64,000 nt of DNA from Gimesia alba (GTDB lineage Bacteria > Planctomycetota > Planctomycetia > Planctomycetales > Planctomycetaceae): positions 4,939,546 to 5,003,545 of the forward strand of contig NZ_CP036269.1 of the NCBI RefSeq assembly GCF_007744675.1, written 5' to 3'. The position numbers and the translations under genes were made by a program. Positions 1 through 64,000 of the stretch are shown here, piece after piece. Below the pieces are notes generated by a model, which did not search any database, was not told the origin of the DNA, and saw only the letters and a program-made list of their open reading frames with translations. The first letter of the stretch is position 1. Each line of letters begins with the position of its first letter.

Positions 1-1297
1 ACAGAAATAAATTGTTGAATGGGGTCGTGCCATCCAGAATTTTTTGCGGCGCGCCATACACACAGCCGTTGATGTGGCCTGTAAATTTTTTGATAGTTCG
101 TGGCGTAAAGGTATCAACGTCGATCACATGCGGCCGGAAGTCGGGTATGAATCGCATCGAAGATTCGAGAATCTGATCGTACCAGTATTTCTTTTCGGCG
201 ATGTATTTTTCTTCGGACAGATTCATCCAGTATTGGGGGTTTGCCAACGCGGTGATGCGAATCGAACCTTCTTCCAGTGGTTGATCGTATTCAAAATTAT
301 TCGGCGAGCAGATAATGCCGCTGCGGATGTCGCACGGCTCTTTTGACTGCTCGTAGTAAAAGTCTTCGGAATCGTTATAGAAGACGATGGTCTCGTCATG
401 TCCGAACGTTTTTGGCTCTTGATCCAATACGGAAATGGTCTCGACGAAGGAAATCTCGCCGGGAGTGAAACGATCATCCTGTGGCACGTCTGCGCCGCAC
501 ATTTGTAGTGTTTCTGCGGAACCGGCCGAAGAGAGTACGTTTTTCGCTTCGAGAATCTGGCCATCATCCAGCATTACGCCCGAGACATGATTGCCATCGG
601 TCAACAACTCCTTGACGCCGGCTCGGAGTTTGAGTTCTCCCCCCAGTGATTTGAATTTGCGAACCAGATTTTTCAGAATCAGACGCACGCCTTTATAAGG
701 GCGGGCAAAGCCTTCCTGGTAGATGCTGCGGAACATGATCACGAACTGATTGAAATCCATGTCATGCTCGGAAGGACTGCCATAAAACATCAGCGGACAA
801 AGCAACATATTGATCAGCAGCGGATCGGAGATATGAGCGGCCATCCGTTCGCGGGCCGAGATCCAGGTCTGCCCCAGGTCGCCGATATTATGCGCATCGA
901 TTTCCGCAACCAATGTGCGAAAGCCGTCAATCTGTTGAGGAAACTGCTCGGCGATTTGAGCTTCGAAATAATCGAACTGATTATTGAATCGGAGGGTATG
1001 TCCGGGAAAGACGACCGAGGAACCGCATTGCGGGCTCAGGTCAAAGTCTTCCCATTGAAAGCGGAGCTGACGGAGAATTTTATTCAGCGGCCCCCGTTTA
1101 CCACCGGGGGGCGAATAATTCGTAATCGCGTGCAGGCCGACATCATGATTCCGACCGCGCAGGCGATAGAAGGAATTCAAGCCTCCAATGGTCGTGTGCC
1201 TTTCGAGAATGCACACATTCTTTCCGTAATAAGCCAGGCGGATTCCCGCAGCCAGACCGGAGAGACCGGCACCAATGATGATTGAATCGTAGCTCAT
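1..1297 (-). CDS. CrtI/phytoene-desaturase-like FAD oxidoreductase (3' end outside window)
   Basis: The reading frame is open from the ATG at 1297 to the window edge, so the C-terminus is missing. The N-terminus MSYDSIIIGAGLSGLAAG is a Rossmann FAD/NAD-binding fold with GxGxxG, followed by the ILER acidic residue at the end of the second beta strand and then GGLNSFYRLRGRNHDVGLHA. Near the edge the protein reads NGCVYGAPQK followed by TTPFNNLFL, which matches the C-terminal flavin-binding part of the phytoene desaturase / retinol saturase-like family. The gene starts 21 bases after the acyl carrier protein gene on the same strand and is probably co-transcribed with it. By family it should desaturate, saturate or isomerise a hydrophobic polyene. 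The neighbours suggest an ACP-bound or ACP-derived acyl chain rather than a carotenoid, which is inference. Confidence 0.85.
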   Translation of the reverse strand, partial: MSYDSIIIGAGLSGLAAGIRLAYYGKNVCILERHTTIGGLNSFYRLRGRNHDVGLHAITNYSPPGGKRGPLNKILRQLRFQWEDFDLSPQCGSSVVFPGHTLRFNNQFDYFEAQIAEQFPQQIDGFRTLVAEIDAHNIGDLGQTWISARERMAAHISDPLLINMLLCPLMFYGSPSEHDMDFNQFVIMFRSIYQEGFARPYKGVRLILKNLVRKFKSLGGELKLRAGVKELLTDGNHVSGVMLDDGQILEAKNVLSSAGSAETLQMCGADVPQDDRFTPGEISFVETISVLDQEPKTFGHDETIVFYNDSEDFYYEQSKEPCDIRSGIICSPNNFEYDQPLEEGSIRITALANPQYWMNLSEEKYIAEKKYWYDQILESSMRFIPDFRPHVIDVDTFTPRTIKKFTGHINGCVYGAPQKILDGTTPFNNLFL

Positions 1298-1318
1298 GGC
1301 GGAGGGAATCTACGGGAA

Positions 1319-1582
1319 TCAGACGGTGCTTTCCGCATCCTTCAGGAGAGGTGTGAGATAAGTAACAGTGCTATCCATTGTTACCAGCTCACCGTAGTCT
1401 TCTTCTGGAATCTGAACGCGATAGAGTTTTCTCAACTCCATGACGATGTCCAGGAAGTCCATGCTGTCTAATTCCATCTGTTCACGAAAAGGAACACTAT
1501 CGTCAAGCTCCGAAAGATCCTCATCGGGAGCAATTCGCGCTAAAATATCCAAGATAACCGATCTGATTTGTTCCGGCGCCAT
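1319..1582 (-). CDS. acyl carrier protein
   Basis: This is an 87-residue acidic protein of normal ACP length. The motif ELDSMDFLD places the phosphopantetheine attachment serine at residue 40, with a conserved acidic residue before it and a hydrophobic residue after it. It is probably a dedicated carrier and not the housekeeping AcpP, because the sequence around the serine is DSMD (AcpP has DSLD) and because it sits between a ketoacyl synthase and an FAD oxidoreductase on the same strand. A gap of 321 bases separates it from the upstream synthase gene, so it may have its own promoter. It would be loaded by a phosphopantetheinyl transferase encoded elsewhere. The pathway product is unknown. 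Confidence 0.9.
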   Translation of the reverse strand: MAPEQIRSVILDILARIAPDEDLSELDDSVPFREQMELDSMDFLDIVMELRKLYRVQIPEEDYGELVTMDSTVTYLTPLLKDAESTV

Positions 1583-1903
1583 GCAGAAACTCCAAACTTT
1601 CTAAAAATCCTATAACGTCGATTTCGATCAGTGAATCTCACGGCTTTCACTGCGAATTTTAGTGCGGGGAAGCCTCTTATACCAAAGAAACAAAACCCCC
1701 GCCAGAAGCCGGGATATAAAAAACCGCCCCTTATATGGAATACTATAGCGCGTTCGAAACGATTTAAACCGACTGAACCCTTGAGAAATCAGAGTTTTTC
1801 AGAAAATCTACACGGAAGCGTCATATCTCATGAGGGAAATCATGCTGAGACGGGAAAAGCTGCTTTGTGATTTGAAGTTAAACAAATCCGTCAAGTAATC
1901 TGT
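1583..1903. other. intergenic gap between the KAS and ACP genes
   Basis: There are 321 bases between the end of the ketoacyl synthase gene and the start of the ACP gene, both on the minus strand. A plus-strand open frame here (1631-1870) has no ribosome site and a composition that does not look like a protein. I see no tRNA or strong terminator. It probably holds the promoter and leader for the ACP and oxidoreductase genes. Confidence 0.4.
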
Positions 1904-3154
1904 TCAGGCAGAATATTTTTTGATGATCAGAACAGAATTAATTCCCAGCATGCCGAACGAGTTGTTCAGAATACATTCGACCTGATCCATCTGCCGCGGC
2001 TGATTGGGGACCAGTTGTGGTAAATTACATTCCGGGTCGAGCTCATCCAGATTCAGCGTCGCATGGGCAATGCCATCTTCAAACGCGGGAAGATTCCCCA
2101 GCATTTCCAGTGCACCGGCGGCTCCCATCGCATGCCCAATAAAGCTTTTGGTATTATTGATTGCCAGATCAGGACAATCAGAGAAGACACTCGCCAAAGC
2201 TTTGGCTTCTTCGATATCACCTTGCGTTGTCGCTGTGGCATGACTACTGACGATATCAACATCTTCCGGCTTCAATCCAGCTCGCTTGAGTGCGAGTTGA
2301 ATACATTCTGCTTGTCGATTCGAATTCGGAAGTACGAAATCGCTGGCATCGGAATTCATGGCGTACCCCACGATTTCCCCGTAAATCGTAGCACCACGTG
2401 CGAGTGCATCGGGCAGACGTTCCAATGTGCAGACCGCGCCCCCTTCGGCAACGACAATCCCGTTGCGATTCACATCAAAGGGCCGACAGGCTTTCGCAGG
2501 ATCGGCGTTCGTTGCCAGTGCCCCCTGACTCTGAAAGCTGGCAAAAATACCAAATGTATGGATACTTTCAGACACACCGCCGCACAATGCGATATCGACT
2601 TCATTCAGCCGCAGCATCTGCACGCCTTGAATAAAACCGGCGTTCCCCGCTGCACAAGCCGCTCCCAATGTCAGATGCGGACCAGTGATCCCCATATTCA
2701 GCGTGACTTCACCGGCGGGATTATTTGCAACAGTTCTGGGATTATGATGATGCGACCAGACTTTGGTGTCATAATCGAACTGGGAAATCTCGTAGACTTC
2801 GTTCTCGGTTTCGACGTTACCATGCTCGGTAATTCCGAGATAAACGCCTACCCGATCCCGGGCCACGTTTTCCCAATCCAGCTTCGATTGATTGACGGCT
2901 TCATTCGCACAATAAATGGCGATTGAGCCAGCCCGTGTCCCTCGACGGACCTCTTTGCGTTTCTGATAACGTAATTCATCAAAATCGCAAACACCGGCGA
3001 GAACATCGCCCATATAGCGAATGTTATAATCAACGACACCCGAACGACCTTCCAGCAGGTTTTGCCGAAATTCCTCCAGATTGTTTCCATTCGGAGCCGT
3101 CAAGCCAATTCCAGTAATGACAATGCGGCTTTGAGGGTCCACTGATTCCTGCAT
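1904..3154 (-). CDS. beta-ketoacyl-ACP synthase, FabF/KAS II type
   Basis: The 416-residue protein is of normal length for a KAS II condensing enzyme, which elongates an acyl-ACP by decarboxylative condensation with malonyl-ACP. The N-terminus has VITGIGLTAPNGN. The catalytic Cys-His-His triad is present: Cys167 in GAACAAGNAG, His305 in SSHATATTQGD and His341 in FIGHAMGAAGALE, with the conserved lysine at 336 in NNTKSF. The nucleophile context is GAACAAG and not the usual TACATG of FabF, so this is a divergent branch of the kind used in specialised pathways. It lies upstream of an ACP and a CrtI-like oxidoreductase on the same strand. The substrate cannot be read from the sequence. Confidence 0.9.
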   Translation of the reverse strand: MQESVDPQSRIVITGIGLTAPNGNNLEEFRQNLLEGRSGVVDYNIRYMGDVLAGVCDFDELRYQKRKEVRRGTRAGSIAIYCANEAVNQSKLDWENVARDRVGVYLGITEHGNVETENEVYEISQFDYDTKVWSHHHNPRTVANNPAGEVTLNMGITGPHLTLGAACAAGNAGFIQGVQMLRLNEVDIALCGGVSESIHTFGIFASFQSQGALATNADPAKACRPFDVNRNGIVVAEGGAVCTLERLPDALARGATIYGEIVGYAMNSDASDFVLPNSNRQAECIQLALKRAGLKPEDVDIVSSHATATTQGDIEEAKALASVFSDCPDLAINNTKSFIGHAMGAAGALEMLGNLPAFEDGIAHATLNLDELDPECNLPQLVPNQPRQMDQVECILNNSFGMLGINSVLIIKKYSA

Positions 3155-3630
3155 GGATTTATACCACTCTGATCGATTTACAAATGCGGTGAATATTCAT
3201 AGGCCACTCAGCCGTTCAGCCGAGCAGGGGAAATGATAAATAATAACCCAAGGAGATTACCCGTTCTACAATAAACTCGCAAGTGGCGCGGCAAATGAGA
3301 TTTGTGATTCAAGATAGAATAGACGACACTGCCGAAAAACTTTCTGTATAGGTAACTTTACTTTTCTGAACCATGGAATTGGATCTCCCATTTCCTCAGA
3401 AACCGGGTAAGATGGAAGACGGCACTCTGAGCTATCTCAAAGCGACGCGATCATTCCCTCATCTACGAAGAAATAATCTGCCTCCCTGAAAAAATACGAT
3501 TCTGATTTCCAAAACATAAATTCCATAAAAACAGGGACTTACATCGAGACCTACTCATAGAAGCCATCTGTTCAAGAAAATAATGCTGTTTATCTCCGTC
3601 CGTTTTCTGCATTTGCGTACGATTACTGAT
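3155..3630. other. divergent intergenic region between KAS and ECF sigma genes
   Basis: About 430-475 bases separate two genes transcribed away from each other, so both promoters should lie here. I see no coding frame, RNA gene or convincing operator. Confidence 0.4.
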
Positions 3631-4200
3631 ATGGACCATTCATTGGAATCACAACCAGACACAGCAGCAGCCCCGGGACCGGTCCCGAATGAGCAGTTTG
3701 TCTCATTACTGGCCCGGCACCACAGCCTGATTCGTGGTTTTATTGGAACGCTGCTGCCTCACCAGACCGACGCCGAAGATGTTTTTCAGCAAACGTGCCT
3801 GGTTTTGTGGAGAAAATGGAATACCTTTGACTCAGCACAAAGCTTTTCGTCCTGGGCCTGCGGAATTGCCTTTTATGAAGTCAAAAACTTTCAACGGGTC
3901 CAGAGTCGGGATCGGCTCTATTTTTCTGACGAAGTGCTGTCACTCATCGCAGAGCACCAGACAAACACACTTCCCGAAACCGATCAGCAAAAACAGGCAC
4001 TCGAAGACTGCATCCAGAAACTGGAAGGCGAAAACAGACAGCTCATCCTGGATTGTTACCACAGTCAACGCACGATCAAAGAAGTCGCCGCACAACTGGG
4101 GCGATCCAGCGATGCGATTTATAAAAAGCTCTCCCGCTTACGACTGCGACTGATGGACTGCGTTCGTCAGTCCCTCCCTTCAGTGGAGGCAGGCTCATGA
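3631..4200 (+). CDS. ECF-type RNA polymerase sigma factor (planctomycete family)
   Basis: Region 2 is visible in FVSLLARHHSLIRGFI and DAEDVFQQTCLVLWRKW, followed by SFSSWACGIAFYEVKNF. Region 4 is a C-terminal helix-turn-helix including IKEVAAQLGRSSDAIYKKLSRLR. The frame is open from 3583, but the extra 16 residues (MLFISVRFLHLRT...) are unlike a sigma factor, so the ATG at 3631 is preferred; neither start has a clear ribosome site. The end overlaps the next gene by four bases (ATGA), so translation is probably coupled. By family it recruits RNA polymerase to a small regulon, and the downstream gene is a FecR-like partner. The nearby cytochrome/DUF1501 genes are plausible targets, which is inference. 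Confidence 0.88.
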   Translation: MDHSLESQPDTAAAPGPVPNEQFVSLLARHHSLIRGFIGTLLPHQTDAEDVFQQTCLVLWRKWNTFDSAQSFSSWACGIAFYEVKNFQRVQSRDRLYFSDEVLSLIAEHQTNTLPETDQQKQALEDCIQKLEGENRQLILDCYHSQRTIKEVAAQLGRSSDAIYKKLSRLRLRLMDCVRQSLPSVEAGS

Positions 4201-5840
4201 AAAAAACGACTCTTCAGAATCACCAACTGATCCAATTGATCGATGCGTTCCTGCAAGGGGACATCACTCCGCAAGAACATGCGGAGTTGGAACGACAGTT
4301 GAAAGAAGATCCCGAGCAGCGACAGCTTTACGTGGATTACATGCGCGTGCATGTGGGACTCTCAACCTGGGCGACGGAAACGAATGAGTCTGAAGACTGG
4401 ATTCCCCATCCCACGCAGCCAGAACAACATACAAAATTAGGAACTCCCCGCTTTCTGCTGCTATTAGTAACTTCACTCGTGGCGGCGACACTCTTGCTCT
4501 CTCTGGCCTACTACGCCGGCTGGAATACCGGTTCAGGCCATGAACCGTTGATCGCAGAAACTCCGGTGTCCCAACCGGAGTCCGAAACGAATGTGCCGAA
4601 AACCGATCACATCGCTTTATTAACGCAAGCCGTCGGTGTGGAGTGGGATACACCCCGCAATCTGCAACCAGGCGCCGGATTATCCGCAGGCTGGTTGAAA
4701 CTGAAACGCGGCACGATTCAGGTAGAACTGATCAGCGGTGCTTCGGTCCTCATCGAAGGCCCCGCCGCGTTCGAATTGATTTCTCCACTCAAAGCCTTTT
4801 GTCAGTATGGTAAAGTCCGGGCTTCCGTTCCCGAACAGGCGCAGGGTTTTACGATTGAAACGTCGCGATTGAACGTCGTCGATCTGGGAACCGAATTCAC
4901 GCTCTCTCTTGATGCGACCGGCAACGGACAGGTGCAGGTCATAGACGGCGAAGTGGAACTGCATTCTCCCGATCAAAAAACGACTCGCCCCAATATTCAG
5001 AATTTAAAAACTGGGGAAGGCGTGCAGTTTGATCAACGGGGTTCGATCAATCGTTTAACTGACGTGATCCTGCCACTGCTCAATCCGGAAGAACTCTCGC
5101 ATCTGGCAGAACAACAGCAGGCACAGCAATTCACCCGCTGGCAGGAACAGAATGCCGCTCTTAAAACCGATCCGTCCTTGATCGCCTATTACGACTTTGA
5201 AGAATCCTCAAACTGGTTACGCACACTCAAGAATAAAAAACATGATGCGTCTTCCGCCGATGGCGCGATCGTGGGCTGCCAATGGACGTCAGGCCGCTGG
5301 CCGCAGAAACGGGCATTGGAATTCAAACGGACCAGCGATCGCGTGCGGCTGCATGTTCCGGGCGAATATGAGTCACTGACACTAATGGCCTGGGTCCGCA
5401 TTGAAGGTTTCGACCGCTGGCTCAGCTCGCTCATGCTCACCGATGGCTACAACGCGGGCAATCCGCACTGGCAGCTCAGTGATAAAGGCGAAATCATTCT
5501 CGGCGTCAAAACCGGCCCCGGCAAGAACTTTTTCTCGCCCGTCGTCCTGCAACCCACAGACCTCGGCCGCTGGATTCATCTAGCGACCGTTTATGATCAT
5601 CGGAATAAAGAAGTCGTGCACTATCTGGATGGCGTTCCCGTCAGCCATCATAAAATTGAAAACCCGATTCCGCTGGTGATTGGACCTGCCGAAATCGGCA
5701 ACTGGCGACCGCAAGAACACACGGGCGAACATTCCATCCGAAGTTTAAACGGCCGCCTGGATGAATTTGCGTTATTCGGACGGGCCTTATCGGCAGAAGA
5801 AATTTTGAAGTTGTATCAGTCCGGAAAACCCAATTCCTGA
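4197..5840 (+). CDS. FecR-like membrane protein with C-terminal LamG domain (likely anti-sigma partner)
   Basis: The 547-residue protein starts with a cytoplasmic region (residues 1-80, including a DAFLQGDITPQEHAELE helix typical of anti-sigma N-termini). A single membrane helix follows at about 86-107. A FecR-type beta domain lies at roughly 140-290, containing GASVLIEGPAAFELIS and VVDLGTEFTL. After a Gln-rich linker comes a LamG/concanavalin-like domain at roughly 330-540, with LMAWVRIEGF and IGNWRP. The gene overlaps the sigma factor gene by ATGA. In this family the cytoplasmic part is thought to hold the sigma factor and the outer domain to sense a ligand, probably a glycan. This pairing is common in Planctomycetes; the signal is unknown. 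Confidence 0.88.
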   Translation: MKKTTLQNHQLIQLIDAFLQGDITPQEHAELERQLKEDPEQRQLYVDYMRVHVGLSTWATETNESEDWIPHPTQPEQHTKLGTPRFLLLLVTSLVAATLLLSLAYYAGWNTGSGHEPLIAETPVSQPESETNVPKTDHIALLTQAVGVEWDTPRNLQPGAGLSAGWLKLKRGTIQVELISGASVLIEGPAAFELISPLKAFCQYGKVRASVPEQAQGFTIETSRLNVVDLGTEFTLSLDATGNGQVQVIDGEVELHSPDQKTTRPNIQNLKTGEGVQFDQRGSINRLTDVILPLLNPEELSHLAEQQQAQQFTRWQEQNAALKTDPSLIAYYDFEESSNWLRTLKNKKHDASSADGAIVGCQWTSGRWPQKRALEFKRTSDRVRLHVPGEYESLTLMAWVRIEGFDRWLSSLMLTDGYNAGNPHWQLSDKGEIILGVKTGPGKNFFSPVVLQPTDLGRWIHLATVYDHRNKEVVHYLDGVPVSHHKIENPIPLVIGPAEIGNWRPQEHTGEHSIRSLNGRLDEFALFGRALSAEEILKLYQSGKPNS

Positions 5841-5934
5841 TTGATTTCTCAACGAATTTGTTGTGACATATAGATTAACCATACTCACTCCCTGAAATCT
5901 CACCTGACTTTACATTCAAGACGACGAGGCTTTG

Positions 5935-8900
5935 ATGCGGAATTCGACAAGCGCGCTCATACTGTTGGTCGGTATCCTGTTACCCGTTTCTCTCTCTGCA
6001 GCAGAAAAGAAACCTGCCCTTCCACCCGACCATGCGAAACGCATGCAACAGGGACTGGAGCTCTTCAAAAAAGAAGTGCGGCCGCTGTTAGTTGAAAAAT
6101 GTCTTAAATGTCATGGCGGCAAATCAGTCAAAGGGGACTTCGATCTTTCCAACCGCAAATTCCTGCTCGACAGTGGCATGATCGAAAAGACGGGGAAAGC
6201 GAGCTACCTGATGGCGCTGGTTGAGCACCGCGAAGAACCCTATATGCCGCTCAAGGAAAAGAAACTCTCTGAGAAGGAAATCGCCAGTCTGTCCAAGTGG
6301 ATCGATCTGGGCGCCCCTTATGATAAACCTCTCGCAACATCGGATAAAGCGAACTCAGGTAAACTGGTGGTCACAGACGACGACCGAAAGTTCTGGTCGT
6401 TTCAACCTCTGAGTTCTCCCTCCGTCCCGAAAGACAAACATCAATCCTGGCGCCAGAATGACATCGATGCCTTTATTCTCGCAAAGCAGGAAGAAAAAGG
6501 ACTGGCGCCGAACGATCCTGTCAGCAAGCGGTCCTATATCCGCCGCGCGTATTTTGATTTAATCGGCCTCCCCCCGACTCCGGCCGAAGTCGATGAATTT
6601 CTTGCCGACCAGTCTCCCGATGCTTACGAAAATCTGATTGACCGGTTACTGGCCAGCCCGCGTTACGGCGAACGCTGGGCCCGGCACTGGCTGGACATCG
6701 CCCGTTTCGCCGAGAGTCATGGCTTCGAGCACGACTACGATCGCAACTTTGCCTATCACTATCGGGACTTTGTGATCAAAGCGTTGAATCAGGATATGCC
6801 CTACGATCAGTTTGTGAAATGGCAGTTAGCCGGCGATGAGATTGCCCCCGATGATCCGCTGGCGCTCATGGCAACCGGATTCCTAGGCGCAGGCGTGTTC
6901 CCCACACAGATCACCGCCAACGAAGTCGAGCGCACCCGCTATGATGCGTTGGACGATATGTTGAATACGACCGGTCTGGCGATGCTGGGACTAAGCGTGG
7001 GATGTGCGCGGTGTCACGATCATAAGTTTGATCCAATTGGCAGTGAAGACTATTACCGCATGCTGTCCACATTCACAACGACCGTCCGCACGGAAATTGA
7101 AATCGATTTGGACCCTGAAAAATACAAACGGGACAAAGCCCAATTTGATCTGGCACACGCGCCGCTGGTCAAAGCGTTGCAGGAATATGAAACCAGCCAG
7201 ATCAAGCCGAAGTTTGCCGACTGGCTGAAACAGGGAAAGGTCGATGCGGCGCAACTTGATGAATGGATTGTGCCCCATGTCGTCAGCCACAGTTCAAAAG
7301 GGAAAGCCCGTTTCGAAACGCTGGAAGATGGTTCGGTGCTGGTTAGTGGCCCCAATATCAATCAGGATCAGTACACGTTTAAACTGCGAACCAATGTCAC
7401 GCCGATCCGTTCGATTCGTCTCGAAACGTTAAGCCATCGCTCTTTACCGAAACAGGGGCCGGGCCGGGCAGTGAACGGCAACTTCTCTCTCACCGCATTT
7501 AAAGTCAAAGCGAAATCCCTTACGGACAAAAAGGGAGCCGCGAAAGACGTCAAACTGACCAATGCCCGAGCGACTCATGAACAGAACAAGACCACACTTT
7601 CAGCCGCGAGTGCCATTGACGGGCAATACGGTTCCGGCTGGGCCGTCGATTTAGGAGGCATCGGGAAAGATCAGGCAATCGTGTTCGACCTGGAATCACC
7701 TCTGGAAGTGAAAGGCGAAACCGAGCTGACCATTACCATATCGTTCACAAACAATGTGAATCACAGCATCGGTCGCCCGCGTTTTTCGGTCAGCAACTCC
7801 AGCTCTCCTACAGTGAAAACAGGAACCGGCAGTCCCGAGCAACTTTCTCAAGCGCTGCAACTGGTAGAACAGGGACACCCGGAAAAACTGACCGACGCGC
7901 AAAAGCAGATTCTCGAACGCCGCTTTCGTGAGCAGGATTCCCAATGGGTCGCCTTGTCTACAAAAGTCAATCAACATCTCAAAACGGAACCTCAGCCAGC
8001 TTTGACGAAAGTCATGATCTGCAGCGAAGGACCGGACATCAAACCGGTGCGGCATCATACGCAAGGCAAAGATTTCTTTGACGAAACGTATTTTCTTACT
8101 CGCGGAGACACGGAGCAAAAAGGGGACGTTGCCCAACAAGGCTTCCTGCAGGTATTGATGCGATCGCCTCAACAGGAAAAAGCCTGGATCGAAGCCCCTC
8201 CCAAATCGGCGACGACCTCGTACCGCCGCACGTCACTGGCGAACTGGATGACAGACACCAAACAGGGTGCGGGTGCATTACTGGCCCGTGTGATGGTCAA
8301 CCGGGTCTGGCAGCACCATATCGGCAGCGGAATTGTCGCGACTCCCAACGACTTCGGCCTGCAGGGAGAGCGACCGACTCATCCGGAACTGCTCGATTAT
8401 TTAGCCAATCAGCTCATTCAGCACGGCTGGCATCTGAAACCGTTACATAAGCAGATCATGCTGAGTGCGACCTACCGGCAGTCCACCTACTTTGATGAAC
8501 AAAAATCAAAACTCGATCCAGAAAACAAACTGCACTGGCGCCGTTCGCCTCAAAGACTGGAAGGCGAAGCCATTCGCGATTCCATTCTCTATATCGGCAG
8601 CCGACTTGATCCCACCATGTACGGGCCGGGAACGCTACAACAAGACAGCCAGCGTCGCAGCATCTATTTCAAAATCAAACGCAGCAAGCTTATTCCCATG
8701 ATGCAGCTGTTTGATGCTCCCGAAGCGTTAGTCAGCATCGGACAGCGTTCCAGCACTACGATTGCACCACAGGCACTGCTGTTTATGAATGCCAAATTCA
8801 TTCGGGAAAGTGCCAGGTCGTTTGCAAAACGGGTTCAACAGCAGCATCCAGATTCACTCGAGAAATCGATTGAAGCCGCCTATCAAATCGCTCTGGGACG

Positions 8901-9057
8901 TGCCCCTACTGCCAGTGAATCCGCGGTTTCTCTGGCGTTCATTCAACAACATCAAAAGTCATATGCAGCCGAAAAGCTGCCTGAGCCAACCTTGCTGGCG
9001 CTGACCGATTTCACACACGCGTTATTAAGCACCAACGAATTTGTTTATCCAAACTGA
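5935..9057 (+). CDS. secreted Planctomycetes-type cytochrome, DUF1549-DUF1553 protein
   Basis: The chosen start is the ATG at 5935, preceded by GACGAGG; an in-frame TTG lies just before it. The 1040-residue protein has a signal peptide (residues 1-22, ending SLSAAEK). A single haem motif of the Planctomycete cytochrome domain, CLKCHGG, follows with Cys56, Cys59 and His60. The DUF1549 region (about 175-385) includes RRAYFDLIGLPPTP, RYGERWARHWLD and a second CxxCH at Cys357-Cys360-His361 (VGCARCHDHKFDP). The C-terminal DUF1553 region (about 780-1035) has RVMVNRVWQHHIG and SPQRLEGEAIRDS. By family it is a large periplasmic or secreted cytochrome of unknown biochemical role, often placed near glycan-degradation genes. 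The next gene encodes its usual DUF1501 partner. Confidence 0.9.
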   Translation: MRNSTSALILLVGILLPVSLSAAEKKPALPPDHAKRMQQGLELFKKEVRPLLVEKCLKCHGGKSVKGDFDLSNRKFLLDSGMIEKTGKASYLMALVEHREEPYMPLKEKKLSEKEIASLSKWIDLGAPYDKPLATSDKANSGKLVVTDDDRKFWSFQPLSSPSVPKDKHQSWRQNDIDAFILAKQEEKGLAPNDPVSKRSYIRRAYFDLIGLPPTPAEVDEFLADQSPDAYENLIDRLLASPRYGERWARHWLDIARFAESHGFEHDYDRNFAYHYRDFVIKALNQDMPYDQFVKWQLAGDEIAPDDPLALMATGFLGAGVFPTQITANEVERTRYDALDDMLNTTGLAMLGLSVGCARCHDHKFDPIGSEDYYRMLSTFTTTVRTEIEIDLDPEKYKRDKAQFDLAHAPLVKALQEYETSQIKPKFADWLKQGKVDAAQLDEWIVPHVVSHSSKGKARFETLEDGSVLVSGPNINQDQYTFKLRTNVTPIRSIRLETLSHRSLPKQGPGRAVNGNFSLTAFKVKAKSLTDKKGAAKDVKLTNARATHEQNKTTLSAASAIDGQYGSGWAVDLGGIGKDQAIVFDLESPLEVKGETELTITISFTNNVNHSIGRPRFSVSNSSSPTVKTGTGSPEQLSQALQLVEQGHPEKLTDAQKQILERRFREQDSQWVALSTKVNQHLKTEPQPALTKVMICSEGPDIKPVRHHTQGKDFFDETYFLTRGDTEQKGDVAQQGFLQVLMRSPQQEKAWIEAPPKSATTSYRRTSLANWMTDTKQGAGALLARVMVNRVWQHHIGSGIVATPNDFGLQGERPTHPELLDYLANQLIQHGWHLKPLHKQIMLSATYRQSTYFDEQKSKLDPENKLHWRRSPQRLEGEAIRDSILYIGSRLDPTMYGPGTLQQDSQRRSIYFKIKRSKLIPMMQLFDAPEALVSIGQRSSTTIAPQALLFMNAKFIRESARSFAKRVQQQHPDSLEKSIEAAYQIALGRAPTASESAVSLAFIQQHQKSYAAEKLPEPTLLALTDFTHALLSTNEFVYPN

Positions 9058-9125
9058 AATCGATAATTGACTCTAAAGAGTATCAACAAAATAAATCACC
9101 CAACATTTTTCATTGGGGAAGTAAA

Positions 9126-10613
9126 ATGACACAATCTTATTCAGAACTACCGGCAGTCTCCTTAAACCAACTCCTGGCACGACGGCAGTTACTCAAACGA
9201 GCTGGCGGTGGTTTGGGTACGTTGGGTCTGCTCAGCCTGTTACAGCAGGAAGGCGTTTTGGAAACCGCCGATGCCGCTCCGTCAATGAAAGCAATCAATC
9301 CCCTGGCTCCAAAGCCGACTCATATGCCGGCAAAAGCGAAGGCCGTCATCTGGCTATTCATAAACGGGGGGCCGAGCCACGTTGATACCTGGGACTACAA
9401 ACCAGAACTCGAAAAACGGGACGGCGTCGCGCTGGAAGGTTTCGATAACAAAACCGGGTTCTTCCAGAACGCTGTCGGCCCCTTGATGAAAAGTCCGTTT
9501 CAATTCAAACAGCATGGCGAATCGGGAAAATGGGTCTCGGATATTTTCCCCAATTTGTCTCAGCATGTGGACAAGATGGCCTTCATTCATTCCGGGCATA
9601 CGGAATCGAACAATCACAGCCCCGCGTTATTCATGATGAATTGTGGCGTTCCCAAAATGGGGCATCCTTGTGTTGGTTCGTGGGTCACTTATGGTTTAGG
9701 CTCCGAAAGCAACAGCCTGCCGGCGTTCGTGGTGATGTCAGACCCGCTCGGTAGAGGACTTCCCAAAGGACATAGCCTGAACTGGGGCGCCGGTTTTCTG
9801 CCCAGCGTTTTCCAAGGCACTTATCTCAGGCCAACAGGCGAACCGATTGATAATCTTCAGCCTCCTTCTGTCCTCACCGAAAAAGGACGGCAGCGTTCAC
9901 AGCTTGACCTGCTCAAATCTTTGAATCGCCAGCACCTTCAACAGAATGAAGGCGACCAGGAATTGGCAGCACGGATTGAAAGTTTTGAACTCGCTTATCG
10001 CATGCAGAGCGCCGCACCCGAAGCGCTGGATATTTCTCGAGAACCGAAACACCTGCAGGAACAATACGGCATCGGCACCAAAAAGTGCGAACACTTCGCG
10101 AAACAATGTCTGATTGCCCGACGGATGGTCGAGCGCGGCACCCGCTTCGTACAGATTTATTCAGGCGGTATGGAAAACCAGCGGAGCTGGGATGGTCACT
10201 CTGATATCAAAGGCAATCACAGTGGATTCGCCGCGGAAACAGACCAGCCCATCGCCGCATTACTGGCTGACCTGGAATCGCGGGGGTTACTCAACGAAAC
10301 GCTGGTCATCTGGGGTGGTGAATTCGGCCGCCTGCCGATCGCACAGAAAGGCGCGAATCCCGGTCGTGACCATAACCCGCATGCCTTCACCACCTGGATG
10401 GCAGGCGGCGGTGTGAAAGCGGGCACCACCTATGGCGCCACCGATGAAATCGGCTTCAAAGCCGCCGAGGATAAAGTGCACGTGAATGACTTACACGCCA
10501 CCATTTTAAGACTGCTGGGTATGGATCACGAAAAACTGACGTATCTCTACAGTGGGCGACGATACCGGCTGACTGATGTCGGCGGGCATGTGATTGACAA
10601 AATCATCGCTTAG
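9126..10613 (+). CDS. DUF1501 protein with Tat-like signal
   Basis: The ATG at 9126 follows GGGGAAG at a good distance. The 495-residue protein begins with a twin-arginine-like export signal (RRQLLKRAG then a Gly/Leu-rich stretch, about residues 19-45). The DUF1501 fold, related to the alkaline-phosphatase/sulfatase superfamily, shows in FINGGPSHVDTWDYKP, FIHSGHTESNNHSPA, GGEFGRLP and GRDHNPHAFTTW. It pairs with the preceding DUF1549/DUF1553 gene (68-base gap), the arrangement seen repeatedly in Planctomycetes. It probably acts outside the cytoplasm; no reaction is established for the family. Its stop codon overlaps the stop of the convergent AraC-type regulator by four bases, leaving no room for a terminator between them. 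Confidence 0.9.
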   Translation: MTQSYSELPAVSLNQLLARRQLLKRAGGGLGTLGLLSLLQQEGVLETADAAPSMKAINPLAPKPTHMPAKAKAVIWLFINGGPSHVDTWDYKPELEKRDGVALEGFDNKTGFFQNAVGPLMKSPFQFKQHGESGKWVSDIFPNLSQHVDKMAFIHSGHTESNNHSPALFMMNCGVPKMGHPCVGSWVTYGLGSESNSLPAFVVMSDPLGRGLPKGHSLNWGAGFLPSVFQGTYLRPTGEPIDNLQPPSVLTEKGRQRSQLDLLKSLNRQHLQQNEGDQELAARIESFELAYRMQSAAPEALDISREPKHLQEQYGIGTKKCEHFAKQCLIARRMVERGTRFVQIYSGGMENQRSWDGHSDIKGNHSGFAAETDQPIAALLADLESRGLLNETLVIWGGEFGRLPIAQKGANPGRDHNPHAFTTWMAGGGVKAGTTYGATDEIGFKAAEDKVHVNDLHATILRLLGMDHEKLTYLYSGRRYRLTDVGGHVIDKIIA

Positions 10614-11371
10614 GATTCTGGTTCCGACTGTTTGAATTTGCGACGATACTCGGACGGCGAGACGCCCATCAGATTCACAAACTGTTTGGTGAAATAACTC
10701 TGGTCATAAAAACCAGATTCGAGTGCGATTTCGGAAATCCGTTTTTCCGTCCGCGTCAACGACTGGCAGGCGGCGTTGATTCGCACACGCAAAATATATT
10801 TTTGAGGCGTGATCTGATACAGCTTTTTGAATTTACGATCCAACTGGCTGACGGATAAATAGATCAAATCGGCCAGATCCGAAATCTGTATCCGTTCATG
10901 ATAATGTTCGAGCACATAGGCAATGACTTTATCCAATTCCTGATACGACTGGAATTCAGTACCCGCGACTTTAATATCACGTAAGACTCCCGCGACGCCG
11001 ATCACCTTACCGCCGTCTCCAAACAAAGGGATCTTGCTGCAGAGATACCATTTTAAATTTCCGCTCCGATCGGGAATCAGCCAAACCTGATTGGCGAGCG
11101 GAGCCGCGGATTCCATCACGCGTTTGTCTTCGGCGACATACTGCTGCGCTAAATCCTTTGGATGAATATCGAAGTCGGTCTTGCCGATGATGTCTTCTTC
11201 TTTAGGAATCGCGCGAACGTCCATCCAGGTGCGACTGATTTTGATAAACCGGCCTTCCGAATCCTTCGCAAAAAAATACGCGTCCGGAATATAATTGAAT
11301 AACTCTTCCAGATGGAGCTTGTGATCCAGCCGTTTGATGAAATCGTTCCGAAATTGTTGCGAATCAGTCAT
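10610..11371 (-). CDS. PAS-domain AraC-family transcriptional regulator
   Basis: The ATG at 11371 gives 253 residues; an upstream in-frame TTG adds five residues of no obvious function. Residues about 20-130 form a PAS sensor domain (YIPDAYFFAKDSEGRFIKIS, then KTDFDIHP, ending VIGVAGVLRDIK). The C-terminal 100 residues are an AraC-type double helix-turn-helix, including ISDLADLIYLSVSQLDRKFK and the second-helix signature SGFYDQSYFTKQF and GVSPSEYRRK. It is transcribed away from the DUF1501 gene at 11572 and toward the one ending at 10613. Local control of one or both loci is plausible. The ligand is not evident; some PAS-AraC proteins sense small aromatics or haem. Confidence 0.87.
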   Translation of the reverse strand: MTDSQQFRNDFIKRLDHKLHLEELFNYIPDAYFFAKDSEGRFIKISRTWMDVRAIPKEEDIIGKTDFDIHPKDLAQQYVAEDKRVMESAAPLANQVWLIPDRSGNLKWYLCSKIPLFGDGGKVIGVAGVLRDIKVAGTEFQSYQELDKVIAYVLEHYHERIQISDLADLIYLSVSQLDRKFKKLYQITPQKYILRVRINAACQSLTRTEKRISEIALESGFYDQSYFTKQFVNLMGVSPSEYRRKFKQSEPES

Positions 11372-11571
11372 GCGTAAATAATACAAATTTATGCGTGTTT
11401 TCTACAAGACGACGTTGATCTGACCATCTACTATATGCGAAAATAAACGAATAAGGATTTTCTTGCGCATCATCGGAATGGATGCCTTTGAATTCGCTCT
11501 ACTAAATCATAATACAAGATCGACCTGAAACGGTCTGTTCTGTTTTTAAAATCATCATCTTGGGGTGCATT

Positions 11572-12948
11572 ATGCTGAAGTTTACTGGTCAGGGAACGGC
11601 ACATACCTGTAGTGGAGTCACACGCAGAGACTTCCTGCAAGTCGGCACACTGGGTGCGATGGGACTCTCTTTACCCCAATATCTGGAAGCCAAAGACCAG
11701 GGGCTGGTCGACAAAAAGAACGATAACCGTTCGGCGATTATGATCTTTAATCTGGGTGCCCCCAGCCAATTGGATACTTTCGATATGAAACCGGATGCCC
11801 CGGCGGAAATTCGAGGTCCCTTTAAACCAATCGACACTGCATCCCCTGAGATCAATATTTCTGAAATCCTGCCCCTGCATGCGAAAGTCGCTGACAAATT
11901 TTCGCTGGTCCGTTCCTGTTATCACACCGCAGCCGCCGTCCATGATGCCGGCTGGCAGATGATGCAGACCGGTCGCCTGTTTACCGGCGGAATCAATACC
12001 CCACATATTGGTTCGGTCGTTGATTATCTTCGCGGTCGTCGAACAGATCTGCCTGCGAATGTCGTCCTGCCTGAAACAATGGGCCGGGGTGGTGGAAATC
12101 TACCCAATGGTCAAGCGGGTGGATTTCTAGGAAAAGCCCACGATCCGTTCGCACTGATGGCAGACCCGTCTAAACCGAACTTCAAAGTGCCCGATATGCT
12201 GCCTCCCAAAGAGATCGGGACGGCCCGCCTGGAACGACGTAAGAAAATCCGCGACGTTGTGGATAATACGATCGACTATTTTGAATCCACCGAAGATGCC
12301 AAGCTGTTAAATGGTAATTTCCATTCCGCCTACCGCCTGATGACCAGTAAAGAAGCCCGTGAAGCCTTTGATCTGGCGAAAGAACCAAACAAGGTCCGGG
12401 AACGTTACGGCATGAATCGTTTCGGTCAGTGCTGTCTGCTGGCCCGTCGGCTGGTGGAATCGGGTGTGCGTTTTGTGACCATCAATACGTTTCTGACCGT
12501 CTTCAATGAAGTCACCTGGGACATTCACGGTTCCAAACCGTTTACTTCCATTGAAGGCATGAAAAACATTGTGGCTCCGATGTACGATCAGGCCTATAGT
12601 GCATTGATCGAAGATCTTTACGATCGGGGCATGCTCGACGAAACACTGGTCTGCAACGTGGCTGAGTTTGGTCGCACCCCGAAAGTCAATCCCGCCGGCG
12701 GTCGAGATCACTGGCCTCAATGTTTCACCACCTACTTTGCCGGTGGCGGTGTGCAAGGCGGACGTGTTGTCGGCAGCAGTGACCCCATCGGCGGTGTTCC
12801 CGCGGATCACCCTGTTTCTCCCGGTGATCTGGCAGCAACCGTTTATCACAGCCTCGGCTTCGATTTGCATACCGTACTGCCCGGTCCTTCAGGCCGCCCC
12901 TTCCCACTGGTTGATGTGGGCAAGCATGAAATCCGCGAGCTGTTTTAA
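11572..12948 (+). CDS. DUF1501 protein with Tat signal
   Basis: The ATG at 11572 is preceded by TTGGGG, and the in-frame TTG at 11560 lies inside that ribosome site. The 458-residue protein starts with a clear twin-arginine motif, TRRDFLQVGTLGAMGLSLP (about residues 16-34). DUF1501 features include FNLGAPSQLDTFDMKPDAP, VRSCYHTAAAVHDAGWQ, NVAEFGRTPKVNPAGGRDHWP and YFAGGGVQGG. It is a second copy of the family in this window and clearly divergent from the one ending at 10613. It opens the second cytochrome locus and is followed by a DUF1549/DUF1553 gene 150 bases downstream. It is probably exported folded; the biochemical role is unknown. Confidence 0.9.
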   Translation: MLKFTGQGTAHTCSGVTRRDFLQVGTLGAMGLSLPQYLEAKDQGLVDKKNDNRSAIMIFNLGAPSQLDTFDMKPDAPAEIRGPFKPIDTASPEINISEILPLHAKVADKFSLVRSCYHTAAAVHDAGWQMMQTGRLFTGGINTPHIGSVVDYLRGRRTDLPANVVLPETMGRGGGNLPNGQAGGFLGKAHDPFALMADPSKPNFKVPDMLPPKEIGTARLERRKKIRDVVDNTIDYFESTEDAKLLNGNFHSAYRLMTSKEAREAFDLAKEPNKVRERYGMNRFGQCCLLARRLVESGVRFVTINTFLTVFNEVTWDIHGSKPFTSIEGMKNIVAPMYDQAYSALIEDLYDRGMLDETLVCNVAEFGRTPKVNPAGGRDHWPQCFTTYFAGGGVQGGRVVGSSDPIGGVPADHPVSPGDLAATVYHSLGFDLHTVLPGPSGRPFPLVDVGKHEIRELF

Positions 12949-12956
12949 CAACAGAT

Positions 12957-12981
12957 CATCAGCTCGGTTGAACCGCTGATG
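12957..12981 (+). terminator. weak hairpin after DUF1501 gene
   Basis: CATCAGC (12957-12963) can pair with GCTGATG (12975-12981), and the inner GG/CC may add two pairs. There is no run of T after it, so it could be a transcript-stabilising hairpin and not a terminator. Confidence 0.3.
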
Positions 12982-13098
12982 TTAATATAAATCACGATTT
13001 TACCAAATCGGACAGGGAGTCTGCCCCATACTCCTGAAATCATTCCCGTTACGTCATCACTCAAAGCAAACTATCCCAACACTAAAGAGAAGTGCTCT

Positions 13099-15615
13099 AT
13101 GTTTCCTGCCAGACGAGTCACACGCTTCACACTATTTTTGATTTTGACCGGACTGCTTTCTCCCGGCTTACACTCGGGCTCTCTTCGTGCTGCGGATGCT
13201 GTTGAAAAAATCGTCCTGCTTCCGGAAACGATTCACCTCTCCGGCAAAGAAGCGCGGCATGGCGTTTCGATTCAGAAAATCAACCAGGACGCTGAAATTG
13301 CGGGGCCAGTCACGGCGGAATCCCAACTTTCATCCAGCAATCCGGCCGTCGCTAAAATCGAAGGCCAGACCGTTGTTCCCGTTGCAAACGGAACGGCTGT
13401 CATCACTGCAACGCTGGGAAAACTGAAGACGAGCAGTCAGGTCAATGTCACAGGCATCGACAAACCGCATCAATGGAGTTTCCGAAATGATGTGCAGCCC
13501 GTCTTAACCAAAGCAGCCTGTAATTCCGGTCCCTGCCATGGGGCTCTTGCCGGCAAAGGAGGTTTTCGTTTGTCATTGAAAGCCTATGATGTTAAAGGAG
13601 ACTTTCATACGATCGTGAAACAGTCACGCGGACGCCGAATTGAACTGTCCGACCCGGCACGCAGTCTGTTTCTGATCAAACCAACGGGCGCGGTTCCTCA
13701 CAAAGGGGGCGTGCGTTTCGAAACCGACTCACCCGAATACCGTATTCTGTCGGAATGGATTGCGCAAGGTGCTCCTGCTCCCGCTGAAACCGATCCGGTT
13801 ATCGAACGCCTGGAAGTCCTGCCGGCCCGCTCCATCCTGACAAAAGGACAAACGCAAAATCTGCTCGTGCAGGCACACTATTCCGATCAGTCAGTGCGCG
13901 ATGTGACACAGTGGACCGCGTTTTCTTCGGTCAATGAAAGTGTGGCATCCGTTGACGAGCGGGGAACGGTCAAAGTCACCGGTTTTGGAGAAGGAGCGAT
14001 TGTCTGTAATTTCTCCAGTAAAATCGCCATCTCCAAAATCACGTCACCTTACGAACAGAAAATCGATCTCGCCCTGTATGCTCAGTCGCCGAAACACAAT
14101 TTCATCGATGAGCTGGTGATTAAACAGTTAAAACGGTTGAACCTCCCCCCTTCTCCTCAATCGAATGACGCCGACTTTATCCGCAGAGCCTTTATCGACA
14201 CCATCGGTACGCTACCCAAACCAGAAGAAGTCGAAGCATTTGTCGCTGACAAAAATCCCGACAAGCGAAATAAACTGATTGACCAACTGCTGGATCGCCC
14301 GGAGTTTGTCGATTACTGGACTTACAAATGGTCGGATCTGCTACTGGTAAATGGAGCCCTGATTCGCCCACAGGCGGTAAAAGCCTATCATGAGTGGATT
14401 CACTCGCATGTGAAGCAAAATACTCCCTGGGATCAGATGGTGCGGGAATTGATCACCGCGCAAGGCAGCAGTATCGAAAATGGTGCCACGAATTTTTATG
14501 CGATCCATCAGGATCCGGAATCGATGACGGAAAATGTCAGTCAGGCGTTTCTGGGTCTGGCGATCGGGTGTGCGAAATGCCATAACCATCCGCTGGAGAA
14601 ATGGACAAACAATCAATACTATGCGATGGCGAATTTCTTTTCTCGCGTCCGCGCCAAAGGCTGGGGCGGCAGTCAGAGTTCAGGAGATGGTATCCGAACC
14701 CTATTCGTGGCGACCGAAGGAGATCTGGTGCAACCTTTAACGGGCAAACCCCAACCGCCGACTCCACTGGATGGAAAACCGATCGACATCAATGCCCCGG
14801 AAGACCGCCGCGTTTATCTGGCCAACTGGTTGACTTCGAAAGAGAATCACTTATTCAGCCGTTCTATTACCAACCGTGTCTGGGCCAACTTCTTTGGAGT
14901 GGGCCTTGTGGAATCGGTGGATGACATGCGGGAATCGAATCCTGCCAGCAATGAGGAATTACTGGCCGCTACGTCTGACTATCTGGTTCAGCAGCAGTTT
15001 GATTTAAAGGCGCTGATGAAAGTCATTCTGCAATCGGCTGCGTACCAACGCAGCAGCCAGCCGCTACCGGAAAACAAGGATGAAAAGCGATTTTACTCAC
15101 GGTATTATCCCCGCCGCATGATGGCGGAAGTTTTGCTCGATGCCATTTCGCAAGTCACAGAAGTGCCTGACGAATTCACACAATATTTTGAGCCGAGTCC
15201 GCAAAAAACAGACTTTTACCCCAAAGGGACGCGGGCGATTCAGCTTTATGATTCTTCTGTGATTTCCTACTTCCTGAAAACCTTCGGCCGGAACGAACGG
15301 ATGATTACCTGTGAATGCGAACGGACCGAAGAACCCACGATGGTACAGGTCCTGCACCTTTCGAACGGTGATACGATCAACGACAAGCTCAAAGCCAAAG
15401 AGAGTCGTGTCACGAAACTGCTGGACGCCAAAAAATCAGACAAGGAATTGATTGCCGACATTTACATGCTCTGCCTGTCTCGCAAGCCGACACAAAAAGA
15501 GGAAACCGAACTGACGAAACTGCTGGCAGAAACGCCACAGGCAGAAAAACGTCAGGCTGTCGAAGACTTGTTCTGGGGCATTCTGAGCAGCCGCGAGTTT
15601 CTGTTTAACCACTAA
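13099..15615 (+). CDS. secreted cytochrome-like DUF1549-DUF1553 protein with Big2-like domains
   Basis: The 838-residue protein has a signal peptide (about residues 1-31). A bacterial Ig-like (Big2-type) module follows (about 35-120, ending NGTAVITATLGKLKTSSQVNV). The haem-type site is unusual: Cys141 and Cys146-His147 (ACNSGPCHGALAGKGGFRL), a CX4CH motif. A second Big2-like stretch (about 240-320) has SVASVDERGTVKVTGFGEGAI. DUF1549 then shows DADFIRRAFIDTIGTLP and IGCAKCHNHPLEKW, and DUF1553 shows NRVWANFFGVGLVESVDDMR and YPRRMMAEVLLDAIS. It lies between the DUF1501 gene and a cytochrome-WD40 gene on the same strand, so it is probably part of one operon and one extracytoplasmic system. The function is not established. 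Confidence 0.88.
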   Translation: MFPARRVTRFTLFLILTGLLSPGLHSGSLRAADAVEKIVLLPETIHLSGKEARHGVSIQKINQDAEIAGPVTAESQLSSSNPAVAKIEGQTVVPVANGTAVITATLGKLKTSSQVNVTGIDKPHQWSFRNDVQPVLTKAACNSGPCHGALAGKGGFRLSLKAYDVKGDFHTIVKQSRGRRIELSDPARSLFLIKPTGAVPHKGGVRFETDSPEYRILSEWIAQGAPAPAETDPVIERLEVLPARSILTKGQTQNLLVQAHYSDQSVRDVTQWTAFSSVNESVASVDERGTVKVTGFGEGAIVCNFSSKIAISKITSPYEQKIDLALYAQSPKHNFIDELVIKQLKRLNLPPSPQSNDADFIRRAFIDTIGTLPKPEEVEAFVADKNPDKRNKLIDQLLDRPEFVDYWTYKWSDLLLVNGALIRPQAVKAYHEWIHSHVKQNTPWDQMVRELITAQGSSIENGATNFYAIHQDPESMTENVSQAFLGLAIGCAKCHNHPLEKWTNNQYYAMANFFSRVRAKGWGGSQSSGDGIRTLFVATEGDLVQPLTGKPQPPTPLDGKPIDINAPEDRRVYLANWLTSKENHLFSRSITNRVWANFFGVGLVESVDDMRESNPASNEELLAATSDYLVQQQFDLKALMKVILQSAAYQRSSQPLPENKDEKRFYSRYYPRRMMAEVLLDAISQVTEVPDEFTQYFEPSPQKTDFYPKGTRAIQLYDSSVISYFLKTFGRNERMITCECERTEEPTMVQVLHLSNGDTINDKLKAKESRVTKLLDAKKSDKELIADIYMLCLSRKPTQKEETELTKLLAETPQAEKRQAVEDLFWGILSSREFLFNH

Positions 15616-15679
15616 CGCTTTCAGACAGACTCATTAATTATCATACACACTTTTATATACAGCTGACTTGAGGTCATCG

Positions 15680-18574
15680 ATGTTACAACTCCTGTCAAAA
15701 ACCATCCTGCTTTGCTCACTCATTCTGTTGATCTTCCCGGCAGATTCTCTGCAGGCCGCCGAAACGCAGATTGATTACTCAAAACAGATCGCCCCTCTGT
15801 TTCGAAAATATTGTGAAGGCTGCCACAGTGTCGATGATGCCGAAGGAAAATTCGCCATCGATTCCTATGCCGGTCTGCTCAAAGGGGGGAAACATGGTCC
15901 CGCAGTTCTCCCGGGTGACAGCAAGAGCAGCCGTCTAATTCGCATGATCACGGGTGAAGCCAAACCAGTGATGCCGCCGGAAGACAGTGGAGAGAAACTT
16001 ACTTCCCGGGAAATCACATTACTGACGGAGTGGGTTAAGCAGGGAGCGAAAGGGCCTTCCGGGAAGACTCCGGCCCGCAGAGAATTGATGGTGCCTGAAA
16101 TCGCACCGTCAAAAACAGTTCCCAAACCCATTGCCTCGCTGGCCTGGTCACCGACCAACGATTTCATTGCCATTGCCCGTTATTCTGAAGTCGATCTACT
16201 CTCGGGAGCCTCGAACAAAATTGTTCGCACGATCAAAGGCCTCCCGGGCAAGGTGAATTCCGTTCGCTTCAGCCCGGATGGACAATGGTTGATCACTTCC
16301 TCGGGAACCACAGGTTTATTCGGCCAGGCTGACATCTGGGATGTGGCCACTGGCAAGAAACTGAAAGAATTTGTTGGTCATCGAGACGTATTGTACGCCG
16401 CTCAGATCAGTCCAGATAAAAAAACGCTGGCGACGGGTAGCTACGATCAGAACATTATTCTGTGGGATATAGCGACAGGAAAACAGATTCGTTCGCTGAC
16501 GGGCCACAATGGGGCCGTCTTTGATCTGGCATTCAGCCCGGACAGTACCACACTCGCCAGTGCCTCCGCCGACTCCACTGTCAAAGTCTGGCAGGTCGCA
16601 ACCGGCAATCGTCTGGATACCCGCAGCCAGCCACTCAAGGAACAGGTCACAGTCTCCTTCAGTCCCGATGGTAACTCGATTCTGGCTGCTGGTGCGGACA
16701 ATCGAATTCGTAAATGGAAATTTGTTTCTCGTAAATCTGCAAAAATCAATCCTCTGATTTATGCCCGGTTTGCCCATGAAAATCCAGTGATTCAAATCAT
16801 ACATTCTCCTGATGGAAAACTGCTGGGGTCGATTTCTGATGACCTTTCTCTAAAGATCTGGGATGCGAATCAGCTTCAGCTCTTACATGTGATCGAAAAT
16901 CTGCCCACCATTCCGACCTCCGTTGCGTTTTCCCCTGATTCTAATACATCGATTGTCGGTTTCAGCAATGGACTCTTAAAACGATTCCCACTCCCGGCCA
17001 CGCTTTCCGCACCGACTGGAAAACAGCAAGTCGCGAAAACAGATGCAACGACTTCCCCACTTCGTAAAGACACTCCCCAAGTAATTCAGATCAAAGAAGT
17101 AGAGCCCAATAACCAACCTGCCCAGGCAACGGTTTTAACATCTCCCGCGATTGTCGCCAGCGGTGTGATTGAGTCTACTCAACAAAACAAAGCAGACGTG
17201 GATCTGTACCGCTTTGAATCCAAAGCGGGGCAAGAATGGCTCATTGAAACCAATGCCGCTCGTAAAAAATCTAAACTCGACTCCAAAATTGAAGTCCTGA
17301 ATGCAGAAGGAAATCAGACTCCACGTATCTTACTGCAGGCTGTCCGCGATTCCTATTTTACCTTTCGCGGAAAAGACTCAAATATTCTGAACGATTTCCG
17401 AATTCAAAACTGGCAGGAGATGGAATTAAACGAATACCTGTATGCGAATGGCGAAGTCGTCAAACTCTGGCTCTATCCGCGTGGTCCCGATTCAGGCTTC
17501 AACGTCTATCCCGGTAGCGGCGGTAAGCGCTATACTTACTTTGGAACCAGCCCAATTACGCACGCACTGCACGAACCGTGTTATATCGTCGAACCACATC
17601 CGGTCGGAACCGAGTTACCTCCTAACGGTCTGCCTGTTTTCACTGTTTATTATGAGAACAACGATGACGGCCGCCGCGAACTGGGCGATGATTCGCGATT
17701 GATCTTCAAAGCCCCGAAAGACGGCGTCTACTATGTGCGTGTTTCAGATGTCCGTAGCTTTCAGGGAAAAGACTTTCATTACGAATTGACGGTTCGTCCC
17801 CGGAAACCTGATTTTAAAGTCACACTGAAAGGAGCCAACCCCAAAGTCAACGCGGGCAGCGGTAAAGAATTTGAAGTGGTCGCCCAGCGGTTGGATGGCT
17901 TTGATGGACCGATTCAAGTTGATCTTTCCGACGTGCCACCCGGGTTTCATGTGACCAGTCCAATCATCATTCAAGCCGGTCATGATCGTGCTTACGGCGT
18001 TATTTCTGCTGATCCGATTGCAGAGTCTGAAGGTCCACTGGTCGCAACGCGACCCGACGATGCCCGTTATACTCCGATCAAAGTAACCGCGATCGCCACC
18101 ATCGCAGGAGTGAAACAAACCCATGCAGTGAATTCCCTGGGAACGGTCCAACTGCTTCCAAGACCGAAGTTAATCATTCGTATGGTGTCGCTGGAAATCA
18201 ATCCAATAACCGTAGCCGGCGACAACCTGGAGCAAATTCCGGACAAGCCGCTGGAGCTGACCATCCATCCTGGAGAAACTATTGCCGCAAAGGTGCTACT
18301 GTTACGAAACGGTTACAACGGTGTGGTCAGTTTTGGTCGTGAGTATGCGGGACGTAATCTGCCGCACGGAGTCTACGTGGACAATATCGGCTTGAACGGC
18401 CTGTTGCTGCTGGATAATCAAAACGAACGAACCTTTTACCTGACCGCTGCCAAGTGGGTGCCTGAGACAACACGACTGTTCCATTTGCAAGCCGCCCAGG
18501 ATGGAAAACAGACTTCCATTCCTGTGTTACTGCATGTCAAACAGAGAGATAAGCTGGCCGCAAGTTCGAAATAA
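15680..18574 (+). CDS. cytochrome c - WD40 - pre-peptidase C-type fusion protein
   Basis: The ATG at 15680 is preferred because the in-frame TTG at 15668 forms part of its ribosome site (TTGAGG). The 964-residue protein has a signal peptide (1-27), then a Planctomycete cytochrome domain with CEGCHS (Cys45, Cys48, His49) and PVMPPEDSGEKLT. A WD40 propeller covers about 155-445, with repeats such as IWDVATGKKLKEFVGHRD and LASASADSTVKVWQVATG. A pre-peptidase C-terminal-like beta domain follows (about 480-560, VEPNNQPAQATVL and DVDLYRFESKAGQEWLIET), then further beta-rich regions with YYVRVSDVRSFQGKDFHYEL. It is the last gene of the second cytochrome locus. It is probably secreted; a redox-linked sensing or polymer-binding role is a guess. 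Confidence 0.88.
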   Translation: MLQLLSKTILLCSLILLIFPADSLQAAETQIDYSKQIAPLFRKYCEGCHSVDDAEGKFAIDSYAGLLKGGKHGPAVLPGDSKSSRLIRMITGEAKPVMPPEDSGEKLTSREITLLTEWVKQGAKGPSGKTPARRELMVPEIAPSKTVPKPIASLAWSPTNDFIAIARYSEVDLLSGASNKIVRTIKGLPGKVNSVRFSPDGQWLITSSGTTGLFGQADIWDVATGKKLKEFVGHRDVLYAAQISPDKKTLATGSYDQNIILWDIATGKQIRSLTGHNGAVFDLAFSPDSTTLASASADSTVKVWQVATGNRLDTRSQPLKEQVTVSFSPDGNSILAAGADNRIRKWKFVSRKSAKINPLIYARFAHENPVIQIIHSPDGKLLGSISDDLSLKIWDANQLQLLHVIENLPTIPTSVAFSPDSNTSIVGFSNGLLKRFPLPATLSAPTGKQQVAKTDATTSPLRKDTPQVIQIKEVEPNNQPAQATVLTSPAIVASGVIESTQQNKADVDLYRFESKAGQEWLIETNAARKKSKLDSKIEVLNAEGNQTPRILLQAVRDSYFTFRGKDSNILNDFRIQNWQEMELNEYLYANGEVVKLWLYPRGPDSGFNVYPGSGGKRYTYFGTSPITHALHEPCYIVEPHPVGTELPPNGLPVFTVYYENNDDGRRELGDDSRLIFKAPKDGVYYVRVSDVRSFQGKDFHYELTVRPRKPDFKVTLKGANPKVNAGSGKEFEVVAQRLDGFDGPIQVDLSDVPPGFHVTSPIIIQAGHDRAYGVISADPIAESEGPLVATRPDDARYTPIKVTAIATIAGVKQTHAVNSLGTVQLLPRPKLIIRMVSLEINPITVAGDNLEQIPDKPLELTIHPGETIAAKVLLLRNGYNGVVSFGREYAGRNLPHGVYVDNIGLNGLLLLDNQNERTFYLTAAKWVPETTRLFHLQAAQDGKQTSIPVLLHVKQRDKLAASSK

Positions 18575-18576
18575 AA

Positions 18577-18602
18577 TGTTAACCGGGCAAGTCATGTTAA
18601 CA
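18577..18602. terminator. possible hairpin between convergent genes
   Basis: TGTTAAC (18577-18583) and GTTAACA (18596-18602) form a perfect 7-bp inverted repeat with a 12-base loop between two convergent stop codons. It is AT-rich and lacks a T-run, so termination is uncertain. Confidence 0.3.
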
Positions 18603-18617
18603 CGTGACAGGTACGCT

Positions 18618-19889
18618 TTATTTGACTAACGGCTGCGATGGATTCGAACTCAAATCCGGCTGGGGTGCGTGAGGATAGGCAACGGGTTGATAACGAATCG
18701 CCAGCTCTGGCGTTTTCAGTTTTTTACCGTCCAGAAAGCGTGAGGTTAAAGTCCGATCGAGAATGCCGCTAGTTAAGATGGTCCGCTCGACGGGATAGCT
18801 GGGACGGCCTGTGTGAATCATGCTTTCGATGCTTTTTAACAGATACGCAAAATGCGGATGGGCGGGCTCGGTTCGCTCTTCAAACTGAGTGGCCACAGGT
18901 TTCGCTTGCCCTTTGAGCTTCAACGCCACTGAAGTACGATTCACGGACTGCAGCATGAACAGTACTCCCAGAAACCCGTCGTTGTACTTGAAGAGAAACA
19001 GCCCGGCATCTGAATCGTCACGAACATCTCCCTGCCTGACTTTCGGAACCGCTGCCAGCGCAGCATTAAAGACATCCTGGGAAACGAGTCCTTCATCGAG
19101 GACGTTCCACATGGCGTCCCCTTCTAAATATTGCACCCATTCCACGCCGCTTTCTGCTCCCCGGCGTCGCTCGACCAGACACTGAAAACACTCGAGTGCA
19201 TGAAAGCCATATCGGTCGAGCTCAGAATAGCCGATTCCGACCGCTGACTCGATCTCAGTTCCCAGTGGTAACTTGAGTTCTGGTTTCCGGTATGTCAAAG
19301 GTAATGACGAACCAGCCATGAAAGGAACTTTCAACTCCTGAGCACGATCATACATCCATTTTGCATCAACCCAGACGGGGCCGGGATGTTTGTCATTAAA
19401 CACCGGCACCACGCGGTGGTATTTCTGAAAGGTATCAGTAATCTCTTTGAAAAAACGCCGACGTGGATAAAGCTGCTGCCCCTTGGAATTTAAGGGGTAG
19501 TCCCCATGTTCGCCGATACTGATGACGCCATCCACAGGAATTCGATCACTGCCAACAGTAACCGCTTTTTCAATCGTATCAAAGATCGGCACGTTATATT
19601 TTGCCGCCATCTGACGAGACATGTCCCGATCGGAAACCTGATCTACATACAATGAGGAAAGCTTCAGCGCCGGCCCTGCTCCGCCGTCCTGTTTCCAGCC
19701 CTCCAGAATTTTCCCAATCAACACATCGGCGTGAGTTTTGGGTTCATAAATGGATACCACCGCTGCGACCGACTTCGCTTTGACTGGCTCTGTAATGTTG
19801 GCTCTTGCATGTTGAACAGTGGCTCCACTGGCGACGGCTGCTGCGCCGGCCAACCAGTCTCTGCGAGTCATCAACTGAGGATTCTTCAT
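18618..19889 (-). CDS. Tat-exported conserved protein of unknown function
   Basis: The 423-residue protein begins MKNPQLMTRRDWLAGAAAVASGA, a good twin-arginine signal with a cleavage site near ARA. The mature part has VAAVVSIYEPKTHADVLIGKI, DGVISIGEHGDYPLNSKGQ and FNDKHPGPVWVDAKW. This resembles planctomycete proteins annotated only as conserved hypothetical or distantly oxidoreductase-like; I do not recognise a catalytic motif. It lies 199 bases downstream of the propeller-cytochrome gene on the same strand and may be co-expressed with it. It is likely periplasmic. The alternating conserved charged and aromatic residues indicate a real, folded protein. Confidence 0.8.
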   Translation of the reverse strand: MKNPQLMTRRDWLAGAAAVASGATVQHARANITEPVKAKSVAAVVSIYEPKTHADVLIGKILEGWKQDGGAGPALKLSSLYVDQVSDRDMSRQMAAKYNVPIFDTIEKAVTVGSDRIPVDGVISIGEHGDYPLNSKGQQLYPRRRFFKEITDTFQKYHRVVPVFNDKHPGPVWVDAKWMYDRAQELKVPFMAGSSLPLTYRKPELKLPLGTEIESAVGIGYSELDRYGFHALECFQCLVERRRGAESGVEWVQYLEGDAMWNVLDEGLVSQDVFNAALAAVPKVRQGDVRDDSDAGLFLFKYNDGFLGVLFMLQSVNRTSVALKLKGQAKPVATQFEERTEPAHPHFAYLLKSIESMIHTGRPSYPVERTILTSGILDRTLTSRFLDGKKLKTPELAIRYQPVAYPHAPQPDLSSNPSQPLVK

Positions 19890-20088
19890 GGTTCACTTTA
19901 GCCCTTATCGGATTCAAGTTGTTGACTCAAAGACCGAAATGCTCCCCTTCTTGCGCAGAAAACGGGATCGCCTGGAGTCAGCTTAATACTACGACCGCAT
20001 GATTGATCGCATGCGAACCGACTAAATTCCTGGGAAGCGTTTGATGATTTTCAAATCGCTTCCACAGGAATCAAATTCTTATCCAGAA

Positions 20089-23016
20089 CTAGTCCTTTTT
20101 CTTAAACAACTCATGATCAGGATTTCCCCCTGATCGCAAGTAGGCCAACAGGTCCAACGCTTCCTCTTTGGTCAACGTATCAACGAGGCCTGTGGGCATC
20201 ATCGACGACTTGGAAGGCATCATTTCTTCCACCGTATCCCGGTTGACGCTGGTCAAATTGCTGGGGTTCGCCATATCGGTCAGCACCATCAAATTTTTAC
20301 CATGCAAATTGATGACGCGTCCGTTCACCACTCGACCATCATCGAGAAGAAACATGGTTGAAGCGTATTGATCGGAAATCACTTTGGAAGGCTCAATGAT
20401 TGACTCCAGCAGATTCTGTGCATTGAAGCGACCACCGGCTCCGGTGAGATCCGGTCCAATTGTTCCGCCTTCACCGGCGAAGCGATGACATTTGAAACAC
20501 GTGCCAGCGGCAAACATTTCCCGCCCCCGCTCAAAGTTTCGCTGAACCTTATCGGTATTGGCTGCATTCAAGAGTTCATCGACGGTCCACTTTTTGACAA
20601 AAGGTCGTGGCGGTCCTTGTGCAATGGGCTCCGCTTTTTCCAGATTCACTTCCAGAACTGGTTTCAGGGTTTCCTTCTCGGCATCAGTCAGTGTTTTAAT
20701 TGCCTCCGCGCGAATATTCACGAGGAATTTATTGAATGACATGCCCCCTTTGTGAGCCGTTGATTTTAAGTACCACTCAAAATATTTCTTACGCAGATCA
20801 TCATTCCAGCCAGTCGTCAGACTGCTGAGTACTTTTGCATAATGAATCTGTTCTTCCTGAGTCAGTGCTTTATCCTGCAGTTCCAGGGTGCGTTCAATGA
20901 CCTTGGGAGCATTCAGATAAACCAGAACCTGACTTAGCTCACGGTTCATGAACGAATTCTGAGCCGGATAAGCGCCGTTAATTTGTGCGAGCACTTCTTT
21001 GCGTTCTTTTTCCGTTGGTTCTCCTAATCGAATGAATACGAGCTGGTACAACCGCAGTAAATCCATTTTCTGTGTCTGGCTTAAGGCATTCCAGTCGAGG
21101 CTCTTCAACCGGTTAATTAACGGCGTTTTAAACCCTGGTTTGCCGTTTCGGGCTAAGGCGATGCCGGCGTTGATCAGCGTTGCGGGATCTTTTTCTAACA
21201 GAACACAGTTCTGCCATTGTTCCACAGGCTGATGCTCCAGTGCGATGCGTGCGGCATAGCGAATATGTCGATCAGCGTGCCCCAGGTAAGGCCAGACGGA
21301 ATAGACAATGGATTCATCCCGTTGCGAGTGAAATGCTTCGAGATCGCGACGCAATTCCCGAAGGGCTGCTAGCTGATCCGGTTTCGGTTCTGCGGGAGCC
21401 GTTGATTCTTTTCCGGTGTAAGTAATCCGGTATAAGCCAGACTGTGTCTTACGACCGCCAATTGTAAAATAAAACGCGCCATCGACAGGATTGACTACCA
21501 GATCCGTTACAGGAAGCGGTGTGGCGGACGCAAATTTTTCGTATGTTGCAACATAGGAAGCACCTTGCGGCTTCATATGTACGGCGTAAATAATTCCATA
21601 GCTCCAGTCAGAAATGAACAATGCTTCCTGATATTTTGCGGGAAATTTCGTGCCAGTTCCGAAGACGATCCCCGTTGGTGATCCCTGACCGATATTTACA
21701 ATCGCAGGTAGACTGTCAGGATAATAGTCGGGCCATTTTCCGGTACCGGAGCGCCAGCCGAATTCACTTCCACTGGTCACATGATTCACACGAGTCGGAC
21801 GATACCAAGGCGAACCCACGTCCCACTCCATATCGGCATCATAAGTAAATAATTCTCCTTCAGGGTTGAAGGCGATGTCATACTCGTTTCGGAACCCAAT
21901 ACTGACGACTTCAAATTCTTTTCCTTCAGGATCGGTACGACAGATCCAGCCACCCGGTGCCAGTTTACCGGCGGCATGGCCGCGGGCATCCCAGAGTCGA
22001 GGCAGGAGTAAGTCTTCATCCCAGTTCTGGGGCACGACCGATTTTTCGGGAGCAGGCAAATCAGTATGGTTACCGGCGGCGATATACAGTGACTTTTTAT
22101 CAGGCGAAAGAATAATTGCATGCGGCCCGTGTTCGCCTGCCCCTTTGATTTCTCTCAGGAATTTGACTTCATCAAACTGATCGTCACCATTCGTATCTTT
22201 CAGACGGTATAAGCCGGAAGGACGTTCCTTGCCACCATTCACAACTGCGTACAGACTATCAAACGCATACAGTAAGCCGTGTGCCATCCCCATATCAACG
22301 GGTAGCTTTTCAACTTTTGTATCGTTGACTTGAGAACCAATTTTGGCAGGAGTAATCCGGTAGAGGTCGCCGTATTGATCCGAGGCAATCAGCCGTCCTT
22401 TGGGATCAATGGTCATACTGACCCAGGAACCCTGCACATCGGTAGGAACGGAATACAGCAGTTCGATTTTGAATCCTGGCAGCAATTTAATTTGATCGAC
22501 GGGAGTGGCTGATGCTGAAGCAGGAGGCTCGGTATCTTCCAGTGAAATTGATTCGATTTCGACCAAACCTTTTCGACTGGCAGGATCAATCCGCAGGCCC
22601 GTCAATTCTGAATCTGCATAAAAAACAAATGCCAGATCCTGCCATTTGTTATTATTATTGTTTCTTGTCTGGAACTTTTCTGAACGGGAATCGGAATATG
22701 CATTTTGCTTCTGCGTTTTCCAGTAGATCTCCCCCTTTAATCTATGAGCAGACCGCACTCGCAGTTTGACTTTCTTCCAGCCGGCAGGAGATTTGAGATC
22801 GCGGCCAAAATGAGGATCTTTGCCTGTGCTGTGAACCTGGAGTGCGTCATCTTTCACATCTAAAGTACAATCTGTATAGGCAGTCCAACCATGGTCACTG
22901 CCCGTGAAGGTCCACTTCTGGTTCGACTGCGATTGACTGGCGTCGTCTGCCATTAACGACTGTGAGACCAGTACCGCACTAACGGCAATGGATAAAGTTT
23001 TGAGTGCTTGAATCAC
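20089..23016 (-). CDS. PVC-type membrane-bound dehydrogenase-like propeller with HEAT region and cytochrome c
   Basis: The 975-residue exported protein has a signal peptide (about 1-23). Residues about 30-190 are a beta-rich, carbohydrate-binding-like domain (KWTFTGSDHGWTAY). A six-bladed propeller of the glucose/sorbosone dehydrogenase type lies at about 210-560, with SWVSMTIDPKGRLIASDQYG, VSIGFRNEYDIAFNPEGELF and TGIVFGTGTKFP. An alpha-helical HEAT-like region follows (about 570-800). The C-terminal cytochrome c domain has Cys840, Cys843 and His844 (GTCFKCHRFAGEGGTIGPDL). The family is abundant in Planctomycetes and Verrucomicrobia and is presumed to oxidise sugars or sugar derivatives and pass electrons to its haem. 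The exact substrate is unknown. Confidence 0.9.
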   Translation of the reverse strand: MIQALKTLSIAVSAVLVSQSLMADDASQSQSNQKWTFTGSDHGWTAYTDCTLDVKDDALQVHSTGKDPHFGRDLKSPAGWKKVKLRVRSAHRLKGEIYWKTQKQNAYSDSRSEKFQTRNNNNNKWQDLAFVFYADSELTGLRIDPASRKGLVEIESISLEDTEPPASASATPVDQIKLLPGFKIELLYSVPTDVQGSWVSMTIDPKGRLIASDQYGDLYRITPAKIGSQVNDTKVEKLPVDMGMAHGLLYAFDSLYAVVNGGKERPSGLYRLKDTNGDDQFDEVKFLREIKGAGEHGPHAIILSPDKKSLYIAAGNHTDLPAPEKSVVPQNWDEDLLLPRLWDARGHAAGKLAPGGWICRTDPEGKEFEVVSIGFRNEYDIAFNPEGELFTYDADMEWDVGSPWYRPTRVNHVTSGSEFGWRSGTGKWPDYYPDSLPAIVNIGQGSPTGIVFGTGTKFPAKYQEALFISDWSYGIIYAVHMKPQGASYVATYEKFASATPLPVTDLVVNPVDGAFYFTIGGRKTQSGLYRITYTGKESTAPAEPKPDQLAALRELRRDLEAFHSQRDESIVYSVWPYLGHADRHIRYAARIALEHQPVEQWQNCVLLEKDPATLINAGIALARNGKPGFKTPLINRLKSLDWNALSQTQKMDLLRLYQLVFIRLGEPTEKERKEVLAQINGAYPAQNSFMNRELSQVLVYLNAPKVIERTLELQDKALTQEEQIHYAKVLSSLTTGWNDDLRKKYFEWYLKSTAHKGGMSFNKFLVNIRAEAIKTLTDAEKETLKPVLEVNLEKAEPIAQGPPRPFVKKWTVDELLNAANTDKVQRNFERGREMFAAGTCFKCHRFAGEGGTIGPDLTGAGGRFNAQNLLESIIEPSKVISDQYASTMFLLDDGRVVNGRVINLHGKNLMVLTDMANPSNLTSVNRDTVEEMMPSKSSMMPTGLVDTLTKEEALDLLAYLRSGGNPDHELFKKKD

Positions 23017-23365
23017 GTTGCTGCCCCTGCTCCGATGTCAAATGGAAAATGAAATAATACCGAATTGTCGTGTTGGGTTGGCCTGATCGATCTTTCGAAA
23101 CGGGAATGCCTCATTTCGCCTTAATCTGAAAACAGGACGGGGTTCCTGGTGCTGGAACCCGGATCACCAAATATCGCTATCTTGCATAATAACAGTTGGT
23201 TGATGCATTGAAAACTGGACTGTATTCATTTTTATTTATTTGATTTCTATCAGGTAAGCTCGATATTTCTACGAAATCATTGCATCATATAACTAAGTCA
23301 ATCATCATATTATTTTCAATCACATCTGATCTTCTGCACAACATACAAACAAGGAGCCTCACTTG
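23017..23365. other. divergent AT-rich promoter region
   Basis: These 349 bases lie between the propeller-cytochrome gene (minus) and the sugar-binding lipoprotein gene (plus). The right part (about 23220-23340) is strongly AT-rich, fitting a promoter. No operator, riboswitch or coding frame is convincing. Confidence 0.4.
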
Positions 23366-24508
23366 ATGACTTGTCGTGAATTGATTCGGAATGGCCGCTT
23401 TTTAGCAACATTATTAAGTATCTCATTCCTCTTTGCGGGCTGTAATCAGCAAAAAGGCAATGAGAGTTCTGACGCAACAGGTTCAAAATCTGCAGAAAAA
23501 AATGATGTGGCCTTTGTCACAAATGGGATCGCTTCGTTCTGGGTGATTGCACAGAAAGGCGCAGAAAAAGCGGGAGAGGATCTGGATGTGAATGTAGAAG
23601 TTCGCATGCCTCCCAAAGGTGTCACCGATCAAAAAAGAATGGTGCAGGAACTTTTAGCGCAAGGCATTGATGGAATCGCCATTAGCCCGATCGACCCTGA
23701 TAATCAGAATGATCTGTTACAGGAAATCGCTGACAACTCCATTCTGGTCACACAGGATTCCGATGCACCAGAGAGTCCGCGGCAATGTTATATTGGCATG
23801 GACAACTACAAAGCGGGCCGCATGTGTGGTGAACTGGTCAAGGAAGCGCTGCCCGATGGCGGTGAAATCATGCTGTTTGTCGGACGACTGGGACAAGCCA
23901 ATGCGAAGCTAAGACGGCAAGGAGTCATCGATGAATTGATGGATCGCTCGCATGATAACACACGCTATGATGAGCCGGGAAAAGTCATCAAAAACGAGAA
24001 ATACACGATCCTGGATACACGTCTGGACGATTTTGATTTCCCACAAGCGAAAGCCAATGCTCAGGATGCGATTGCCAATAACCCCGACCTGAAAGGTATG
24101 GTTGGTCTGTTTGCTTACAATCCTCCGCTGTGTTTAGAAGCGATTCGTGATGCCGGGAAACTGAATGAGATTAAAGTCATTTCATTCGATGAAGATGAAA
24201 CCAGTCTACAAGGGATCGTTGACGGGACTGTCGAAGGAACCGTCGTTCAGAATCCTTACCAGTACGGATATGAATCGGTTCGTGTTCTGAACGCGCTTGC
24301 CAACGGCGACAAATCTGTCATACCAGAAAATAAAATCATTCATATTCCTGCTCGCAAAATCACCAAAGACAATGTGAAAGAGTTCTGGGCTGAGCTGAAA
24401 TCTCTGATCGGTGATACCGATCAAACAAAGAACGGCAAATCTGAGTTAGAGAAAACAGAAACTAAAACATCTACCGAAAAACAGAAAGATGCTAAGGCGG
24501 ATGAGTAA
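23366..24508 (+). CDS. ribose-type sugar ABC transporter substrate-binding lipoprotein
   Basis: AAGGAG at 23351-23356 sits at good spacing from the ATG at 23366 (a TTG three bases earlier is less likely). The 380-residue protein has a lipoprotein signal ending in the lipobox FAGC. The periplasmic-binding-protein type 1 fold follows: [55 protein letters not shown] and [22 protein letters not shown]. The end is a charged Lys/Glu/Thr-rich tail. It should capture a sugar outside the membrane and deliver it to the permease encoded two genes downstream. The next gene overlaps its end by about 20 bases. RbsB-like family membership is firm; ribose itself is not shown. Confidence 0.92.
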
Positions 24509-26033
24509 TTCCAGTTCGGCTCACTCAGCTCCGCTTCTGAAAGTACAGAAGATTTCCAAGCAGTTCCCAGGTGTGAAAGCTTTGAGTCAGGTCAGTCTGA
24601 CTTTAGGTCACGGGGAAGTACTGGCATTGATCGGGGAAAACGGAGCCGGTAAAAGCACCTTGATGAAGATTCTGGCAGGTGTCCAACCCCCGGATTCCGG
24701 AACCCTGTTGATCAACGGAAAACGCATCTCGAATTCCAGCGTAGAGGATGCCCTCGAGTGTGGGATCGCTTTAATTCATCAGGAATTAAACCTCTGTGAA
24801 AATCTGGATATTGCAGCGAATATTTTCCTGGGGCGTGAACCTAATTCGAGCGGCATCATTCGTCAGAAGCAAACATACCTCGAATCGGAAAAACTGCTGA
24901 AACGTGTGGGGTTAAATGTTTCGCCTTATACACTGGTGGGGAGCCTGACGGTTGGGCAGCAGCAAATGGTCGAGATTGCCAAAGCGCTGTCGATTAATGC
25001 CCGAATTCTGATTATGGATGAGCCGACCTCGTCTTTGTCTCTGCATGAATCGGAAGCTTTATTTTCTGTGATCCGGGAGTTAAAAGCACAAGGCGTCAGT
25101 ATCATTTATATTTCTCACCGTCTGGGGGAAGTGAACGATCTGGCTGACCGGGTCGTTGTGCTGCGTGACGGGGAAAACGCCGGTGATCTGGATCGCGATT
25201 CGATTTCGCACGACCAGATGGTACAACTGATGGTGGGACGTAGTGTGTCCCAGTTTTTTACTCATACTCCTCACTCGCCAGGCGAGATGATTCTGGAGGT
25301 AAAAAATCTGCGGACGCCGGTAAACCCAACACACCCGATTAACTTTTCGCTCCGGAAGAATGAGATCGTTGGGATTGCGGGACTGGTTGGCGCAGGGCGA
25401 ACTGAGTTGATGCAGGTTCTGTTTGGAATCGATGCCCCCCAAGGAGGAGCGATTTTCGTGAATGGTCAAGAAACGCGAATTCATTCTCCTCGGGATGCGA
25501 TCAAAGCTGGCCTGGCACTGGTTCCCGAAGATCGCAAATTGCAGGGACTCGTACTGGAAATGGCGGTTCGCGAGAATATGAGTCTGGCCAGTCTCTCTCG
25601 TGATCGAAAACTGCTGGGAATGATCAATTTTTCAAAAGAGCGAGATATTTCAGAAGAAATGATCGCCGCAATGAAAATCAAGACTCCCACCGATCACCAG
25701 GTTGTTCAGTTTTTGTCAGGGGGAAACCAGCAAAAAGTCGTTTTGGGAAAGTGGCTGGCGATGAAACCGAAAGTTTTGCTGCTGGATGAACCCACACGAG
25801 GCGTGGACGTGGGTGCCAAGGAAGAGATTTATAATTTGATGAATGAGCTGGCTTCCACAGGAATGGCGGTCTTGTTCGTAAGTAGTGACCTGGAAGAAAT
25901 TCGCGGCATTTCAGATCGTGTGCTGGTGATGCATGAAGGACAGCTGCCGGGAGAACTGTCTCGAGACGAACTGAGTGAAGAAGCCATCATGCAGTTGGCG
26001 ACCGGACAAACAGAGAAAGCAGTGACTGCTTGA
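24489..26033 (+). CDS. sugar ABC transporter ATP-binding protein, duplicated (RbsA/MglA type)
   Basis: The 514-residue protein has two tandem ABC domains, the normal arrangement for RbsA/MglA/XylG proteins. The first has Walker [10 protein letters not shown], signature [15 protein letters not shown] and Walker [12 protein letters not shown]. The second has the degenerate P-loop [10 protein letters not shown], the signature [15 protein letters not shown] and [13 protein letters not shown]. It energises import of the sugar bound by the preceding lipoprotein. The first ATG at 24489 overlaps the upstream gene; an ATG at 24501 directly after AAGGCGG is an equally possible start. Either implies translational coupling. 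The specific sugar is unknown. Confidence 0.93.
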
Positions 26034-26077
26034 GCTAATATATTTCAAAGACAGAACAGCGCTGAAGAGTTTGAATC

Positions 26078-27070
26078 ATGAAGAAAATCCTGGGCATTTT
26101 AATTTTATTAATTGTCGTGTGCGTGGTGACGGCGGTCTCGAATGAGAATTTTGTATCTGCTTACAACATGCAAAATGTGATCCGGTTAACGTCATTATTC
26201 GGCATCATCAGTATCGGTGTGGCATTCGTCATTATTTCCGGGGGTATCGATCTTTCCATTGGTTCGGTCATCTGCCTGGTTGGCAGTCTATTGCCCTATC
26301 TGATCGTAGAAAAACAATATTCAATCGCGAGTGCACTGCTTCTTTCAGGAGCAATCTCAATTGCCATCGGGCTGATTCATGGGTTACTGATTACCAAGCT
26401 CAAGTTGCAACCTTTTATTGTGACGCTGTGTGGCTTACTGATTTACCGTGGGATTGCCCGGGGAATCACCGAGGATCAGACGCAGGGATTTGGAACGGGA
26501 TATACCGGATTACGCTATTTGGCAACCGGAAAAGTCGAAATCCCGTTTTGGGAAGGGTTCAAATTACCCGTTCCCTTTCTGATCATGCTCGGTCTGGCTA
26601 TTGTGGCGGCTTTCTTTTTAAACAAAACGATTTTTGGGCGTTACCTGAAAGCGATCGGCAATAACGAAGCAGCGGCCCGCTATTCCGGCATCAAGACGGA
26701 CCGGGTGGTGATCATGTCATACGTCATTTGCTCCTTTTTAGCAGGCGTGGGTGGCGTCTTATTTGCATTGGATATTAACTCTGTCCAACCGGAAGGCATC
26801 GGCAATTTTTACGAGCTATACGCCATTGCAGCCGCTGTTTTAGGAGGTTGTAGTATTCGTGGGGGCGAAGGCACCATTCTGGGGGTGGTGATTGGTGCAG
26901 CCCTGATGCGGGTTCTCCGCAATTCGATTACCATGCTGGGGATTCCCTCCCAACTGGAATTTGCTATCATTGGAGCAGTGATATTAGTCGGAGTGATCAC
27001 AGACGAACTGGTAAAACGCTATGCCCAAAAACGCAGAGCGGTTCTACAGGCAAGGCAAACCTCCGGATAG
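26078..27070 (+). CDS. sugar ABC transporter permease (RbsC type)
   Basis: The 330-residue hydrophobic protein has about eight to ten membrane helices, starting with KKILGILILLIVVCVVTAVS. It carries the family signatures GGIDLSIGSVICLVG, KLKLQPFIVTLCGLLIYRG and AVLGGCSIRGGEGTILGVV. Length and order (binding protein, duplicated ATPase, permease) are those of ribose-type importers. Only one permease gene is present, so it probably works as a homodimer, as RbsC does. It lies 44 bases after the ATPase gene on the same strand. Confidence 0.92.
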   Translation: MKKILGILILLIVVCVVTAVSNENFVSAYNMQNVIRLTSLFGIISIGVAFVIISGGIDLSIGSVICLVGSLLPYLIVEKQYSIASALLLSGAISIAIGLIHGLLITKLKLQPFIVTLCGLLIYRGIARGITEDQTQGFGTGYTGLRYLATGKVEIPFWEGFKLPVPFLIMLGLAIVAAFFLNKTIFGRYLKAIGNNEAAARYSGIKTDRVVIMSYVICSFLAGVGGVLFALDINSVQPEGIGNFYELYAIAAAVLGGCSIRGGEGTILGVVIGAALMRVLRNSITMLGIPSQLEFAIIGAVILVGVITDELVKRYAQKRRAVLQARQTSG

Positions 27071-27101
27071 TTTCTCTCAGTTACATCGTGGATAAATCAG
27101 C

Positions 27102-27362
27102 ATGATTACTTATGAATATTATTGCGAGGCCAACGGCAAAACTGTCGAAGTCAGCCATCGCATGTCGGAATCGCTCAAGACCTGGGGAGAACTCTGTCAG
27201 AAAGCCGGGATTCCCTTGGAGAAAACTCCCAAAGCAACTCCCATCGAACGCCTGATTTCGGGTGGACTCCTGTTTAAAGGGGAGAGTTCCAATAAAAAGT
27301 CACAGCTCCCAATGGCCGATCCCGGATGCGGCCGTTCCAACTGCTGTCGACACCAACACTAA
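27102..27362 (+). CDS. small FmdB-like putative regulatory protein
   Basis: The 86-residue protein begins MITYEYYCEANGKTVEVSHRM, which resembles the N-terminus of FmdB-family zinc-ribbon proteins (YEYxCxxCG). Here the first knuckle has only one Cys (CEANG), with a second CxxxxG-like point at ELCQKAG. The C-terminus GCGRSNCCRHQH adds Cys and His residues that could complete a metal site. FmdB-like proteins were first noted near formamidase genes, and this copy is 58 bases upstream of the formylmethanofuran-dehydrogenase-type gene, where it could be a regulator. It follows the sugar permease gene by 31 bases, so operon membership is ambiguous. Confidence 0.7.
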   Translation: MITYEYYCEANGKTVEVSHRMSESLKTWGELCQKAGIPLEKTPKATPIERLISGGLLFKGESSNKKSQLPMADPGCGRSNCCRHQH

Positions 27363-27420
27363 CTGCCCGCTGCATCATTCCGCTCCTGAATCCTTCTTCT
27401 GTCGCTGTTAAAGGTTTATT

Positions 27421-29085
27421 GTGTCTGTTTCCCGAATTAAAAATGGAACGATTTACGATCCTGCCAACGGCGTGAACGGCGAAGTGCGCGACTTGTGGAT
27501 TCAGGACGGCAAAATCATTTCTACTCCCCCCAACGCAGATACATTTTCGGGAAAAACACTGGATGCGACCGGTTATGTGGTGATGCCGGGCGGGATCGAT
27601 ATGCACTGTCATATCGCGGGTCCGAAAGTCAACGCCGGACGCAAAATGACGCCCGAGATGAAACGCAACGCCCCCCCTATTTATCGTAGCGAACATACAC
27701 GTTCCGGAACGGGAGGCGTGGTTCCCAGCACATTCGCCACCGGATATCTGTTCGCCAGTATCGGCTATACCACCGCCATGGATGCCGCGATCCCCGGTCT
27801 GCACGCACGACATGCACATGAAGAACTGCAGGATACGCCCATTCTGGACAAGGGTTTTTACCTGCTGTTCGGCAACAACCATTTCGTGATGAAGCATCTA
27901 CGGAATCAGGATGAGAAAGCCCTGGACTCTTATTGCAGCTGGCTATTGGAATCAGCCAAAGGTTACACGATCAAAATTGTGAATCCAGGCGGTGTTGAAG
28001 ACTGGAAACAAATCAGTCGTAAATCAATAAAGGAACTGGATTCTCCCGTTCAGAATTTCGGCGTCACTCCCCGACAGATTGTGCGCGGCCTGGCCGGTAC
28101 AGCCGACCGACTGAAACTGCCGCACTCCGTACATATTCACTGTAACAATCTGGGAATCCCCGGAAACTGGGAAACCACGTTGAATACAATGGAGTCGCTG
28201 GAAGGTCACCGCGGACATCTGGCCCATGTCCAGTTTCATTCGTATGACGGTGATCCGAATGACCCGACCAGTTTTTCCTCGGCGACACAGAAACTGGTCG
28301 ACTATGTCAACTCCCATGAAAACATCACCGTCGATGTCGGTCATATCAACCCCGGATTGACGCTCTCAATGACGGGGGACACCCCCTTCAGTCAATTTTT
28401 GCATAACATTAACCGCAACAAGTGGTATACCGCCGACTGTGAACTGGAAAGCAGTTGTGGCGTGATTCCAATTGAATACCGCCCGCAACGCAGCTTAATC
28501 AATGCCGTCCAATGGGCCATCGCACTGGAATGGTATCTATTGATGGAAGATCCCTGGCGGGTAATCATGACCAGCGACCATCCGAATGGAGGGGCGTTCT
28601 ATCATTATCCGGAGATCATTTATCTGCTGATGGATAAGAGTTTCCGTCAGGAATTTCTGTCTCAGATGCCGGAAGAAATTCGCGAACGAAGTGTATTGGC
28701 TGATCTGGAGCGTGAATACTCGCTCTACGAAATCGCCATCATCACGCGTGCCGCCCCCGCCCGTGTTCTGGGTATGAAAGACAAAGGACAGCTGGGCGTG
28801 GGAGCAGATGCTGACATTACCATCTATTCACCTCAACAAAACCGTCAGGAAATGTTTGAACGCCCGCGCTGGGTCTTTAAAGATGGTCAACTTGTCGTAG
28901 CGGACGGAGAAATTCAGGAACATCAGTTCGGCCGAACCTTTTTTACAGCGCCCGATTTTGATCAGGAATTTTTACCGCATATCAAAGAATGGTTTGACGA
29001 GAACTACTCGATCCGGTTCCGTAACTACCAGATTGAGAAGCAGGAAATTCCTCAAGCAGAACAAGTCACTTGCGGACAAAAATAG
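27421..29085 (+). CDS. fhcA: formyltransferase/hydrolase complex subunit A (formylmethanofuran dehydrogenase subunit A homologue)
   Basis: The gene starts with GTG after AAAGG. The 554-residue protein is an amidohydrolase-superfamily enzyme of FmdA/FwdA length. The metal site begins with GGIDMHCHIAGPKVN (His61, His63), followed by GRKMTPEMKR, FASIGYTTAMDAAIPGLHARH, HSVHIHCNNLGIPGNWE and HLAHVQFHSYDG. A later metal-binding Asp sits in MTSDHPNGGAFYHYP. In tetrahydromethanopterin-linked C1 metabolism the Fhc complex handles the formyl group between formyl-H4MPT and formate. Planctomycetes are known to carry these genes. The usual partners fhcB, fhcC and fhcD are not in this window. It forms a run on the same strand with a carbonic anhydrase candidate and a Mog-type gene. 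Confidence 0.9.
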   Translation: MSVSRIKNGTIYDPANGVNGEVRDLWIQDGKIISTPPNADTFSGKTLDATGYVVMPGGIDMHCHIAGPKVNAGRKMTPEMKRNAPPIYRSEHTRSGTGGVVPSTFATGYLFASIGYTTAMDAAIPGLHARHAHEELQDTPILDKGFYLLFGNNHFVMKHLRNQDEKALDSYCSWLLESAKGYTIKIVNPGGVEDWKQISRKSIKELDSPVQNFGVTPRQIVRGLAGTADRLKLPHSVHIHCNNLGIPGNWETTLNTMESLEGHRGHLAHVQFHSYDGDPNDPTSFSSATQKLVDYVNSHENITVDVGHINPGLTLSMTGDTPFSQFLHNINRNKWYTADCELESSCGVIPIEYRPQRSLINAVQWAIALEWYLLMEDPWRVIMTSDHPNGGAFYHYPEIIYLLMDKSFRQEFLSQMPEEIRERSVLADLEREYSLYEIAIITRAAPARVLGMKDKGQLGVGADADITIYSPQQNRQEMFERPRWVFKDGQLVVADGEIQEHQFGRTFFTAPDFDQEFLPHIKEWFDENYSIRFRNYQIEKQEIPQAEQVTCGQK

Positions 29086-29125
29086 TTAACCTATCAGCAA
29101 GAAAGAAAAGAGAGAGAAAGTTGCC

Positions 29126-29818
29126 ATGAGTTGGGATAAAATCGTTCAAAGCCACTATCCGGATGCTCTGACCTGCTCGCAGGCTGCGGAAGAAAACCTG
29201 AATTACATTGAACAGGAGCTGGGGGGAGACCGGCGCACGACACTGATGGCCAGTTCGCGCTGTGCCGATGACCTGGTCTTAACAGATAAGAATTTAACGA
29301 GAGACTTTGACGGACCTTTTCAACTGGGAGGGCTCGCCGGTTTTCCGTTTACGGGAAAAACCGGGATGACTGCGTACTCCCATCACATTCATGATGGCGG
29401 AACCGCGTTTATTTTGTATGGTCCGCATATCGGAATTTCTGCTGATGGTCAAATTGGAGAGATGCAACGTCCCGGTCAGTCGAAGTGCAGTTCAGCCTGC
29501 GGTGCGCTGGTAGGTGCAGTGACTCAAATCAAAGCCGGCAATGAACCGGCTGCCGAATATGATGATTTTCAACAACCCCAGATTATTCAGATGCTGACAC
29601 CCTGGCGGGATCGCATTTTAGCAGCTGACTCTCCCATCAAGGAAGCCACTCAGATCAGCTATGAACTCATTCACGAACAGGTCAATCAATTAGTCGATGC
29701 GACCGTTGATCAATTCTCCTGTAAACGGATCGTGCTGGTGGGGGGGATTCTGATCAACACCGACGATGGCGCGGACGATTACATGACCATTGAAAACAGT
29801 GAGTGTATTGAACTGTAG
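29126..29818 (+). CDS. LCIB/C-type beta-carbonic anhydrase domain protein (probable)
   Basis: The ATG at 29126 follows a purine-rich leader. The 230-residue protein matches my recollection of the limiting-CO2-inducible B/C family. It has SSRCADD (Cys46, Asp48), FQLGGLAGFPFTGKTGM, AYSHHIHDGGTAFILYGPHIG (His86/His87) and SKCSSACGA (Cys121, Cys125). These residues can supply the Cys-His-Cys zinc ligands and the Asp-Arg dyad of beta-type carbonic anhydrases. Such an enzyme interconverts CO2 and bicarbonate. It is 40 bases downstream of fhcA and 27 bases upstream of the Mog-type gene, all on the same strand. A link to formate/CO2 handling is inference, and I could not run a profile search. Confidence 0.7.
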   Translation: MSWDKIVQSHYPDALTCSQAAEENLNYIEQELGGDRRTTLMASSRCADDLVLTDKNLTRDFDGPFQLGGLAGFPFTGKTGMTAYSHHIHDGGTAFILYGPHIGISADGQIGEMQRPGQSKCSSACGALVGAVTQIKAGNEPAAEYDDFQQPQIIQMLTPWRDRILAADSPIKEATQISYELIHEQVNQLVDATVDQFSCKRIVLVGGILINTDDGADDYMTIENSECIEL

Positions 29819-29845
29819 TCATCTCTCAATCCAGAAAGGCTTCCA

Positions 29846-30388
29846 GTGTCAAATTCAGATGCTGCCAACATAGGCATCGTGACTGTTTCCGACCGCGCGA
29901 GTCGAGGGGAATATGAAGACCGGGGTGGCCCTGCAATTTTGGACTACCTGTCTGAAGTACTCAAAAGCGATTGGACCCCTGTCGCACGTGTGATACCCGA
30001 CGAACTGCATACGATTACCGAGACCCTGCAAGAGCTCAGTGATCTGGAAAAATGCTGCCTGATTGTCACCACCGGTGGCACAGGGCCGGCCCAAAGAGAC
30101 ATCACTCCTGAAGCCACACTGGCAGTCGCTGAAAAAGAGATGCCGGGCTTCGGAGAACTGATGCGAAAAGTTTCGCTGGAAAAAGTTCCGACGGCGATTC
30201 TCTCTCGCCAAACAGCGGTCATTCGAGGAGGTTCATTGATCATCAATCTACCAGGTCAACCAAAAGCGATTCAGGAATGTCTGGACGCGGTATTTCCGGC
30301 TGTCCCCTATTGTATTGATCTGCTGGAAGGCCCTTACCTGGAAACCAATGAAGCGCGACTCGTCGCATTCCGACCGAAAAAGAAATGA
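29846..30388 (+). CDS. MogA/MoaB-family molybdopterin enzyme
   Basis: The gene starts with GTG at 29846 after AGAAAGG. The 180-residue protein is of normal length for the family that adenylates molybdopterin during molybdenum cofactor synthesis. It has GIVTVSDRASRGEYEDRGG at the N-terminus, the substrate-binding motif VTTGGTGPAQRDITPEAT, and a later GGSLIINLPGQPKAIQE loop. The RG(E/V)Y-DRGG start is closer to Mog than to MoaB. It is the last gene before a strong bidirectional terminator. Placement after fhcA fits a supply of cofactor for a molybdenum or tungsten enzyme of C1 metabolism, which is inference. Confidence 0.9.
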   Translation: MSNSDAANIGIVTVSDRASRGEYEDRGGPAILDYLSEVLKSDWTPVARVIPDELHTITETLQELSDLEKCCLIVTTGGTGPAQRDITPEATLAVAEKEMPGFGELMRKVSLEKVPTAILSRQTAVIRGGSLIINLPGQPKAIQECLDAVFPAVPYCIDLLEGPYLETNEARLVAFRPKKK

Positions 30389-30395
30389 GCGCATA

Positions 30396-30433
30396 AAAAC
30401 AGGAGCCGCAATTGACATCGCGGCTCCTGTTTT
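30396..30433. terminator. bidirectional intrinsic terminator
   Basis: AAAACAGGAGCCGC (30396-30409) pairs perfectly with GCGGCTCCTGTTTT (30420-30433), leaving a 10-base loop. A-runs and T-runs flank the GC-rich stem on both sides, so it can stop transcription from the Mog-type gene (plus) and from the convergent TatD gene (minus). Confidence 0.9.
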
Positions 30434-30458
30434 ATGGACTTGCAATAAACGCTCTTTG

Positions 30459-31307
30459 TTAAACCAGATTGGAGCTGATTTCGTCTTCGATCGTTTCCAG
30501 TTGAATGGGTTTAATATCGAATTTTGGATTCTGCCCCAGGAAACGAGCGGGGTTGTTATGGAAAATTTCGATCGCATCCTGAACCGAATATCCTCGAGCC
30601 CGGAATTGAACCACACACTGCTGCAGCGTGAAGGGATCACTGGGTCCCCAGTCGGCTGAAGAGTTAACCAGAATTCGCTCATGCCCATACATTTCGAGCA
30701 TATCAACGGCTCGTTTTGGAGAGCATTTGGTAACGGGGTAAAGCGTGAATCCGACCCAGTAACCGGCTTCTAAAGGCTCACGGATAGTGTGTTCTTCTAC
30801 GTGGTCGATCCAGACTCGCTCCGGATTCACATTCATGTGCGATAACACTTCCAGTGTGCGTTTTGTACCACGCACTTTATCCTGCAGGTGTGGTGTATGA
30901 ATCAGAATCAACTGGTCATATTTAATGGCCTGTTCGACCTGCGCTTCGAAGATCTCTTCTTCGTTTTTCGTGGTTTTATGAAAGCCAATTTCTCCCACGC
31001 CGAGCACAGTCGGTTTTTCATAAAACTCCGGCATGTGCTTGAGCACTTCGCGGCTCAATTCCGGATTTTCTGCTTCTTTGGGATTCACGGCGACCCAGCA
31101 ATAATGCTTGATGCCATACTCGGCGGCACGCGTCGGCTCGAATTCGCTGATCTGCCTGAAGTAATCTAGAAAGGTTTCCGGATACAGGCGGTCAAAACCG
31201 GCCCAGAAGGCAGGTTCTGCTACGGCGACAACGCCGGACATCGCCATGCGCTCGTAATCTTGCGCGGTTCTTGCAATGGCATGATAATGGGGTTGGATGA
31301 TTTGCAT
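30459..31307 (-). CDS. TatD-family metal-dependent hydrolase
   Basis: The 282-residue protein has the TIM-barrel hydrolase pattern of TatD enzymes. A His-x-His start (QPHYHAIART) is followed by VAVAEPAFW, the acidic ligand in VLGVGEIGFHKTTKNEE, QLILIHTPHLQD, the His in VWIDHVEEHT, and a late Asp in LVNSSADWGPSDP. TatD proteins are metal-dependent nucleases or hydrolases. A TatD-like protein also occurs in the Ebo clusters of some bacteria, but the other ebo genes are not present here. It lies downstream of the small helical protein gene and faces the Mog-type gene across a shared terminator. The substrate is unknown. Confidence 0.85.
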   Translation of the reverse strand: MQIIQPHYHAIARTAQDYERMAMSGVVAVAEPAFWAGFDRLYPETFLDYFRQISEFEPTRAAEYGIKHYCWVAVNPKEAENPELSREVLKHMPEFYEKPTVLGVGEIGFHKTTKNEEEIFEAQVEQAIKYDQLILIHTPHLQDKVRGTKRTLEVLSHMNVNPERVWIDHVEEHTIREPLEAGYWVGFTLYPVTKCSPKRAVDMLEMYGHERILVNSSADWGPSDPFTLQQCVVQFRARGYSVQDAIEIFHNNPARFLGQNPKFDIKPIQLETIEDEISSNLV

Positions 31308-31390
31308 GATCGTCTCACTGTTTATTCAAAAGTAAGCGGGTGGGAGTATTTCGCGTCGGCTCGCTCCAAATCGTTTTGATTGAACTCGAT

Positions 31391-31627
31391 CTAGTCCAAA
31401 TCAGAAAAGAGGAGCAGCATTCGTTCAGATCGATTCGGCAGATGACTTTTCTCAGTCAAAAGTGCGATGGCCTGATTCAAAAGATCCAGGCGGGAATCAT
31501 TGAAATCGTTGGATTCCTCTTCATCACTGGCCCGATCGATGCGATCCAATGCCGCAGCGATTTCCAACAGAGAACAACGGGCTTCGAGATACTCTCGATC
31601 CAAAACCTGTAAAGCTGTTTGCATCAT
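31391..31627 (-). CDS. small alpha-helical conserved hypothetical protein
   Basis: The ATG at 31627 is chosen because AAAGG lies five bases upstream of it; the frame is open back to 31672. The 78-residue protein (MQTALQVLDREYLEAR...) is predicted by eye to be all helical, with heptad-like Leu/Ile spacing (ARCSLLEIAAALDRIDRA, then LDLLNQAIALLTEK). It has no membrane segment, signal or metal motif. It ends 83 bases before the TatD-like gene on the same strand, so the two may be co-transcribed. I do not recognise the family. A helical adaptor or dimer is one possibility. Confidence 0.6.
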   Translation of the reverse strand: MMQTALQVLDREYLEARCSLLEIAAALDRIDRASDEEESNDFNDSRLDLLNQAIALLTEKSHLPNRSERMLLLFSDLD

Positions 31628-32131
31628 TAAAACCTTTCGGATTATTACGTCTGTGGTAGCTCGCTCCTTCATGATACGAAAGCGTCTTCAACGAATCCGC
31701 CAGGGGATCGAAAAACGCTACGATCACCTCCAATTTGGGTGATCTGAGTCACGCTTTATTATACACCTTACATCGGTTCTTCCTACTCTCTTAACTGAGT
31801 TCAAGTCAAATTCCCGAAAGCCGAAACAGAATTTCAGTATAATCAGACGAGTCGTAGGAATTAGAGTGAGTCAAAAACGGGATGATATCAGGCGTCTCCT
31901 GCTTTCGACTGAAACCCTTTGTTTGTCAGGAGATGAATCATAAATGCCTTTGGATATTCGCCCGTAAATTCGCAGAAAATTTGATACTGAAAAGCGGGTT
32001 ACAAGCCAAATTGTGGGTAATACGAGGGAGTCCCCATAATCCGATTTTCAACGATTGTGACTAGAGAGGCCTGTTCCTTTACAGTGCCTGATCCCAGCAG
32101 CACTATCTTTTTTAGAGCGAATGATCATCGC
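31628..32131. other. intergenic region without recognisable genes
   Basis: About 500 bases lie between the end of the ZnuA-like gene and the start of the small helical protein gene. Short open frames here lack ribosome sites and plausible protein composition. I see no RNA gene. It should contain the promoter for the helical protein and TatD genes. Confidence 0.4.
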
Positions 32132-33085
32132 CTAATTCGTTGATTTAGAGCTCTCAGTCTGACGCTGTTTCAGAAATAGTTCCAATTGTGCTAACTGGCG
32201 TTGCATTTCGCTCACATAATCCCCCTGAGCTGGTTTCACCGTCAAAGGATCGAGGACCACCGAAGTCACGCCATGTTCTGTGAGATCTTTCACTCGTTCC
32301 TTTTCCGGCTGATGCTCCCACACCAGAAACGGGATTTTGTGCTCCTGCTGCATCGTGTTCAATTTGTCCCAGTCACTCTTGCTGAGATTGGTTCCCTGCT
32401 TCCAGTGCAGATGATGCATCGTCCAGCCACACCGCCGCGCCAAGTATTGATAAACGGGGCGTTCGGAGAACCAGTGCAAACCCGGATACTCGGCTTCAAG
32501 TTGATCCAATTTTTGGCTGAGCGACTTAAGAGATTCTTTCAGTTTCTCCAGATTGGCGGCGATACTCTCTTTTTGCTGCGGATCAATGTCGATCAATCGT
32601 TGTGCGATCGCTTCAGCCTGTCGCTCCATTAAAGCCGGATCCAGCCAGAAAAAGGCAACAGTCCCGGCGTGGGAATGAGCGCCACCCGTTCCATGGCTGT
32701 GCACTTCAAAATCGGGAACCGTGATCAACGCGTCTTTTAACGAAAGCGATGTTCTCAAGACTTTGGAACGCGGCAGCGATAATTTCTTAACCCAGTCGGC
32801 AAAATTAGCGCCGTTGGTGACAATCAGATCGGCCTTTTGAATTGTCTGAATCATCGTATCATTAGGCAACCAGGTTTCTGGGTTTGCATCAGGGGGTACC
32901 GGATTGAGAACCTCAAATTCCGGACCGACAAGTGACTCAACAATAAACTGCAGAGGATAGTTGACCACCACGACAACCGGTGTTTCATTTTCTGACTTCT
33001 TTTTTGGTTTCGACTCTGTGTCCGGCTGACAGGCACAGAGTGTCAGTACTGAAAACAATGCGATGAGCAAAATAGTCCGTTGCAT
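32132..33085 (-). CDS. ZnuA-like metal (probably zinc) substrate-binding lipoprotein
   Basis: The 317-residue protein is of the cluster A-I metal-binding family. A signal (MQRTILLIALFSVLTLCAC) ends in a lipobox-like Cys. VVVVVNYPLQFIVESLVGPEF and PDANPETWLPNDTMIQTI are typical of ZnuA-type proteins. There is a His-rich loop, HSHGTGGAHSHAG, near residue 140 and further His residues in HHLHWKQGTN and WEHQPEK. It should bind zinc (possibly manganese) outside the membrane. A GTG at 33097 overlapping the upstream stop by one base is an alternative start. Its neighbours are a MacB/FtsX-type permease and ATPase, where ZnuB/ZnuC would be expected. It is the last gene of a four-gene operon. Confidence 0.88.
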   Translation of the reverse strand: MQRTILLIALFSVLTLCACQPDTESKPKKKSENETPVVVVVNYPLQFIVESLVGPEFEVLNPVPPDANPETWLPNDTMIQTIQKADLIVTNGANFADWVKKLSLPRSKVLRTSLSLKDALITVPDFEVHSHGTGGAHSHAGTVAFFWLDPALMERQAEAIAQRLIDIDPQQKESIAANLEKLKESLKSLSQKLDQLEAEYPGLHWFSERPVYQYLARRCGWTMHHLHWKQGTNLSKSDWDKLNTMQQEHKIPFLVWEHQPEKERVKDLTEHGVTSVVLDPLTVKPAQGDYVSEMQRQLAQLELFLKQRQTESSKSTN

Positions 33086-33096
33086 ATTTAAAATCA

Positions 33097-34275
33097 CTAA
33101 CTAAACCAGAGACGCAGCAGCTGACTCGCATAAACGCGCACGATGGCGGTAATGCCCAGCACAATCAGCAGGCTGGCAGCTAAAATAAAGAAGACTTCTG
33201 TCAGCTGCAGCTTCCAGATCGTCGATCTGCTGCAGCCCAATTGAAACATCGTTTTTCGTTCCCGCTTGCGTAAACGCAGCGAAAGCACAAATACCAGTGC
33301 CAATAATAATCCGACGGAAATCGAAACCAGCAAGGCATTCATATCAAACAATTGCTTGACGCGAAACACCATACCCATCAACTCATTGACAATTTCGGTC
33401 GGACGAATCAACTGTAACTGTGATTCTTTCGTATCATACATGCCCAACAGCAGAACTTCCGACTTTGGATCAACGGGAACCACAATGATAGCGGAAATGG
33501 GAAATGTATCAGTCTCTCCATGAAAGTGAAACGAAGACAAGTTCTCATTAGTCACCTCATTAAACTGAGGAACGGCGGCGTTCGCGACGGTTGTCTGATC
33601 TTCCTGCTTCAACACCAGATCTTTATTCGTTTCCGCATTGATACTCTGATGTCCGTGACCGATACCCGAGATGATCCATTCGGTTTTCAAATCGACAAAG
33701 ACGGCATCATCGTCGGGAGACTCTGATTTTTCGAGTACTCCCACGACCCGCATTTTTAGCGGATAATTTCCCGATAGATCAAACACATTGAGCGGATCCG
33801 ACATCAGTTTGTCGCCGGGTTGTAACTGAAGTTCCTCAGCGATATTGGCTCCGATTATACAATCACCCAACCGCTTCAGTTGTGTTCCCTTCGCTATCTC
33901 CCGCTCGCGAAACTCAAAATAATCCAGCGTGGTTCCGACAACGGGAAATCCCTGCGCGGTAAAACGGAGAGCCAGTGGTATTGGGAGGGCGTAGTTTGTC
34001 TCCTGAATCGTCTCCACTTCCCGCATCGATGTCGGCTCCAGATCTGCACGACTGAAATACATGCTCTGTAGCGCAAGATCAAAACGACTTCCCTTAACTC
34101 CTGCTACCAACGGAGTCAAATGGGCTCGGGCCATCAGGTCCTGTTCGAACTGTGCTACGCCAAATTGCAGTAATACAGGCAAGAGCAACGCCAGCGAAAC
34201 ACACACAATCAACGTGATCGTTTTCACCTTATTGTAAGCTAAATAGCGTAATGTCAGCCGGAGGATTCCATTCAT
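33097..34275 (-). CDS. FtsX/MacB-type ABC transporter permease
   Basis: The 392-residue protein has the four-helix MacB/LolCE topology. One helix lies near the N-terminus (about 17-40, KTITLIVCVSLALLLPVLL), followed by a long periplasmic domain (about 45-300). Three C-terminal helices follow, including LLVSISVGLLLALVFVLSLRL, the cytoplasmic RKRERKTMFQLGCSRSTIWKLQ hinge and a final helix. The gene overlaps the upstream ATPase by four bases and the downstream ZnuA-like frame by about one base. Systems of this type move lipoproteins, peptides or drugs, or do mechanical work in the periplasm. Co-transcription with a metal-binding lipoprotein is unusual and suggests a role in metal homeostasis. 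Confidence 0.85.
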   Translation of the reverse strand: MNGILRLTLRYLAYNKVKTITLIVCVSLALLLPVLLQFGVAQFEQDLMARAHLTPLVAGVKGSRFDLALQSMYFSRADLEPTSMREVETIQETNYALPIPLALRFTAQGFPVVGTTLDYFEFREREIAKGTQLKRLGDCIIGANIAEELQLQPGDKLMSDPLNVFDLSGNYPLKMRVVGVLEKSESPDDDAVFVDLKTEWIISGIGHGHQSINAETNKDLVLKQEDQTTVANAAVPQFNEVTNENLSSFHFHGETDTFPISAIIVVPVDPKSEVLLLGMYDTKESQLQLIRPTEIVNELMGMVFRVKQLFDMNALLVSISVGLLLALVFVLSLRLRKRERKTMFQLGCSRSTIWKLQLTEVFFILAASLLIVLGITAIVRVYASQLLRLWFS

Positions 34276-34943
34276 GTCGTTTCCACCAATTCATGAAAAC
34301 GTTCGATATCTATCGTGCGTTCGAACTGATCCAGCAGGCGATCATCGTGAGTCACCATGATTAAGGTGGCGTTGGTTTTCGTGGCGTGTTCGAGTAACAG
34401 ATCACGAATGAGCCGTTTATTAGTCGGGTCGAGATTTCCAGTGGGCTCATCTGCCAGCAAAATCTGTGGCTGAGGCAAGAGTGCCCGGCAGATCGCTACT
34501 CGCTGGCGTTCACCCTGAGAGATGCGATCAATGCGCGAGTTGAAATAGGAATCGATCTGCATGGCTGCCGCCAGTTCGCGTGCCCTTTGCTGCACACCTT
34601 CATCCAGTTGCAGTGTCGAATTTATGAAATACGGTAGCAGAATGTTTTCACGGACATTCAAATAATCGATTAATTCAAATTCCTGAAAGACAAAACCAAT
34701 TTTGGAAATGCGATAAGCGCGTCGCTGGCTGTCGTTGAGTGTTTTCAAATCAATGCCACAGGAAACCAGTGTACCCTGCTCGGGAATCAGAATGCCGGAA
34801 AACAGATTCAGCAGTGTCGTCTTACCGCACCCACTGGGGCCAATCACGGCGACTTTTTCGGCGTCTTTGATTTCCAGTTCGGGAATGCTCAATCGAAAAG
34901 GGGATTGAGGATAACTGAATTTGAGTTGTTGCATCTGAATCAT
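34272..34943 (-). CDS. ABC transporter ATP-binding protein (LolD/MacB type)
   Basis: The 223-residue ATPase has Walker A GPSGCGKTTL, the Q-loop GFVFQEFELIDYLNV, a signature-like ISQGERQRVAICRAL and Walker B ILLADEPTGNLDP with the LolD/MacB-type GNLDP ending, followed by VTHDDRLLDQF. It overlaps the permease gene (four bases) and the upstream membrane protein gene (four bases), so the operon is tightly coupled. It powers the FtsX-type permease encoded next. Confidence 0.9.
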   Translation of the reverse strand: MIQMQQLKFSYPQSPFRLSIPELEIKDAEKVAVIGPSGCGKTTLLNLFSGILIPEQGTLVSCGIDLKTLNDSQRRAYRISKIGFVFQEFELIDYLNVRENILLPYFINSTLQLDEGVQQRARELAAAMQIDSYFNSRIDRISQGERQRVAICRALLPQPQILLADEPTGNLDPTNKRLIRDLLLEHATKTNATLIMVTHDDRLLDQFERTIDIERFHELVETT

Positions 34944-36907
34944 GATGAACTCGAATCAGCGGACTTTGTTTCCGGCGATTTATCTTCAGGAGTCGTTGCA
35001 TCTTCCGTATTCACTTCGCGTACTCTGGTCTTAAACGGCAATCGCTGTTCATCCAACAAATTCATGCCGGTCAGTTTCCAGACATCGTCCACCGGTTCCA
35101 GATAAAAGATCGCCTGATACTGATTCGTGCGCGTGTGAATATGGCCCCAATGTTCGACCGTTCCTGCGACAGTCCACGTTGTCTTGACGGCAAAACTGCG
35201 TTCATCTCGCGTAGACTGATTTTCGGGCGCCAGCTCCGTTTCCGGCTGAACCGTCTCCCATTGCACATCGGTGACACGCGCAACAGCGCCCCCCTGCTCC
35301 TGCATTTTCAGACTTTGATTAATCTGAAGATACAATGTTTCCAGAAAGGAGCCATCAGCACTTTTCGCCAGCGCATCGTAGACATCACTTTCAGTATGAT
35401 AATCAAACGACCGGTAAATATTTTTATGCAGCGTTTTGAAGACGGCTTCCGCCTTATCAGCGGGTACCTTCGGAATCGGCTCCAGAGGATTGGCAAAGGT
35501 AACGCGCGATAAAGGCCAACATAACAGGCTGGCGACAAACAAAACGGCAAGCAGGACCAAGGTATTTCGGTGCGATGGTGTTTTTCGAAACAGGCTCAAA
35601 GCGACGCAAAAACATAAAAGAAAGCCGATCACGCTGACCAGGGGAATCGACCAGAGCGAACGAGGCTGCAGACTGACAGCTACGGGATTGACATCCAGGC
35701 TGACTTTGCGGCCCGGATTCACCCATTCAAAAACACTGCTCCGCTCCAGTTTGGAAAAGACCGGTCTATAAGATTGATCAAAGGCAAAGCAGACCGATTC
35801 CACACTCCAGACACTCCGATTGAACATGTCCCAGGTCACTTTGACTTTTTCGGGAGTCCCTTTGGTGCTGTAATTCAGAATGATTCCGACACGGGCGTTA
35901 GCGGTACTGACCCGTTTTTTCTCCGCTGGCTTAGCGAAATCCCGGAAATCGAGACTATAAAAATCGAGTCGCGAAATGACAGGCTTCACCTCGATGCCGT
36001 CAATTTCAATCGGATTTGCTTTCGCAAAAAACTGCTCAATTTGTTCTCTTGATGCTTCCTGTTCCGAGACAGACAGGAAATCGTCTTCTTTGCGTTCAAG
36101 GGTGAAGAATGATTCCAGTGTTGCCAGCGGAATCAGAATTTCGTGCCGGACTTCAAAATCTTCAATATACAGGAACGAATAGATGGTACCGTAACTGGTA
36201 ATACCCAGCGTCTCCTCGCGGCGATCTTTGAGCCACTTCTGCCAGTCGGCTTCGGAAGCATCCGGAGCCAAAGGAGGACTGTCCCAGTTAAAACGAATCG
36301 TTTGTGGCTCTCGCGGTTTCATCGAGACCGCATAGGGGGTTTCAGAACCTTCCTGTTTGAGATTAAACTGCACCATCGCGGGAAAGCCTGCATTGGAATC
36401 AACCAGTTGCTGGCTGAAGGTCAGAAATTCCGGGGGTTTTGCGAGTGGATATTCAATCTGAAAAACCAGCGTAAACAGCATCAGGTCTGACATCGCAACG
36501 CCCTGCGGTTTAATTGAGGAATCGTCGACAGAGACCACTTTTCCCTTTAATTTCTCGCCGTTGATGTCCCGCACAATCAGCCGATCCAGTAGGAACTGTT
36601 TGTGTTGTTCGATCGCTTTTTTGATTTTATCAGCAGAGACAATATTTTCTTTGTCCGGTTCCAGTTTCTGAAAGAAGTAGAGATCTTCGACGTAAATTTG
36701 CATCGAGAGCATCACCTTGTCGCGGGTGACGTAGACATTTTCCTGGCTGACAGAAATCGGATGTGCTTCGCCGATTTTGGGAATGCCGAGACAGCACAGT
36801 AGCGTCAGACAAGAGAGCAGCACCAATCGGATGTTTGATCTCTGTTTGTAAGTACAGCCACGTGGTTTCTTACTGTGACAGGTTAAAGCGACAACTCGTG
36901 GGGTCAT
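34940..36907 (-). CDS. large exported/membrane protein of unknown function, zinc-transport operon
   Basis: The ATG at 36907 is preferred; the frame continues to 36961 but adds an unlikely N-terminus. The 655-residue protein has a signal-like helix (LVLLSCLTLLCCLGIP), after which the mature part would start near AHPISVSQENVYV. That AHP(I/L)S start is also seen in HupE/UreJ-like extracytoplasmic proteins. A long beta-rich domain with conserved Trp and Phe residues follows. Two membrane helices lie at about 430-475 (IPLVSVIGFLLCFCVALSLF, then TLVLLAVLFVASLLCWPL). A second extracytoplasmic domain and a Ser/Thr/Glu-rich tail end the protein. It is first in the operon with the ABC ATPase, permease and ZnuA-like lipoprotein. 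The role is unknown; a metal-handling or accessory membrane subunit is plausible. Confidence 0.78.
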   Translation of the reverse strand: MTPRVVALTCHSKKPRGCTYKQRSNIRLVLLSCLTLLCCLGIPKIGEAHPISVSQENVYVTRDKVMLSMQIYVEDLYFFQKLEPDKENIVSADKIKKAIEQHKQFLLDRLIVRDINGEKLKGKVVSVDDSSIKPQGVAMSDLMLFTLVFQIEYPLAKPPEFLTFSQQLVDSNAGFPAMVQFNLKQEGSETPYAVSMKPREPQTIRFNWDSPPLAPDASEADWQKWLKDRREETLGITSYGTIYSFLYIEDFEVRHEILIPLATLESFFTLERKEDDFLSVSEQEASREQIEQFFAKANPIEIDGIEVKPVISRLDFYSLDFRDFAKPAEKKRVSTANARVGIILNYSTKGTPEKVKVTWDMFNRSVWSVESVCFAFDQSYRPVFSKLERSSVFEWVNPGRKVSLDVNPVAVSLQPRSLWSIPLVSVIGFLLCFCVALSLFRKTPSHRNTLVLLAVLFVASLLCWPLSRVTFANPLEPIPKVPADKAEAVFKTLHKNIYRSFDYHTESDVYDALAKSADGSFLETLYLQINQSLKMQEQGGAVARVTDVQWETVQPETELAPENQSTRDERSFAVKTTWTVAGTVEHWGHIHTRTNQYQAIFYLEPVDDVWKLTGMNLLDEQRLPFKTRVREVNTEDATTPEDKSPETKSADSSSS

Positions 36908-37090
36908 ATTGGAATTTCGAACTGGATAAATACGGAGTTCTAATAGAAAAGAGCGTATCAAACAGGCAGGTTTTATTACATTTCTGTACTATTTGATCGT
37001 ACCGAGAGAGAGTATAGAATTGCAATCGTGGTCTGCTTATAAGACACTACGAATATTGAATTCACAATGATTGAGAAAAAAGGGTCTCCC

Positions 37091-38056
37091 ATGGAAGAAA
37101 CTCAGGATTCAGACCAGACCGAAGCTGAAACATCACAAGAAGTTACAGCTGCCTCCACGCTCCCGCCTAAACCCAGTCTGCTAAAACGGAGAGGGCTCTG
37201 GTTTCTGGCATTCCTGCTGGCCGCCTCCGCGATGATTTATCAGCGGGCAACTGGACCGACTCATCCGATGAAATTCCGAGTGGCTGACGGAATCACCGCT
37301 AAGCTCATTCGTACACATGAATCCACGCATGACGCCGTCGTGGAACTGCCGGTTCCCGAGAACGTCTCCAAAGGAGTCAGTGGCACCCTGTTTTATAAAC
37401 GATTCCGGACGAAGGATGACTTTACGCCGGTCCTGATGGAGTTGACGGACACGGATTCAGGGCCCCAGTTGCAGGCGCCCCTCCCCAAACAACCGGCTGC
37501 AGGAAAGCTGGAGTATTACATTGAAGCTAAGATCGATGGCAAACAACGTCGGTTCCCGAAAGATGCAGCTTCTAATGTTTTGATTCGCTTCAAGGATCCT
37601 GTCCCGGATGGCGTTTTGATCCCTCATATCACATTGATGATTTTTTCGATCCTGTTAGGCATGCGATCAGGTCTGGCCGCTCTGTTTGCTCCCTACAATA
37701 TGCGGCAACTGGCCTGGGTTACCCTGTGTGGCATGACCGTTGGCGGAATGATTTTAGGCCCCATGGTTCAAAAATATGCCTTCGGAGAATACTGGACCGG
37801 ATTTCCGCTGGGAGGTGACTGGACCGATAATAAAATGCTGTTCATGTTTCTGGCCTGGGTCTTCGCCTGTTCGGTGATCGGTTTGAATCCCTACAAAAAG
37901 GTGACCGCCATCATGCGAATTGCCGTCTTCACCGCCACGATTGTGATGACAGTCTGCTATCTGATTCCCCACAGTATGGGGGGCAGCGAACTGGATTACA
38001 GTCAGGTTGACCAGGGAATTGATCCCAGCGAAGCGATCAAGACAGGTCGACAATGA
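37091..38056 (+). CDS. membrane protein with extracytoplasmic beta domain, unknown function
   Basis: The ATG at 37091 follows AAAGGG with good spacing; the ATG at 37067 lacks a ribosome site. The 321-residue protein has an acidic N-terminus and one helix near residue 40 (GLWFLAFLLAASAMIYQ). A beta-rich region with Ig-like spacing follows (VVELPVPENVSKGVSGTLFY to FKDPVPDGV). It ends with about four helices, including HITLMIFSILLGMRSGLAALF and MLFMFLAWVFACSVIGL. It overlaps the next membrane protein gene by ATGA, so the two proteins probably form a complex. I do not recognise the family. Confidence 0.75.
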   Translation: MEETQDSDQTEAETSQEVTAASTLPPKPSLLKRRGLWFLAFLLAASAMIYQRATGPTHPMKFRVADGITAKLIRTHESTHDAVVELPVPENVSKGVSGTLFYKRFRTKDDFTPVLMELTDTDSGPQLQAPLPKQPAAGKLEYYIEAKIDGKQRRFPKDAASNVLIRFKDPVPDGVLIPHITLMIFSILLGMRSGLAALFAPYNMRQLAWVTLCGMTVGGMILGPMVQKYAFGEYWTGFPLGGDWTDNKMLFMFLAWVFACSVIGLNPYKKVTAIMRIAVFTATIVMTVCYLIPHSMGGSELDYSQVDQGIDPSEAIKTGRQ

Positions 38057-38547
38057 ACGCGGCCCAGATTCATCTCATCACGGTCCATGTCCCCATTGTA
38101 GGATGCTGGGGGCTATCGATCTTATTTATTCTGTCGCGGCTGCTACGTGATGACCGCCTGTTTGAAATCTGTTGCTGGTTGCTGTTGACGATTCTGCTGC
38201 TGGCAACAGTCGCCTACTTTTCCGGTCCTCCCGCCTATGATCTCTTGAAAGCACATTTTAGCGTCGAGAAGCAAACAGTCGAGTTTCACGCCATCCTGGC
38301 TCGCTCCTGCCTGCTGGCGATGGTCGTTTTATCGATGGTGGTCGGCAATGCATTGATTCAACGATTTCAAGGGGAAACCATTCCTCGCTGGCAGCGATCA
38401 CTGATTGTGGTCGGCACGATTTCAATGGCCGTTTTCTGGACCATCGCCGCGCACTGGGGCGGCATGATCAGGCACCCGGAGATCCGGTTTTCCGGATCGA
38501 ATCCGGTAGAAGCCGTCACACCGGAAAATCCGCAGTCCAGCGATTGA
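38053..38547 (+). CDS. four-helix membrane protein (DUF2231-like)
   Basis: The 164-residue protein has four predicted membrane helices, at about 8-27, 37-57, 83-103 and 115-137. It opens NAAQIHLITVHVPIVGCWG; the conserved His residues near the first helix recall DUF2231-type membrane proteins that may bind haem, but that match is weak. It overlaps the preceding gene by four bases (ATGA). The C-terminal tail is hydrophilic. A small redox or respiratory membrane module formed with the preceding protein is possible but unproven. The stop lies six bases from the convergent argB stop. Confidence 0.72.
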   Translation: MNAAQIHLITVHVPIVGCWGLSILFILSRLLRDDRLFEICCWLLLTILLLATVAYFSGPPAYDLLKAHFSVEKQTVEFHAILARSCLLAMVVLSMVVGNALIQRFQGETIPRWQRSLIVVGTISMAVFWTIAAHWGGMIRHPEIRFSGSNPVEAVTPENPQSSD

Positions 38548-38552
38548 AATCC

Positions 38553-39428
38553 CTATTTGACGATTTCGGTCCCGATCCCTTTATCGGAATAAATTTCCAG
38601 CAGAATCGAATGCGGAAGCCGGGCGTCAACGATGTGAACCTTCCCGACCCCGCTTGCCAGCGCTTCCAGAGCCGCATCGACCTTGGGCTCCATGCCGGCA
38701 TCAATGGTGCCATCCGCAATGAGAGCCCGACAGCGTTCGGTTTCCAGATGGGAAACCAGCGTCTCGGGATCATTCCGATCGAGAAAGATGCCCGGTACAT
38801 CGCTCAAAAAGACAAGCTTCTCCGCTTTTAGAATACGAGCGAGGGCCGCAGCAGCGGTATCTGCATTCACGTTTAGCTTCTGTCCTGATTGATCCAGGGC
38901 AACAGATGGAATCACAGGAATCGCATCCGATTCGCAGATTTCTGCCAGGAGTTTCTGATCGACGTCTGTGACATAACCAACGTGCCCTAAATCCACAGTA
39001 GAACCATCATCCGCTTGTAGAGTCAGTTGCTCTCCCTTAAGACAGTTCCGTGTCCCAAAATGAAGTGGTTCTGCTTTTGCCCCCTGTGCTCTGATCTCCT
39101 GAGCCAGAGATTCACTGATCTGATTAGCGAGGACATCGGTGGCGATTTCCAGTGTTTTTTCATCGGTAAAACGTCGACCATGCACAAACCGGGGTTCAAT
39201 CCCGGCTTCACTCATCGCCTTACTGATAGCTTTTCCACCGCCGTGTACGAGAATGGGATGCATACCCACCGTGCGCATAAAGATCACATCAGTCAAAAAC
39301 GCTTTGACGGCGGACTCTTCTTCGAGGGCGCTGCCTCCGAGTTTGATCACAACGTATCGCCCACGAAATCTCCTAATCCAGCTTAACGCTTCGATCAACA
39401 CAGCAGCTTTACGAACGGCACCTTCCAC
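38553..39428 (-). CDS. argB: acetylglutamate kinase
   Basis: The gene starts with GTG at 39428, preceded by AAAGG. The 291-residue protein is of normal length. It has the amino-acid-kinase signatures [13 protein letters not shown] (phosphate binding) and [15 protein letters not shown] (N-acetylglutamate binding). Further conserved parts are [15 protein letters not shown], the nucleotide-binding [25 protein letters not shown] (seen in parts) and [16 protein letters not shown]. It phosphorylates N-acetylglutamate in arginine synthesis. No other arg gene is in the window, so it stands alone. A 16-bp perfect palindrome lies about 60 bases upstream of the start and could be an operator. Confidence 0.95.
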
Positions 39429-39486
39429 AGTAGACCTTTAATCCTTCTTGATACATCAACGGATGCAAATTTGTATTCTAAAATCG

Positions 39487-39502
39487 ATCTCTTTAAAGAG
39501 AT
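39487..39502. promoter_or_regulatory. 16-bp perfect palindrome upstream of argB
   Basis: ATCTCTTTAAAGAGAT is a perfect inverted repeat with no spacer, 59 bases before the argB start codon. Position and symmetry fit a dimeric repressor site. It does not resemble the classical ARG box beyond being AT-rich, so the cognate regulator is unknown. Confidence 0.4.
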
Positions 39503-39652
39503 TTTAATTTGACCTGAAAACAGAATTACTCAGGACTTATTGTAAGTGACCTCAGTGAACTGTCAAACGACTGCCCTGAAACCCCAGCGGCGCTGATTTC
39601 TGTCCACAAAAGAACATGTTTTTTTCATATTTTAATCTGTTTTCATATTTTT

Positions 39653-39892
39653 TCACTCAACTTCAATTTCAAACATCGCAAAACAGGATTTCGTAAAATT
39701 TTTCAGTCCTCGAACTGGCATAATCCAACTTGAATCGACTACCTGACAGGCAACACAATCGGACTGATCAATACGGCCCCGGCAAGTAGAGGGAATGGTG
39801 CGACAGGCCGGTTCGGCAATTTTGCGCTCACAGACACAGATACGGGCCATCTCAGGAGAACAGCAGAATTGTTGTGTGGGCGTTCCATGCAA
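39653..39892 (-). CDS. possible small cysteine-rich protein
   Basis: The ATG at 39892 has CGGGGAA just upstream. The 79-residue frame contains nine Cys, eight of them in the first 50 residues (FCCSPEMARICVCERKI, then PACRTIPSTCRGR and DCVACQVV). The pattern could be a metal site or a disulphide-rich fold, but there is no signal peptide and no family match I know. It lies upstream of argB on the same strand. Chance is a real alternative for a frame of this length. Confidence 0.3.
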   Translation of the reverse strand: MHGTPTQQFCCSPEMARICVCERKIAEPACRTIPSTCRGRIDQSDCVACQVVDSSWIMPVRGLKNFTKSCFAMFEIEVE

Positions 39893-39995
39893 TTCCCCGA
39901 TATTTAACTCTACAGAACAAGATCGTAATCGCTCACGAAATTGCTTGCTTTACAACCACTATGAGACCTTAAGAGATTGAGACGGAGAAACAACG

Positions 39996-40493
39996 TTGGC
40001 CCATTCACACTTGCCGATTCAACACCTGATGAAACAAATGGAAAACTTTGCTTCAGATCAAACAAACATCAATTGTCGTCCTTCCTGGCTCAGTAGTTTT
40101 GTGGACGAGGTCGCTGACATCTTCAATCCGTATGATGAAGTAGGTCGGGTTGGCTTCGACTGTCAGTTCACTGAAGAATGCTGGGAAGTGGGACTGTTCC
40201 TGGGCAGCACGGAAATCGTTGGTGGACAACGCGACGGTCAATTTATTGCCGCCAGCTTTCAGTTCGACCTGTTACAACTGCTGGACCGATTCGAGTCTGT
40301 CAATCGCTTCCATTTCCATTATCAGGAAGATTCAGAAGCAGCTATCGCCAGCACACCGGCTTCCGCCTATATCACGATTGAAGGTCATCTGGCTGATCTG
40401 GAAATTGTGCGTCTGAATGTCTATGCCACTCCCCCCGAAGAGGCAGGACCCGGCTTTCGCAAATCGCACGACGGAAAAATTGACACTGTTTGA
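39996..40493 (+). CDS. conserved hypothetical protein
   Basis: The likely start is TTG at 39996, because GGAG lies about eight bases upstream; the first ATG in frame (40029) lacks a ribosome site. The 165-residue cytoplasmic protein has RPSWLSSFVDEVADIFNPYDE, FTEECWEVGLFLGSTEIVGGQ and SAYITIEGHLADLEIVRLNVY. This alternates hydrophobic strands with acidic loops, suggesting an alpha/beta fold. There is no signal, membrane segment or recognised motif. It ends before a strong bidirectional terminator. I do not recognise it outside planctomycete-like conserved hypotheticals. Confidence 0.75.
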   Translation: MAHSHLPIQHLMKQMENFASDQTNINCRPSWLSSFVDEVADIFNPYDEVGRVGFDCQFTEECWEVGLFLGSTEIVGGQRDGQFIAASFQFDLLQLLDRFESVNRFHFHYQEDSEAAIASTPASAYITIEGHLADLEIVRLNVYATPPEEAGPGFRKSHDGKIDTV

Positions 40494-40518
40494 TTCAAGA
40501 CCAATAATCGCAAACCTG

Positions 40519-40559
40519 AAAACAGCTACGACTTCTAAATTTTGAATCGTAGCTGTTTT
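40519..40559. terminator. bidirectional intrinsic terminator
   Basis: AAAACAGCTACGA (40519-40531) pairs perfectly with TCGTAGCTGTTTT (40547-40559) around a 15-base loop. A and T runs at the ends allow termination in both directions, for the hypothetical gene ending at 40493 and the ABC ATPase gene ending at 40592. Confidence 0.9.
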
Positions 40560-40591
40560 TCTATACCATTCTACAGAGTCATCGATTTGAA

Positions 40592-41269
40592 CTAATCGGT
40601 CGCATTCTCCTCTGCAATTTTCCCATCGCGTAACCTGATAATATAATCGGTCTCTCTGATATAGCGTTCGTCGTGTGTCACGATCACAACGGTTGTTTGA
40701 TATTGTTCGCTCATGTCGCGAAGACAACTAAAGATTTCCGCGCCGGTTTTAGTATCCAGCTCCCCCGTCGGTTCATCGGCCAGGATCAATAAAGGCCGTT
40801 TTAACAGAGCACGGGCGATCGCCACCCGCTGTTGCTCTCCACCGGATAATTGATTCGGACGATGGGTAATCCGCTGGCCTAATCCCACCTGTTTCAGCAG
40901 AGCTTCGGCACGTTGCTTCTGTTCGGCAGTCACCCCCTGTGGCAAATAGGGAGCCAGCACATTTTCCAATGCATTCAGGTTTTTCAATAGATTAAAACTC
41001 TGAAAGACAAATCCGACTTTTTCTCGACGATAGGTGTCGCGTTCAGTTTGATTCAATGTCGACAGGGATCGATTTTGCACAAAAATTTCGCCTGTTGACG
41101 GAGCATCCAGCGCCCCCATCAGATAGAGCAACGTACTTTTCCCGCTTCCCGATGGTCCCAGGATAAACGAAAACGTTTGCCCGGGAAAGCGGCAACTCAC
41201 ACCCTGCAGCGCACGAACTTCCGTTTCGCCGCTCTGGTGGATTTTCGTAACATCACGAACTTCGATCAT
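40592..41269 (-). CDS. ABC transporter ATP-binding protein (MacB/LolD type)
   Basis: The 225-residue ATPase has Walker [11 protein letters not shown], the Q-loop [19 protein letters not shown], signature [15 protein letters not shown] and Walker [18 protein letters not shown], with the switch His in [10 protein letters not shown]. It lies 48 bases downstream of the FtsX-type permease gene and powers it. Unlike the ATPase at 34272, its signature motif is canonical (LSGGE), so the two systems are paralogous but distinct. Confidence 0.92.
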
Positions 41270-41317
41270 CTGCTGTCAACTTTCTGCAAACACGTTCCAG
41301 ATTAGATGGTTTAAGTT

Positions 41318-42673
41318 TTACCCACGTCGAATTGCATCAATGGGAGTCATGCGTGTGGTCCACCAGGCAGGATACAACCCACCAAGAATGCCGAGCAGCG
41401 TGCTGAAGACCACACCAAACAGAAGTAATCCCGGACTGGCATAAAGATGGACCTGGCTGGCAAATTTCCAGTTCACGATGTTGATGGCGATTAATCCCAG
41501 AATTCCTCCCAGGACTCCACCGGTGACTCCTAAAAGCGAACTCTCGGCGGTGATCAGCAGCATTACATCCCGATTGGACCAGCCATTGGCTTTGAGAATC
41601 CCAAAATCCACAATCCGTTCCATCACGCTCATTAACATCGTATTGATGATACTCAGCATGGCAATTAACATACCAATCCCTGTCATCAATCCCAGAAAGA
41701 TATCCAGGTCAGCTGTGAATGTATCCAACCGGTCTCCCCAATCAGACGCCGCCCGGACTTCCAATGCACTGGGATGTTCGCCCGTTTTCGCATCCGCGGT
41801 TTCTACAACAGGCGTTTTGGGGGAGGACGACTGCTTTTCAGGGTTCTCCGTTTTCGTCGCTCCCTGATCGGAGGTTCCTTTTAGACTCTGATCGATGGCA
41901 TTGACCAAGTCTTTGAGAATATTTGAATCTGAAGCATTGGCTAATGCTAAAGAGGATGGCTGCCAGGAAGCCAGTTCCCGATCCCGAAACTGGTCTTTAA
42001 TGTTTTTCACAATCACCTCATTTTTGAGATCCCCCGACTGCTCAATATAAAAACAACTGACAGTCTGCGGATCAAATCTGGTGATATCTCGTACGACATC
42101 AATGTCCAGAATGATCGCCACATCGAGCAGGATCGAGCCGCATTCATAAAGACCGACGATTGTCATCTGCTGACCGTTGACCTCAATCTGGTCGCCGACC
42201 TGCTTGTGATGCTGTTCTGCAATCTGGCGGCTGATTACCGTATTGAGTTTCCCCCGATCTTCCAGATTTAAAAACCGGCCCGCATAGATGCCTTCGCGAT
42301 AGATGCCTTTTTTTAACTTCATACGTGTGGGTAGGTCTGTTCCAAACAGCAATCGGGGTGGACTGATAACCGGTTTGCCTTCGATAATATTGACTCGGGA
42401 CCAGATTTCCGGATTCACCACCGACACGCCAGGAATTTCTTCGATCTCAGTTCCCCACGATCGGGGAATCCGGGAAAACAACGGGATTGGCGCACCGGGT
42501 TGCATTGCGACAATCCCCGATATTTTACCGAATGTCTGAGAGACGGTCTCTTCCAGCCCACCGGCGATGGAAAACAGGCCCACCATTCCGGCAATCGCAA
42601 TGGTCAATCCCATCAAACATAAAAACGAACGTAAAGCGCGGCTCAGGAGGTTTCGTAAGGCAAATTTGAACAT
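41318..42673 (-). CDS. MacB/FtsX-type ABC transporter permease
   Basis: The 451-residue protein has the MacB topology. The first helix (about 15-38) lies in RSFLCLMGLTIAIAGMVGLFS. A periplasmic domain (about 40-315) has a low-complexity Ser/Thr/Lys/Pro insertion at about 265-300. Three C-terminal helices include IGMLIAMLSIINTMLMSVMER, the hinge VDFGILKANGWSNRDV and the end GLYPAWWTTRMTPIDAIRRG. By family it exports or extracts a lipophilic or peptide substrate. No membrane-fusion (MacA) gene is adjacent, so it may work with partners encoded elsewhere. Confidence 0.9.
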   Translation of the reverse strand: MFKFALRNLLSRALRSFLCLMGLTIAIAGMVGLFSIAGGLEETVSQTFGKISGIVAMQPGAPIPLFSRIPRSWGTEIEEIPGVSVVNPEIWSRVNIIEGKPVISPPRLLFGTDLPTRMKLKKGIYREGIYAGRFLNLEDRGKLNTVISRQIAEQHHKQVGDQIEVNGQQMTIVGLYECGSILLDVAIILDIDVVRDITRFDPQTVSCFYIEQSGDLKNEVIVKNIKDQFRDRELASWQPSSLALANASDSNILKDLVNAIDQSLKGTSDQGATKTENPEKQSSSPKTPVVETADAKTGEHPSALEVRAASDWGDRLDTFTADLDIFLGLMTGIGMLIAMLSIINTMLMSVMERIVDFGILKANGWSNRDVMLLITAESSLLGVTGGVLGGILGLIAINIVNWKFASQVHLYASPGLLLFGVVFSTLLGILGGLYPAWWTTRMTPIDAIRRG

Positions 42674-43022
42674 TTATGCTATTTTCCAGTGAGTCAATTC
42701 ATTCCGTCCTTCAAAGTGTCTGTGTCATTCTATGCAGATCAGTTCCATCAATGAATCAATTTGATTCGTATTCTCATAATAAAAGAACTGATAATAAGGA
42801 GTTATAGACAGACCTAACTTGAAAACCAGTCAAATTCAAACGTAGAATGCTCCCAGCTCAAGTCAGTCAATAATCGATTCAACCGAAACCTGGGATCTGA
42901 CGGTATTGGCCGGTTGATTTTTCGGTATACTCCTGAAAACAAGGGGTTTTCAGATTTCCCGAAACGATTTTGATCTGCAAACTCTATTTTGACGTCTGGT
43001 ACTTTAAACGAATTTCGAACCA
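42674..43022. other. divergent intergenic region upstream of the J-domain gene
   Basis: The 349 bases hold promoters for the ABC pair and the chaperone gene. CTGAAAAC (42933-42940) and GTTTTCAG (42946-42953) form an 8-bp hairpin about 70 bases before the chaperone start. It is not a CIRCE element. Confidence 0.4.
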
Positions 43023-43934
43023 ATGAACAAACGAGACTATTACGATATACTGGAGGTATCCCGCAGCGCCAGCGCTGATGAGATTAAAAAAGCGTATAGA
43101 AAACTGTCGCGAAAATATCACCCTGATATGGCACCTGACGATAAATCGGCGGATCAGAAATTTAAAGAAGTTCAAGAAGCGTACGAAGTTCTGCGCGACG
43201 AGAATAAGCGCAAGCAATACGATCAGTTTGGCCACTCGTTTCAACAGGCAGGCCCCGGAGGAGGCGGTTATTACCAATCCGGTGGGGGAGCCGGGCCAAT
43301 TGATATGGAAGACCTGTTTGGCGGTGGTGGGATTGACCTGGGCGATTTATTTGGTGGTGCATTCCGCGGAGGCAAACGCGCACAACCCAGACCCCAGAAG
43401 GGGGAGTCGAAACGACTTCAGATTGAAATCCCCTTTCATCTGGCAGCAGTCGGAGGTCAGCACGAGGTTACCGTTCAACAGGGGAGTTCTTCCGAACGGT
43501 TGACGATCAAAATCCCGGCTGGAGTCGATAACGGATCGGTGATCAGACTTGGTGGTCAAGGTGGCCCTGGAATTCATGGCGGGCCTCCCGGCGATTTATT
43601 GATCACGATCAAAGTCGGAAACCACCCGTATTTCAAACGGGATGGAAGCAATTTGCTGCTGGAAGTTCCCATTACACTTCCTGAAGCAGCTTTAGGAGCA
43701 AAGGTCGACGTCCCCACGTTATCGGAAGGTGAAGTCACCGTGACGATTCCTCCGGGAACGTCCAGTGGAACGAAATTACGACTGCGCGGAAAAGGAATCA
43801 CCGATCAGAAAACCAAACAACCTGGAGACCAGATCTGTTCCATCAAAATTGTGGCCCCCAAAGAACTCAGTGAGCAGGACCGCTCACTTTATGAGCAAAT
43901 CAAGCAAGAAGCGCCTCGGTCGAAAGCATGGTGA
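43023..43934 (+). CDS. J-domain chaperone of the DnaJ/CbpA type without zinc finger
   Basis: The 303-residue protein begins with a J domain ([23 protein letters not shown] motif in [10 protein letters not shown]) and a Gly-rich linker (about 75-115). It then goes directly to the substrate-binding C-terminal domains, with no CxxCxGxG zinc-finger repeats. That makes it a class B (CbpA-like) co-chaperone which stimulates an Hsp70. C-terminal landmarks are [33 protein letters not shown] and [12 protein letters not shown]. It is followed by an overlapping small membrane protein gene and rnpA. Confidence 0.93.
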
Positions 43935-44380
43935 TCTCAATGCAAGCATTCCGCCTACTAGAGAAAAAGCAACATCGATTGTGTTTCCTGATGCTGTTGC
44001 TGTTCTTCATCAGCATGCCGGTCTCTAACCTGTCTGCACAGCAGAACGAGGAAGCTGGTTCTGCTACCGTCGATTCCAGCAATCAATCAGGAGTCGACGT
44101 ACCGACTGATTCTGAGCTGGGGGAGAACGAGAAGTCAGATGGCAAAAAGAAAGATGAGCGACCGCGGGAACTGGGAGTATTGATCCTCATTGTCTGGATT
44201 CTGGCGGGAACCGGGATTGGCATTTTGATTTTCACATCCCTGTTTGGTCATTCTGTTCGCAGCATGATTAGAAGACCATATCCAAATCAGACACATCCTG
44301 ACCAACAGATTCCTGTGGAACCAGCACCAGACAATCCTGACGATTCAGAGCAGGTCGAAGAAGAACCGCCAAAAGCATAA
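43928..44380 (+). CDS. small membrane protein of unknown function
   Basis: The frame overlaps the J-domain gene by seven bases (ATGGTGA). The 150-residue protein has a signal-like segment ([21 protein letters not shown]), an acidic Ser/Asp/Glu-rich stretch and one membrane helix at about 80-103 ([21 protein letters not shown]). It ends with a Pro/Asp/Glu-rich tail. An ATG at 43940 is an alternative start. Its place between a chaperone gene and rnpA-yidD suggests envelope biogenesis, which is inference. Confidence 0.7.
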
Positions 44381-44417
44381 ACATTTCTACGACGTCTGCG
44401 GGAGGCAGTGTTTCCCT

Positions 44418-44783
44418 GTGAAACAATTCGAATTTCCAAACACGAAAAGAATACGCAGCCAGCAGGATTTTGACACGATCTATTCCGCCAGGCAGCGGGC
44501 AGGAGACCAGTGTCTGCTCTTGTTTGCCGTGAGAAATGAACTGAACCAGACCCGCCTGGGAGTTAGCGTGTCCCGAAAGAATGGAAACGCAGTCAAACGG
44601 GCTCGTAAGAAAAGACTGATTCGTGAGGCCTTTCGGCTCGTGCAGCACCAACTCCCTCGAGGGCTAGATCTGATTGCCATACCGCGACCGACTGTCGAGG
44701 GTGACCTGAAACAGTATCAAAGTTCGCTGAAACGACTTTCCCAGAAAATAAACCACCGTCTGGAGCACAAGCAAAGCGGATGA
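44418..44783 (+). CDS. rnpA: ribonuclease P protein component
   Basis: The gene starts with GTG. The 121-residue basic protein carries the RnpA signature ([16 protein letters not shown], the RNR-like motif in variant form), preceded by [18 protein letters not shown]. It also has the N-terminal [13 protein letters not shown], typical of the family. It is the protein subunit that helps the P RNA mature tRNA 5' ends. It overlaps yidD by four bases. The usual rpmH gene upstream and yidC downstream are absent, so the classical cluster is broken here. Confidence 0.92.
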
Positions 44784-45031
44784 AACAGATTGCTTTGCAC
44801 ATTTTCCGATTTCTTTATCAGATTCCGGCCAACATACTGATCGGACTGGTGCGGATCTACCAGAAGACGTTTCGCTATATTCTGGGAGGACACTGTCGGT
44901 TTCACCCCAGCTGCAGCGAATACTTTATTCTAGCAGTCCAGAAGTATGGGGTGGTAAAAGGGGGTATAAAAGGAATCTTGCGGATCTGCCGCTGTCATCC
45001 TTTTCACCCGGGTGGCTATGACCCACCTTAA
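44780..45031 (+). CDS. yidD: membrane protein insertion efficiency factor YidD
   Basis: The 83-residue protein has the full YidD pattern: an amphipathic N-terminus, [26 protein letters not shown] shown in parts ([12 protein letters not shown], then [11 protein letters not shown]), then [20 protein letters not shown]. YidD proteins help YidC/Oxa1 insert membrane proteins. It overlaps rnpA by ATGA. Its stop lies 13 bases from the convergent lipoprotein gene. Confidence 0.95.
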
Positions 45032-45044
45032 AACGTCGTTCGAC

Positions 45045-46148
45045 TTAATTATTCTTCAACGAAGTCGCCTTGGCTGGCAATGGTGTGTAGGGAGAATAAG
45101 TTGCTGGGCCGTTCGCATTTTGCGAATTCTGCAGGCCAATTTTGCGAATCGGTCCAGACTGTTCCTGAGAGATCATGGCAGGCACGGTCAATTGACTCGG
45201 ATGCTTCTGCACTGGCTCATTCGGCATGAACTGAGGCGTTGAAACGGGTACCGTTTTTTTCAATTGAAATGCCTGTGCATTCGACTGCATGCGTTGTTTC
45301 GAATGAGGCCACTGTTCCAGTTGATCATCTAAGGTTGAATAGTCGTCGACGGGAAGCTGCTCCAAGGTAGCGGAAACGCGCCAGTTATTATCCCAATGCG
45401 TTGTTTCTCCCGGAGGGGGCAGTCGTGGAAGATTGTTCTCTTTTTGCGGTTCCGGTTGTGGGAACACCGGTTGTAGTTGTTTTGGCTGAGGAAGCACAGG
45501 CTGTGGTCCGATGGGATCTGGATTTACAGGCTCAGCTTGAGCAGGAAATTCCTCAAATACCGGCGCTGTTTCAACGCAGGACATATCAGTACAAAACACC
45601 TCTTCTTCCTGGACGACAACCTGACTGCCTGAAACTTTTCGAATCCACTCAGGCGTTTTTACATGCGATTTCATTTTGGAATAAAGGCCTTTGACCTTCC
45701 CATTCATCTGTTTGACTTTCTTTGAAACAGACGAGGAGACGGTCGAATAGCGAGGCACGAGCCCCAGATGTTTCTGGGCAGGCTCGACTGGTTCCGCACT
45801 AAATACCGACTTAAAATACTCCTGGTCGTCAACGACCTCTTCCTGCGATGTTCTCTGAATCAGAGGCCCCCCATTATTCGTCTGTTTTTCAGGCACGGGC
45901 AGATTCAAACTTGGTGGTGCCGCCGGAGGAAAATTGTTGTCGACCGGGGCAGGAGCCGGCTCATTAAAATAGTGTCCGGGGCTTTGATGCTCGGACTCCA
46001 TTTGGCTGTAGGGAGCTGACTGGTATTCTGCACTGGGGCGAGCAGCCTGCTGATAGACCTTTTGCTGGGCAGACTGACAGCCATATGATCCCGTCAATGA
46101 AAGCAGGCAGGCAAATAACGAGACTGTTTTTTTATACGGCATTGTCAT
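45045..46148 (-). CDS. Pro/Gln-rich lipoprotein, unknown function
   Basis: The ATG at 46148 is preferred because AGAGG lies just upstream and it opens a good lipoprotein signal (MPYKKTVSLFACLLSLTGSYGCQ, with lipobox SYGC). The 367-residue protein is low in predicted order, rich in Pro, Gln and Ser, with repeats of the form PVLPQPKQLQPVFPQPEPQ. One central segment is more structured and basic (SSVSKKVKQMNGKVKGLYSK). It probably spans or lies in the periplasm as a tethered linker. I do not recognise the family. Confidence 0.75.
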   Translation of the reverse strand: MTMPYKKTVSLFACLLSLTGSYGCQSAQQKVYQQAARPSAEYQSAPYSQMESEHQSPGHYFNEPAPAPVDNNFPPAAPPSLNLPVPEKQTNNGGPLIQRTSQEEVVDDQEYFKSVFSAEPVEPAQKHLGLVPRYSTVSSSVSKKVKQMNGKVKGLYSKMKSHVKTPEWIRKVSGSQVVVQEEEVFCTDMSCVETAPVFEEFPAQAEPVNPDPIGPQPVLPQPKQLQPVFPQPEPQKENNLPRLPPPGETTHWDNNWRVSATLEQLPVDDYSTLDDQLEQWPHSKQRMQSNAQAFQLKKTVPVSTPQFMPNEPVQKHPSQLTVPAMISQEQSGPIRKIGLQNSQNANGPATYSPYTPLPAKATSLKNN

Positions 46149-46652
46149 CTTGATTTCCTCTTTCCGTGTCGTGCGACTCGCACCATTTTCAAATACCACG
46201 ATTCCAATTTGACAAACTCTCAAAATGTGGTATGGCACACGGAATAAAAATCGGTTAAATCTGCCGCTTTCTGATATATGAAAGTGATGAATCAGTTAGA
46301 ATAGGTTCAACAACCATCCGTTTATTCTTGCTAAAACGATTTCTCATAAATAAAAGTGTCGTGATTGATAATTCTGTTTTTCGTTCTCTAACGGTCGTAC
46401 TGTTTATAACCGGATTTGAGATGCGGAAAATCACTGCAAAGCCAGTTTTTCAGATAATACACTGCTTAGGAATTAGTCAAAATATAATGATTATTCCTGA
46501 TAACAATATTCACTTGTCGAAAGCGGGACGCGATAGATTAATGAAGAATATTGCATAAGATCACGGCCGGTCACTCGGAAACAGGTCCTTAGATTTACTA
46601 CAATTAAAAGAAGATCGACTCAATCAGGATTACTTGAGCCAGGAGGAACCCC
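46149..46652. other. intergenic region upstream of uspA-like gene
   Basis: About 500 bases lie between the lipoprotein gene (minus) and the universal stress gene (plus). A plus-strand open frame (46328-46558) begins with TTG, has no ribosome site and is Ile/Val-rich without a family match. No RNA gene is seen. Both promoters should be here. Confidence 0.4.
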
Positions 46653-47123
46653 ATGATAGAACTCAAAAACATACTCGTACCCACCGATTTCAGTGAATTT
46701 GGCGAGCAGGCCCTGCTCTATGGTTGCGAATTAGCCAAACGATTTGATGCAAAATTACATCTGCTGAATGTCGTTCAGGATGCCGTCGCGATGTTCCCGG
46801 AACCGAATATGATGGGGACATCCATGAATGATCTCGTATCAGACATGCAGCATTTAGCCCAAAAACAGCTGGAAGAAATGCCTGGCCTGCCAGGAACCGA
46901 GGACTTGGAAGTAGTGCGGGAAGTACGTGTCGGACCCGCATTTCTCGAAATCATCCGTTATGCGAAACAGGCAGAAATCGACCTGATCGTCATAGGAACT
47001 CACGGCCGAACCGGCATTAAACACATGTTACTAGGCAGCGTGGCGGAAAAAGTGGTCCGCAAAGCCCCTTGCCCTGTACTAACGGTATCACATCCCGAAA
47101 GAGAATTTGTAATGCCGACTTAA
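46653..47123 (+). CDS. universal stress protein (UspA family)
   Basis: The start has an excellent ribosome site (CAGGAGG, then ATG). The 156-residue protein has NILVPTDFSEFGEQALLYG at the N-terminus and the ATP-binding signature GTHGRTGIKHMLLGSVAEKVVRKAPCPVL, seen as GTHGRTGIKHMLLGS then APCPVL. This is the ATP-binding type of Usp. It is a cytoplasmic stress-response nucleotide-binding protein of unspecified partner. A ferredoxin gene follows 123 bases downstream. Confidence 0.93.
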   Translation: MIELKNILVPTDFSEFGEQALLYGCELAKRFDAKLHLLNVVQDAVAMFPEPNMMGTSMNDLVSDMQHLAQKQLEEMPGLPGTEDLEVVREVRVGPAFLEIIRYAKQAEIDLIVIGTHGRTGIKHMLLGSVAEKVVRKAPCPVLTVSHPEREFVMPT

Positions 47124-47246
47124 AACAGGTGCCGTTAAAGCCTATAATGGATCTGAGTCTTTCCTTTCGGAAGGATTTCAAGAGTACTGGACGCTGATTC
47201 AAGATAAAATCACTAATACTGAACCCCACATTACATTGAGGAAATA

Positions 47247-47606
47247 ATGCCGAAACTGACTGTTGAAAATGTAGGAGAATTCGAAGTGGACTCAGGGAAA
47301 CGGCTGGTACTGGCCTTAACCGATGATGCCCACGTCGATCAATTACATGCTTGTGGTGGCGCAAGTCGCTGCACGACATGTCGTGTCGAATTTATAGAAG
47401 GTGAACCGAACCAGATGACCGTCGCAGAAAAAAATACGCTTGAGGCCCGCGAATTGTCCGGATGCCGATTGAGCTGTCAAATTCTCTGTGATCATGATAT
47501 GACTGTCCGCGTTATCAGCCGACTCGAAGGCAGTGGACGTGCTGACGCAGGCCATAGACCGAAAGACGAAATTGAACCACAGCCCGTTGAATGGGTTGAT
47601 AAATAG
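47247..47606 (+). CDS. plant-type [2Fe-2S] ferredoxin
   Basis: The 119-residue protein has the cluster ligands in HACGGASRCTTCRVEF (Cys-x5-Cys-x2-Cys) and the fourth Cys in GCRLSCQILC. An N-terminal beta-grasp fold (MPKLTVENVGEFEVDSGKRL) precedes them. Two extra Cys near the fourth ligand (GCRLSCQILC) are typical of the isc-like/adrenodoxin and chloroplast variants. It transfers electrons to an unknown partner and is followed on the same strand by a terpene-cyclase-fold protein gene. Confidence 0.9.
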   Translation: MPKLTVENVGEFEVDSGKRLVLALTDDAHVDQLHACGGASRCTTCRVEFIEGEPNQMTVAEKNTLEARELSGCRLSCQILCDHDMTVRVISRLEGSGRADAGHRPKDEIEPQPVEWVDK

Positions 47607-47716
47607 ACAATGATCAAATCCCGGGAAGTTCTGTTTGCGCAATGATCAGGGCTTCTCTTTCGACCAATTCTGCTCCTGTGACTGGAATTGGAACCTCTTA
47701 ATCGAGGGAGAACCTC

Positions 47717-48745
47717 ATGCGAAGAGTTCTGGCTTTTCTTCTGATAACAGGCTGCGTACTCCTGCCTGTCACGGATTCTGCATTCGCTAAAACCCGTGAT
47801 CCCAAGCTCCAGAAGGCGATTACGAATGCTCTGCAATATCTGGCCAGAGAACAGCGTCGCCAGGGATACTGGGAAGCAAACGGAGGCCAGTATCGTGTCG
47901 CGATGACGGCTCTTGCCGGGAATGCACTGTTATCTGAAGGTTCAACTACCACACGTGGCAAATACGCCAAGAATATCAAGAACGCCGTTGATTATCTTCT
48001 TGAAATGAGTCAGCAGAACGGTTTGATCGGCTACAAGAACGACTACCATTACACCTATGGGCACGGGTATTCGATGGTCTTTTTATCGCAGGTCTATGGA
48101 GAAGAAGAAGACTCATTGCGTCGTGAAGAACTAAAAAAAGTACTGATGAAAGCGGTCGAATTTTGTGCCGGCGCCCAAACAACGCGGGGTGGCTGGGGAT
48201 ATGTTTCTGCAAAAGACGGCAATGATTTTGATGAAGGCTCAACCTGTATTACTCAGGTTCAGGGATTGCGTGCCTGCCGCAATGCCGGCATTCCCGTTGA
48301 TAAAAAGATTATTGATCGAGCGAAAAAATATATTGCAGACTGCACGACTCCCGAGGGGGGCGTTCAATACAGCATTCGCGGCGGAGGCGCCCGGCCGGCG
48401 ATTACCGCTGCCGCCTGTGCTGCGTTATTTAACGCTGGCGAATTTGACTCAGATCAATTGAAAAACATGCTGGAGTTCTGTCGGAAAAACATCTGGCCTG
48501 GTGGAAATTCGAGAAGTTACTTCGGGCACTGGCACTACGCTCATTTTTACTATGCACAGGTCATGTACCGCGGCGAATCCAAAGACTGGGACAAATATAT
48601 CAAGGATATCGGCCAGCAGATTATACGAAAACAATCGGCGTCCGGCGCCTGGCTGGAAGGTCACGTTGGTCCGGTCTATACCACGGCAATTAATGCGACG
48701 ATCCTGCAACTGGATAATGGATATCTGCCAATTTATCAGAAATAG
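47717..48745 (+). CDS. exported prenyltransferase/squalene-cyclase-repeat protein
   Basis: The 342-residue protein has a signal peptide (ending DSAFAKTRDPK). Alpha/alpha-barrel repeats like those of squalene-hopene cyclases and prenyltransferases follow: NALQYLAREQRRQGYWEAN, AVEFCAGAQTTRGGWGYVS, QGLRACRNAGIPVDKKIIDR, YIADCTTPEGGVQYSIRG. The QW-type turns (QGYW, GGWGY, GAWLEGH) are present. The classical cyclase DXDD motif is absent, and the length is about half that of a true cyclase. In Planctomycetes such secreted proteins are common and their role is unknown. Binding of a hydrophobic or glycan ligand is possible. Confidence 0.85.
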   Translation: MRRVLAFLLITGCVLLPVTDSAFAKTRDPKLQKAITNALQYLAREQRRQGYWEANGGQYRVAMTALAGNALLSEGSTTTRGKYAKNIKNAVDYLLEMSQQNGLIGYKNDYHYTYGHGYSMVFLSQVYGEEEDSLRREELKKVLMKAVEFCAGAQTTRGGWGYVSAKDGNDFDEGSTCITQVQGLRACRNAGIPVDKKIIDRAKKYIADCTTPEGGVQYSIRGGGARPAITAAACAALFNAGEFDSDQLKNMLEFCRKNIWPGGNSRSYFGHWHYAHFYYAQVMYRGESKDWDKYIKDIGQQIIRKQSASGAWLEGHVGPVYTTAINATILQLDNGYLPIYQK

Positions 48746-48772
48746 CATCTCTGCCGTTGCAGGAACGCGAAC

Positions 48773-49708
48773 TTACTGATTCTGACTCAGCACTTTTAAA
48801 TGGCTGACTACAGATTCAGCTAGTTTCTCTGGGTTGTAGCCCCCTTCGAGCAGACTGACGACCTTTCCGTCACAGTATTCATTAGCAACATTCAGCACCA
48901 ACTGTGTCAGTTTTCCAAAATCCTCGGTCTCTAATCCCAATGAGCCAATCGGATCATCTTTGTGCGCATCGAAGCCAGCACTGATCAGGATCAGTTCCGG
49001 TCGACATTTACGAGCAGCATCGAGCAACATCCGCTCAAATTTCGCGAAATAGTCTTTCCTTGAAATTCCAAATGCCAGTGGCAGATTCCAGATTGTTCCC
49101 AAACCATCGCCGGCTCCCGTTTCCGCTGCGGTTCCTGTGCCCGGATAAAAGGGAAATCGATGGGCGGAGAAAAAGTACACCTGCCCGTCTTTATAAAAGA
49201 TATCCTGGGTCCCATTACCATGATGCACGTCCCAGTCAACAATCAGAACCCGATTCAGTTGGTGCTGCTTAATGGCATGGCGGGCTGCGATGGCAACATT
49301 ATTCAACAAACAAAACCCCATCGCCTGATCAGGCAAGGCATGATGTCCGGGCGGCCTCACTGCACAAAATGCCCGCTTCGTCTTTTTCCCCAACACCTCA
49401 TTCACAGCTGTAACTGCACATCCTGCAGCATAAGTTGCCACATCATAAGACTCCAAACAGACCACCGTATCCGTCTCAATCCTGCCTCCCCCTTCAGCAC
49501 AATATTGCTTCAGTTCACGCAAATAATCGGCGGTATGGACTCTGAGAATCTGTTGACGGGTTCCAGTGTCCCATTGAACTACGGACTGTAGATTGGTAAT
49601 TTTTTCTGTCGCAACACGCTCCTTGATTTTTTTCAAACGAACAGAGTTCTCAGGATGCTCTCCTGTTTCATGGAGCAAAAAAGTCGGGCTTTGAAAAAAA
49701 TCTGCCAT
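48773..49708 (-). CDS. histone deacetylase superfamily protein
   Basis: The 311-residue protein has the arginase/deacetylase-fold metal site. CAVRPPGHHALPDQAMGFC supplies the catalytic His pair, VLIVDWDVHHGNGTQ supplies Asp and His zinc ligands, and LILISAGFDAHKDDPIGSLG supplies the second Asp. It should remove acetyl or similar acyl groups from lysine, polyamines or small amines. Prokaryotic members are often called acetoin utilisation deacetylase-like, but there is no acetoin gene here. The gene is convergent with the terpene-cyclase-fold gene, 27 bases between stops. Confidence 0.92.
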   Translation of the reverse strand: MADFFQSPTFLLHETGEHPENSVRLKKIKERVATEKITNLQSVVQWDTGTRQQILRVHTADYLRELKQYCAEGGGRIETDTVVCLESYDVATYAAGCAVTAVNEVLGKKTKRAFCAVRPPGHHALPDQAMGFCLLNNVAIAARHAIKQHQLNRVLIVDWDVHHGNGTQDIFYKDGQVYFFSAHRFPFYPGTGTAAETGAGDGLGTIWNLPLAFGISRKDYFAKFERMLLDAARKCRPELILISAGFDAHKDDPIGSLGLETEDFGKLTQLVLNVANEYCDGKVVSLLEGGYNPEKLAESVVSHLKVLSQNQ

Positions 49709-50360
49709 GAAGATTCCATTTCAATCAGGATATCTCAAATTTTCGGATTTCAGTGTAAGTCATATAACCATTACGAAAGGACAAACCAGCTCTTACCAAA
49801 CTGTACATTCTCATCGCACTTATGGACTCAACAGCGAACATCAACAGAACATGAATTTTGTAGAGTAAACAGGTAATCCGGATTCGATCCAACACAGATC
49901 CAATCAAGCTCAAGCCCCTTCTGAAGAGAAAACGACCTGGAGGTAGAGAAAAATCTTGACAGCTCGTAAGGTAAAGCGATAACGTAAGATAATAAAATTA
50001 AGCTGTAAAAAACAACCTTTTCTATTTCACAACATCATTTGATGTATTTTTCTCCGCTCCGTGGTATCTTTAAAACAGTAATTCCTTGTCAGCTATAGTA
50101 TAAATTGACATATTTAGTTGGAATCTGACTCGAATTTATCGTATTATTTATAGTAAATCATCTCTTCATTCCGCTTCGTTCGGAACCATTATTACGGCCG
50201 ACATTTAATCACAGGAATTCTATTCGGCTGCCATAGAGTTATTTGCCTTATTTGTGTAATATTTTCCTTGAATGTAAAGCTCCCTATTGTAGTTTAGAAT
50301 GCCCCATAAGTTTATTTAATCACCGGGGTTCGAGCAGAACGTTGAATGAAGGAACTTTCC
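49709..50360. other. long AT-rich intergenic region
   Basis: About 640 bases lie between two divergent genes, becoming strongly AT-rich from about 49960. TTGACA hexamers occur near 49957 and 50106, but neither has a convincing -10 partner. I see no coding frame with a ribosome site and no RNA gene. A long untranslated leader or an undetected small RNA cannot be excluded. Confidence 0.4.
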
Positions 50361-51716
50361 GTGCGACAATCTAGATGCTCGTATCAGGCCTTTTTGCAAA
50401 TTGGAATAATGGCCGCCAGAATAACGGCGATTCCTCTATTAGCAACCGGTCTGTTACTCTCAAGCAGTTCGGTGCTTCTAAGCCAACAACCTGCTCAGCC
50501 AAATGCGAACCCGGCAAATGCAAAACCGGCTGCAGCACAACCAAAACCACAAATGCAAGATCCGGCCCTGGAACAGATCAAGGAGTTAATGACTCCAGAA
50601 GAGGCTGAACGGTTTCGTAAAACAAAACTGATAAATTTTGAGGAATTGCTGCGAGGAGGCAAGATCAGTTCCGCGGCAGACAAAAAACTGATTGCCGAAG
50701 GGGCTCGCTATAACCTGTATTTGATGACATTAAAGCAGGATCCCCGAAACCCGGAAAATAAGACAGACCTCAAAAAACTCCGAGCAAATATTATACGCGA
50801 CATTCGATTTTCCGGTCGTGTTTCAGGCAATTTTCAGGCCAGAGAACTTTATCTTGAAGAACTGACCAAACGCGCCGAAGACTTATTTGATAATCATCGA
50901 CTTGTACGTTTCAGTGCGGTAGTTCTGTTATCAAGTCTTGATCTTCGTGATGAAGATCGGCGGAAGAAGATCGAGCGGGTCGCGTTTACACCTGCTTATG
51001 CTCCGCTCCTCAAAGTTATCGCTTCTCCCAATCAACCTACAGAGTTAAAAATTACAGCAGCCAACGGCCTCGCTCGGATTGGAGAAATGAGCGAGGCTTC
51101 AAATTCTCGCCGTGTTTCAATCGTCGAGGCCATCATACCCGCTTTGGATCGCTCATTAAATGAACATTCCTGGTATCAGCGTAGCTTGGTAGACACACTG
51201 GGATCCATGGGGATCACAGATAACCTGGCCCGACGTCCTGTTGTTGTTGATGCCTTACTGAAAGTGATGAAAGATCCAAAGCGAACCTGGCGCGTCAGAA
51301 CTGCCGCTGCATACAATTTAGGGAAACTCCCTCTTAAGGCCAATTCGGATATCAAACTGATCACATATTCGATCGTTGACCTGACTCGGAACATGATCAA
51401 AGCCTATAACGGAAATAACAAAGCCCGCTTCTGGAAGCGTTGTTTCTGGAACGTGTATCTGGCTTTTAAACCAGAGGCGGCTGGCATGAATAATGGTTTA
51501 ACTCAAAAACCAGTCAATCAGACAGTCGTGAATGATGCCTACAAACAAATCATCAAGCCAGTAAACACGGTCCTTCAAACGGGAGTAACTCCCCCCATTG
51601 CCCCCGACGTCACCAAATCAATGGATGACTGGTTGAAAAAAAATCTTCCTAAAAACTTCCGCGTGGCCCCCGTTCAGGCGAAACCTAAAAATCAGCAAGT
51701 TGCTGAAGGAAATTAA
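50361..51716 (+). CDS. exported HEAT-like repeat protein
   Basis: GTG at 50361 is preferred because AAGGA lies seven bases before it; the ATG at 50346 gives five more residues but no ribosome site. The protein is about 450 residues. It has a signal peptide ending near SVLLSQQP and an Ala/Pro/Asn/Gln-rich linker (about 45-70). An all-helical repeat region follows (FSAVVLLSSLDLRDEDRRKK, ELKITAANGLARIGEM, WYQRSLVDTLGSMGI, WRVRTAAAYNLGKLPL), the pattern of HEAT or armadillo repeats. It is probably periplasmic and binds a partner protein. No enzyme motif is visible. Confidence 0.78.
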   Translation: MRQSRCSYQAFLQIGIMAARITAIPLLATGLLLSSSSVLLSQQPAQPNANPANAKPAAAQPKPQMQDPALEQIKELMTPEEAERFRKTKLINFEELLRGGKISSAADKKLIAEGARYNLYLMTLKQDPRNPENKTDLKKLRANIIRDIRFSGRVSGNFQARELYLEELTKRAEDLFDNHRLVRFSAVVLLSSLDLRDEDRRKKIERVAFTPAYAPLLKVIASPNQPTELKITAANGLARIGEMSEASNSRRVSIVEAIIPALDRSLNEHSWYQRSLVDTLGSMGITDNLARRPVVVDALLKVMKDPKRTWRVRTAAAYNLGKLPLKANSDIKLITYSIVDLTRNMIKAYNGNNKARFWKRCFWNVYLAFKPEAAGMNNGLTQKPVNQTVVNDAYKQIIKPVNTVLQTGVTPPIAPDVTKSMDDWLKKNLPKNFRVAPVQAKPKNQQVAEGN

Positions 51717-51858
51717 ACCTTTCGCTTGAAATCTCGTATTCTCTCTTATCTGACAACAGTGCGTTTGTCATGATTCATGTGCAGAAATCACTATTTTCTC
51801 TTATCAGAATTGAAAGGTGATCACTGCATTTTTCCAATAGTTCATGTAAACTAACTGC

Positions 51859-52896
51859 ATGAAAATTACAGACGTTCGCGCAATACAACCGGTCGGAGAA
51901 AATTCACCTGCTGACTGGCGTACCAGCTTGGGGCAAATACTGGTCGCCATTGATACCGATTCAGGAATCACAGGCTACGGTGTTGGTGGTGGCGGACTTG
52001 CCGGCATGCATGTTGTCAAAACCGTTCTCCGCGACTTGTTGCTTGGTAGAAATCCAGATGAGATTTCCCATCTCTGGGACGAAATGTATCAGGCCACACT
52101 GGCTTTCGGCCGCAAAGGAATTGCGATCATGGCCATCAGCGGCGTCGATCTGGCACTATGGGACCTGCGAGGAAAACACGAACAACAGCCGATTGTCTCC
52201 CTCTTGGGCGGAATACCCGGAGCAAAAATACCCACCTATCGGACTGTCTGGGATCCCCAGGATTTACAGTCAACTACGGACCATGCCGGGTATAAACTAC
52301 ACCTGGGTAAAGTAGCTGCCCCGGATCAACGGGAGTTAATGATCTCTTCTGTAGAGGAGGCGCGTTCTTCCATTGGCCCCGATCCACTGTTAATGGTTGA
52401 TGCCTGGATGAAGTGGGATGTCGAGTCGACAATCGCCATCTCGCAACAAATCGCATCCTCTCGAATCGAGTGGATTGAAGAACCGCTCTCACCTGACGAT
52501 TTAGCCGGGTATCGACTGCTCAAGGAACAATCTGCCGTTCCGATTGCGGGGGGAGAACACGAATTTACATCGGCCGCCTTCAGTCAGTTAATTGAGGAAC
52601 AGCTGCATTTGGTATTACAACCAGATGTCTGCTGGTGTGGTGGTTTGACGGAACTCATTAAAATCTACACAATGGCTAACGAGGCAGGATTACGAGTTTG
52701 TCCTCATCGAGGATGTGAAATCTGGGCCCTGCATGCGATTGCAGCCCTTGATCCTGATCCGCTTGCTGAAACAGGTCGCCCCTGGATGACATGGGTCTCA
52801 GGACAGCCTGAAGTGAAACAGGGGACAATCGAATTATCGGACCGACCTGGCTTTGGTCTGTTGTTCGACGAACAGAGTCTCTCCCTTGTCTATTGA
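51859..52896 (+). CDS. enolase-superfamily (mandelate racemase/muconate lactonising-type) enzyme
   Basis: The 345-residue protein starts MKITDVRAIQPVGENS and has GRKGIAIMAISGVDLALWDLR in the capping domain. The barrel metal ligands are VDAWMKW (Asp), WIEEPLSPDD (Glu) and GGEHEFT (Glu). The late acid/base region is PDVCWCGGLTE and CPHRGCEIW. The HRG/PHR arrangement and WDPQDLQ resemble sugar-acid dehydratases such as those acting on rhamnonate or galactonate. It would abstract a proton alpha to a carboxylate. It follows the exported HEAT-like gene by about 140 bases. Substrate assignment is not possible from sequence alone. Confidence 0.88.
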   Translation: MKITDVRAIQPVGENSPADWRTSLGQILVAIDTDSGITGYGVGGGGLAGMHVVKTVLRDLLLGRNPDEISHLWDEMYQATLAFGRKGIAIMAISGVDLALWDLRGKHEQQPIVSLLGGIPGAKIPTYRTVWDPQDLQSTTDHAGYKLHLGKVAAPDQRELMISSVEEARSSIGPDPLLMVDAWMKWDVESTIAISQQIASSRIEWIEEPLSPDDLAGYRLLKEQSAVPIAGGEHEFTSAAFSQLIEEQLHLVLQPDVCWCGGLTELIKIYTMANEAGLRVCPHRGCEIWALHAIAALDPDPLAETGRPWMTWVSGQPEVKQGTIELSDRPGFGLLFDEQSLSLVY

Positions 52897-52945
52897 AACA
52901 ACACTAGCGTCCTTATCACTCTGGACACCGAAAGCGCTGCTGAAT

Positions 52946-53860
52946 ATGAAATACAACAATTCTCTTTCCCCCATGTTAGCAGCCTGTTTTCTGACAACTT
53001 TATTGTCTCTGGCAGGATGCAATCAGGACTCATCTCAAACAGCCACCCAACCAGAGCCGATTAAAGAGGATCCCCCTATTCTCACAGCGCCGGCCGGTCC
53101 AGCGATCCTGTCCGAAGAGGACGTTCATGAACGACTGAAAAAAGATAATCCGGATTACCAGAACAATGCTGAGTTCGGGAAAGTAAAAGGGGAAATTATT
53201 TCGGTCAATCTGTTCAACACGAAAGTAGAAAATATTTCTGCGCTTGAGGGATTGAAACTGCAGTATCTTGACCTGACCAATTGTCCGGTCGCTGATTTAA
53301 GTCCTTTAAAAGGAATGAAGCTGCAGGAACTTTATCTGGAAGGAACCTATGTCAGCGATCTACGTCCTCTAAAAGGAATGCCGATCCAGATTCTCCGATT
53401 GGAACATACTCCGATTTCAGACATCTCCCCCCTGGAAGGAATGCCCCTCAATCAGCTCAATCTATTTGATACAAAGGTCAAAGACTTAAACCTGATCAAT
53501 ACACTCCCTTTAAAAACATTGTGGATTCCGAAAACGGAAATCACCGATATCACTCCGCTCAAAGGAATGCTGCTCGAAAGTCTTGATATTCAAGATACGA
53601 AAGTAGCCGATATCTCCCCGCTGAAAGGCATGCAGTTTCTCAGGTTGAATCTGGCAAACTCAGAGGTCACTGATCTGACCCCGCTCAAAGGAATGCCGTT
53701 ACAACGGCTGATCTTCACGCCATCCAAAATCACAAAAGGCATGGATATCATTCGTGAGAATCAATCCATTCAGGGAATTGGAACGAACTTTGAGAATGTG
53801 AAAGCAGCTGCGGAATTCTGGAAAGAATATGACCTGAGTCAAAGTGCGAAGAAAAAGTAA
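52946..53860 (+). CDS. leucine-rich-repeat lipoprotein
   Basis: The ATG at 52946 opens a clear lipoprotein signal (SPMLAACFLTTLLSLAGCNQD, cleaved before Cys). The frame runs upstream but only as read-through of the previous gene. The 304-residue protein has about eight 22-23-residue repeats, such as LQYLDLTNCPVADLSPLKGM and LQELYLEGTYVSDLRPLKGM. This is an internalin-like LRR variant with an invariant PLKGM turn. It is probably anchored on the outer face of a membrane for protein-protein contact. It sits 49 bases after the enolase-superfamily gene on the same strand. Confidence 0.85.
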   Translation: MKYNNSLSPMLAACFLTTLLSLAGCNQDSSQTATQPEPIKEDPPILTAPAGPAILSEEDVHERLKKDNPDYQNNAEFGKVKGEIISVNLFNTKVENISALEGLKLQYLDLTNCPVADLSPLKGMKLQELYLEGTYVSDLRPLKGMPIQILRLEHTPISDISPLEGMPLNQLNLFDTKVKDLNLINTLPLKTLWIPKTEITDITPLKGMLLESLDIQDTKVADISPLKGMQFLRLNLANSEVTDLTPLKGMPLQRLIFTPSKITKGMDIIRENQSIQGIGTNFENVKAAAEFWKEYDLSQSAKKK

Positions 53861-53886
53861 CAGCCTTGCCCGCATGCAGGACGGCT

Positions 53887-54684
53887 TCAATCGACCAGAT
53901 GCTGTCGGTTGTCGGAAAAGATATCTGACTTCCAGATCCCAAGTCGATTTGCCCAAAATTGCACAAGTACTCCCAGTGTCAGTAATCCATAACGGGAACT
54001 ACGTCTGAAATTGATGCTGGAGGCTTCTTCAAAATAGCGAACGGGCACAGGGATATCGCTCAGTTTAAATCCAAATCGCACTGCCTGTGCAAGAAACTGA
54101 CTGTCGAACACAAAGTCATCCGAGTTTTTCTCGAAGGGAATCTTTTCCAGAACTTCTCGTCGGTAAGCGCGAAAGCCACTGTGAAAATCGCCGAGATTCT
54201 GCCCGAGTGCGATATTCTCCATAATGGTGAGACCACGATTGGCAACATACTTGTAAAACGGCATCCCGCCTTCCAGCGTTTCTGCCCTGGTTCGAATTCG
54301 CGACCCCAGGATGACATCACAAATTCCCAATCGAATCAGTTCAATCGCCACCGGCACAACACGGCTGTCATACTGATAATCCGGGTGAATCATCACCACA
54401 TAGTCAGCGCCAGCCTCTAATGCATAGCGGTAACACGTCTTCTGATTTCCACCATAACCGGTATTCTGTTCATGTTGAATCACGGTTAATCCCAGACGCT
54501 TTGCAACCTCAACGGTATTGTCGCTACTGCAGTCATCGACCAGCACTATTTCATCAACCGATCCTTCCGGAATATCAGAAACTGTTCGTTCCAGCGTGCT
54601 GGCTGCGTTGTAAGCCGGCATGACTGCGATGACTCGACCTCGGGGAGGCACGGAACCAGGCTCATGAGAAATGGGATCGGACAT
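53887..54684 (-). CDS. family 2 glycosyltransferase (dolichyl-phosphate mannose synthase-like)
   Basis: The 265-residue protein has the GT-A nucleotide-sugar fold: [20 protein letters not shown], the DD motif in [34 protein letters not shown] and [14 protein letters not shown] (DxD-like). It ends [18 protein letters not shown]-like, typical of DPM1/DPG synthase-type enzymes. It should transfer a sugar from a nucleotide donor to a lipid or polymer. It is convergent with the LRR lipoprotein gene, and no other glycan genes are adjacent. Confidence 0.88.
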
Positions 54685-54846
54685 AGTATAATCGAAAAAA
54701 GACGGGGGTAGTAAAAGGCAACGTTGTGAGAATCACAATGAATGTCTGAACTACAAGATGAATCAAACTCAGCAACCGACAGCGATGCATTGTTTACGAG
54801 AAACAGTCCGTAAACAAGTCTAAAAGCGTCAGTTTTAGCGAATCTG

Positions 54847-56571
54847 TCAAACAGGAGAGGATGTCAGGCTGCAAACCCGATTTCTTCCTTCTGCTTTTGC
54901 CTGATAGAGAGCACTGTCTGCAGCGGCTACCATCGCTTCTACACTCTCCATGACATGGGGTGCATAGGTTGAAATGCCCAGACTGGCTGTCACTGGAATG
55001 ACGGTGTCATTGAATTCAATCGTTGAAGATTCAATCGAATGACGAATCACTTCGGCAATTCGTTCAGTACCTGCCAAGCCGATATCAGGCAGCAGAATCG
55101 CTAATTCTTCTCCACCATAGCGGGCAGCAATGACACTGTCCGAAGAACGTATCTCTTTGATCCGTTCTCGCAGAATATGGGCTACCCGTCTGAGAACTTC
55201 ATCTCCTGCCTGATGGCCATAAGTATCGTTTACTGATTTGAAGTGATCGAGGTCAATCAGAATCAACGAACACGACATCTGCATACTATGTGCGCGGTTA
55301 AATTCATCCTCAATCAATTCATCAAACGAACGACGATTCACCAAACCTGTTAAACCATCCTGTTTGGCCTGCCGTTCAATCGTGGCATGACTAAGCACTT
55401 TGAGTAGTGTATTCGATAGAAACTGAGAAGCCCAGGAGATCAGACGCAGTGAGCGCTCATCGTAAGGCTGACTTTCCTGACTGGTCAGGCAAATGGCGCC
55501 AATTCGTTTTCGGTTCGTAACCAGGGGAGAAATCAACGCAGCCCCGATTAACGAACGAATGCCATGCTTTTCCAGTTGATCGCCTGCCAGTGAAGTATTC
55601 TCCCCCGAATTTAAGCCGATTCGGACCAGATTAATCTCATGTTCTCTCCAGCGGGCTTTCACACCAGCCTGTAGTGTAATCCCACATTGCACTATGGCTT
55701 TACAGCCCGTTTCTTCACCGGGTGTCGACAGAAATAAACCAGCTCTGCTGGAATTTGTCAGTTGGCGGAGCCGGTCTAAAAATTCCTCAAGCATTTTGAC
55801 GGGAGTTTTATATTGCTGATCGGCTAAAGATCGTAATTCGAGTTGCTCTCTTGTCACCCGTAATTCATAACGGTGAGATTCAAAATCCTGATTCTTCACG
55901 ATGTTCCGCGAGATACAGATCAGCAATCGTTTTGCCAGTTTGATCTGCTGTTTTTCATCCACGCCTTTGGGATACAGGTCGGTCGTGATAAAGATGCCGG
56001 AAACATCTTCTTTATCATACACAGCCATCAGGCAAAGCTTTTGAACTCGTGCTCGATCCTGTTCGTGAAAGCAGGCGTATATTTGGGATTCACGCAGTTT
56101 CTTTCCGCGCAATATCAGAACATTTTCACTGCATAATTGATGTAGTATTTCCCGATCAACATCGTAGACGGCTTTGGTATTTTTAGTAATACCGCGTGCT
56201 TCTCTTAATTTGAATTCCCCATCAATCTGATTGAGATAAAGCCCAAATCCTTCACGTAAAGAAGGAACATACCGTTTTAGCAATAATTCAATCGTCTGGT
56301 CAAATTCAGACTGAGTCACAAACTCGCGCAGAATATGATTCTCGATCAATGTCATGGCACGATCAGATTGAACGTCATTTAATTCTTCTTCAACGGCAGA
56401 AATATTACGTTGGAATTCCTCATTTTCTTTACGAACTGCAGACATTTTCAAAGAGTAAACTGCATATTGCAGGAGACACACACAAGCGATCGCCACAACA
56501 CTTAAGCTGGACACGCCATGCGCCACATTATTCGTAAATACTTCAATGATTGATGCGATAAGGTAAGACAA
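54847..56571 (-). CDS. membrane diguanylate cyclase with GAF-like sensory region
   Basis: The start is uncertain: TTG at 56571 has AGGAG just upstream, and a second TTG at 56604 gives 11 more residues. In the longer form (585 residues) one membrane helix lies at about 30-52 (SSLSVVAIACVCLLQYAVY). A coiled coil follows (about 55-85, RKENEEFQRNISAVEEELND), then two GAF-like regions (about 100-240 and 270-400). The C-terminal GGDEF domain has active-site GGEEL at about 497-501. The preceding ILIDLDHFKSVNDTYGHQAGD is canonical. It makes cyclic di-GMP from GTP. An RxxD inhibitory site is not obvious. Confidence 0.88.
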   Translation of the reverse strand: MSYLIASIIEVFTNNVAHGVSSLSVVAIACVCLLQYAVYSLKMSAVRKENEEFQRNISAVEEELNDVQSDRAMTLIENHILREFVTQSEFDQTIELLLKRYVPSLREGFGLYLNQIDGEFKLREARGITKNTKAVYDVDREILHQLCSENVLILRGKKLRESQIYACFHEQDRARVQKLCLMAVYDKEDVSGIFITTDLYPKGVDEKQQIKLAKRLLICISRNIVKNQDFESHRYELRVTREQLELRSLADQQYKTPVKMLEEFLDRLRQLTNSSRAGLFLSTPGEETGCKAIVQCGITLQAGVKARWREHEINLVRIGLNSGENTSLAGDQLEKHGIRSLIGAALISPLVTNRKRIGAICLTSQESQPYDERSLRLISWASQFLSNTLLKVLSHATIERQAKQDGLTGLVNRRSFDELIEDEFNRAHSMQMSCSLILIDLDHFKSVNDTYGHQAGDEVLRRVAHILRERIKEIRSSDSVIAARYGGEELAILLPDIGLAGTERIAEVIRHSIESSTIEFNDTVIPVTASLGISTYAPHVMESVEAMVAAADSALYQAKAEGRNRVCSLTSSPV

Positions 56572-56855
56572 CGGTCTCCTGCGCTTTCTAACATACAGGC
56601 CCAAATTAAGATGAATCGAAAATCAAATTGAATTTTGTAGTAGTTATTAAAACTTAGCTCAAAAAACGTGGTTGGGGAGCTTGGATTTTTCGTTCACCAA
56701 TCGGGAAATCCCCCACTACTTCTGATTCCCCGCTGAATTCGTTATAATCCAAAGAAAGTGACTTTTTTCTCTTTCAGACCTAAGACCATTTATTTCTAAT
56801 ATTACTGTAGCTAAACTCTTTACAGATAACTTTTTACAGAGTGCCAGGTCCTGCC

Positions 56856-57623
56856 ATGAATAAAACCGCCCCTCTCCCCTGTTCACAGTCCCGATACCGT
56901 TCTCATAAAATCTGTCTGCTGTTCGTTCTGGCTCTGTTTGTAACTCAGGCAGTGCCAGTTTCTGCTGAAAAGAAAAAAGAACAAGCCCCCGACAAGAAAT
57001 CAGCCAAAGCGGACTCCTCTAAAAAGAAGAGCGCAACGCCATGGGTATCACTGTTCAATGGCAAAAATCTCGAAGGCTGGAAGGTCCCTGAATTCGGTGG
57101 AGAAGGTGAAGTCCATGTCAAGGATGGAAACCTGATGTTGGAAATGGGCGTCGATCTGACAGGCGTCACATTGACGAAAGTCAAAAATCTGCCTAAATCT
57201 AACTATGAAGTTGAGCTGGAAGCGATGCGTGTCGATGGCACAGACTTCTTCTGTGGCCTGACATTTCCGGTTAAAAAAGCCCCCTGTTCCTTCATCTTGG
57301 GCGGCTGGGGCGGCAGTCTGTGTGGAATTTCCAGTATCGATGGAGATGACGCCTCTCAAAACAGTACCACGACATTTCAAACTTTTAAGAAGAAGCAGTG
57401 GTATAAAATCCGGCTTCAGGTAACGGATCATAAAATTCAGGCCTGGCTGGATGACAAACAGATCGTCGATCAAAATTTAAAAGATCGAAAAATTTCCATT
57501 CGACACGAAGTAGAACTTTCCCGTCCTTTTGGAATCACATCCTTTGCCACGACAGCTGCTTTAAAAAATATCCGACTGCGCAAACTGACTCAGCAGGAAG
57601 TCGCTAAAACAGCACCGAAGTAA
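56856..57623 (+). CDS. exported DUF1080 (3-keto-disaccharide hydrolase-like) protein
   Basis: The ATG at 56856 follows CCAGG; an in-frame GTG at 56841 is less likely. The 255-residue protein has a signal peptide (ending VPVSAEKK) and a Lys-rich linker. The DUF1080 concanavalin-like domain follows: WVSLFNGKNLEGWKVPEFGG, DGNLMLEMG, YEVELEAMRVDGTDFFCGL, FILGGWGGSLCGISSIDG. The family is very abundant in Planctomycetes and is linked to 3-keto-sugar hydrolysis or glycan binding. The single-domain length suggests a stand-alone secreted protein. Confidence 0.88.
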   Translation: MNKTAPLPCSQSRYRSHKICLLFVLALFVTQAVPVSAEKKKEQAPDKKSAKADSSKKKSATPWVSLFNGKNLEGWKVPEFGGEGEVHVKDGNLMLEMGVDLTGVTLTKVKNLPKSNYEVELEAMRVDGTDFFCGLTFPVKKAPCSFILGGWGGSLCGISSIDGDDASQNSTTTFQTFKKKQWYKIRLQVTDHKIQAWLDDKQIVDQNLKDRKISIRHEVELSRPFGITSFATTAALKNIRLRKLTQQEVAKTAPK

Positions 57624-57808
57624 AAGATCAACATGTTGATTAATCTCAACAGACTGATGGACAATCTCACCACTCTGAATGCTGGTCCTCACTTTTGTGA
57701 ATCCATAACCTGTTAACCCAATTATATTTAGACGAAAACTCATCAATTCAGGAAACAACCGGTATCGGTTTTGCATTTATCAAGAGACAGAAGGGTTTGG
57801 AATAGTGC

Positions 57809-58801
57809 GTGGTTTCAAGCCCTCTTTTTCTTTACTCTGGGCAAAACGGGTTTATCTTGAATTCACAATTAACCGCAGAAGTCGCTGCACTGATTGCATC
57901 GCAAAGTCTTTCTCTGGCAGAAGGAACGAAACCCTTCTCTCCCACAGCACTTTACGATTTCTGGTTTCATGGACAGGAACACCTGAAACAACGCCGTAAA
58001 GCTCTGGAGCCAATTGCCAATGAAACTGGGGATTCTTCTCTCTCCGAAAAAGAGCTGGAAGTGATCCTCAAAGACTTCTTCGCTGAAGAAATGCTGGTTC
58101 GTGTCGTTACCGCGGTGTTTACCGCCGCTGATAAAAGACGCAATCAATGCCAGGCTGAACCCATTTCCCGGAGTCTCTTTTTGTCATTTCTCGATGTCAA
58201 AAAGTTAGCGCTGACAATTCTCGTGTCTGAAAAACAGATGAGCCTGGAGACTTTAAAAAGCCTTAACCGTATCAGACGTTCAATCGAACGCTGGACTGAC
58301 TTGTTTTTAGGACAATTGGTCTTCCAATTTGGCTTGGAAGAATTCGCTCACGATGCGGCCCGTTCCAGAGATTTTGGGGAAGACCAGATCTCTAATCTAA
58401 ATGCACCTCATCCAGTACAAACATGGGATCTGATCACCGCCGGCCTGCGTATCTCGTTCCCCGCGGGCCTCTCCAGCAAAACCGACGATCATTGGGAAAA
58501 AATGCTAGCAGCAATTATCGCCTGCTACCCGTCAGAATGTTTTAACGATTCCGCCACGATGAAATCCCTCCAGCGAATTCGAATCGAGCGTAGTGGTCAG
58601 CATCCGGAAATGCACCCGGATCATCTACCGGAACACTTTAACACAGCCATGTACCGGAGCCTGTTTGGAACGCATTCTCAGAAACAGACAATCCCCAAGC
58701 CACCAGCCAAAGTAAAAGCAGATCTTTCCTCCTTCAATCAGAAAGCGTCGATCAGCTTTTCCAAGCTTAAAAAACGGAATCCAAATGAGTCATCCTCCTG
58801 A
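57809..58801 (+). CDS. cytoplasmic protein of unknown function
   Basis: The start is GTG at 57809 or, about equally likely, TTG at 57857. The 330-residue protein is mostly helical and lacks a signal or membrane helix: YDFWFHGQEHLKQRRKALEP, LEVILKDFFAEEMLVRVVTA, LDVKKLALTILVSEKQM. A basic Ser/Lys-rich tail ends it (SFSKLKKRNPNESSS). The His/Asp-rich central part might bind a metal, but I do not recognise a motif. It precedes the aromatic leader and DAHP synthase on the same strand, with 134 bases between. Confidence 0.72.
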   Translation: MVSSPLFLYSGQNGFILNSQLTAEVAALIASQSLSLAEGTKPFSPTALYDFWFHGQEHLKQRRKALEPIANETGDSSLSEKELEVILKDFFAEEMLVRVVTAVFTAADKRRNQCQAEPISRSLFLSFLDVKKLALTILVSEKQMSLETLKSLNRIRRSIERWTDLFLGQLVFQFGLEEFAHDAARSRDFGEDQISNLNAPHPVQTWDLITAGLRISFPAGLSSKTDDHWEKMLAAIIACYPSECFNDSATMKSLQRIRIERSGQHPEMHPDHLPEHFNTAMYRSLFGTHSQKQTIPKPPAKVKADLSSFNQKASISFSKLKKRNPNESSS

Positions 58802-58935
58802 TCACTTCCGACATGAGAAGAAACTTGAAGGAATATCAGTTGACTTAATTCCCTGCACAGGAGTATGATCTAGTTTGAAGTCATTTCGAAAGAAATTTCG
58901 TTGAATTAGTATTTTTATTGTTTTGGAGTTTCTCC

Positions 58936-59070
58936 GTGACACATCGGTTTGGTACTTTTAGCTTTAATTTTGTGCGGCTGACTTATTTCTCAGCCTGGCA
59001 CTTTTTTAGCTATTGGTTTACCGGAACAGGTTATCAGACCGATCGAGCATACATTGTTCACAATAGATGA
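58936..59070 (+). CDS. aromatic leader peptide of a putative attenuator
   Basis: A GTG at 58936 has TGGAG (58924-58928) seven bases upstream and opens a 44-codon frame ending TGA at 59068. The peptide has eight Phe, four Tyr and two Trp, 14 of 44 residues, with the densest run LTYFSAWHFFSYWF at residues 15-28. Such a frame directly before a terminator and the first gene of aromatic amino acid synthesis is what a ribosome-stalling leader looks like. It is too short for gene callers to report. Conservation in relatives would prove it. Confidence 0.75.
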   Translation: MTHRFGTFSFNFVRLTYFSAWHFFSYWFTGTGYQTDRAYIVHNR

Positions 59071-59103
59071 ACAAACCCCGAATTCGATTGGCCCTGTAAC
59101 CTG
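58992..59103 (+). promoter_or_regulatory. putative attenuator pairing segments (1:2 and 2:3)
   Basis: AGCCTG (58992-58997, over the Trp21 codon) can pair with CAGGTT (59027-59032), with one G-U pair. CAGGTTA (59027-59033) can instead pair perfectly with TAACCTG (59097-59103). The last segment also forms the left arm of the terminator. A ribosome stalled on the aromatic codons would cover the first segment, favour the second pairing and prevent termination. Confidence 0.55.
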
Positions 59104-59124
59104 CCTGGTTACAGGGCTTTTTTT
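59091..59124 (+). terminator. intrinsic terminator upstream of DAHP synthase
   Basis: GCCCTGTAACC (59091-59101) pairs perfectly with GGTTACAGGGC (59107-59117) over a five-base loop, followed by seven T (59118-59124). It lies between the leader peptide and the aroF start at 59160, so it would stop transcription before aroF unless prevented. Confidence 0.92.
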
Positions 59125-59159
59125 GTACCCTGAGTCTAAAATAGAAACGAGTCAAAGCC

Positions 59160-60176
59160 ATGATAGTAGTAATGAAGCCTAATGCCACCGCGGAAATGGT
59201 TCAGGCAATGGTGAAGCGTGTGGAAGAAATGGGGTTGAAAGCACATGTCATCGTTGGCGAAGAACGGACTGTGATTGCAGCCGCTGGTGTTAAACGAGAC
59301 GGCCATCAGGCAGAGCTTGAATCGTGCGACGAAGTGGAAAAAATCGTCCCCATTGTCGCTTCGTACAAAGTCGCTAGTAAAGAAACCAAACCGGACCCCA
59401 CGGTTGTCCAGACCCGCGATCTTAAAATTGGTGGTTCCCATGTGGGAGTGATTGCAGGCCCCTGCTCCGTGGAAAGTGAAGAGCAAATCCTGCAGGTTGC
59501 CCGTCAGGTGAAAGCAGCTGGCGCGACGGGGTTACGAGGTGGTGCTTTCAAACCGAGAACCAGCCCTTACTCATTCCAGGGTATGAAAGAAGAAGGCTTA
59601 AAGTTGCTGGCATTGGCACGTGAAGAAACAGGGCTCGCAATTGTCACCGAAGTCATGACTCCCGAACACGTTGATATGCTTTGTCAATATGCGGATGTAC
59701 TACAAATTGGTGCTCGCAACATGCAGAACTATCACCTGTTGCAAGCCGTCGGCGAAACGCGGACTCCTGTCCTACTCAAACGAGGCCCCTCTGCCTCCAT
59801 CGAAGAATTCCTGCTCGCCGCGGAATACATTCTCGACCAGGGCAATCAGCAGGTCATGCTTTGTGAACGGGGAATTAGAACATTTGAAACACATACTCGC
59901 TTCACCTTGCCTCTGGCAACGGTCCCTTACCTGCATGAGCGAACACACTTACCTGTCGTGATTGACCCCAGTCATGGAACCGGAATCGCCAGCTTGGTGC
60001 CTCCCATGTGTGCCGCCGCGATTGCTGCCGGCTGTGATGGTTTAATCCTCGAAGTTCACCCTGATCCCTCTCGCGCAATGAGCGATGGAGCCCAGTCACT
60101 GACACCAGAGGTTTTCGCAAATACGATGGAAACCTGCCGCAAAGTTGCCGCGGCCATCGGGAAGGAATTAGGATAA
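59160..60176 (+). CDS. aroF: 3-deoxy-7-phosphoheptulonate (DAHP) synthase, type I with N-terminal regulatory domain
   Basis: The 338-residue protein has an N-terminal ferredoxin-like regulatory domain (about 1-75, [20 protein letters not shown]) as in Thermotoga/Bacillus-type enzymes. The catalytic barrel follows: [77 protein letters not shown] and VIDPSHGTG. It condenses phosphoenolpyruvate and erythrose 4-phosphate, the entry to Phe, Tyr and Trp synthesis. The N-terminal domain gives feedback control of the protein by aromatic amino acids in related enzymes. A leader peptide and terminator upstream suggest a second, transcriptional layer of control. Confidence 0.94.
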
Positions 60177-60228
60177 TCGTCTGTTAACGAGTACTGTGAA
60201 TTCACCGTTTGACCGCTGGAGCCCGAAC

Positions 60229-61116
60229 ATGAAGCTTTGCCTCTTTTCTGTAAGTTATGCTGGGTTCTGGGGACAATCTACATTGAATCTCGTCGAATTC
60301 ATCGCCCAGTCTTCCCAACTGGGTTATGATTCGGTGATGTTAATGGGCAAACGGCCTCACCTGTCTCCGTTGGATGTGACTCCTGAGAAGGTCGCCTCGA
60401 TCCAACAAGCGCTCAATGAACATCAAATCAAATGTTCGATCATCGGAGGCTACACTGACTTTTCAGGTACGGGAGCCGCTGAAGTTCCCTTTCTGGAATT
60501 ACAAATCCAGTACGTCGAGCAGCTGGCACAGTTAGCACAGCAACTGGGCGCGTCAACCGTTCGCATCTTTACCGCTTATGACTCCCCGCAACAGACACCA
60601 CACGCACTCTGGTGTCGGGTCGTGTCAGCACTCCAGGAATGTTGTGACCGTGCTGCCGTTTATGATGTTACAATCGCGGTCCAGAATCACCACGACGTTG
60701 GCGTCCACTCGGATGCTTTGTTAGAACTGCTGCACGATATCGACCGCCCGAACTGCAAGCTCGGTTTTGATGCCTGGTCCCCTGCCCTGCGCGAAGAAAA
60801 CCTGTTCGAAGCAGCCCGAAAAATGGCGCCTTACACCGCCATCACTACCAATGCGGACTACATCAGACTCCCCCGTTTCAACTATCAGCCTGATGTGATC
60901 AATTATCAGCGGCAGCAGCCTGATATGGTTCGTGCTGTCAAATTTGGTACCGGATTCATCGATTACTCTGCTTTCTTCCACGGCTTTAAAGAAGGCGGAT
61001 TCAAAGGCACCGCAACCTATGAAATGTGCTCACCCATTCGTGGTGGCGGCAGTCTGGAAAACCTGAATGATTATGCATCAGAGTATCTGACCTGGATGAA
61101 AACACATTTGTTTTGA
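60229..61116 (+). CDS. sugar phosphate isomerase/epimerase-family TIM barrel protein
   Basis: The ATG at 60229 has TGGAG eight bases upstream; a GTG at 60196 would extend the N-terminus without a ribosome site. The 295-residue protein has the xylose-isomerase-like barrel: MKLCLFSVSYAGFWGQ, QLGYDSVMLMGKRPHLSP, GASTVRIFTAYDSP, VTIAVQNHHDVGVHSD (metal-site region), LGFDAWSPAL and GTATYEMCSPIRGGGS. By family it isomerises or epimerises a sugar or sugar-like substrate using a divalent metal. It follows aroF by 52 bases and may be read from the same transcript. The substrate is unknown. Confidence 0.86.
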   Translation: MKLCLFSVSYAGFWGQSTLNLVEFIAQSSQLGYDSVMLMGKRPHLSPLDVTPEKVASIQQALNEHQIKCSIIGGYTDFSGTGAAEVPFLELQIQYVEQLAQLAQQLGASTVRIFTAYDSPQQTPHALWCRVVSALQECCDRAAVYDVTIAVQNHHDVGVHSDALLELLHDIDRPNCKLGFDAWSPALREENLFEAARKMAPYTAITTNADYIRLPRFNYQPDVINYQRQQPDMVRAVKFGTGFIDYSAFFHGFKEGGFKGTATYEMCSPIRGGGSLENLNDYASEYLTWMKTHLF

Positions 61117-61127
61117 AACGCGTGAAA

Positions 61128-62621
61128 TCAGTCAACTTTTTTTCGAGTTGGAAGATACTCTAATAATTCCTGAACCTTTTCCGTTTGTTTGTCTGCAAGA
61201 TTCTCCACCGGGTCAGGCGTCTCTGATATATCATAAAGTTCTAGATTCACCGGCTGTTTTTTGCCGGTGGTGGCTATCAGACGATGTGTTTTCGTACGCA
61301 CACTGATCGCCTTGTTCCAATAACTCAACGCCGCTTCGCGCACATCGGTCTTGCTTCCATCCAAAATTGGTTTCAAACTGATGCCGTCCAATGTATGCTC
61401 TGTCCTTTGAAATTTAGGCTGACAAAGATCGACGAGGGTAGGATAAAGATCAACCGTCTCCACCAGTGCAGTAGATTTCAAACCTGTCTGCGAAACTCCC
61501 GGCGCTCGGATTATCAGCGTACTTTTTAAAGCGCGTTCAAATGGTGCATGCTTGGCCCAGAGTGCCGTATCTCCCAGAAACCAGCCATGGTCTCCCCAGA
61601 CAACAACAATCGTATTCTCACTGAGACCCAGTTCATCCAGCGCAGTAAGCACTTTTCCGACCTGCCGATCCACATAACGCACACACGCCAGATAAGCCCG
61701 TCGTGTCTTGATTTGGGCGGCTTGATCTAAGGGACGCGTTTTTTCGAATTGCATATTGTAACTGTAAAATTCACCACTTTTATGCCAGTAGGGAGAATTG
61801 ATTTTCTCAGGATGAGGCGGCGGGGGAATCGTCACACGCGACATCGCTTCCCAATCTTGTTTAGGAGCCACGAACGGCAGGTGCGGTTTGGAAAAACCAA
61901 GCCCCATGAAGAAAGGTTGCTTCTGTTGTTTGAATTTACCTAGCTTCTGAATCGCCTGTTGAGCCAGCAATCCATCGGGCAGATCTTCATCCTGTTCGAC
62001 AGTGAATTCCATTAGATCTCGTATACCAGAGCCATCTTCGCGGCTGCGCCCATTCGCATAGGCAAAAAAGATACCCCAGCCCCGTTTCCACGATCCAAAG
62101 GGAGTCGCCAGTTCATCCCAGGCATGAGGCAATTCATCACGGCCATCTCCCTTTCCGTTATATTCAAACACGCGCCCATCAGCCGTATGCGAGATTTTTC
62201 CAATACACGTTGTATGATAACCACTGCGGCGAAACAGTTCTGGCAGTGTCTGCGCTCCGGCAGTTTGCTTGGCAGAGAGTGCTGATTTCCCGCGATAGAA
62301 AGCCTGATTACTGCGGGTGACTCCTGAATGATTTGGACTACGCCCGGTCAACAAGGCATAACGGGATGCTCCGCACGTCGGAACCTGGACAAAGTGATTT
62401 GTAAACAGAACTCCCTGTGATGCCAGTCGATCCAGAGAGGGGCTCTGCACATAAGACACGCCGTAACATCCCAGTTCTGTTCGTAAATCATCAATGGCGA
62501 TAAACAACACATTGGGACGTTGTTTCTGCTGTGCCGTAGCGGCTGGTACGGGTAACCAGCACAATAAAAAGATAAAAGACAAAACCAATATTCTGAAAGA
62601 CAAAAAGCGACTCGCATTCAC
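61128..62621 (-). CDS. exported sulfatase (iduronate-2-sulfatase-like)
   Basis: The gene starts with GTG at 62621, preceded by GGGAG. The 497-residue protein has a signal peptide (ending PAATAQQK) and the sulfatase fold: RPNVLFIAIDDLRTELGCYG (metal-binding Asp pair), the active-site region VPTCGASRYALLTGRSP, HTTCIGKISHTADGR and VVWGDHGWFLGD. The formylglycine Cys is in CGASR, where CxPSR is usual, so the third position is Ala. By family it removes sulfate from glycans such as marine algal polymers. Convergent stop is 12 bases from the isomerase-like gene. Confidence 0.9.
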   Translation of the reverse strand: MNASRFLSFRILVLSFIFLLCWLPVPAATAQQKQRPNVLFIAIDDLRTELGCYGVSYVQSPSLDRLASQGVLFTNHFVQVPTCGASRYALLTGRSPNHSGVTRSNQAFYRGKSALSAKQTAGAQTLPELFRRSGYHTTCIGKISHTADGRVFEYNGKGDGRDELPHAWDELATPFGSWKRGWGIFFAYANGRSREDGSGIRDLMEFTVEQDEDLPDGLLAQQAIQKLGKFKQQKQPFFMGLGFSKPHLPFVAPKQDWEAMSRVTIPPPPHPEKINSPYWHKSGEFYSYNMQFEKTRPLDQAAQIKTRRAYLACVRYVDRQVGKVLTALDELGLSENTIVVVWGDHGWFLGDTALWAKHAPFERALKSTLIIRAPGVSQTGLKSTALVETVDLYPTLVDLCQPKFQRTEHTLDGISLKPILDGSKTDVREAALSYWNKAISVRTKTHRLIATTGKKQPVNLELYDISETPDPVENLADKQTEKVQELLEYLPTRKKVD

Positions 62622-62743
62622 AGAAAATCACTCCCACCACAAACACTGACTGACATCAAAAAACAAAACTCAGTCTAGAGTTTGACACGGCGACACAGGC
62701 TTGTACACAGTAAAACAGTCTTAAAGTGCTGTATGCCGCGTGA

Positions 62744-63748
62744 TCAAGATTCCATTACCAGCACGCCGGTCCCATTAATTTGATCGTTTTTCAAATCGAT
62801 CAAGGCCCGATTCGCGTCTTGTAATGAATAGGTAGTGATGTGAGGACGGATCGGGATTTCGGCAGCTTCCAGAAACAGTTCTTGACCATCGGCTCTGGTA
62901 TTCGCGGTGACGGATCGCAGACTGCGTTCATAAAACAGCGTTTCCTCGTAGTTCAACTGAGGAATGTCGGACATATAAATTCCCGCCAGTGCCAGCGTGC
63001 CCCCTTTTTCGAGTTGTTTTAAAGCGGCAGGGACAAGTTCGCCCGCGGGTGCGAAAATAATTGCCGAGTGAACTTTCACGGGCATCTGATCGGCACGTTC
63101 TCCCACCCAGACGGCTCCCATTTCCCGTGCCAGTTTACGATGCTTTTCCCCACGTGTGACGACAAAAACATCACAGCCTCGATGCAGAGCAATTTGAATC
63201 ACGACATGCGCGCTAGAACCGAATCCATAAATCCCCAGCCGTTCTCCCGGCTTCAATTCACTTCGTTTTAAGGCGCGATAACCAATAATGCCCGCACAGA
63301 GCAAGGGAGTTGCCTCGGTATCACTGAAGACGTCCGGAATTGCATACGCATAATCTTCATGCACCACCGCCAACTCGGCATAGCCTCCATCTGCATGATA
63401 CCCGGTGAAGTGAGACTGCTCACATAAATTCTCGCGTCCGGATTGGCAAAACTCGCAAACACCACAAGTACTACGCAACCAGGCAATGCCAACTCGAGTA
63501 CCATGCTGGAAACGCTTGCAAGCCGTCCCCATTTTTATGATAGTCCCTACGACCTGATGTCCCGGGATGATGGGAGACTTGGTTTCTGGCAAATCTCCCT
63601 CGATCACATGCAAATCAGTCCGGCATATCGCACAACAATGCACGCGAATCAATATTTCATTCGGCCCCGGCTCAGGTGCAGGAACATCGACCAGCGATAA
63701 AGGCGAACGACTGATGTCAGCACGCTGATTCAGTATCATGGCTTTCAT
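62744..63748 (-). CDS. zinc-dependent alcohol dehydrogenase (MDR superfamily)
   Basis: The 334-residue protein has the catalytic zinc region CCAICRTDLHVIEGDLP and PGHQVVGTI. The structural zinc lobe STCGVCEFCQSGRENLC has all four Cys, and the NAD-binding glycine-rich stretch is GIYGFGSSAHVVIQIALHRG. It matches the AdhP/propanol-preferring and quinone-independent alcohol dehydrogenase group. It oxidises an alcohol or reduces an aldehyde with NAD(P). It is transcribed alone, upstream of the sulfatase gene and on the same strand with a 122-base gap. Confidence 0.92.
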   Translation of the reverse strand: MKAMILNQRADISRSPLSLVDVPAPEPGPNEILIRVHCCAICRTDLHVIEGDLPETKSPIIPGHQVVGTIIKMGTACKRFQHGTRVGIAWLRSTCGVCEFCQSGRENLCEQSHFTGYHADGGYAELAVVHEDYAYAIPDVFSDTEATPLLCAGIIGYRALKRSELKPGERLGIYGFGSSAHVVIQIALHRGCDVFVVTRGEKHRKLAREMGAVWVGERADQMPVKVHSAIIFAPAGELVPAALKQLEKGGTLALAGIYMSDIPQLNYEETLFYERSLRSVTANTRADGQELFLEAAEIPIRPHITTYSLQDANRALIDLKNDQINGTGVLVMES

Positions 63749-63825
63749 CAGGTCTTATGCTCCCACATTTTTGAATTGATACCAGAACCGTAACCCCAAA
63801 GACATTCTCGATCGGTTGTCAGGTA

Positions 63826-64000
63826 CTATTCTGCAGAGGACTTGTCAAATGCCTCCTGGACCAATTGGATCTCATGATTTTCGTGTTCCCGGAGATCGGC
63901 GAGTAACGTTTCAAATTCCTGTAACGCGGCGTTCCAGTTTTCAAATGGTGGTTCCGGGTGCTTGAGACGCGAGATAAAATCATCAATCTGACATAAGATC
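63826..64000 (-). CDS. C-terminal end of a hemerythrin-like protein (start outside window)
   Basis: The frame is open from the window edge to TAG at 63826-63828. The visible 57 residues include QIDDFISRLKHPEPPFENW, LQEFETLLADLREHENHEIQ and LVQEAFDKSSAE. The EHENHE helix near the C-terminus resembles the last helix of hemerythrin/HHE cation-binding proteins, which hold a di-iron site. Assignment is tentative because the earlier metal-binding helices lie outside the window. Confidence 0.5.
   Translation of the reverse strand, partial: ILCQIDDFISRLKHPEPPFENWNAALQEFETLLADLREHENHEIQLVQEAFDKSSAE

Follow-up and report, generated by a model that had tools for sequence, protein, structure and literature searches.

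The question raised by this locus is what a short reading frame crowded with aromatic codons, and the terminator that follows it, are doing immediately upstream of aroF, the gene with which aromatic amino acid synthesis begins. The window, by which is meant the whole stretch of 64,000 nucleotides of Gimesia alba DNA that was analyzed, contains the following elements at this point:

58840-58869, forward strand: predicted sigma-70 promoter, TTGACT-18 nt-TATGAT, from a motif scan (10/12 matches)
58925-58928, forward strand: GGAG ribosome-binding word 5′ of the leader GTG, found in 12/12 genus loci
58936-59070, forward strand: leader frame with GTG start, 44 codons, 14 of them aromatic; the stop ends at 59070
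58984-59019, forward strand: main cluster of aromatic codons (codons 17-28)
59090-59124, forward strand: intrinsic terminator, stem 59090-59101/59107-59118 and then seven T to 59124; -21.6 to -22.1 kcal/mol
59160-60176, forward strand: aroF, class Ib (Bacillus type) 3-deoxy-7-phosphoheptulonate (DAHP) synthase, 338 aa, above the curated cut-offs of TIGR01361 and NF006421

The best explanation of this arrangement, to which we would give a probability of roughly 0.9, is a ribosome-mediated transcription attenuator of aroF, in which the leader and the terminator would very probably act as a switch that turns the gene on during a shortage of aromatic amino acids. A recount of the frame agreed exactly with the 44 codons, 8 Phe, 4 Tyr, and 2 Trp of the initial annotation (F5, F8, F10, F12, Y17, F18, W21, F23, F24, Y26, W27, F28, Y33, and Y39), and eight of the 14 fall in residues 17-28. 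The terminator is also as it was described, with 11 bp and seven T some 20 bases after the stop: the stem has 12 pairs if the last U is counted and 11 if it is not, it begins 19 nt past the leader stop, and aroF starts, as had been said, 35 nt after the T run. The predicted promoter ends 66 nt upstream of the GTG, and hexamers resembling it are present, by eye, in the upstream regions of the genus. Regarding the RNA as a whole, the predicted fold of 58876-59125 has a z of -5.8, and 0/200 dinucleotide shuffles were equally stable. As a background, the window and twenty 20-kb stretches of its genome, 464 kb in all, were read on both strands, giving 9,879 frames of 10-90 aa, of which 20 reach at least six aromatics in ten residues, and the leader is the only one of these 20 to have a terminator-like hairpin that begins no more than 70 nt downstream.

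Much of the argument comes from the other genomes. A total of 213 aroF upstream regions were collected, mostly from Planctomycetota, of which 188 were distinct in their last 150 nt and 184 were scored; a distant paralogue (L002) and a locus lacking its start (L027) were dropped throughout, two regions shorter than 200 nt (L018, L186) were dropped from the scoring of the 184, and L239-L244, added late, lie outside the scored sets. A leader was taken to be a short frame with at least six (strict) or at least five (loose) aromatics in 10 residues, thresholds that were fixed after the first set of loci, including those of the genus, had been seen, and that were left unchanged for a hold-out. The strict frame occurs in 93/184 aroF upstream regions vs. 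2/184 reverse strands and 6/552 dinucleotide shuffles, and the loose one in 116/184 vs. 11/184 and 32/552, respectively, and a terminator-like hairpin with a T tail follows 114 of these 116 leaders. Setting aside L203, with a doubtful hairpin, and L124 and L153, with none by the rule (L153 because its T run is short, as a strong stem is visible), there remain 113 leaders, and in all of them the hairpin starts 13-51 nt past the stop; among 85 representatives the spacing from stop to hairpin (median 27 nt) has an interquartile range of 25-31, and the final aromatic of the core precedes the stop by a median of 10 codons. The hold-out, made up of 20 regions whose family labels differ from that of the window (18 new loci, some families having relatives among the earlier named loci), gave a loose leader in 12/18, ten of these being strict, with a terminator in 12/12, and a leader on the reverse strand in 0/20. 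Among the named carriers are Blastopirellula marina DSM 3645, Lacipirellula limnantheis, Botrimarina hoheduenensis, Adhaeretor mobilis, and Roseimaritima sediminicola. Conservation of the frame in relatives was, of the points on which the initial annotation had made its proposal depend, the one that sequence can answer, and the aromatic frame and the terminator persist far beyond the genus.

No leader above threshold was found in 68/184 upstream regions, nor upstream of aroF in Rhodopirellula baltica (L086) or Alienimonas chondri (L068). When 70 distinct regions scored as lacking a leader were rescanned from stop to stop, up to 600 nt, a leader appeared farther out in L178 and a weaker one in L099; in L018, L093, L108, and L186 the upstream region ends early at a contig edge.

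With respect to what the leaders encode, 97 of the 113 cores carry F, Y, and W, nine carry F and Y, and seven F and W, so that the representation of all three aromatics, already remarked on in the window as befitting the common entry enzyme, extends to most of the set. In the representatives the in-frame density is 6.3 aromatics per 10 codons, in a frame picked for its maximum, and the two alternative frames have 1.4 and 2.1. A leader of three amino acids would suit the enzyme that opens the shared pathway.

Within the genus, the leader and the terminator are kept in the 14/14 loci examined (that of the genome itself, ten others, the named Gimesia record L104, and then L237 and L238), and the frame is open in all 14, with a length of 42-44 codons and a stop 89 to 97 nt upstream of aroF. 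Over 12 genus loci, a count which includes L006 and L007, the residues F8, F10, W21, Y26, W27, and F28 are invariant, and in some species a non-aromatic residue takes the place of F5, F12, F23, F24, and residues 17 and 18. Conservation of the frame does not extend over all 44 codons: in L004-L008 the tail is read in another frame owing to a 1-nt indel downstream of codon 37. A signature of synonymous substitution was sought in the genus and none was found, the variable sites being 9/11/8 at codon positions 1/2/3 (37 codons, 10 sequences, with L006 and L007 omitted because their last 150 nt are the same as those of L008, which hides the F23 change in L007); this missing third-position bias is tentatively attributed to the constraints of RNA pairing.

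Such pairing is predicted in the window between three segments:

58943-58951, forward strand: segment 1 (AUCGGUUUG), pairing with 59035-59043, duplex of -12.9 kcal/mol, present in the minimum-energy fold
59027-59047, forward strand: segment 2, 5′ strand of the putative antiterminator, leader codons 31-38; 19 pairs with 59083-59103, -24.2 kcal/mol
59083-59103, forward strand: segment 3, 3′ strand of the putative antiterminator, sharing bases with the terminator 5′ arm

The antiterminator, which the initial annotation did not name, uses the 5′ arm of the terminator and so excludes it, the duplex having -24.2 kcal/mol vs. -21.6 for the terminator stem, and segment 1 can, in the model, sequester segment 2. 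When stalled ribosomes were modelled before the 3′ arm of the terminator exists, an A site at codons 5-26 left all 19 antiterminator pairs, and later A sites left 18 (codon 27), 12 (codon 28), and none (codon 33); with a ribosome masked at the leader stop, the predicted fold is segment 1:2 plus the terminator. Two results count against the switch: (i) in the equilibrium fold of the full-length RNA the terminator forms in 13/13 modelled stalls; (ii) in the ribosome-free leader, up to the terminator loop, the antiterminator is preferred over segment 1:2. Since equilibrium thus favors the terminator in every stall, and the antiterminator without a ribosome, the switch would have to depend on which structures fold first as the RNA is being transcribed, which is also what classical attenuators are believed to rest on.

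The same relationship is predicted in other lineages, where the sequence of the putative antiterminator varies and its complementarity persists. The duplexes between each locus's own segment 2 and terminator arm are stronger than those with permuted partners (z -8.9 in 109 loci, i.e., the 113 minus four with less than 12 nt of segment, and -6.8 in the 85 representatives), and 0/20,000 permutations were as strong; the energy of the antiterminator hairpin against shuffled segments gives a mean z of -1.84 (113 loci), and the bare duplex against shuffled segments a modest one, -0.66, with a rank of 0.05 or lower in 21/113. In L072, L127, L190, L168, and L207, 9 to 12 uninterrupted pairs join the end of the leader or its stop bases to the terminator arm. 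Taken over the whole set the computed pairing is real, but it is not predicted at every locus, six of the 113 having none with the terminator arm (L058, L059, L069, L076, L081, and L188). Of the 79 representatives that have pairing (6/85 have none), 66 have a segment 2 that overlaps positions -18 to +14 of the leader stop, and this segment should therefore be disturbed by a ribosome that completes the leader. Sequence and predicted folding thus show the leader, the terminator, and the antiterminator, as well as how these are conserved and how complementarity is kept lineage by lineage. As a separate observation, a GCCC[TC]GA-like word is kept, by eye, in the terminator 5′ arm of many lineages, the rest of the hairpin being variable.

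From the above we infer the translation of the leader, the stalling, the dependence on charged tRNA, the kinetic order in which the RNA folds, and the direction in which the aroF attenuator responds. It would work as follows. RNA polymerase and ribosome would move along the leader together. With charged Phe-, Tyr-, or Trp-tRNA scarce, the ribosome would stall at the aromatic codons and leave segment 2 free, which would pair with segment 3 before the 3′ arm of the terminator had been made, so that no terminator would form and aroF would be transcribed. If charged tRNA were sufficient, the ribosome would reach the stop, situated in the loop of the antiterminator hairpin, so that it would break that hairpin; in Gimesia, segment 1 could then hold segment 2, the terminator would form, and transcription would end at approximately 59124.

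The dense aromatic clusters, and the loose pattern of an aromatic run with some ten residues from there to the stop that recurs across lineages, could also be expected if the nascent peptide itself responded to a free aromatic amino acid or metabolite by stalling the ribosome, hungry codons playing no part, TnaC being the model of this arrest-peptide type. However, the core residues swap among F, Y, and W from one lineage to another, where an arrest peptide would be expected to hold them fixed, and the strand pairing with the terminator arm falls within the Gly/Arg-rich tails, which makes this an improbable alternative. Lower still would be the chances of an attenuator that senses through its RNA or a protein (T-box, riboswitch, binding protein), the frame being incidental: the strong nucleotide conservation within the genus, third codon positions included, would agree with it, but the aromatic frame is rare in shuffles and 0 Rfam families reach the gathering score in the window. 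As for particular candidates, a T-box was rejected, with no match at E up to 5 in 58800-59200 and none at the Rfam gathering score in the window, and so was a riboswitch or other known RNA, a permissive scan of 58800-59200 having given four weak unrelated matches (atoC, mir-7918, NsiR1, and a betaproteobacterial toxic sRNA). A functional micropeptide as the product of the frame, with a terminator that only closes some unrelated transcript, would explain why the frame is open in 14/14 genus loci, yet this is very hard to credit when the C-terminal tail is frameshifted within the genus, the peptides found in other lineages have little in common besides the aromatic run, and a hairpin lies 13-51 nt past the stop in every one of the 113 leaders. 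A chance T-rich frame beside an ordinary terminator, conceivable in that poly-T encodes Phe in any frame, is rejected by the reverse-strand, shuffle, genome-background, and hold-out controls and has a negligible probability.

A ribosome-mediated attenuator requires attention to how its leader would be translated. The initial annotation gave the frame its own ribosome site, which holds for Gimesia but not in general: an SD-like word is present in 19/85 representative leaders vs. 71/85 aroF starts, and 22/85 look leaderless. Because so few leaders carry the SD word, the spacing of promoters was searched, and in these 22/85 representatives a sigma-70-type promoter ends 6-11 nt before the in-frame leader ATG, a promoter match 3-12 nt before an ATG being found in 9/1,700 shuffles. 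This suggests that the RNA would begin at the AUG or a few bases from it, in other words, that these would be leaderless mRNAs. The loci with this predicted spacing include L058, L070, L072, L081, L094, L101, L195, L197, and L207, Lacipirellula limnantheis and Adhaeretor mobilis being examples of species that show it, and in the relatives nearer to Gimesia the promoter match lies mostly 20-60 nt upstream of the ATG. In the window itself, the stretch 58925-58935 reads GGAGUUUCUCC, and the bases immediately 5′ of the start codon are able to pair with the leader's SD word, the pairing word across the 12 genus loci being CUCC in 8/12, CUCU in L006-L008, and CUCA in L004.

The known systems that come closest are the following. 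In Corynebacterium glutamicum, the aroR leader (Neshat et al., 2014, as cited in PMC11802643) has Phe-Tyr-Phe and lies upstream of the DAHP synthase gene aroF, with readthrough upon Phe limitation and, as reported in PMC11802643, no effect of Tyr availability; an aroR-aroF attenuator has also been predicted in this species (PMC4046766). The likeness, one of description, is that of an aromatic leader peptide before a DAHP synthase, and the difference is that aroR belongs to the Actinobacteria and has FYF, whereas the planctomycete leaders mostly have F, Y, and W together (97/113). The uORFC-13-1 motif of Acholeplasma, a computational prediction (PMC8632094), has an upstream ORF with a run of Phe codons and a terminator before aroF, and resembles the present case by description; it is given there for Acholeplasma and environmental sequences only, with at least one Phe. 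The trpL, pheL, and pheST systems of Escherichia coli (PMC11802643) share the leader peptide, the terminator, and a mutually exclusive antiterminator, and the window also has a predicted segment 1:2; however, as described, each responds to one amino acid and regulates other operons, and the Gimesia leader is longer (42-44 codons). In Sinorhizobium meliloti, the trpL attenuator RNA starts at the AUG (PMC7298713), a leaderless start such as that predicted for the 22/85 representatives, but this is a trp operon of the Alphaproteobacteria, and Gimesia has a 5′ stretch with an SD word. A Shewanella paper lists a Tyr-tRNA-sensing attenuator at aroF, citing work on E. coli from 1980. Another paper (PMC4833913) brings together leader genes and Planctomycetes; its subject is the distance from leader to gene, and its text contains none of the words "aromatic", "phenylalanine", and "tyrosine". 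According to a 2010 survey (PMC2965389), leader-peptide attenuation was known only from Proteobacteria and Actinobacteria, to which the survey added Firmicutes.

The initial annotation presented the locus as a candidate undescribed attenuator. This has to be narrowed, since attenuation of a DAHP synthase was already known in C. glutamicum and predicted in Acholeplasma, but it stands for Planctomycetota, for which our literature search, covering few subscription journals, found no description of an aroF leader-peptide attenuator.

On a tree of 124 AroF proteins, 86 with a leader and 38 without, this label needs 18 changes vs. a mean of 32.6 in shuffles, with 0/500 as low, a pattern that is compatible with an old trait followed by repeated losses, is no proof of a single origin, and has a signal that near-copies also raise. 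The broader proposal, that a trivalent aromatic sensor ancestral to much of Planctomycetota sets the entry into the shikimate pathway, with leaderless mRNA in many lineages, has in our judgment slightly better than even odds. If true, it would be, as far as the searches show, the first leader-peptide attenuator described in Planctomycetota, and a widespread planctomycete case, cultured genera included, would extend this form of regulation to a deep branch. To our knowledge, gene regulation in Planctomycetota has been little studied. The three-amino-acid leader predicts that a shortage of any one of Phe, Tyr, and Trp would open the shikimate pathway; leaderless starts, if true, would mean that ribosome and polymerase are coupled from the first nucleotides in those lineages; and the comparative set would offer many natural variants of one switch with which to test kinetic models of attenuation.

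There remain the places where the leader was missing or turned up elsewhere. No leader above threshold was found in a clade of eight whose AroF is some 78-81% identical to that of the window (L032-L036, L038, L039, L055), and in some of its members another long frame lies close upstream of aroF. In a second aroF paralogue, of about 50% identity, the leader is above threshold in 0/6 of those sampled (L179-L184); in L179, L182, and L184 the frame upstream of this paralogue looks, by eye, like the end of pheA. In the same genome, up to 330 nt upstream of two trpE-family matches and one prephenate dehydratase match were read by eye, and no obvious leader was seen. Finally, outside the phylum, in two of the three loci from Thermodesulfovibrionales (L107, L111), there is a similar aromatic leader with a terminator, 237 to 153 nt before aroF.
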